From the IMG/VR virus record IMGVR_UViG_3300011114_000026, positions 1 through 26,059 of that record: 26,059 bases of DNA; one strand, given 5' to 3'. The DNA is from a virus. The notes beneath the pieces were generated by a model. It saw only the letters and a program-made list of their open reading frames with translations, made no database searches and was not told the origin of the DNA. The position numbers were made by a program, and so were the translations under genes. Within the stretch, counting starts at the first letter, position 1, and the number at the start of each line of letters is the position of its first letter. Below, in pieces: positions 1 to 26,059 of this stretch.

Positions 1-1
1 T

Positions 2-2149
2 AGGGCTGGTCGTGCTGGTGCAAGGATGGTGGGCGAGCGCATAGCTGAGAATGTAGCGATGGGTAGACCCAATCTGCCTAGTATGTTTGCTGAACCAAGA
101 TCATCATTGTTTGCGGTTGAGCCTGGTCCAAGCATGGCGGCGGCTGATGAGTCATCTGCGATGCGGCAGCAGTTAACTGGCAAGATGCAAGCATTGCTGG
201 CGCAAAAGAAAGTGGCTACATCTGCTGTAGAGGTTGGCGCAATTAACCAGCAGATTGGCGAGTTGCAAGCACAGTTCAAGTCTTTGCCGGCGGTGGGCAG
301 GGTTGCCAGAGAAGTTATTGCGCCTCAGATTACAGCACCAGTGTCTGATCTAGGGTTTTATTCAGCGGCTGAACAAGCGGCAATGAACTTGGAGAGAAGC
401 AAGGGTACAGGTCAGTCGTTCCTTAATGACCTGATGAATGCGCCTGATGTTAAAAAAGACGAGCTGTCGTGGATTGGTCTGGATGACTTCCTGAAAGACA
501 AGCCTAATGTGACCAAGCAAGAGGTGCAGGACTTCATTGCCAATAACCGTATTAATGTGCAAGAGGTGAGGTTGGGTGGTGATTTAAGCCCAGAATTACA
601 AACAACAAGAGATGCGTTAAATGATAAATATAAAGGACTTGTTGACAATATTGCCGATGCTAAATCTCAGTTTGAAGAAGGAAAAATCTCTTACGGTCAA
701 TTAAGAAATACTGTATCAAATAATCAGATTCAAATACAAGCACTTGATACACAAATAAACGAAATAAATAAAACAATACCACCCACCAAGCATCAACGCT
801 GGCAACTTGCTGGTGGTGAGAACTATCGTGAGATATTGTTGAAGTTGCCAGAGAAAACCAGACCTGTAAGTCTTGCAGAAGTTAATGCAGAACGAGCAAA
901 AATTAGTGACAAATTAGAACCACTAACCCAAACAGAATACGATGCTTTGGTTCAGTCTGGTGAAGTTAACCAAATAAGCATTGGTGGAGGGAAGTACCAA
1001 TCCTCCCACTTTGACGAACCCAACATCCTAGCCCACATACGGGTTAATGACCGCATCGATGCCGATGGCAAAAAGATGTTGCTGGTTGAGGAGTTGCAGT
1101 CAGATTGGCATCAGGCGGGGAGGGAGAGTGGATATAAAACTGGAAAAGAAAGAAACCCCGCACAAGTTGAAAAAGAATTGACTATAACAACTCAAAAAAG
1201 ATCACGCTTACTAGAAGAAGCCGCGGCATTGCCAGATTCAGAGATGACCAAGTTTAAAGCAATGAACGAGGAAATTAAAAAATTAAGCGAACAAGCCGCA
1301 AAACTTAATGAAGAATGGACAAACTTATTAAATAAGCCTGAAGGAGTCCCAGACGCACCTTTCAAAGACACTTGGTATCAACTCTCCCTCAAGCGGATAT
1401 TGAAGTATGCCGCTGACAATGGGTATGAGAGGGTGGGGCTGACTACTGGTAAGCAGCAGGTTGATAGGTTCTCCAATGAACTGCGTCAGAATGTTGATGA
1501 GATTAACTTTAACCCTATTGGCACACAAAACGAAATTATTATTAATGCAAAAAAGAATGGGCAAAATACATTTTCAGGAACTGTAAAAGACGGTAAGTTT
1601 ATTGATGGTCAAGCCCAAGGGAAAACAGTAGAAGAAGTCTTAGGTAAAACAATGGCAAAGCAGATTGCAGAAAAGCAAACTGGAGTGCTTAAAGGCGATA
1701 ACCTCACTGTTGGTGGCGAGGGTATGAAGGCTTACTACGATGAAATTTACCCCAAGTTCCTAGAAAAATATGGCAAGAAATGGGATGCTGGTGTTGGTGA
1801 GACAAAAGTTAGGACTAATGAAGTTCCGTATATTGATTATGTTGTTACTAAAACCCCTTTCAGCGACTTTACAGTTGTTGGAGTTAAACCAGATGGCTCA
1901 AAAACAATCATCAATCAAAATGCTAATAGCATTGAAGAAGCCCAAAAATTAGCCACTCGTTATAAAGACAAGAATTTAAAGAGTGGCGAACCCATCCGCT
2001 ACATTGACATTACGCCTAAAATGAAGGAGGGCGTTAAAAAGGGTCAACCATTGGCGGCTGCGGAGCAAACACCTGAGATGCTTGCCTCTGGCGGCCTTGA
2101 CTATGCTGACCCTTTTAAGAATCCACTGTTAGAAAGTTCAATCGGATAA
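2..2149 (+). CDS. Large polyvalent-type phage protein, 5'-truncated by window edge
   Basis: The reading frame is open to the first base of the window. Codons upstream of the ATG at 26 read RAGRAGAR and continue smoothly into MVGERIAENVAMG, so the true start probably lies outside and this is a C-terminal part of at least 715 residues. Counting from the ATG at 26, the conserved-looking blocks are HFDEPNILAHIR, then a strongly conserved-looking EELQSDWHQAGRESGY near residue 355, APFKDTWYQLSLKR, YAADNGYERVGLTTGKQQ, and a C-terminal GMKAYYDEIYPKFLEKYGKKW followed by YIDITPKMKEGVKKGQPL. I recognise this ELQSDWHQ/ITP-M module from large multi-domain phage proteins, but no reaction is established to my knowledge. 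Lys/Glu-rich coiled-coil stretches near residues 190-250, 372-430 and 495-550 interrupt the conserved blocks. The gene ends 4 nt before the portal, so it is expressed with virion genes and may be a virion-associated or injected protein (inference). Confidence 0.8.
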   Translation, partial: RAGRAGARMVGERIAENVAMGRPNLPSMFAEPRSSLFAVEPGPSMAAADESSAMRQQLTGKMQALLAQKKVATSAVEVGAINQQIGELQAQFKSLPAVGRVAREVIAPQITAPVSDLGFYSAAEQAAMNLERSKGTGQSFLNDLMNAPDVKKDELSWIGLDDFLKDKPNVTKQEVQDFIANNRINVQEVRLGGDLSPELQTTRDALNDKYKGLVDNIADAKSQFEEGKISYGQLRNTVSNNQIQIQALDTQINEINKTIPPTKHQRWQLAGGENYREILLKLPEKTRPVSLAEVNAERAKISDKLEPLTQTEYDALVQSGEVNQISIGGGKYQSSHFDEPNILAHIRVNDRIDADGKKMLLVEELQSDWHQAGRESGYKTGKERNPAQVEKELTITTQKRSRLLEEAAALPDSEMTKFKAMNEEIKKLSEQAAKLNEEWTNLLNKPEGVPDAPFKDTWYQLSLKRILKYAADNGYERVGLTTGKQQVDRFSNELRQNVDEINFNPIGTQNEIIINAKKNGQNTFSGTVKDGKFIDGQAQGKTVEEVLGKTMAKQIAEKQTGVLKGDNLTVGGEGMKAYYDEIYPKFLEKYGKKWDAGVGETKVRTNEVPYIDYVVTKTPFSDFTVVGVKPDGSKTIINQNANSIEEAQKLATRYKDKNLKSGEPIRYIDITPKMKEGVKKGQPLAAAEQTPEMLASGGLDYADPFKNPLLESSIG

Positions 2150-2153
2150 CACT

Positions 2154-4220
2154 ATGGCAACAAATAAAGAAGTCAAACTTGAACAAAATGAGTTTTATGA
2201 GCCTACTGAGGCTGATAAAGAACTGACAGATTTTGTTACTAGCCACTGCGACAAGTGGCGTGACTACAGAGACACTAACTTTCTCCCTGATTGGCTGGAA
2301 TACGAACGTATCTTCCGTGGTCAATGGGCATCTGAAGACAAAACCCGTGAGTCTGAACGCAGCCGAATCGTAACTCCTGCTACTCAACAAGCAGTCGAGA
2401 CTCGTCACGCTGAAATTATGGAAGCAATCTTTGGTCAAGGTGACTTCTTTGACATTGAAGACAATATCCAAGATGTAAACGGGAATCCTATTGATGTTGA
2501 AATAATTAAGAATCAACTCGTTGAGGACTTCAAGAAAGACAAAATCAGAAAAGCTATCGACCAGATCGAATTGATGGCTGAAATCTATGGAACAGGCATA
2601 GGCGAAATTGTTGTCAAGACTGAAAAAGAGTATGTTCCCTCAACTCGACCTATTCCTAATCAGCAGGGTCAGGCAGCTATTGGTGTGATGGAGCGAGACA
2701 GAATTTCTGTCAAGATCATGCCTGTCAACCCCAAGAACTTCTTGTTTGACCCTAACGGTACAAGCATTGATGACTGTATGGGCGTGGCTATTGAAAAATA
2801 CGTTTCAATTCATAAGGTTGTGCAGGGTATTGAGCGTGGAATCTACCGTAAGGTAGACATTGGTACTGCCAGTGAAGACACTGACCTAGAACCAACTCAA
2901 GAAGTAAGCCAGTATCAGGATGAAAAGGTTCTTTTGTTGACCTACTATGGGTTAGTTCCCCGTGAGTACCTCAACAACATGAAAGAGAACAAGGATATTG
3001 TTGAATTGTTCCCTGAAAACTCAGCAGCAGAAGACTACACCGACATGGTTGAGGCCATTGTTGTGATTGCCAATGATGGGATGCTCTTAAAGGCTGAAGA
3101 AAATCCATATATGATGAAAGACAGGCCAGTTCTGTCTTACCAAGACGATACTGTGCCAAATCGCTTGCTTGGTCGTGGTACGGTGGAAAAAGCATTCAAT
3201 ATGCAAAAGGCCATTGATGCTCAGACTCGCAGCCACTTGGATTCACTGGCACTGAGTACCTCTCCCATGATGGCAATGGATGCAACACGCTTGCCCCGCG
3301 GTATGAAGTTTGAGGTAAAGCCCGGAAAAGCTATTCTGGTCAATGGTTCTCCTAGCGAGATTCTCTTTCCATTCAAGTTTGGAGCAACTGACCCAAATAA
3401 TCTTGCAACTGCCAAAGACTTTGAGCGAATGTTGCTACAAGCAACAGGAACTCTAGACTCTAACGGCATGATTAGCCAAGCTAGTCGTGATGGTGGTGGT
3501 ATGTCGATGGCGGTTGCCTCCATCATCAAGAAATACAAGCGTACCTTGGTGAACTTCCAAGAAGATTTCTTGATTCCATTTATCAAAAAGGCTGCTTTCA
3601 GGTTTATGCAGTTTGATCCAGAGCGTTATCCCTCTGTTGATATGAACTTCATCCCTACTGCAACCCTTGGCATCATTGCTAGAGAGTATGAACAGCAGCA
3701 ATTCATTGGTTTGTTGCAGACTTTGGGTGCAAATACTCCTGTTTTGCCTATTTTGCTTAAAGGAATCGTTGGAAACAGCAGTTTGTCTAACCGCATGGAG
3801 TTAATGGCTAAGTTAGATGAGATGATGCAGCCTGATCCACAAGCACAACAGATGCAGCAAGTGCAACAGCAGTTGGCTATGCAAGCAGCACAAGCAAATA
3901 TTGCAGTTCAGACCACTCAAGCAGAACAAAATCGGGCTGAAGCACAGAAATTGTCGGTTGAGACTCAGTTGATGCCTATGGAAATACAGGCAAAAACTAT
4001 GGCTGCAACCACCAAGAACCTACCCAATGACGCAGATCAAGCCTCAAAAGAGTTTGATAAGAGGGTTAAAATTGCTGAATTGATGCTTAAAGAAGCTGAT
4101 ATAAAGAATAAGTCTAAGATTGTTGAATTGCAGATGAATAATGCAAAAAGCAATGTTGTTGATTTAGAGAATGAATTCTTACAGAAATTAAATACGGAGT
4201 TGTCAAATGGAACTAGATAA
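2154..4220 (+). CDS. Portal protein (head-tail connector ring)
   Basis: A 688-residue protein with the features of podovirus portals. The N-terminus reads CDKWRDYRDTNFLPDWLEYERIFRG and is followed by SERSRIVTPATQQAVETRHAEI, the usual start of this portal family. The middle contains VNPKNFLFDP, a typical portal wing/stem region block, and RLLGRGTVEKAFNMQKAIDAQ. The last ~150 residues are very rich in Gln and Ala and then become a charged helix, which fits a C-terminal helical barrel. Portals form the dodecameric ring at one capsid vertex through which DNA enters and leaves. Its place upstream of scaffold and major capsid genes fits the usual order. The next gene starts inside its last codons (14-nt overlap). 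The identification rests on recognised family pattern and gene order. Confidence 0.9.
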   Translation: MATNKEVKLEQNEFYEPTEADKELTDFVTSHCDKWRDYRDTNFLPDWLEYERIFRGQWASEDKTRESERSRIVTPATQQAVETRHAEIMEAIFGQGDFFDIEDNIQDVNGNPIDVEIIKNQLVEDFKKDKIRKAIDQIELMAEIYGTGIGEIVVKTEKEYVPSTRPIPNQQGQAAIGVMERDRISVKIMPVNPKNFLFDPNGTSIDDCMGVAIEKYVSIHKVVQGIERGIYRKVDIGTASEDTDLEPTQEVSQYQDEKVLLLTYYGLVPREYLNNMKENKDIVELFPENSAAEDYTDMVEAIVVIANDGMLLKAEENPYMMKDRPVLSYQDDTVPNRLLGRGTVEKAFNMQKAIDAQTRSHLDSLALSTSPMMAMDATRLPRGMKFEVKPGKAILVNGSPSEILFPFKFGATDPNNLATAKDFERMLLQATGTLDSNGMISQASRDGGGMSMAVASIIKKYKRTLVNFQEDFLIPFIKKAAFRFMQFDPERYPSVDMNFIPTATLGIIAREYEQQQFIGLLQTLGANTPVLPILLKGIVGNSSLSNRMELMAKLDEMMQPDPQAQQMQQVQQQLAMQAAQANIAVQTTQAEQNRAEAQKLSVETQLMPMEIQAKTMAATTKNLPNDADQASKEFDKRVKIAELMLKEADIKNKSKIVELQMNNAKSNVVDLENEFLQKLNTELSNGTR

Positions 4221-6165
4221 AGTTTTTAAAAAAGACGGCGTAGACGGCGTAGCTGATGATTTATTTGCGTCTATTAACAATTCAGTTTCTGAAGTTAAGC
4301 AGATGCAACAGCGTAAGGCTGCTGAGAATGTTCAGACAGTAATACAAGCCTTAAAGAAAATTGAAACTAACATCCAAGATAAGTATGACAACGTAACCGA
4401 TGTAATTGTAAAACGGGTATCGACTATCAAAGATGGTCGTGACGGTAAGAATGGAAGCGATGGGCGTAATGGTCGTGACGGTAAAGACGGTCGTGATGGC
4501 AAAGATGGTAAGCAAGGCTTGCAAGGCGTACAAGGCAAAGACGGTGAAGATGGTATTGATGGCGTATCGGTTACAAACGCAAACATTGACTTTGATGGTT
4601 CTTTGATTATTGCTTTGTCTGATGGTCGAGAAGTAAATGTTGGTGAAGTTGTTGCTCCTGACCTTGCTGAACGCATCAAAGTTATCAGCACTATGTCTAC
4701 CAATGGGGCGGTGGGCGTTAAGGATGAGGGAACTTCAATCTCTACGGGTGTTAAGAATATTAATTTTGTTGGTGCAACTGTTACTGCTACAAATTCAGGA
4801 GATGATGTAACCGTTAACGTAAGTGCTGGAACTGGAACAGTCACAAGTGTGGCAGCAACAGTCCCTGCATTCTTGTCTATTACTGGCTCTCCTGTTACAA
4901 CAACAGGCACATTGGCAATTGGATTATCAGGTACTGCATTGCCAGTGGCTAATGGTGGTACTGGAGTTACGACAAGTACAGGAACAACAAATGTTGTATT
5001 GTCAAACTCGCCAACCTTGGTGACTCCTGCACTTGGTACACCGTCTGCATTGGTTGGTACAAACATTACAGGCACTGCAACAGCTTTTAACATTAACGGC
5101 ACTGTTGGCGCAACAACTCCTGCGTCTGGAGCATTTACTTCAGTTACGGCATCTACAACGCTTACGGTTACGGGTGCTGGATCAATCCAAGGACTCACCG
5201 TAGGACGAGGTGCTGGTGCTGTTGCTAGCAACACTGCGGTGGGTGTAAGTGCATTGGAGGGAAATACAACAGGTGCTTCTGGATTAGCCATTGGTTACCA
5301 AGCCCTCCAAGCCAACACCACAGCATCAAACAACACTGCTGTAGGTTATCAAACAGGTTACTCTAATACAACAGGTGCAAGTAACTTCTTCGGTGGCTAC
5401 CAAGCAGGCTACAGCAACACATCTGGCGGTACAAGCGTGGCTCTTGGCTATCGTGCCGCATACAGCAACCTAGTATCAGGAAGTTTTACAGCCGTTGGCG
5501 CTGAAGCTGGTTACAGCTATGTGGGCGGGTCAGAGTCAAATGGCTCTGTTGCTGTTGGAATTCAAGCCGCCCGAGCCGCCACAAGTGCAAATGATTTTGT
5601 CTATATTGGCGCAGAGGCAGGACGATTAACCACCACTGGTGGAAACAACGTGGGCATAGGAAGTGTTGCGCTGTACAACAACACGACTGGTGGTAGTAAT
5701 GTTGCAATAGGTAGGGCGGCACTTCAAGCCAACACCACAGCCTCTAACAACACTGCTGTAGGGTATCAGGCGGGGTATACGAACACTACTGGTATCGCCA
5801 ATACTTTTTTTGGCTATCAAGCTGGATATGGCAACACCACAGGCCAAGCCAATACTTTTGTTGGCTATCAATCAGGTAACGGAGTAACTACAGGTTCTAA
5901 CAACACTATTATTGGTCGTTACTCTGGCTCTGCCGCACCCATCTCTGCTACTGGTAGCAACTACATTGTGCTGTCTGATGGTGATGGTAATGTCAGAGCA
6001 TATTGGAATGGTTCTATTGCAATTTTTAACGGAACAATTTCTCCTGTTCAAGCAACAACAGCGGCAGCACCAGCCTACGTTAAAGGGGCAATGTATTTTG
6101 ATACCACGCTTAACAAACTACGCATTGGCGGTGCTACAGCTTGGGAAACCGTCACTTCTGTTTAA
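4207..6165 (+). CDS. Collagen-like and YadA-head-like repeat fibre protein
   Basis: A 652-residue fibrous protein. Residues 1-75 form a charged helical N-terminus. Residues 77-119 have Gly at every third position without a break (15 Gly-X-Y triplets, mostly GRD/GKD/GKN), a collagen-like triple helix. After a beta-rich linker (SVAATVPAFLSITGSP, VANGGTGVTT, common in phage fibres) residues ~335-600 carry many short repeats such as NTAVGYQTGYSNTTGAS and NTFFGYQAGYGNTTGQA, which resemble the left-handed beta-roll repeats of trimeric YadA/haemagglutinin heads. The C-terminus (KGAMYFDTTLNKLRIGGATAWETV) is a common phage-fibre end. The product is very likely a homotrimeric fibre that binds host surface or other material. 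It is encoded between portal and scaffold, away from the second fibre at 13056, so it may be a head or neck fibre (inference). Confidence 0.82.
   Translation: MELDKVFKKDGVDGVADDLFASINNSVSEVKQMQQRKAAENVQTVIQALKKIETNIQDKYDNVTDVIVKRVSTIKDGRDGKNGSDGRNGRDGKDGRDGKDGKQGLQGVQGKDGEDGIDGVSVTNANIDFDGSLIIALSDGREVNVGEVVAPDLAERIKVISTMSTNGAVGVKDEGTSISTGVKNINFVGATVTATNSGDDVTVNVSAGTGTVTSVAATVPAFLSITGSPVTTTGTLAIGLSGTALPVANGGTGVTTSTGTTNVVLSNSPTLVTPALGTPSALVGTNITGTATAFNINGTVGATTPASGAFTSVTASTTLTVTGAGSIQGLTVGRGAGAVASNTAVGVSALEGNTTGASGLAIGYQALQANTTASNNTAVGYQTGYSNTTGASNFFGGYQAGYSNTSGGTSVALGYRAAYSNLVSGSFTAVGAEAGYSYVGGSESNGSVAVGIQAARAATSANDFVYIGAEAGRLTTTGGNNVGIGSVALYNNTTGGSNVAIGRAALQANTTASNNTAVGYQAGYTNTTGIANTFFGYQAGYGNTTGQANTFVGYQSGNGVTTGSNNTIIGRYSGSAAPISATGSNYIVLSDGDGNVRAYWNGSIAIFNGTISPVQATTAAAPAYVKGAMYFDTTLNKLRIGGATAWETVTSV
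5301..5785 (+). repeat. Internal direct repeats in the fibre gene
   Basis: About 60 nt beginning near 5305 recur, with a few third-position differences, near 5722. Both encode the same series: AL(Q)ANTTASNNTAVGYQ followed by G-Y-x-NTT-G. Shorter degenerate copies (GYQAGY-NTT-G units) fill the space between and continue to about 5900. The differences fall mainly at synonymous sites, so selection has kept the repeated protein pattern; recombination between copies could change fibre length. Confidence 0.75.
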
Positions 6166-6182
6166 CTTAAAGGAGCTTAAAA

Positions 6183-6395
6183 ATGGAAAATGAAATCACA
6201 GCAGAACAAATTGCACAGCACTACTCTGCCGCAATGGACTCAGTCAACTTGATTGAGGCAGGTCAGCCCGAAGGCATGACTGATGCTGATTGGGCAGATT
6301 GCCTTGCAAGGAACAAAGAGCATTTGAAAATAATGGTTGCAAAGACTTATTGGACAACAGAGAATCTGACTCCATTGCAAACGGCATCAGCATGA
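6183..6395 (+). CDS. Small conserved phage protein, function unknown
   Basis: A 70-residue acidic protein starting MENEITAEQIAQHYSAAMDS and containing GMTDADWADCLARNKEHLKIM. It has a good ribosome site (AAAGGAG, 7 nt or so before the ATG) just after the fibre stop. Similar short proteins with a TDADW...RN.EHL pattern follow tail or head fibres in many phages, which suggests a fibre accessory or assembly role, but this is only a positional inference. Its stop overlaps the next start as ATGA, so the two are probably translationally coupled. Confidence 0.75.
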   Translation: MENEITAEQIAQHYSAAMDSVNLIEAGQPEGMTDADWADCLARNKEHLKIMVAKTYWTTENLTPLQTASA

Positions 6396-6631
6396 CCCCT
6401 GAACTACAAAAGTATTACGAAGACCGATTTTCCATGATGGGAATGGACGGTTGGAAAGAATTAACTATTGATATTGACAATATGATAGAGTCACTCAATA
6501 ATATAAGCGTTATTCCTGATGAAAAGACCTTGATGTTCAAAAAAGGTGAACTTTCCATCTTGACTTGGCTGAAAACCTTGAAAGAGGTCAGCGAACGAGC
6601 CTACGAGGAATTGAATGAAAAGAATGTTTGA
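6392..6631 (+). CDS. Small conserved helical phage protein
   Basis: A 79-residue protein (MTPELQKYYEDRFSMMGMDG...). The frame is open further upstream to an ATG at 6290, but the start at 6392 is chosen because it forms an ATGA overlap with the preceding gene and because MTPELQKYYEDRFSMM is the N-terminus I know from related aquatic phage proteins. It is predicted to be all alpha-helical, with the block DEKTLMFKKGELSILTWLKTL in the second half. It regularly sits beside an FmdB-like zinc-ribbon gene, as here. No function is known to me. Confidence 0.8.
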   Translation: MTPELQKYYEDRFSMMGMDGWKELTIDIDNMIESLNNISVIPDEKTLMFKKGELSILTWLKTLKEVSERAYEELNEKNV

Positions 6632-6842
6632 TTTTGCCTGTACAAACGGGCATAAAACTGAAAGACTTGTTGATTATGAGACAACGAGTTTTCGATGTGA
6701 GTGCGGAGAAACAGCCAACCGTACTCTATCTGCTCCAAACTTCAAACTAGAAGGGTGGTCTGGTTCGTTCCCATCAGAGCATGGGAAATTCGAGAAAAAA
6801 CACCTAGATCAGTTGAAGTGGGAGCAAAAGCACAACTCATAA
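6615..6842 (+). CDS. FmdB-like zinc-ribbon small protein
   Basis: A 75-residue protein with a short metal-binding ribbon: Cys9 and His13 (ACTNGH), then Cys28 and Cys30 (RCECG), followed by TLSAPNFKLEGWSGSFP, the tail typical of phage FmdB-family putative regulatory proteins. Four ligands are present, so one zinc could be held. Two starts are possible: ATG 6615, preceded by GAGGA at good spacing, or ATG 6624. I chose 6615. It overlaps the previous gene by 17 nt. The role in phages is not established. Confidence 0.8.
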   Translation: MKRMFDFACTNGHKTERLVDYETTSFRCECGETANRTLSAPNFKLEGWSGSFPSEHGKFEKKHLDQLKWEQKHNS

Positions 6843-6899
6843 ACAGAAATGTCGAGTTGAATGTCCTAGAACCGATAACGGCAGGAAAAAGGTAAAAAT

Positions 6900-7655
6900 A
6901 TGTTGATTGACAATGAAGATGAGTCGCTAAGTGAGTTAGATGCAGTTGAGCAAAAGAAGCAACTACCTGAAGTAGCACCACTTTCTGAGATGCCTGAGAA
7001 ATACAGGCAGAAATCTTTAGAAGAAGTGGTCAAAATGCACCAAGAAGCTGAGAAGCTGATTGGAAAGCAAGCGCAGGAAGTTGGGGAAGTGCGAAAGCTG
7101 GCAGATGAACTTATAAAGCAAAACCTCTCCTCTAAACAGCAACCTATTGAGAAAGAGCCTGAAGTAGATTTTTTCGAGAATCCACAAGAGGCAGTTCGTA
7201 GGACTGTTGATAACCATCCCGATGTACTTGCTGCTAGACAAGCTGGTCAAGATTTCAGGAAGATGCAGATTCAACAAAAGCTGGCACAAGAGCATCCTGA
7301 TTTTGGTCAGATCGCTCAAGATGCAGACTTTGTGAATTGGGTGAAATCTTCACCTGTTCGCCTTGGTTTGTACGCAAAAGCTGATGGCGAGTTTGATTAC
7401 GACAGTGCAAACGAATTGTTGAGTACCTATAAACAGTTGCGTGGAGTTAAGACAAGACAGACTAATGAAGCAGGGGAAACTCAGCGCAAGTCTAGCCTTA
7501 AAGCAGCGGGTGTTGATGTAGGTGGAAGTGGGGAGTCTGGAAAGAAAGTCTATCGTAGGGCTGATCTAATTCGGCTGAAGATGACTGACCCAGATCGTTA
7601 TGAGGCGTTAAGCGGAGAAATCATGCAAGCGTATCAAGACGGACGGGTTAGATAA
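6900..7655 (+). CDS. Capsid scaffolding protein
   Basis: A 251-residue, strongly charged, mostly helical protein directly before the major capsid gene, which is the standard place for a scaffold. The N-terminus is acidic. MPEKYRQKSLEEVVKMHQEAEKLIGKQAQE is a block typical of podovirus scaffolds and starts a coiled coil. The middle holds HPDFGQIAQDADFVNWV and the segment LYAKADGEFDYDSANELLS. The C-terminus is basic (KVYRRADLIRLKMTDPDRYEAL), as expected for the helix-turn-helix that contacts the coat protein. Scaffolds guide procapsid assembly and leave before DNA fills the head. The 57-nt gap before it holds only a purine-rich ribosome site (AGGAAAAAGG). Confidence 0.88.
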   Translation: MLIDNEDESLSELDAVEQKKQLPEVAPLSEMPEKYRQKSLEEVVKMHQEAEKLIGKQAQEVGEVRKLADELIKQNLSSKQQPIEKEPEVDFFENPQEAVRRTVDNHPDVLAARQAGQDFRKMQIQQKLAQEHPDFGQIAQDADFVNWVKSSPVRLGLYAKADGEFDYDSANELLSTYKQLRGVKTRQTNEAGETQRKSSLKAAGVDVGGSGESGKKVYRRADLIRLKMTDPDRYEALSGEIMQAYQDGRVR

Positions 7656-7684
7656 TTTAACTTATCGTTTTTTGGAGATTTAAC

Positions 7685-8638
7685 ATGGCAACAGCATTTT
7701 CCCCCAGTGGTTCAGTTACCACAACTACAGCAGACAAATTCATTCCTGAAATTTGGTCAGATGAAATTGTAGCTGCATACAAGAAAAACTTGGTTCTTGC
7801 GAACTTGGTTATGAAGATGAACTTCAAGGGCAAGAAAGGTGACACTATTCACATTCCTGCACCTACTCGTGGTTCTGCTTCTGCAAAAGCCGCTGAAACA
7901 GCAGTCACTTTGATTGCTGCTACAGAGTCTGAAGTTCAAGTATCTATCAACAAGCATTATGAATATTCACGTTTGATTGAGGATATTGTTGAAGCCCAAG
8001 CCCTGAACAGCTTGCGTAACTTTTATACCTCTGACGCTGGTTATGCTCTGGCTAAACAAGTTGATACTGACTTGATTCAGTTGGGTCGTTCAACCAATGG
8101 CGGTGCTGGTACTAATGCTTATGCAACTGGTGCGTTTATTGGTGGTGATGGTACATCTGCTTATGTTGCCGCAAGCAACAATGAGTCAGCATTGACCGAT
8201 GCCGCTATTCGCCGCACTATTCAGCGTCTTGATGACACTGATACCCCAATGGATCAGCGTTTCTTCATCATCCCTCCCTCAAGTCGCAATACTTTGATGG
8301 GTCTGGCTCGTTACACTGAGCAAGCCTTTGTTGGTGGTACAAACAATACTATCCGCACTGGTGAGATTGGTAACTTGTATGGCATTCCTGTGTTTGTATC
8401 AAGTAATACTGATACTGCATCAGGAACTGGTGCTGCACGAGTTTGTTTGATGGGTCACCGTGATTCAATGGTGCTGGTTGAGCAAGTTGCTGTTCGTTCA
8501 CAAATCCAGTACAAACAAGAGTATTTGGCTACTCTGTTCACTTCTGACACTCTGTATGGTGTTCAGATTCTCCGTTCCGCCGCAAGCACTGGTGCAGCTA
8601 AATCTGCATCTATGTTCGCTCTCTTAGTTCCTGCCTAA
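7685..8638 (+). CDS. Major capsid protein
   Basis: A 317-residue protein beginning MATAFSPSGSVTTTTADKFI, followed by PEIWSDEIVAAYKKNLVLANLV, GDTIHIPAPTRG, INKHYEYSRLIEDIVEAQAL and, near the C-terminus, VEQVAVRSQIQYKQEYLATLF. This is the pattern of podovirus HK97-fold major capsid proteins from aquatic phages. It has a strong ribosome site (TTTTGGAG, 7 nt or so before the ATG). It lies directly after the scaffold, and the mRNA can end right after it at the terminator at 8650-8680. Expression is expected to be the highest in the window, in agreement with regular codon use and a clean downstream terminator. Confidence 0.93.
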   Translation: MATAFSPSGSVTTTTADKFIPEIWSDEIVAAYKKNLVLANLVMKMNFKGKKGDTIHIPAPTRGSASAKAAETAVTLIAATESEVQVSINKHYEYSRLIEDIVEAQALNSLRNFYTSDAGYALAKQVDTDLIQLGRSTNGGAGTNAYATGAFIGGDGTSAYVAASNNESALTDAAIRRTIQRLDDTDTPMDQRFFIIPPSSRNTLMGLARYTEQAFVGGTNNTIRTGEIGNLYGIPVFVSSNTDTASGTGAARVCLMGHRDSMVLVEQVAVRSQIQYKQEYLATLFTSDTLYGVQILRSAASTGAAKSASMFALLVPA

Positions 8639-8649
8639 TTGCAGTTGCG

Positions 8650-8680
8650 CCCCCTGCCCTAGTGGTGGGGGGACTTTTTT
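8650..8680 (+). terminator. Rho-independent terminator after capsid gene
   Basis: CCCCC at 8650-8654 pairs with GGGGG at 8667-8671, and CC at 8657-8658 with GG at 8664-8665, leaving a CTAGT loop. The stem is followed by ACTTTTTTT-like sequence ending at 8680. It lies 11 nt after the capsid stop codon. Confidence 0.85.
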
Positions 8681-8702
8681 AACCTAATTAGGAGAAATCA
8701 AA

Positions 8703-9026
8703 ATGGCTGCTGCTACCGCTGTTGTTTCCGCTAGAGACAACGAATCTTTCCGTGGGCTTTTCAGCGACACTTGGTCTGTTGTTGCTACGCTTGATGCTGG
8801 TTCTTTGGTTGATGGTGCGGGTGAAACCGAAACTGTTGCCGTTGCTGGCGTGGCGTTGGGTGATATGGTCTTGGGTTGCTCTTTTGCTGTGGATGAAGTT
8901 GGCATGAGTGTTACTGCTTATGTTTCTGCTGCAAATGTTATTAGTATTCGTGTTCAAAACGAATCTGGTAGCACTGTTGACTTGGCATCTTGCAAGATTC
9001 GTCTTGTAGCTGCTCGCTTGGTGTAA
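8703..9026 (+). CDS. Putative capsid decoration / head protein
   Basis: A 107-residue protein, rich in Ala, Val, Ser and Gly, with no charged helices and an alternating pattern that predicts all beta-strand (ETETVAVAGVALGDMVLG, SVTAYVSAANVISIRVQNES). It has its own ribosome site (TTAGGAG, 8 nt upstream) and is bracketed by intrinsic terminators at 8650-8680 and 9032-9055, the arrangement expected for an abundant virion protein. Such genes directly after the capsid gene usually encode decoration or head-fibre proteins. The assignment is an inference from fold pattern and position. Confidence 0.7.
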   Translation: MAAATAVVSARDNESFRGLFSDTWSVVATLDAGSLVDGAGETETVAVAGVALGDMVLGCSFAVDEVGMSVTAYVSAANVISIRVQNESGSTVDLASCKIRLVAARLV

Positions 9027-9031
9027 TGAAT

Positions 9032-9055
9032 GGGGGGCTAGTCCCCCCTTTCTTA
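9032..9055 (+). terminator. Rho-independent terminator after decoration gene
   Basis: GGGGGG at 9032-9037 and CCCCCC at 9043-9048 form a perfect 6-bp stem with a CTAGT loop, followed by a T-rich tract (TTTCTTATTT). It begins 6 nt after the stop of the 8703 gene. The loop sequence is the same as in the terminator at 8650. Confidence 0.85.
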
Positions 9056-9068
9056 TTTAAAGGGTTTT

Positions 9069-9287
9069 ATGGCTACTTTTCGTTGTCTTCAATCAGGTAA
9101 CACTGTAACTTTCACATATCAACATGATATTGATTCTATGAAGGGTCATCAGGGATATGTGAGGATAGATGAGGCAGAAGTAACCATAGAATCTGTAGAA
9201 TCAGAGACTAGAACAGATACCGCATTTGCGCCTGTCATCCCAACTTTTAGAAAAATGGGTAGACCCCGAAAGGTAGCAAATGTCTGA
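9069..9287 (+). CDS. Small conserved phage protein with AT-hook-like tail
   Basis: A 72-residue protein starting MATFRCLQSGNTVTFTYQHDI, followed by DSMKGHQGYVRIDE, then an acidic region. The last residues read MGRPRKVANV: a GRPRK core like that of AT-hook DNA-binding motifs. The ribosome site is AAAGGG. I recognise the N-terminal block from other aquatic podoviruses but know no function. Its last 8 nt overlap the next gene (ATGTCTGA). Confidence 0.75.
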   Translation: MATFRCLQSGNTVTFTYQHDIDSMKGHQGYVRIDEAEVTIESVESETRTDTAFAPVIPTFRKMGRPRKVANV

Positions 9288-9483
9288 GATAGATGCTCGT
9301 GATTTTGGTCGGTTAGAGGCTCAAGTAGAGACTCTGCATGGTCAGGTGACTCAATTGAGTACCGATGTAAAAGCCTTGCTTGAACTAGCAAACAAAGGCA
9401 AAGGTGGCTTTTGGATGGGGATGACTATTGCTTCAATCATGGGCGGGGTCATTACTTTTATTGCTGATAAGCTGTGGAAATGA
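9280..9483 (+). CDS. Small membrane protein with N-terminal coiled coil (holin/XhlA-like)
   Basis: A 67-residue protein. Residues 8-36 form a heptad-type coiled coil (FGRLEAQVETLHGQVTQLST), then a Gly-Lys linker and one predicted transmembrane helix (FWMGMTIASIMGGVITFIADKLW) close to the C-terminus, ending in Lys. This layout resembles haemolysin XhlA-type proteins and some accessory holins, but the likely main holin is at 22289, so this may be a second membrane component or a head/tail-associated membrane protein. Start and stop both overlap the neighbours (8 nt before; ATGA after). Confidence 0.7.
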   Translation: MSEIDARDFGRLEAQVETLHGQVTQLSTDVKALLELANKGKGGFWMGMTIASIMGGVITFIADKLWK

Positions 9484-9890
9484 AAGAAGGACTCTTATCA
9501 GGCAAGGTTTGCCCACTTCCTACTCAGGATGTGACTCTTAACCTAAAGAATCGCAATAATGCTTTCAAGAACTTTGGCTATGGTGCGCCAAACCCACTTG
9601 AACCCAATGAAGCGTTTTGGCTGAAGAAAGCCAAGATGTACAACGCACCCACTGATGTTGTCAAAACCATGCGTTGTGGAAACTGTGCGGCATTTATCCA
9701 GACACCAACAATGATGCAGTGCATCAGAGATGGATTGGAAAAGGGAAAAAGCTCACCTAATGAACTTGACTATGATGAACAGTTTATTGAAGCTGCTGAT
9801 CTAGGATTCTGCGAATTGTTTCACTTCACTTGTGCAGCACTCCGCACTTGTGATGCTTGGAAATCTGGTGGTTCAATCAAAAAGGACTGA
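9480..9890 (+). CDS. Cysteine-rich small protein, possible metal-cluster protein
   Basis: A 136-residue protein of unknown function. A GTG at 9474 would add two codons, but the ATG at 9480 forms an ATGA overlap with the preceding stop and is preferred. The C-terminal half carries ordered cysteines: RCGNCAAF, then MQC, then LGFCELF, FTC and RTCDAW. The CxxCxxF...C...GFC spacing recalls small zinc or iron-sulphur proteins such as HiPIP-like domains, without proving a cluster. The N-terminal half has KNRNNAFKNFGYGAPNPLEP. It stands among other small head-region genes. Confidence 0.72.
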   Translation: MKEGLLSGKVCPLPTQDVTLNLKNRNNAFKNFGYGAPNPLEPNEAFWLKKAKMYNAPTDVVKTMRCGNCAAFIQTPTMMQCIRDGLEKGKSSPNELDYDEQFIEAADLGFCELFHFTCAALRTCDAWKSGGSIKKD

Positions 9891-9891
9891 T

Positions 9892-10044
9892 ATGAAGACA
9901 ACTAAACCCAAAACTCCCGCCAATGCCCCTAAAAAGGGTATTCCTATTGCAATCATGGTTGCAGTTGGCAAACCCAAAGGTATGCCTACTCGTGGTGGTC
10001 GGACTGCTACTAACATGATGAAAAAATCTTCAAGAGGTAAATAA
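9892..10044 (+). CDS. Very small basic protein (50 aa)
   Basis: A 50-residue protein, MKTTKPKTPANAPKKGIP..., with a short hydrophobic centre (IAIMVAVG) between strongly basic ends (KPKGMPTRGGR; KKSSRGK). The ATG at 9892 lies 1 nt after the preceding stop (TGATATG), and its stop shares a base with the next ATG (TAATG). An in-frame ATG at 9832 lies inside the preceding gene and is rejected. The high Lys/Arg content suggests contact with nucleic acid or membrane; the function is unknown. Confidence 0.68.
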   Translation: MKTTKPKTPANAPKKGIPIAIMVAVGKPKGMPTRGGRTATNMMKKSSRGK

Positions 10045-10361
10045 TGTCTACATTTCAACTCGATCCAAATCAAGTAGCTTGGGGCGTTGCTAGTAATGGC
10101 ACAAGCCAAGTGGCAACAGTAACTACTAGCAGTGTTCAAATGACTGCTTTTGGTGCAACTACAACTATGATTCGCATTGCCTGTAGTCAAGGTCATTGCC
10201 ACTATGCAATTGGCACAAGTCCTACTGCAAGCATTACAACATCAGCCATGATTCCACCAAATTGCGTTGAAATTGTGCGAGTAAGTCCTGCTCAAAAGAT
10301 TGCATTCATTAAGGATGCAACGATTACAACATCAACTGTTTCTGTAACGGAGTTGGTATGA
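10044..10361 (+). CDS. Small beta-rich phage protein, function unknown
   Basis: A 105-residue protein rich in Thr, Ser, Ala and Val (SQVATVTTSSVQMTAFGATTTMIRIA; HCHYAIGTSP; CVEIVRVSPAQKIAFI), predicted all beta-strand with few charges. The pattern (a TTSSVQ start, then xCHYAIGT, PPNxxEIxRVSPxxKIAFI) is known to me from small phage proteins of this region. It may be a capsid or tail decoration subunit, but there is no direct evidence. It starts at a TAATG overlap and ends at an ATGA overlap, so it is part of a translationally linked chain. Confidence 0.75.
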   Translation: MSTFQLDPNQVAWGVASNGTSQVATVTTSSVQMTAFGATTTMIRIACSQGHCHYAIGTSPTASITTSAMIPPNCVEIVRVSPAQKIAFIKDATITTSTVSVTELV

Positions 10362-10534
10362 AAACCAAAGCCCAAAAGAAGATTAGCAAAGTTATGACTG
10401 AGTATGGCAAGGGTGAATTGCACTCTGGCTCTAAAACTGGCAAGGTTGTGAAGTCCCAGAAACAAGCAGTTGCAATTGCTTTGTCTGAAGCAGGAATGTC
10501 TAAACCTAAAAAGAAGATGAAAAAGGTGAAGTAG
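10358..10534 (+). CDS. DUF6496-like small basic protein
   Basis: A 58-residue protein: MKTKAQKKISKVMTEYGKGE..., then LHSGSKTGKVVKSQKQAVAIALSEAGMSK and a Lys-rich end. The KVM-E--G-LHSGS...V-S-KQA-AIALSEAG series is the DUF6496 pattern common in phages and bacteria. The start overlaps the preceding stop (ATGA), and the next gene's ATG follows its TAG directly. The basic tail suggests DNA contact. No function is established to my knowledge. Confidence 0.85.
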   Translation: MKTKAQKKISKVMTEYGKGELHSGSKTGKVVKSQKQAVAIALSEAGMSKPKKKMKKVK

Positions 10535-10843
10535 ATGAAAACACCCACTTGGCAAACAAAAGCTGGTCAAAATCCAAAAGGCGGCTTGAATGCCAAGGGC
10601 AGAGCATCTTATAATGCAGAAACTGGTGGTAATCTGAAACCTCCAGTAAAGTCGGGGGATAACCCTCGCAGGGCAAGTTTCTTGGCTCGTATGGCTGGTA
10701 ACAGCGGTGCTGAGTACAAGGATGGTGAACCAACAAGACTGCTTCTTTCGCTCAAGGCATGGGGTGCTACCTCAAAGGCTGACGCAAAGGCAAAAGCTAA
10801 AGCTATATCCGACAGGAACAAAGCAAAGGCTGGAAGCAGATGA
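10535..10843 (+). CDS. DUF6321-like small basic protein
   Basis: A 102-residue protein with the DUF6321 pattern: WQTKAGQNPKGGLNAKGRASY, GGNLKPPVKSGDNPRRASFLARM and GEPTRLLLSLKAWG, followed by a Lys/Ala repeat helix (KADAKAKAKAISDRNKAKAG). It begins immediately after the stop codon of the DUF6496-like gene, and the two families often occur together, so the products may act as a pair, possibly as DNA-bound packaged proteins (inference). The stop overlaps the next start (ATGACTTA). Confidence 0.85.
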   Translation: MKTPTWQTKAGQNPKGGLNAKGRASYNAETGGNLKPPVKSGDNPRRASFLARMAGNSGAEYKDGEPTRLLLSLKAWGATSKADAKAKAKAISDRNKAKAGSR

Positions 10844-11487
10844 CTTATCTTGAAACTGTTAATGATGTTCTTGCTAGATTGCGTGAAGCAACTGTATCTA
10901 GTGTTACCCAAACAACCTATTCAACCCTGATTGGCAAGTTTGTCAATGATGCTAAACGTCAGATTGAAGATGCCTTTAGCTGGAACGTATTAGGTCAAGT
11001 AATTACAGTCACTACTGCGGCATCCACAGCATCTTATTCTTTGACAGGTGCTGGTCAGAAGTTTCAAGTGATGGATGTAATCAACACCACAAGCAATGTT
11101 GGCCTAACTAACATTAGCTTTGTGGATATGAACCGCAAACTGAACTTTACGCCACTAGTCAACTCAATCCCTACTGAATTTGCTTTTGATGGGGTTGATG
11201 CCTCATATGACACCAAAGTAAATCTTTATCCAATCCCTGATGGTGTATACACAATCAAGTTTGCCTTGACAGTTCCACAAGCAACATTGTCATCTGGTTC
11301 AACAGTTATATTGGTAAGTGATTTTTTAGTTGCTCAGAATGCTTATGCAAGGGCATTGGTTGAGCGTGGTGAAGATGGTGGTCTGTCTTCATCTGAAGCG
11401 TATGCTCTTTACAAATCAATGTTGGCTGACCAAATTGCTTTGGAAGGTACTCGTTATCCTGAAAATCAGGAGTTTGTTGCAACATGA
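10840..11487 (+). CDS. Head-tail adaptor (tail tubular A-like)
   Basis: A 215-residue protein opening MTYLETVNDVLARLREATVS and continuing with IGKFVNDAKRQIEDAFSW, VTTAASTASYSLTG and YPIPDGVYTIKFALTVPQA, and ending in a helical region ALVERGEDGGLSSSEAYALYK. This is the pattern of podovirus head-tail connector/tail tubular A proteins, which bind beneath the portal and join it to the tail. The following gene is the matching stabilisation/tail protein, and the two overlap by 4 nt. The assignment is by family pattern and gene order. Confidence 0.82.
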   Translation: MTYLETVNDVLARLREATVSSVTQTTYSTLIGKFVNDAKRQIEDAFSWNVLGQVITVTTAASTASYSLTGAGQKFQVMDVINTTSNVGLTNISFVDMNRKLNFTPLVNSIPTEFAFDGVDASYDTKVNLYPIPDGVYTIKFALTVPQATLSSGSTVILVSDFLVAQNAYARALVERGEDGGLSSSEAYALYKSMLADQIALEGTRYPENQEFVAT

Positions 11488-13046
11488 GTACTGCACTTGA
11501 AATCAACAGCATTTCAGCCCCCGGCTTTTATGGGTTGAATACTCAAGACTCACCTCTTGATTTGAATGCTGGATTTGCTTTAATTGCGTCAAATTGCATC
11601 ATTGACCAGTATGGTCGTATTGGATCACGCAAGGGTTGGACTGCACTTAATGCCTCAACAGGAAACTTGGGTGCAAATGATGTTGGTGTGATGCACGAAT
11701 TAGTGCAAGCTGATGGCACATTGACTGTTCTGCTTGCTGGAAACAATAAGTTATTTTATTTGGGTACTGCAAATGCACTAACAGAGTTGACCTATGGCGG
11801 GGGTGGAGTAGCACCAGTCATAACTGCAAGCAACTGGCAATGTGCATCACTCAATGCAATAACTTATTTTTTCCAAACTGGTCATGACCCATTGATCTTT
11901 GATCCTACTGTGTCTACAACCACCTATAGGCGTGTTTCTGAGAAGACAGGCTATGTGGCTACAGTTCCATCAACAAACATCGTTATATCGGCTTATGGAC
12001 GCTTGTGGACGGCTACAACAACAACAAACAATGCAACTGTTTACTTCAGTGATTTGATTGCGGGTCATGTATGGTCTACAGGCACTTCAGGAACGCTCAA
12101 TGTAAATAATGTATGGGTGAATGGTGCTGATGAAATTACTGGGTTAGCAGCACATAATGGATTTCTTTACATTTTTGGCAAACGTCAAATTTTGATTTAT
12201 ACGGGGGCTACAACTCCCTCGACAATGACTTTGTATGATACTGTTGAGAGCATTGGTTGTATTGCTAGAGATACTATACAAACAACAAGTACAGATGTTA
12301 TTTTCTTGTCAAACAGTGGTGTTCGATCTTTGATGAGAACAATTCAGGAAAAGTCACAGCCAGAGCGTGATTTATCTAAAAATGTTCGCAATGACTTGAT
12401 GAACAAAAAGATTCCAAGTGAAACATTGGCTAATATTAAATCTGTTTATTCTGAAAAAGAAGCATTTTACTTACTGACATTGCCAATCAATCAACAAGTC
12501 TATTGTTTTGATACCAAAACATCTTTGCCTGATGGCGCATTACGAGCAACAACATGGGATTCAATTCTTCCTAAGTCTTTTCTGTCTAAGAGAAATGGTG
12601 ACTTATTGATTGGAAAAACTGGTTATGTTGGTCAATATACTGGCTTTTTAGATAATGCGTCATCATATAGATTAGCGTATTACACAAACCATACTGATCT
12701 TGGAAGTCAGTCAATTACTTCAATTATCAAGAAAATTTCTGTTGTGATTATTGGTGGAAGTAACCAGTATGTAACGATTAAGTGGGGATATGACTTTCTA
12801 ACAAACTACTTATCTCAGAATGTCTTGATTCCAGCACAAGGTGTATCTGAATATGGAACAGCAGAATATGGTGCAAACGCAACTATTGTTGCTTACTATT
12901 CTGAAGGTGTTGCATTACAGACACTTATTGCAAATGGTAGTGGTTCTGGAAAAATTGTCCAAACTGGATATGAGATGGATATTAACGGTTCTCAGTTGTC
13001 CATTCAGAAAATTGAAATTCAATCTAAGCATGGCAAATTGTCATAA
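11484..13046 (+). CDS. P22 gp10-like DNA stabilisation / tail hub protein
   Basis: A 520-residue protein rich in beta-strand and aromatic repeats. The N-terminus has the typical APGFYGLNTQDSPLDLNAGFA and ASNCIIDQYGRIGSRKGW, followed by blades such as GLAAHNGFLYIFGKRQILIYTGA and DVIFLSNSGVRSLMRTIQEK, consistent with a beta-propeller. Proteins of this kind in P22-like and related podoviruses close the connector after packaging and form the upper tail hub (tail tubular B in T7 terms). The position after the adaptor and before the tail fibre supports this. The C-terminal third (strings of Y, N, T) probably contacts fibres. Confidence 0.8.
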   Translation: MSTALEINSISAPGFYGLNTQDSPLDLNAGFALIASNCIIDQYGRIGSRKGWTALNASTGNLGANDVGVMHELVQADGTLTVLLAGNNKLFYLGTANALTELTYGGGGVAPVITASNWQCASLNAITYFFQTGHDPLIFDPTVSTTTYRRVSEKTGYVATVPSTNIVISAYGRLWTATTTTNNATVYFSDLIAGHVWSTGTSGTLNVNNVWVNGADEITGLAAHNGFLYIFGKRQILIYTGATTPSTMTLYDTVESIGCIARDTIQTTSTDVIFLSNSGVRSLMRTIQEKSQPERDLSKNVRNDLMNKKIPSETLANIKSVYSEKEAFYLLTLPINQQVYCFDTKTSLPDGALRATTWDSILPKSFLSKRNGDLLIGKTGYVGQYTGFLDNASSYRLAYYTNHTDLGSQSITSIIKKISVVIIGGSNQYVTIKWGYDFLTNYLSQNVLIPAQGVSEYGTAEYGANATIVAYYSEGVALQTLIANGSGSGKIVQTGYEMDINGSQLSIQKIEIQSKHGKLS

Positions 13047-13055
13047 GGGGTATAA

Positions 13056-14369
13056 ATGACTGCATATACAAAATCAACTAACTTTGCAACCAAGGATACG
13101 CTTACCTCTGGTGATCCTTTGAAGATTGTGAAGGGTACTGAGATCAATACTGAGTTTGACAATATTGCAACTTCTGTCAATTCAAAGTCAGATACTGCAT
13201 CTCCTACTTTTACAGGTACGGTAACAATTCCTACAGTGTCGGTTAGTGGTACTACAGATTCAACTAGTACGTCTACAGGTTCTGTTGTTACTGCTGGCGG
13301 TCTTGGAGTGGCTAAAGCAGCGTTTATTGGCACAACATTAAATGTGGCTAGTACCACAACCTTAACTGGCGTTGCAACCCTTACAGCCAATCCTGTGTTG
13401 TCTGCGGGTACTGCAAATGGCGTGACGTATCTGAATGGTAGTAAATCTCTTAGTTCTGGCTCTGCAATTACATTTGACGGTACTAACTTTGCTACAACAG
13501 GTACAGCAACCGCAGCCAAACTGATTCCTACAGGCACATCTGTCACTGGTAACGGTTTGTATCTTCCTGCGGCAAATGCACTTGGCTTGTCTACAAATGG
13601 CACAAATGCTGTTTATATAGATTCTTCACAGAATGTGGGTATAGGTACTAGTTCGCCAACATATAAGTTGGATGTAAAAGGCGGTATAAGGTCAGGACTT
13701 GTCTCCACTACAACTGGTTCACTTGACCTGTTTTCTGCGTCTAACGATACTCAAATGGGTATTCTTAACAACGCAACAGAATTTAAAATCTATTCTACTT
13801 ACGCATCAACTGCTGGTTATAAGCCAATTAACTTCTACACATCCGATGCGTTGAAAATGACGCTAAATGCTAATGGTGCATTAGCACTTGCGGGAGGCAA
13901 TGCATCAGCAACAGGCGTAGGCATTGCATTCCCCGCAACTCAATCAGCATCAACTGACGCAAACACGCTGGATGATTATGAGGAGGGTACTTTTACTGCG
14001 GTTGTCACGATGGTCAGTGGAACTGCTACTGTTGCAAGTGGTAATGACCTTATGTCGTATACAAAAGTTGGCAGGTTAGTGACAATCAATGGACAGTTTG
14101 AAATATCTGCCGTATCTAGTCCATCGGGGGTTATGAAAATTACGCTACCTTTTAGTGTGGCAAATGGTTCTGAGGGATCGGCTCTTTCCGTTGGAGGCGC
14201 GATGCGGATATTTAACGCAGCATTGCCTGCTGGTTTATATCCGGTAATTCAAGCCAATAATAACGATAATACGGCAAGTCTTTTTATGATTACATCTGCG
14301 GGGAATTTAACAAATATGCTTCCAATAGCCGGTCATTTTTTTATGATAACTCTTACTTACATTGTTTAA
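13056..14369 (+). CDS. Tail fibre protein
   Basis: A 437-residue protein. The N-terminal ~45 residues (YTKSTNFATKDTLTSGDP, KIVKGTEINTEFDNIATSVN) are the conserved virion-attachment part of many aquatic podovirus fibres. Residues ~50-200 are a Ser/Thr/Gly-rich shaft with short repeats, including TGSVVTAGGLGVAKAAFIGTTL. A segment NVGIGTSSPTYKLDVKGGI is a typical phage-fibre repeat. The end contains DANTLDDYEEGTFT followed by a beta-rich C1q-like or similar distal domain ending in PIAGHFFMITLTYIV. It probably recognises the host surface. It has no recognisable chaperone or endosialidase motif. Confidence 0.87.
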   Translation: MTAYTKSTNFATKDTLTSGDPLKIVKGTEINTEFDNIATSVNSKSDTASPTFTGTVTIPTVSVSGTTDSTSTSTGSVVTAGGLGVAKAAFIGTTLNVASTTTLTGVATLTANPVLSAGTANGVTYLNGSKSLSSGSAITFDGTNFATTGTATAAKLIPTGTSVTGNGLYLPAANALGLSTNGTNAVYIDSSQNVGIGTSSPTYKLDVKGGIRSGLVSTTTGSLDLFSASNDTQMGILNNATEFKIYSTYASTAGYKPINFYTSDALKMTLNANGALALAGGNASATGVGIAFPATQSASTDANTLDDYEEGTFTAVVTMVSGTATVASGNDLMSYTKVGRLVTINGQFEISAVSSPSGVMKITLPFSVANGSEGSALSVGGAMRIFNAALPAGLYPVIQANNNDNTASLFMITSAGNLTNMLPIAGHFFMITLTYIV

Positions 14370-14378
14370 AGGAAAATC

Positions 14379-14636
14379 ATGTCACTCACCAAAACAACCA
14401 CCGTTGACCAAATCACAGTCACCGAAAACGGCATTGTGTTTTATCGTGAAGCTACACGCATCATGGAAGATGGCACACAACTGAGCCAAACCTATCACCG
14501 TTCAAGCCTGACACCAGCGCAAGACTTGACAGGCGTTCCTGCTAATGTTGTTGCAATCTGCAATGTGGCATGGACTGCTGAAGTCATTGCGGCTTATCAA
14601 GCGCAAATAGCATCATCACAAACTCAAGAAGCATAA
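14379..14636 (+). CDS. Small fibre-associated phage protein
   Basis: An 85-residue protein starting MSLTKTTTVDQITVTENGIV, with EDGTQLSQTYHRSSLTPAQD and a helical end EVIAAYQAQIASSQTQEA. The same block order occurs in small phage genes directly downstream of fibre genes, and it may be a fibre-related structural or assembly component (inference). A good ribosome site (AAAGGAAA) lies in the 9-nt gap after the fibre stop. Confidence 0.75.
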   Translation: MSLTKTTTVDQITVTENGIVFYREATRIMEDGTQLSQTYHRSSLTPAQDLTGVPANVVAICNVAWTAEVIAAYQAQIASSQTQEA

Positions 14637-14667
14637 CAGCACGAATCACAGCATTGGAGAGTAAATT

Positions 14668-15030
14668 ATGAATGCTTCAGAAATCATTAAACGTGATGCA
14701 CAAAGGAATAAAGTTGATCCTGCCAATGCATTATTGGCTGTAAATAAACTTGTTCAATCAGGTGACGGTATCTTGCTCAAGGAAAATGATTCTGTTTTGC
14801 TTCTTAAGAAACTAAAGCCCCATGTTGTTGAGGCTCATTTGTTCACTGTAGATCAACCAATGACACTATCAAAATCTTTGCTTGTGTTTTATAAGAAACT
14901 GCAAGACTCAGATATACAAGTAGTTTATGGTAAAGCCGATAACCCTCAGATTGTTGATCTGATGAAGAAAATAGGCATTAGAGTTGAAGACTCTGATTTA
15001 TCTCAATATAACTGGAAGCTCGTAATATGA
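14668..15030 (+). CDS. Small phage protein, T7 gp13-position
   Basis: A 120-residue protein. The N-terminus is a helix (NASEIIKRDAQRNKVDPANALLAV); the second half reads VEAHLFTVDQPMTLSKSLLVFYKKL and YGKADNPQIVDLMKKIGIRVEDSD. The alpha/beta order with the H-L-F and Y-G-K-A motifs recalls GNAT-type acetyltransferase folds, but no acetyl-CoA-binding loop is convincing, so no activity is claimed. It stands just before the ejection proteins, where T7-like phages have gp13. It overlaps the next gene by 4 nt. Confidence 0.72.
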   Translation: MNASEIIKRDAQRNKVDPANALLAVNKLVQSGDGILLKENDSVLLLKKLKPHVVEAHLFTVDQPMTLSKSLLVFYKKLQDSDIQVVYGKADNPQIVDLMKKIGIRVEDSDLSQYNWKLVI

Positions 15031-16937
15031 GACACAATTCATCACTAGCATTGCTAGACATTCCCGATCTTCCTATTGATGCTTTTCGCCATGTAGGAGA
15101 TCGTAAGATTAAGCCTCAAGGTGCTGTAAATTTTGTTACAGATACTGTTAAATCAGTTGCTGATATTGGCATTCAAACAATAAAACCTGTTGTTAAAGCT
15201 GTTGATGACGTTGCTGTAGGTATAGATAAATTTGTTAATGACGAAATTCCCGGCGGTTGGGTAACTGTAGCAGCAGTAGCTGGTGGTACTGCATTGGCTT
15301 CTGGCGCATTAACTGGTGCAGCAGGAGCAGCAGGAGCAACAGAGGCTGGTGTTATAGGGGCTGGCCCTGTTGTAACGGGATATGCTGGAACTACCCCTGT
15401 AACAATGGCAAATGCTGGTGGTTTACTAAGTGGTACAGCGGGTGCAGTGGGTAATGCTGGCTTGCTTACAGGTGCAACTGCACTTGCTGGTGGAGGTGCA
15501 TCACCAGCCGCAGCCGCAGCACTTTCTAGTCAAGTAGCTACCTCTGGATTGATTCCAAGTGTTGTGCAATCAGTTGCTGACTTTACTGGTTTATCACCTA
15601 CCATAGTTGGACAACTTGGTGTTGCTGGTGTTCAGTCATTGATAAGTGGTTACTCTGCAAGTCAAATTGCAGACCAACAAAAACAAGCAGCGCAAACAGC
15701 GGCAGATGCACAAGTTCGTGCGGCTCAGATTGCTGCTGATGCGGCTAAATTCAGACCAGTTGGCGTGACTACAAGATTTGGTCAGTCAAACTTTCAAACT
15801 GATGCACAAGGTAATGTGATTGGTGCTGGATATGCAGCAAGTCCTGAGATTCAAGGTTATCAAAACAGATTATCTGCTCTTGCAAACACAGGATTGACTC
15901 AAGCAGAACAAGCACAAGCCGCTTATGCACCGTTACAAGCAGGGGCGCAAAGTCTATTTGGTCTTGGTCAAAACTATCTTGGCAGTAATTTAGGCCAACC
16001 TTTGACAGACATGAGTAAAACATACATGGCTTCTCAAGCTGGTCAACCTTTGACTAGCATGGGTCAAACATATATGAATTCTCAAGTAGGTCAACCACTT
16101 ACTAATCTTGGCTTGGGTTATTTAAAACAAACGCCAGAAGAAGTAGCGGCAGATTACATTGCCAAACAACAAGCATTGCTTGCACCTACTCAAGAAAATC
16201 AACTTGCATTGCTACAAAACAAACTGCAACAGCAAGGTAGAGGTGGTTTGTCTGTAGCTCAGGGTGGTAATTTGGGTGCTACAACACCTGAAATGCAAGC
16301 CTACTACAACGCTTTGGCTCAAAGTAACTTGCAATTGTCTGCTAATGCTAATTTGGCTGGTCAACAACAGGCTCAATTTGGGGCTGGATTGTATGGTCAA
16401 GGGGTTGGCTTAACTCAAGCTCAACAATTGGCTGGTGCTGGCTTGTATGGTCAGGGAACTGCTTTGACTCAGGCTCAACAACTTGCTGGTGCTAATTTGT
16501 ATGGACAAGGTGTCAATCTGACTCAGCAAGGTCAGCAATTTGGCGGTGGTTTGATGTCACAAGGTGCAAACTTGCAGAATGCCTATTACACTGGTCAGAC
16601 AGGTGCTTATGCCCCATTTGCCACTGCAATGGATACAACTACAGGCTTAGAAAACCTTGCACAACAGCCTATGACGCTTGGCACTCAAATTGGTGCAAAG
16701 ACTACGGCAAGCACTGCACAGGCGGGTAATTTGTTGTCGCAGGGAATTACTGGTGCGGCACAGACAATGTACCCAAGCAATGCGTTTAGCCCAAGTGGTA
16801 ATGTTTTATCTGGATTGTCTCAATCTCCTGTAGTAACAGGCGCATTGAACAACCTATTTGGCGTACAACCTCAACAGCAAACTTTTACGACTCAACAGGT
16901 AATGAACTTGTTGGGTGGTAGAGGATTTACGGCGTAA
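15027..16937 (+). CDS. Putative internal virion / DNA-ejection protein with repeats
   Basis: A 636-residue protein rich in Ala, Gly, Gln and Leu. After an N-terminal part (RHVGDRKIKPQGAVNFVTDTV) comes a long Gly/Ala hydrophobic stretch at about residues 72-175, which could span or perturb a membrane. A Gln/Ala coiled coil follows (DQQKQAAQTAADAQVRAAQIA, interrupted by few bulky residues). Two repeat arrays are present: about residues 320-367 (three GQPLT-x-M units, ~16 residues each) and 452-515 (three LYGQG-LTQAQQLAGA units, 18 residues each). This composition is that of P22 gp7/gp20-type or podovirus internal virion proteins, which leave the head with DNA and form a channel across the envelope. 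The assignment is by composition and position. Confidence 0.72.
   Translation: MRHNSSLALLDIPDLPIDAFRHVGDRKIKPQGAVNFVTDTVKSVADIGIQTIKPVVKAVDDVAVGIDKFVNDEIPGGWVTVAAVAGGTALASGALTGAAGAAGATEAGVIGAGPVVTGYAGTTPVTMANAGGLLSGTAGAVGNAGLLTGATALAGGGASPAAAAALSSQVATSGLIPSVVQSVADFTGLSPTIVGQLGVAGVQSLISGYSASQIADQQKQAAQTAADAQVRAAQIAADAAKFRPVGVTTRFGQSNFQTDAQGNVIGAGYAASPEIQGYQNRLSALANTGLTQAEQAQAAYAPLQAGAQSLFGLGQNYLGSNLGQPLTDMSKTYMASQAGQPLTSMGQTYMNSQVGQPLTNLGLGYLKQTPEEVAADYIAKQQALLAPTQENQLALLQNKLQQQGRGGLSVAQGGNLGATTPEMQAYYNALAQSNLQLSANANLAGQQQAQFGAGLYGQGVGLTQAQQLAGAGLYGQGTALTQAQQLAGANLYGQGVNLTQQGQQFGGGLMSQGANLQNAYYTGQTGAYAPFATAMDTTTGLENLAQQPMTLGTQIGAKTTASTAQAGNLLSQGITGAAQTMYPSNAFSPSGNVLSGLSQSPVVTGALNNLFGVQPQQQTFTTQQVMNLLGGRGFTA
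15985..16130 (+). repeat. Three tandem ~16-residue repeats (GQPLT units)
   Basis: The translated units read GQPLTDMSKTYMASQA, GQPLTSMGQTYMNSQV and GQPLTNLGLGYLKQ. The first two DNA copies match closely over about 48 nt and the third decays towards its end. The repeats lie inside the putative ejection-protein gene. Confidence 0.8.
16380..16560 (+). repeat. Three tandem ~18-residue repeats (LYGQG-LTQAQQLAGA units)
   Basis: The units read GLYGQGVGLTQAQQLAGA, GLYGQGTALTQAQQLAGA and NLYGQGVNLTQQGQQFGG, each about 54 nt. The first two are nearly identical in protein and differ mostly at third codon positions. A fourth decayed unit (GLMSQGANLQNA) follows. Confidence 0.8.
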
Positions 16938-16947
16938 AGGAAAAATC

Positions 16948-18444
16948 ATGGCACGTTTTGTAAATCCATATCCTGATGTTGTCCCTGTAGAAACAGTATC
17001 AACATACGATGTTCCCGATAGAGGCGCATTAGATACTAGTGTTCCTGCGGTTGATAATTTTGTTCCATATACTTCATCACCAGAATTCTTGGCAATGATT
17101 CAAGCTAATGCCGATCAGATGGCTGCTGGCGGAACTCCACAAACGCAACTACAAAGTTTATCAGGAGGAATGAAAACTTCTGAGCCTAATTTTAATGTAT
17201 CTGGTTTGTTTTCACCTGAGTTGAGCAATCTACAGGCTCGTTTGTACCAACAAAAGCAAAATGAAGCAATGCAAGACAGGTTTACGCAGTTTGCTCAGTT
17301 GACCCCATTGCAACAGGCAAGTGTTGGATTCCAACAAGCTGGATACCAGTTAGGTCAAGGTGTTGGCGGTGCTTTGGGTGGTAAAGACCCACAGTTGCAA
17401 CTAATATCTCAACGTAATGCGTTAATGGCTCAACTTGATCAAAATAATCCTGAAACATTTTTTGCGGCATCTAGAGCTGCATATAAATTAGGTGATACTA
17501 ACTTTGCTACTCAAATTGCTGATGCAGCACAGAAATTACAAGTCAGCGCAGCTACTGTAAGAAAAACAACAGCCGAAGCTCAAAAATTTGAATTATCAAA
17601 TAAACAAGAAGAAAATTTAAGAGCAGAATTATCTAAATTACCACCAACAGCAACTGAAGCAGATATATTAGCAATTGTTGCAAAATTTGGTTCTCCAGAT
17701 AAAGTTTTAGCTGTTCTACAGTCATCTGCTGATAAAGAAGCTCAAAGAATTGCTAGAGCAGATCAAGCTCGTAAAGATAATGACGCAAAACTTGAAAGAT
17801 TACAAGAAAGACTTAATGCTGAAGCTATTGCAGCAAAAGAACGTGGTGCTAATGCTCAAACATTAGAGCAAATGAGAATCAATGCAAGAAAAGAAATTGA
17901 ACAAGCAAGAAATGAGTTTAAGCAATCTCAATTAGCAAATAAACCAATGCCTATAGGTTTAATAAAAGATGAAAACAAAGATTTAGAACTTATTGATAAT
18001 TTGGATGCTCAAATTACAACTCTTTCTCCCGTAATAGAGAATTTGAAAATTGATCCAAATACAAAGAAAGCTCCTTTAGAACTTGGATTTCTAAACAATC
18101 GTAAGTATGAAGCAGCTAATGCAACAGGTATGTCTACTCCAGAAAGTAGAGCATATGCAAATTTGGAACGTGCTGTTCAAGCCGCAACAAACTTAAAAGT
18201 AAGTGCAGAAAAAGGTGTTCAAACAGATAAGGATGTATTGCGTTTTGCAAATGAGTTTATTGCTGCTTATGGTAAAAATGATACTCAAACAACATTTGAG
18301 GCATTGGATAATTTTGTCAAAGCAACAAAAATAGCACAAGAAAAAGCAAAAATAAGAATCAATCATAGAAGAAAAGCGGCAAAAATAGAACCATATTTTG
18401 AAGACATTTCTTCTGATGAGGATTTGTTAAACAAATACAAATAA
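16948..18444 (+). CDS. Putative internal virion protein, coiled-coil
   Basis: A 498-residue protein. An in-frame ATG at 16915 lies inside the preceding gene; the ATG at 16948 is preferred because it follows AAAGGAAAAATC with good ribosome-site spacing and starts 10 nt after the previous stop. The N-terminus is extended (MARFVNPYPDVVPVETVS), a Gln-rich region and a Gly segment (YQLGQGVGGALGGKDPQ) follow, and then a long Ala/Glu/Lys/Gln coiled coil covers about residues 180-345. The C-terminus is again helical and charged. It lies between two other likely ejection proteins. No enzymatic motif (for example lytic transglycosylase) was seen. From about 17500 the base composition is more A+T-rich than in the capsid region. 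Confidence 0.7.
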   Translation: MARFVNPYPDVVPVETVSTYDVPDRGALDTSVPAVDNFVPYTSSPEFLAMIQANADQMAAGGTPQTQLQSLSGGMKTSEPNFNVSGLFSPELSNLQARLYQQKQNEAMQDRFTQFAQLTPLQQASVGFQQAGYQLGQGVGGALGGKDPQLQLISQRNALMAQLDQNNPETFFAASRAAYKLGDTNFATQIADAAQKLQVSAATVRKTTAEAQKFELSNKQEENLRAELSKLPPTATEADILAIVAKFGSPDKVLAVLQSSADKEAQRIARADQARKDNDAKLERLQERLNAEAIAAKERGANAQTLEQMRINARKEIEQARNEFKQSQLANKPMPIGLIKDENKDLELIDNLDAQITTLSPVIENLKIDPNTKKAPLELGFLNNRKYEAANATGMSTPESRAYANLERAVQAATNLKVSAEKGVQTDKDVLRFANEFIAAYGKNDTQTTFEALDNFVKATKIAQEKAKIRINHRRKAAKIEPYFEDISSDEDLLNKYK

Positions 18445-18454
18445 CGAGGTATTT

Positions 18455-20716
18455 ATGGCAGCGACTTATGAAGAAGTAATGCAAGCTCTGCGTAAAGCTG
18501 ATGCTGAAGGTAATCAAGAAGATGCTCGTAGACTGGCAAAGATTGCTCGCTCTATAAAAGAATCAAGTGCATCTAATGTTAGTCAAGCAAGTTCCTCTAA
18601 CATTCCGCAAAATAAAATTGTTGAAACAGAATCTCCTAGTTTTCTAAATCAAATGTTTGGCTTAGGTTCTCCAACATATAGTTTACTAAGAGGAGCAGTA
18701 ATTCAACCAGCATTAGGTGTAAATGAATTATTAGCAAAAACTGGTTTGTTTGGTCAAGACATTAAACAAGGAGCATCTGCTCTTGTTAGACAAGAACAAG
18801 CTGCTTATGAAAAAGGCAGAGCAGCCGTTGGTCGAGAGGGGATAGATGTTCCTGAAATAACAGGAGCAATATTTTCTCCAGTTAACAAATTAGTGCCATC
18901 TAGTACTGGTGGTTTAATTGAAAGAGGCATAACTGCAGCAGGTGGTGGAGCAATTCAAGGAGGATTGAGTCCTAGTGGCAAAGAAGATGGTTCTTATGTC
19001 TCAGATAAATTGTTTAACATGGGATTAGGTGCTGTGATTGGTGGAGTTATTCCTCCAACAATAAAAACTTTATCTTATATAAAAGATCAGTTAATCAACT
19101 TGCCTATTACGGCTGCAAATAAAGAAACTGCGGCACGAAGATACATTGAATCTTTAGTTGGAGATGAAAAAAAACAGGTAATTTCTGCTTTAAGAAATGC
19201 TGGTGAAATTGTTTCTGGCAGTAAACCAACAACTGCTGAAGCACTAGTAGGTACTCCAACAGCAATAGGACTTGTAAAAGAACAGCAAAGACTTGCAAGC
19301 CAAGTTCGTACACAACCGCAATTTGCACAAAGAGGGCAAGCACAAGCGGCGGCTCGTAAACAAGAGTTAGTAAGTCAATTTGGCACTGAGGCAGACTTAG
19401 CGGCAGCAGAGGCAGCAAGAACAGCAGAGACTGCTCCATTACGTCAAACAGCACTTGAGCAAGCAAATGTCTATGGTCAGGTTGTTCCTGCATTAGAGTC
19501 TGACATAGCAGCAAGACAAGCTGCTGTAGTGCAGAATCTTCAAGCGCAAGGCAAAACAGCTACAGAAGAAGCACAAGCATTGCTCCGATCAAATACTGGA
19601 ATGGGAGGCGGTCAAATATCGCAAATTGCAGGGATGCCAATGAAGTTTCCAGATAGATACATGGGAAATTACAACCTTGCTAAGAGCCTATCTACTGCCA
19701 CTCAAGAATTTGCAGACCCTATTGCACAAAGGAAAGCAGAACTTGCGTTTAAAAAGTTGCAATTGCAAAGTGTTTCAGACGAGGGTTTCTATCCTCTTAC
19801 TATTCAGCCAATCATTGGGAAAATAGACGATAGTCTTAGTCGTGTTGGAGATAGGTCAAATACATTGCTTGTTAATTCACTTCAAGGATTACGCACAAAA
19901 TTAGCAAATCTTGCTGATGAAAATGGCATTATTAATAGCGTTGATTTATACAATGTGCGTAAAGAAATTGGCAGTGATATCAAGTCTTTTTTGACACAAA
20001 GAAATGAACCATTTGGAGCGCAAGCTACCAATGTAGAAACATCTATTAAAAAGATTCTTGATAAATCCATTAATGATGCGTCTGGAACTCAAATTTGGTC
20101 TGATTATTTATCAAAATTTGCTGACCATAGTAAGAAAATTAATCAAATGAAAGTTGGTCAAGAACTGATTGACAAATTAAGTTTGAATTTGACTGATGTT
20201 GAAAAAGCTGGAAAATTTGCTTCAGCCGTTGACAACTCAGCCACTTTGATTAAAAGAACTACTGGTGTTCAGAGATATGAAAAGCTATCTGACTTCCTTA
20301 CGCCCGAACAAATTAAATCTGTTGAAAGTGTTCGTGCTGATTTAGCAAGATCACAAAAAGCAATTGAGATGGGTAGAAGCGTTAAATCAATAGGAGAAGA
20401 GGCATTTGCTGGTGGTGAAAAAGTCCCAGGAATGATTAGCAGTAAGATAACAATTCTCAAATCTGTTTTAGATACATTGAAAACAGGAAGTCAAAAGCAA
20501 TTAGATTCAAAAATGACTGAGCTTATGCTTGACCCGCAAAAATTGGCAGACTTCTTAGAGGTTATGCCAAAGAAACAATCTTCATTGATTACAAGTTCTT
20601 TGATGGCAAAGATGAGTCCTGAAATGCAACAAACATTTCGAGAATTTGTATCTGCCTCTACGCCAACACAAACTCAACTTACCCGTGGAACTATTTCTCA
20701 AATCACAAGAAATTAA
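18455..20716 (+). CDS. Putative internal virion / ejection protein, large
   Basis: A 753-residue protein. Residues 1-34 (YEEVMQALRKADAEGNQEDA then RRLAKIARSI) match the short helical module often found at the N-terminus of phage internal virion proteins. Residues ~65-215 are rich in Gly, Ala and hydrophobic residues (SLLRGAVIQPALGVNELLAKTG; LGAVIGGVIPPTIKTL), suggesting membrane interaction. SKPTTAEALVGTPTAIGLVKEQ is a block seen in similar phage proteins. The rest is mainly Ala/Gln/Lys helices. No catalytic residues were recognised. With the two preceding genes it probably forms the ejectosome that passes DNA through the Gram-negative envelope (inference). Confidence 0.72.
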   Translation: MAATYEEVMQALRKADAEGNQEDARRLAKIARSIKESSASNVSQASSSNIPQNKIVETESPSFLNQMFGLGSPTYSLLRGAVIQPALGVNELLAKTGLFGQDIKQGASALVRQEQAAYEKGRAAVGREGIDVPEITGAIFSPVNKLVPSSTGGLIERGITAAGGGAIQGGLSPSGKEDGSYVSDKLFNMGLGAVIGGVIPPTIKTLSYIKDQLINLPITAANKETAARRYIESLVGDEKKQVISALRNAGEIVSGSKPTTAEALVGTPTAIGLVKEQQRLASQVRTQPQFAQRGQAQAAARKQELVSQFGTEADLAAAEAARTAETAPLRQTALEQANVYGQVVPALESDIAARQAAVVQNLQAQGKTATEEAQALLRSNTGMGGGQISQIAGMPMKFPDRYMGNYNLAKSLSTATQEFADPIAQRKAELAFKKLQLQSVSDEGFYPLTIQPIIGKIDDSLSRVGDRSNTLLVNSLQGLRTKLANLADENGIINSVDLYNVRKEIGSDIKSFLTQRNEPFGAQATNVETSIKKILDKSINDASGTQIWSDYLSKFADHSKKINQMKVGQELIDKLSLNLTDVEKAGKFASAVDNSATLIKRTTGVQRYEKLSDFLTPEQIKSVESVRADLARSQKAIEMGRSVKSIGEEAFAGGEKVPGMISSKITILKSVLDTLKTGSQKQLDSKMTELMLDPQKLADFLEVMPKKQSSLITSSLMAKMSPEMQQTFREFVSASTPTQTQLTRGTISQITRN

Positions 20717-20725
20717 GGACACAAA

Positions 20726-21433
20726 ATTGATCCGATCAGCCTACTCTTTGCCGCCAATGCTTGCGTTGCCGCCATCAAAGAGGGTTGTGAGCTTTACAAA
20801 CAGGCAAAGACTTCCTTTATGGAGGTCAAGTCTACTGTTGACGAAGCAGTCAAGATTGGAAAAGAAGTACAAGGCTTTTGGGGAAAACTCTCCAAAATGT
20901 TTGGTGGTAAGCCAGCAACAGTTGCCACCACCTCCACGCCCAAGTCTGTGGCGAAAAAGAAAGAGAAATTCGTTGCCGTTGACGAAACTCAAGTCAAGGT
21001 CAATATTGTCAAACAACTCACTGAATTTTTCCGTCTTCAAGAGCAACTCGCTGCTCACATAAGGGAGGAAGAAGAAAAGTCCAGAAGCGTTTACGATCCT
21101 GACCAAAACCACATGGAAGCCGCCTTAAATAGGGTTATGGCTCAACAGCAGATGGCTGAGTTGGTAGTTCAGATTCGTGAATGTATGGTGTACCAATCGC
21201 CTCCAGAAATGGGTGCGCTGTACTCTGAAGTGTTTGAAATGAGGGAAGTCATTCAACAGGAGCAAGAACAAGCCAGATTGAAGCAGGAAGCAAAAGAGAG
21301 GTACAAAGAATGGCAACGGCAGGAGGCAAAAAGAAATCTGCAAGCCAAGTCAGCGTATCTAGTAGTAACAGGAATATTCCTCCTGTATATATGGATGTGG
21401 CTCGTGTTCGTAAGCCAGTGGAGGAAGATATAG
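20726..21433 (+). CDS. Amphipathic membrane protein, apparent ATT start
   Basis: From the first in-frame ATG (20819) the product has 204 residues. The same frame continues upstream to a stop at 20714, and the extra codons read IDPISLLFAANACVAAIKEG then CELYKQAKTSF, a natural N-terminus for this protein type. No ATG, GTG or TTG exists in that stretch in this frame. An ATT at 20726 lies 6 nt after AAGGA (20715-20719), and no similar ribosome site precedes 20819. The likely product is 235 residues. It has an amphipathic N-terminus, charged helices in the middle (FRLQEQLAAHIREEEEKS; a Glu/Gln/Lys coiled coil near 160-200) and a C-terminal transmembrane helix (AYLVVTGIFLLYIWMWLVFV). The function is unknown. 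The last 124 nt overlap the next gene in another frame. Confidence 0.75.
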   Translation: MDPISLLFAANACVAAIKEGCELYKQAKTSFMEVKSTVDEAVKIGKEVQGFWGKLSKMFGGKPATVATTSTPKSVAKKKEKFVAVDETQVKVNIVKQLTEFFRLQEQLAAHIREEEEKSRSVYDPDQNHMEAALNRVMAQQQMAELVVQIRECMVYQSPPEMGALYSEVFEMREVIQQEQEQARLKQEAKERYKEWQRQEAKRNLQAKSAYLVVTGIFLLYIWMWLVFVSQWRKI

Positions 21434-21597
21434 TGGGTTGGATTGCTGCTTGTATTCTGATTGCCTTGTTACTGCCGATCATGGGGTTTCTTTACCTTGA
21501 TATTCTTGAGACAAAGCATGAGGCTAAGGCTCAGGTTGAAAAGGTAGAGAAGTTGAGACAGAAAGTTGAGCAACAGCAAAGGGAGAAAGATAAATGA
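21310..21597 (+). CDS. Single-pass membrane protein overlapping the previous gene
   Basis: A 95-residue protein in a different frame from the preceding gene. It has a polar, Lys/Ser-rich N-terminus (MATAGGKKKSASQVS, then NIPPVYMDVARVRKPVEED), one transmembrane helix (IVGWIAACILIALLLPIMGFLYL) and a C-terminal coiled coil (AKAQVEKVEKLRQKVEQQQ). The ATG at 21310 is preceded by GAGAGG with 8-nt spacing; an internal ATG at 21391 has no such site. The N-in topology with a long C-terminal coiled coil resembles an inner-membrane spanin or holin-associated protein, but a separate Rz/Rz1 pair is present, so the role is open. The stop overlaps an ATG at 21594 (see the insertion entry). Confidence 0.72.
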   Translation: MATAGGKKKSASQVSVSSSNRNIPPVYMDVARVRKPVEEDIVGWIAACILIALLLPIMGFLYLDILETKHEAKAQVEKVEKLRQKVEQQQREKDK

Positions 21598-22106
21598 AAG
21601 TTTAATAATGAGAAAAAACAGATTTTGCACATTCTTCATATTTCATACTTGCTTCTAGTGCAGTATCAAATACTCCCAAATGAATTGTTTTGTAATTATG
21701 TTGAATCTGTGCCACAAATTTGTTTAATCTTTTATTAAAAGTCACTCCTTTATAACCTGTTGAATTATTTTTTTGCTTTCCTCTGTGCTCATTGTTTTGT
21801 TTTGTTGTAACTTCTCTAAGATTGGAAAAGTGGTTGTTTGATTTGTTACCATCAATGTGATCTAAAAAAAGTTTTGGAAATGAACCTGTTTCAAAAAACC
21901 AAACAAGATGATGGGCTGGATATTTCCTCCCGTATGCTTGTATATATCTGTATCCTTTTGGAGTCAATGCGCCAGCTATTGATCCAACTTTTATTTTTGG
22001 TCGTTTCTTTTTTTGCAAAATATTTCCAGTTATTTGATCGTAAAAAAATAACTCGTGGAATATTGAAGATGAATTTTTCATGTGATTATTATGGAGGGTA
22101 TAGAGT
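21598..22106. mobile_element. Putative homing-endonuclease insertion in the lysis cassette
   Basis: About 509 nt carrying one reverse-oriented HNH gene interrupts an otherwise tightly overlapping + strand gene chain. On the left, the stop of the 21310 gene overlaps an ATG (21594-21596) in the usual ATGA manner, but that frame ends after three codons (M-K-V-stop). On the right, the lipoprotein gene starts ATG-AAG with a ribosome site (GGAGG, 22092-22097) lying inside the inserted DNA. The segment is A+T-rich compared with its flanks. The precise ends are inferred. Confidence 0.6.
21602..22081 (-). CDS. HNH homing-type endonuclease with C-terminal AP2-like domain
   Basis: A 159-residue protein. 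The frame is open further upstream, but the start at 22081 is chosen because this length aligns residue for residue with the second HNH protein (24244-24750): DHIDGNK lies at residues 74-80 in both and the G-x-KGV block at 109-113 in both. The catalytic region reads AHHLVWFFETG, DHIDGNKSNNHFSNLREVT; the histidine pair, DH and Asn are the expected HNH metal and catalytic residues. The C-terminus (STGYKGVTFNKRLNKFVAQI then HLGVFDTALEASMKYE) is an AP2-like DNA-binding domain. Such enzymes cut unoccupied alleles and spread their own genes. It is the only - strand gene within the late region and may be expressed separately. No strong ribosome site was seen. Confidence 0.88.
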   Translation of the reverse strand: MKNSSSIFHELFFYDQITGNILQKKKRPKIKVGSIAGALTPKGYRYIQAYGRKYPAHHLVWFFETGSFPKLFLDHIDGNKSNNHFSNLREVTTKQNNEHRGKQKNNSTGYKGVTFNKRLNKFVAQIQHNYKTIHLGVFDTALEASMKYEECAKSVFSHY

Positions 22107-22289
22107 ATGAAGTCAAGACTTTTAATATGTGTTTTATTTTTAATTTCTTTATCTGCTTGTGAGGATAGATTTAGATATAAATGCCAAGACCCTAAGAATT
22201 GGCAGAATGAAGAATGCAAACCGCCAATCTGTACCGCTACAGGTACTTGTCCTGACCAACTTGTTAAACCCGAACAGGAGAAAAAGTGA
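22107..22289 (+). CDS. Small cysteine-rich lipoprotein
   Basis: A 60-residue protein with a lipoprotein signal: MKSRLLICVLFLISLSAC, lipobox LSAC with lipidated Cys18. The mature part is short and rich in Cys (Cys18, then YKCQDP, EECKPPICTATGTC), suggesting disulphide bonds in the periplasm. The ribosome site is GGAGG about 10 nt upstream. It opens the lysis cassette and overlaps the holin-like gene (TGATG). It may be an accessory lysis or superinfection-exclusion lipoprotein; the function is not known to me. Confidence 0.8.
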   Translation: MKSRLLICVLFLISLSACEDRFRYKCQDPKNWQNEECKPPICTATGTCPDQLVKPEQEKK

Positions 22290-22609
22290 TGCCAACAATC
22301 GTAATGAACAAAAATACTCGCATGACTTCTGACGAAATTGAAGTCAGAATTTGGGCAATCGTAATCTTTTCCTTGACCCTGATTCTTCTTGGATCGGTAG
22401 CAATGTTCCTTTACAGCGTCAGCTTTGTAACTCAGCCAATGTCAGGCATGGCAGCAATTGACAAGATTTACACGCAGCAAATCAACACAATTATGGTGTT
22501 CATTACTGGTGTTCTTGGTGGTGTTGCTGGTCGTTCTGGTGTCAAAGCAATAGCTACTGCGACATCAAAGGCTGAAGTTGTTGACAATGATGAGCCGCCT
22601 AAGCCATGA
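22289..22609 (+). CDS. Holin-like membrane protein
   Basis: A 106-residue protein with two predicted transmembrane segments: IWAIVIFSLTLILLGSVAMF (about residues 24-43) and TIMVFITGVLGGVAGRSGVK (about 68-87), with a charged, Pro-ending C-terminus. A GTG at 22286 would add one codon, but the ATG at 22289 overlaps the preceding stop as TGATG and lies 8 nt after AGGAG. Two-helix topology, size and a place just before Rz and the endolysin fit a class II holin, which opens the inner membrane at lysis. The stop overlaps the Rz start (ATGA). Confidence 0.78.
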   Translation: MPTIVMNKNTRMTSDEIEVRIWAIVIFSLTLILLGSVAMFLYSVSFVTQPMSGMAAIDKIYTQQINTIMVFITGVLGGVAGRSGVKAIATATSKAEVVDNDEPPKP

Positions 22610-23091
22610 GTCTGTTTAATCCTTGGGTAATTTTGGGTATCTTGATCGCCATTGGCTCTGCCTTTGGCGGTGGATACTCTAAGGGTAAACACGATGAGTT
22701 TACTAAACAACAGCTTCAGATTGCTGCTTTGAATGCAGATGCTCGACAAAAGGAACAGGCACTGGTTTCTGCTGTGAATACTCAATCTAACCAACTGATG
22801 AAAGCCAATCAAAATGCTAAACTTTTACAACAAAAGCGCAATACTGATATTGACAGTGGTGCTCTCAAGTTGCGGATCGCTGTCAAAGCCTCCGGTTGCC
22901 CCGTACAAGCCTCCTCAGATGCCCCCGTTACCAGCGGAGATAACTCAGGAAGTGCATCAGCCGAACTTGACCCAGAGACTTCTAAAGCTCTTATCGCCAT
23001 CACAGACGAAGGAGATGCCGCCATCAGAAAACTCGCAACCTGTGTCTCCCTCTACAACGAAGCCCTCCAAACCTTGAAAGGAAAACCATGA
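22606..23091 (+). CDS. Rz: Inner-membrane spanin (Rz-like)
   Basis: A 161-residue protein with an N-terminal transmembrane anchor (NPWVILGILIAIGSAFGGGY, residues ~5-24), then a periplasmic helical domain (KHDEFTKQQLQIAALNADAR, NTQSNQLMKANQNAKLLQQK) and a C-terminal region with Cys98 and Cys152 or so (ASGCPVQA; KLATCVSLYNEALQTLKG). This is the i-spanin layout. A lipoprotein gene (Rz1-like) lies entirely inside it in the +1-shifted frame. Spanins join inner and outer membrane and complete lysis of Gram-negative hosts. It overlaps the holin-like gene by 4 nt and the endolysin gene by 4 nt. Confidence 0.88.
   Translation: MSLFNPWVILGILIAIGSAFGGGYSKGKHDEFTKQQLQIAALNADARQKEQALVSAVNTQSNQLMKANQNAKLLQQKRNTDIDSGALKLRIAVKASGCPVQASSDAPVTSGDNSGSASAELDPETSKALIAITDEGDAAIRKLATCVSLYNEALQTLKGKP
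22814..23077 (+). CDS. Rz1: Outer-membrane spanin lipoprotein (Rz1-like), embedded in Rz
   Basis: An 87-residue protein in a different frame from Rz and wholly inside it. It has a signal peptide (KSAILILTVVLSSC) with lipobox LSSC and lipidated Cys20. The mature part is rich in Pro (PPVAPYKPPQMPPLP), the hallmark of Rz1-type o-spanins. The embedded arrangement is the lambda-type one. The ATG at 22814 has weak upstream purines (AAAGCCAATCAAA), so it may depend on translation of Rz. The mature o-spanin would bind the C-terminal part of Rz in the periplasm. Confidence 0.85.
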   Translation: MLNFYNKSAILILTVVLSSCGSLSKPPVAPYKPPQMPPLPAEITQEVHQPNLTQRLLKLLSPSQTKEMPPSENSQPVSPSTTKPSKP

Positions 23092-23558
23092 ACTTATCTG
23101 CCAACTTTACCCTAAAAGAACTCACCAAGTCCGACACTGCCACTCGTTTGGGTCTGGACAACACGCCTGATGAAGCAACCATTGAGAACCTAAAAGCATT
23201 GTGTGAGAACGTCCTACAGCCTGTTAGAGAGCATTTTGGTAAGTCAGTGACGGTGAACTCTGGATATCGCAGCCCTGAATTGAATTCAAGTCCAGCAGTG
23301 GGAGGATCGAAGACCTCAGACCATTGCCTTGGAAGAGCAGCCGATATTGAGATTGCTGGCATTGCTAATGCTGATTTGGCTCAGTGGGTAATGGATAACC
23401 TTGACTACACACAACTTATTCTTGAGTTTTACACACAAGGCGTACCTGATAGCGGATGGGTTCATGTGTCGTATGACCCCAACAACCTGAAGAATCAAGA
23501 GTTGACTGCTGTCAAAGTGGCAGGGAAGACTCAGTATTTGAATGGTCTACACGCCTAA
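23088..23558 (+). CDS. Endolysin, peptidase M15 family (D-Ala-D-Ala/L-Ala-D-Glu carboxypeptidase type)
   Basis: A 156-residue protein of the M15A-type zinc peptidase family. The motif SDHCLGRAADIE (residues 77-88) supplies His79 and Asp86, and GWVHVSY supplies His126, together the three expected zinc ligands. NSGYRSPELN (residues 57-66) is the usual conserved block upstream. The N-terminus (NLSANFTLKELTKSDTATRLG) is typical, and there is no signal peptide, so it needs the holin to reach the cell wall. It starts with an ATGA overlap with Rz. It closes the late transcription unit and its stop overlaps the convergent 23555 gene. Confidence 0.93.
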   Translation: MNLSANFTLKELTKSDTATRLGLDNTPDEATIENLKALCENVLQPVREHFGKSVTVNSGYRSPELNSSPAVGGSKTSDHCLGRAADIEIAGIANADLAQWVMDNLDYTQLILEFYTQGVPDSGWVHVSYDPNNLKNQELTAVKVAGKTQYLNGLHA

Positions 23559-23653
23559 TCGTCAAAGAAGTGGAGGAAGACCCATATTCCAAGTATGAGG
23601 ACTCCTCCACCAACTGACAAAAGGAAAAGCAGGGACAGGACATTTGCAATCAT
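23555..23653 (-). CDS. 32-residue membrane microprotein
   Basis: An ORF of 32 codons plus stop: MIANVLSLLFLLSVGGGVLI then LGIWVFLHFFDD. It is almost wholly hydrophobic, with one transmembrane helix and a short acidic end. It is supported by an ATGA overlap with the stop of the preceding - strand gene (23650-23653) and by GGAG 7 nt before the ATG. Its TAG stop overlaps the TAA of the endolysin on the other strand (23555-23558). The function is unknown. Confidence 0.7.
   Translation of the reverse strand: MIANVLSLLFLLSVGGGVLILGIWVFLHFFDD
23570..23610. terminator. Inverted repeat at convergence point, possible bidirectional terminator
   Basis: GTGGAGGA (23570-23577) is complementary to TCCTCCAC (23603-23610), and the CATA/TATG pair inside (23583-23586 with 23594-23597) extends the fold. 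It lies inside the microprotein gene, between the ends of two convergent transcription units. A weak T-run (TTCTTTG) follows only on the - strand, and there is no T-run on the + strand. The function as terminator is therefore uncertain. Confidence 0.4.
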
Positions 23654-23946
23654 CTTGGTTCTCCGATCATCTGTTTAGTGTTAAACAAGTCTTTGTATTG
23701 AGGGTATTTTGCTTTCCAGAGTCTTGCATAAAAAGCAATGTAATCGTTACTGATCTTGAAGTCTGAACCAGTAGTGACTATGGTAACTTCCCACCTGATT
23801 CTGTTGATTATCAGCCAATGACTGACCTTTTTATGCCCATTGGCAACTGCTTCTAATGCAAACTTTTCAAAGTATTGCCACACTTGTGGGTTTTCTTTAT
23901 GCCAATCCCACCATATTTGTTTACGTTCTACAAAACTTAAAGTCAT
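23650..23946 (-). CDS. Small conserved phage protein (NPQVW...RIRWE type)
   Basis: A 98-residue protein starting MTLSFVERKQIWWDWHKENP and continuing with QVWQYFEKFALEAVANGHKKVSHW, IINRIRWEV, and DFKISNDYIAFYARLWKAKYP. I recognise it as a family common in phages and prophages (NPxVW--FE-F--EAI-xGxKxYS...IRWxTxxxTxGxxFKxNNxY--YYARLxMxKYP), without known function. A frame extension to a TTG at 23961 exists, but the ATG at 23946 has AGGAG 5 nt upstream. Aromatic-rich helical composition suggests a nucleic-acid-associated protein. The stop overlaps the start of the microprotein gene. Confidence 0.82.
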   Translation of the reverse strand: MTLSFVERKQIWWDWHKENPQVWQYFEKFALEAVANGHKKVSHWLIINRIRWEVTIVTTGSDFKISNDYIAFYARLWKAKYPQYKDLFNTKQMIGEPR

Positions 23947-24002
23947 ATCAACTCCTATCAAAGTTAGTGGGTACTCACTTACGCTTTCCCCATTAAGTTA
24001 CA

Positions 24003-24251
24003 TCAAAAAGGCGCATCGCTTTCCATATCCTCAATTTTCTTTGAAGGTTGTTTTTCAGAAACATAAGACTCATCTTTAGGGCTAACTGCTAGTCCCATGA
24101 ACTTACCGTTCTTACCCTCTTTTATCCATCCAGAAATCCAATAATTGTTTCCATCAACAACTATAGACCCGCGATAATCAGGGTGATTGGGTTTCTCTTT
24201 GCGATCTGATTTAAACAAAACGCCACTATTATTTCTCTGATTTTCATCCAT
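24003..24251 (-). CDS. Small conserved phage protein, replication region
   Basis: An 82-residue protein: NSGVLFKSDRKEKPNHPDYR, GSIVVDGNNYWISGWIKEGKNGKFMGLAVSP (split here for length: VDGNNYWISGWIKEG and GKFMGLAVSPKDE), and an acidic C-terminus EDMESDAPF. The core (GALFKN-RK--PNHPDY-G----DG--YW--AW-KE-KNGK--LAV) is widespread in phages and resembles small OB- or DUF736-like proteins. The acidic end with a terminal Phe is reminiscent of the C-terminal tips of single-stranded-DNA-binding proteins; that is a suggestion only. Its first 8 nt overlap the HNH gene. A 56-nt gap without an obvious promoter separates it from the next gene. Confidence 0.78.
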   Translation of the reverse strand: MDENQRNNSGVLFKSDRKEKPNHPDYRGSIVVDGNNYWISGWIKEGKNGKFMGLAVSPKDESYVSEKQPSKKIEDMESDAPF

Positions 24252-24750
24252 GTAACACTCCTTTGTATGCCGAAAATTGTTTGTGCAACTTGTTTGTTGC
24301 CTCCATTGCTACTAACTCTGCTAGTTCTTTGTCTTCAAAAATTCCACAATAATGAGACTTGTAATTTTTACAAACAGAAACTACCCATTTTTTATTAGCT
24401 TTGTGCCATGACACTCCTTTAACGCCTGAAGAATTAGTTAATCGAACCTTTTGGTTTTGGCAATTTTCTTGTTTACTTGCCTCCCTCAAATTTTCAATTC
24501 GATTGTTTAATTTGTTTCCATCAATGTGGTCAATGAGTTCAGGCAAATATCCATTGTGATACAAGAAAACCAATCGATGTGCCTTAAATGGTTTAGCTTT
24601 TATCTTGATATGGACATAACCTGTTCCCTTGTGAATACAGCCAGCAACAGAGCCAATTTCACCTTTTCTGCCAATCTTGCGAATCAATTGACCATCTTGA
24701 TAATCAAATGCAGAAAGAACATACTCTTGGCTAATCTGTAGCTGTTCCAT
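24244..24750 (-). CDS. HNH homing-type endonuclease with C-terminal AP2-like domain (second copy)
   Basis: A 168-residue protein. The HNH region reads KAHRLVFLYHNG, IDHIDGNKLNNRIENLREAS; His58, Asp74-His75, Asn79 and Asn82 are in the family places. The C-terminus (SSGVKGVSWHKANKKWVVSV, then HYCGIFEDKELAELVAMEA) is AP2-like DNA-binding. It is collinear with the HNH protein at 21602-22081, so the two are related copies. Unlike that one, it is in the same direction as its neighbours. It starts 2 nt after the exonuclease stop, with AAGGTG at the end of that gene as ribosome site, and its last codons carry AAGGAG for the following gene, so it is smoothly inserted in the early operon. Confidence 0.9.
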   Translation of the reverse strand: MEQLQISQEYVLSAFDYQDGQLIRKIGRKGEIGSVAGCIHKGTGYVHIKIKAKPFKAHRLVFLYHNGYLPELIDHIDGNKLNNRIENLREASKQENCQNQKVRLTNSSGVKGVSWHKANKKWVVSVCKNYKSHYCGIFEDKELAELVAMEATNKLHKQFSAYKGVLHG

Positions 24751-24752
24751 AT

Positions 24753-25379
24753 TTACACCTTGATTTCATTGAGTTTTTTAACCTTGTCATCCACTTCAGC
24801 CAAGAAACGGACAACCTCACTTTCGAGTTCTGCAATATAAATATCATTGCGCTCGATCCTTTTGACAAACAGTTGTAAATGAACTGGCATTCGTGGGTCG
24901 AAACTCACAAAGTCGCACCAACTTCTGTTTGCACATACCATTTGCCACTGCATCTGGTCGTAATACTTCTTTGCGGGTTCATCACCCAAAAGGGTTTCAA
25001 TGTGTGTGGCAGTGTTCGGACACTTGATCTCTAAGCACCCATCCCCATCATCACCCACAAGGCCATCAGGAGAGGCAGCAGACAGTGCAATCCTTGGATG
25101 GTCAATAGCACCTACCTGATCGACCATATTGCCTGTTTTAGCCTCGTATGCGGCACGAGCAAATTCCTCGTTTTCGATACCCCACTCCATTGCAGCATTA
25201 GAGTAAGACTCTGCCACTTGGTTAGTCATGCGCTCGACTACCAGTTGTGCCATGTAGTTTGCTCTGCTTGTGCTGTAGCCTGTCTTTGTCTTGGCAACAA
25301 TGTCAGAGATACGAGATGCAGTAGCCTTGCCGCAACGCTGTGCAAACCACTCAGGTGATCCTTGTTCAACTTCACTCAT
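24753..25379 (-). CDS. YqaJ/lambda exonuclease-family recombination nuclease
   Basis: A 208-residue protein from the ATG at 25379; the frame stays open upstream to 25418, but that part lies inside the preceding gene. The start SEVEQGSPEWFAQRCGKATAS is typical of YqaJ-type viral recombinases. MEWGIENE (residues 65-72), LSAASPDGLVG (Asp105) and CLEIKCP (Glu117, Lys119) provide the catalytic Glu, Asp and E-x-K of the PD-(D/E)XK fold; YYDQMQWQMVCANRSWCDFV matches the later conserved QxQ helix. The enzyme would resect double-stranded DNA 5'-3', giving single strands for annealing-type recombination and replication. An annealing protein (RecT/Beta type) is not in the window and may lie upstream. 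Confidence 0.92.
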   Translation of the reverse strand: MSEVEQGSPEWFAQRCGKATASRISDIVAKTKTGYSTSRANYMAQLVVERMTNQVAESYSNAAMEWGIENEEFARAAYEAKTGNMVDQVGAIDHPRIALSAASPDGLVGDDGDGCLEIKCPNTATHIETLLGDEPAKKYYDQMQWQMVCANRSWCDFVSFDPRMPVHLQLFVKRIERNDIYIAELESEVVRFLAEVDDKVKKLNEIKV

Positions 25380-25656
25380 TTGTGTACTCCAATGCTTGCA
25401 ATTTGTTGATGCGCTCATTGATTTCAGTCACGGTCTTTTGATACTCAGCCATGACGTTTTGCTTTTGCTTTTCCAAAGCAGCAATTTTCTGCGCCCGTGG
25501 ATCATAGTTATCAGGCACTTCAATTTCAATTTCTTGTTGGCCTACATAGGTACGGAAAGAGTCATCATTAGCCTTAAAACTGAGAACTTCAAACTTGCCT
25601 TCGGTATCCCAATCGTACTTGCAATAGTGAATGTGGGCGGTTGTTTTGACTTTCAT
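25372..25656 (-). CDS. Small conserved phage protein with C-terminal coiled coil
   Basis: A 94-residue protein: MKVKTTAHIHYCKYDWDTEG, then a beta-strand part (DSFRTYVGQQEIEIEVPDNYDP), then a coiled coil (KIAALEKQKQNVMAEYQKTV, INERINKLQALE). I recognise this layout (YV--QE-E-EVP--DPR-QKIAALE) from small proteins next to YqaJ-type exonucleases in phages, but its function is not known. It overlaps both neighbours: ATGA with the gene upstream and 8 nt with the exonuclease. Its ribosome site AAAGGAG lies within the end of the preceding gene. Confidence 0.8.
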   Translation of the reverse strand: MKVKTTAHIHYCKYDWDTEGKFEVLSFKANDDSFRTYVGQQEIEIEVPDNYDPRAQKIAALEKQKQNVMAEYQKTVTEINERINKLQALEYTNE

Positions 25657-25925
25657 TTCAATGCTCCTTTACGTTTTACTGTGCCAGCCAAATTTCCATT
25701 ATCAATTTCAGATAAAAGATGCTTGGCAACATTCAAGACTTGACGAGCATTGTTTAAGTCACCATCAGCCATAAAATCTTGAGCTTTGGTTATTAAATCA
25801 ATAACAACACTGTTACCACCTTTGACTTTGTATGTAATGGTTTGCGTAATACCCAAAGCATATTTTTCAATATGGTCAACGCCATATCTGCGTCTGTTGC
25901 GGCTTACTTCTGGATATGAAGTCAT
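25653..25925 (-). CDS. Small phage protein, function unknown
   Basis: A 90-residue protein. The N-terminus is basic and Arg-rich (SYPEVSRNRRRYGVDHIEKY), the middle reads ALGITQTITYKVKGGNSVVI, and the rest is helical (DLITKAQDFMADGDLNNARQ, VLNVAKHLLSEIDNG). It ends KRKGALK, the same seven residues that end the preceding partial gene. It overlaps both neighbours by 4 nt (ATGA). I do not recognise its family. Confidence 0.72.
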   Translation of the reverse strand: MTSYPEVSRNRRRYGVDHIEKYALGITQTITYKVKGGNSVVIDLITKAQDFMADGDLNNARQVLNVAKHLLSEIDNGNLAGTVKRKGALK

Positions 25926-25942
25926 TTCAATGCTCCTTTACG
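25653..25942 (-). repeat. Duplicated gene-junction sequence (21 nt, two copies)
   Basis: The 21 nt at 25653-25673 and at 25922-25942 are identical. Each contains, on the - strand, the last codons of one gene (GALK-stop), an AAAGGAG ribosome site and the ATGA overlap with the next start. The preceding codons also encode K-R-K in both, but with different bases. Confidence 0.85.
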
Positions 25943-26059
25943 CTTATCTTTTGCATCAATTACTTTCTTTTGCCAGCTTTTATCAGCACCGCAAGCAGTG
26001 TAAGCAGTTGTATAAGCATCTTTCAGTTCCTCAAGGGTTGAAGCAGCATCAATAGCTGC
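25922..26059 (-). CDS. C-terminal end of a gene cut by the window edge
   Basis: The last 45 codons of a - strand gene, open to the window end. They read AAIDAASTLEELKDAYTTAY, TACGADKSWQKKVIDAKDKR, KGALK. The helical pattern L-ELK-AY--AY-A--ADK-WQKK---AKDKRK is familiar as the C-terminal end of recombination/replication-region phage proteins (possibly a RecT-like or ssDNA-binding protein), but too little is present for a decision. The stop overlaps the next start (ATGA). Confidence 0.7.
   Translation of the reverse strand, partial: AAIDAASTLEELKDAYTTAYTACGADKSWQKKVIDAKDKRKGALK

Follow-up and report, generated by a model that had tools for sequence, protein, structure and literature searches.

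A conserved ATTG start site in freshwater phages that probably opens two overlapping genes in different reading frames

The DNA considered here (the window) is the whole of a 26-kb virus record, 26,059 nucleotides in length. Between the gene for a 753-residue protein and the lysis genes lies a gene, here called frame 0, at whose beginning two candidate start codons in different frames fall within a few bases of each other behind one ribosome-binding site (AAGGA). The codons are ATT and an out-of-frame TTG, which have two bases in common inside the tetranucleotide ATTG. The features of the locus are as follows.

20714-20716, plus strand: TAA stop codon of the upstream gene (18455-20716), seen in the sequence.
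20715-20719, plus strand: AAGGA, Shine-Dalgarno-like, overlapping the upstream stop codon, 6 nt from the ATT and 7 nt from the TTG.
20726-20728, plus strand: ATT, start codon of frame 0; homologous starts are ATT, GTG or ATA, and ATG in a sister subfamily.
20727-20729, plus strand: TTG, proposed start codon of the +1 frame; ATTG or ATGTG occurs here in 148 of 148 loci with an open +1 frame.
20726-21433, plus strand: frame-0 gene, 235 codons, an open frame whose product has an all-helical model and a hydrophobic C-terminal segment.
20727-21062, plus strand: overlapping +1 open reading frame (ORF) for a very basic product of 111 residues, closed by TAA at 21060-21062 and marked by stop avoidance and +1 conservation (alignment A2).
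20937-20963, plus strand: conserved +1 peptide R-P-S-L-W-R-K-R-K, lying over the frame-0 codons for T-P-K-S-V-A-K-K-K.
21310-21597, plus strand: downstream gene, used as a control, with an ordinary ATG; it overlaps the 3' end of the frame-0 gene.

The structural model of the frame-0 protein is helical (pLDDT 69), and its C-terminus includes a hydrophobic stretch; sequence and model together make a C-terminal membrane segment plausible. The protein has no match in Pfam and only weak matches to PHROGs of unknown function, none of them confident. Comparison of the model with folds in the PDB gave no informative match, and its matches among viral structures are uncharacterised proteins of uncultured phages. 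A search for relatives among genome contigs found none, and the portal protein shows no more than distant similarity to those of Roseobacter, Pelagibacter, Vibrio and Aeromonas phages. Further along the plus strand, 22606-23091 encodes an Rz-like inner spanin, with matches to spanin PHROGs, and nested within it in another frame is an ORF (22814-23077, plus strand) with a start resembling a lipobox (VVLSSCGS), the arrangement of Rz/Rz1 pairs. Two minus-strand ORFs, 21602-22219 and 24244-24750, contain HNH-endonuclease-like text (DHIDGNKSNN and DHIDGNKLNN, respectively), the former placed after the dual-start gene cluster and before the lysis genes. The 652-residue protein encoded at 4207-6165 (plus strand) carries collagen-like G-x-x repeats (DGRDGKNGSDGRNGRDGKDG) and is probably a tail fibre.

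A preliminary description of this DNA had proposed the ATT as the start codon of the membrane protein gene. Its placement of the TAA, the AAGGA, the 6-nt spacer and the ATT is correct throughout. Frame 0 remains open from the ATT as far as 21433. Its first ATG falls at codon 32 (20819), and no ATG, GTG, TTG or CTG lies in frame between the ATT and this codon; a start at 20819 would leave a gap of 102 nt (20717-20818), as had been pointed out. The interpretation held in taking the ATT for a real start codon, and it overlooked the out-of-frame TTG that opens an overlapping ORF. The deliberately poor translation or IF3 sensitivity that it suggested may hold, but would not account for the pattern of start codons.

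Homologues bear directly on the start. Scanning viral contigs yielded 502 confirmed relatives, of which 80 were kept, and further scans added more. Of the 177 distinct homologous starts compared, 118 have ATT at the homologous position, 54 have GTG and one has ATA, while the sequence upstream of these starts is unrelated between loci. A sister subfamily has a plain ATG at the same residue (33 loci in the combined table); ATG is never found there within the window's own subfamily. The proposed ATT is thus strongly supported by the 118 homologues that share it, and the many independent contigs exclude the sequencing error or missing ATG that had been named as its main alternative.

The more conventional possibility is that the gene starts at the ATG at 20819, the first standard start in frame, with the 31 codons upstream left untranslated. 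However, codons 2-31 are conserved as protein while their third bases vary, as the alignment suggested in the preliminary description now reveals, and homologues start at the position of the ATT with ATT, GTG or ATG. None begins at the methionine of 20819, which itself gives way to V, G, Q or S in 16 of the 113 ATT members that are complete. Any standard start at all within codons 2-31 is found in just 14 of the 118 ATT members. A start at 20819 is refuted by the homologues and retains next to no probability. Nor does the out-of-frame TTG serve as the sole start: position 0 is A in 118 of 118 ATT loci and G in 54 of 54 GTG loci, so that the frame-0 codon must itself matter. On the evidence of the family, the gene begins at the ATT, and the start position is family-wide. 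Other genes of these phages start with ATG, the next one downstream doing so in 92 of 96 loci. In two homologues (L081:3001-3726 and L082:2998-3690, from MW202484 and MW202462), the deposited start is an internal ATG some 21-27 bases downstream of the homologous GTG, and the main gene is truncated in the public records.

The GTG loci share another feature. In all 54, AT precedes the GTG, creating an ATGTG with an out-of-frame ATG, just as ATTG contains an out-of-frame TTG. The frame that these second codons would open, one base later than frame 0, stays open over some 75-125 codons in most relatives. Across 58 representatives, 52 stops were seen in the +1 frame over codons 0-90, against 104 +/- 6 expected from synonymous shuffles retaining composition and local codon usage; after codon 90 the counts agree (492 seen, 481 expected). 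The deficit is traceable to particular codon contexts. Within codons 1-98, Val, Ile and Leu codons with a final A have their normal frequency if C or T follows and are almost absent if A or G follows; GTG is found ahead of G and not ahead of A. This avoidance is gone after codon 110.

Could the open frame be a by-product of amino-acid composition and codon usage? Proteins rich in K, E and A often have open alternative frames, neighbouring loci share ancestry, and stops in the +2 frame are also mildly below the local shuffle over codons 0-90 (346 vs 412). Yet 70 of 82 representatives lack a +1 stop over 70 codons, against 29.3 +/- 3.2 in shuffles that keep composition. The effect is also context-specific, vanishes after codon 110, and is accompanied by a motif constrained in the +1 frame. 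In 72 disjoint sister pairs, picked regardless of +1 openness, the synonymous changes at sites at risk that create or destroy a +1 stop number 6 out of 101 in codons 1-98, compared with 48 out of 145 further downstream (p=1.2e-7). The local shuffles, the context tables and the disjoint sister pairs, one run of which was not conditioned on openness, each speak against an artefact of codon usage, and this explanation was rejected as very improbable. The second frame is more open than frame 0 predicts, the pattern looked for in overprinting, and these comparisons indicate that it is kept open under selection.

Where the +1 frame begins can be narrowed down. At codon 4, ATA is used before A in 0 of 49 cases and otherwise in 11 of 42 (p=9e-5); codon 4 lies upstream of the internal +1 ATG, which sits at codon 11, and a start at the ATTG/ATGTG site is therefore favoured. 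The window's own +1 frame extends open beyond the TTG in the upstream direction, where a TTG and a GTG occur 14 and 27 codons away. The exact +1 start is therefore judged from the relatives; in 96 of 172 ATT/GTG loci there is no other +1 start upstream.

The +1 products are 97-126 residues long among the representatives analysed, with a median pI of about 12. They match no known family in the databases searched, and they are predicted to be largely disordered. Selection on them is seen at codons 73-78 of frame 0, which read S-L-W-R-K-R in the +1 frame and are practically frozen (CCT in 55 of 55, GTG in 58 of 59, GCG in 56 of 63). Over codons 71-81, synonymous differences fall to 0.56 of expectation in +1-open genes, as opposed to 1.03 in +1-closed genes; as a positive control, the overlap with the downstream gene lowers synonymous variation to 0.80 at codons 195-232. 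The nucleotide motif is present in 80 of 120 +1-open genes and in none of 12 closed ones, where it is missing even if frame 0 still reads KPVAKK. Variants of the motif are mostly silent in the +1 frame, including those that change frame 0 from V to L, K to Q or K to A, although this comparison was sampled on WRKR and the silence is partly conditional on that choice. Codons 2-60 display no excess synonymous constraint (0.99), so that the bulk of the +1 protein is kept open but is free to change, and strong constraint over the whole product was rejected on the same value. Purifying selection on the +1 amino acids, as judged from synonymous variation, is confined to SLWRKR at codons 71-81. One may speculate that a basic, disordered protein with a short motif binds nucleic acid or a partner protein. 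At the end of this frame in the window (21060-21069, plus strand), the +1 TAA is followed directly by GGGAGGA, a strong Shine-Dalgarno-like sequence inside frame 0, with no start codon found after it at a suitable spacing.

The motif also bears on a different use of the +1 frame, in which translation starts only at the TTG or ATG in +1 and then shifts by -1 near CGA-AAA-AGA to yield a single fusion protein with an arbitrary N-terminus. Nucleotide conservation and a run of A at the motif would suit such a shift, as would an N-terminal +1 part that is open yet unconstrained. However, motif variants break the A-run (GCGCAAGCGG) while retaining WRKR, which disfavours a frameshift at this run. Stop avoidance extends beyond the motif, to positions 85, 94, 95 and 98, and frame-0 codons 2-31 are conserved as protein. 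Moreover, the frame-0 ATT or GTG is invariant in +1-open loci, and an ATG takes its place in the sister clade. A shift of this kind is accordingly very improbable.

The type of start codon and the state of the +1 frame are closely coupled. In a table of 235 distinct loci, in which the frame was called open with at least 70 codons and closed with fewer than 35, each of the 148 open loci has either ATTG (101) or ATGTG (47), with no other start. The 75 closed loci are more varied: ATG in 33, ATTG in 17, GTG without the preceding AT in 12, GTG one codon upstream in nine, and ATGTG, TTG, ATA and ATG-ATT once each. The other 12 loci have 35-69 open codons. On the protein tree, ATTG and ATGTG have switched about 12 times, and no other configuration appears where the +1 frame is open. 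Shared ancestry limits such tree-based tests of association; the independent-pairs sign test of start type against openness had too few informative pairs for significance, whereas the stop-avoidance test is built on disjoint pairs. The 17 closed loci that retain ATTG imply that ATT can be kept or gained without a +1 ORF, and the association is thus one-directional. Five loci (L243, L265, L207, L099 and L126) retain the ATT start with a +1 frame that closes after three codons, and these have no overlapping gene.

The sequences preceding the two types of site differ as well. A Shine-Dalgarno-like 4-mer lies 3-12 nt from the ATT in 91 of 101 +1-open ATTG loci, and in 22 of the 101 the ATT is directly preceded by an in-frame stop codon. 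A good Shine-Dalgarno sequence is found in only 17 of 47 ATGTG loci, and 14 of the 47 have a TGATG or TAATG stop overlap. Weak codons behind a strong Shine-Dalgarno sequence, and a strong codon behind a weak one, would be expected if both frames need to be translated.

An alternative view of the ATT is that it is simply a weak start for dosage control, whereby the amount of membrane protein is limited by ATT, or by GTG in competition with an out-of-frame ATG, possibly through IF3, the +1 ORF being incidental. Starts at AUU are weak and IF3-sensitive, as in infC. The ATT persists in some lineages with a closed +1 frame, and the downstream genes use ATG. In Yersinia pestis, AUU is the functional start of RcsD-Hpt, and its replacement by AUG raised RcsD-Hpt function (PMC10191623). 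Dosage control would leave unexplained, however, why +1 stops are avoided over about 98 codons, why SLWRKR is conserved in that frame and why an open +1 frame is coupled to ATTG or ATGTG in 148 of 148 loci, and sister phages use ATG freely at the same place. The absence of ATG in the subfamily, the AT before every GTG and the open +1 frame together point to more than a weak start, and dosage control as the whole explanation is unlikely.

Several known systems resemble parts of this arrangement. The lambda S gene encodes a holin and an antiholin from two starts. It is comparable to the present gene in having two close start codons in a phage gene near the lysis genes, but the lambda starts are in the same frame and those of the window are in different frames. 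With infC and RcsD-Hpt, the phage site shares an AUU behind a Shine-Dalgarno sequence as a functional start, its use in the phage being predicted; no second frame is known at their starts, and the IF3 autoregulation of infC is not implied for the phage. Closer to the present case, E. coli ribosomes at an AUGUG start in both frames, with a split that depends on the spacing of the Shine-Dalgarno sequence (Kohl et al. 2022, PMC9841429). Ambiguous AUGUG or GUGUG starts are described for E. coli pqiA, tamA and narQ, and Thermus rnpA-rpmH (AUGGAUG) is named as the sole earlier bacterial case (PMC9841429). The E. coli sites likewise have overlapping out-of-frame starts at one ribosome-binding site, and the ATGTG members of the phage family are identical in sequence to AUGUG. 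In contrast, the phage site is conserved family-wide, selection acts on its overlapping frame, and the site in the window is AUUG, composed of AUU and UUG, AUU being absent from the text of PMC9841429. In Thermus, too, two genes in different frames are served by one site and one Shine-Dalgarno sequence, and the pair is co-expressed; there, however, two AUG codons are used, where the phage has a non-canonical AUU and a UUG with two bases in common; the proteins are also unrelated.

Dual-frame starts at AUGUG in E. coli, combined with AUU as a working start, lead to the proposal of one Shine-Dalgarno sequence and two starts. Under this proposal, TAAGGACACAAAATTGATCC would be an ambiguous initiation site at which a single Shine-Dalgarno sequence positions initiator tRNA for either frame. 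Placed on the ATT, the tRNA would start the 235-residue helical protein with its C-terminal membrane anchor; placed on the TTG, one base later, it would start the 111-residue basic SLWRKR protein that ends at 21062. ATGTG would play the same role in the sister phages, its ATG serving the +1 frame and its GTG frame 0. ATT would then be retained over ATG because ATGG leaves the +1 gene without a start codon. UUG may be used more than AUU. Translation of both frames from one site, and importance of both products for the phage, are suggested by the conservation patterns described above, and it is likely that TAAGGACACAAAATTGATCC starts two out-of-frame genes in this manner. It also seems likely that AUUG serves a large group of freshwater phages as a conserved ambiguous start, where it would co-produce two proteins and swap repeatedly with AUGUG, never giving way to a single-frame start while the +1 gene is kept. 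The conserved AUUG version in phages appears to be new as far as the literature could be found.

Automatic annotation fails at this site, the +1 gene being missed and the main gene truncated, as in MW202484 and MW202462. The locus also raises a testable point, namely how the initiator tRNA chooses AUU or UUG and what part IF3 plays in that choice. If the proposed reading is true, it would explain by selection why a phage gene begins with ATT, and would supply evolutionary evidence that an ambiguous start has been maintained so that one ribosome-binding site can express two out-of-frame proteins.
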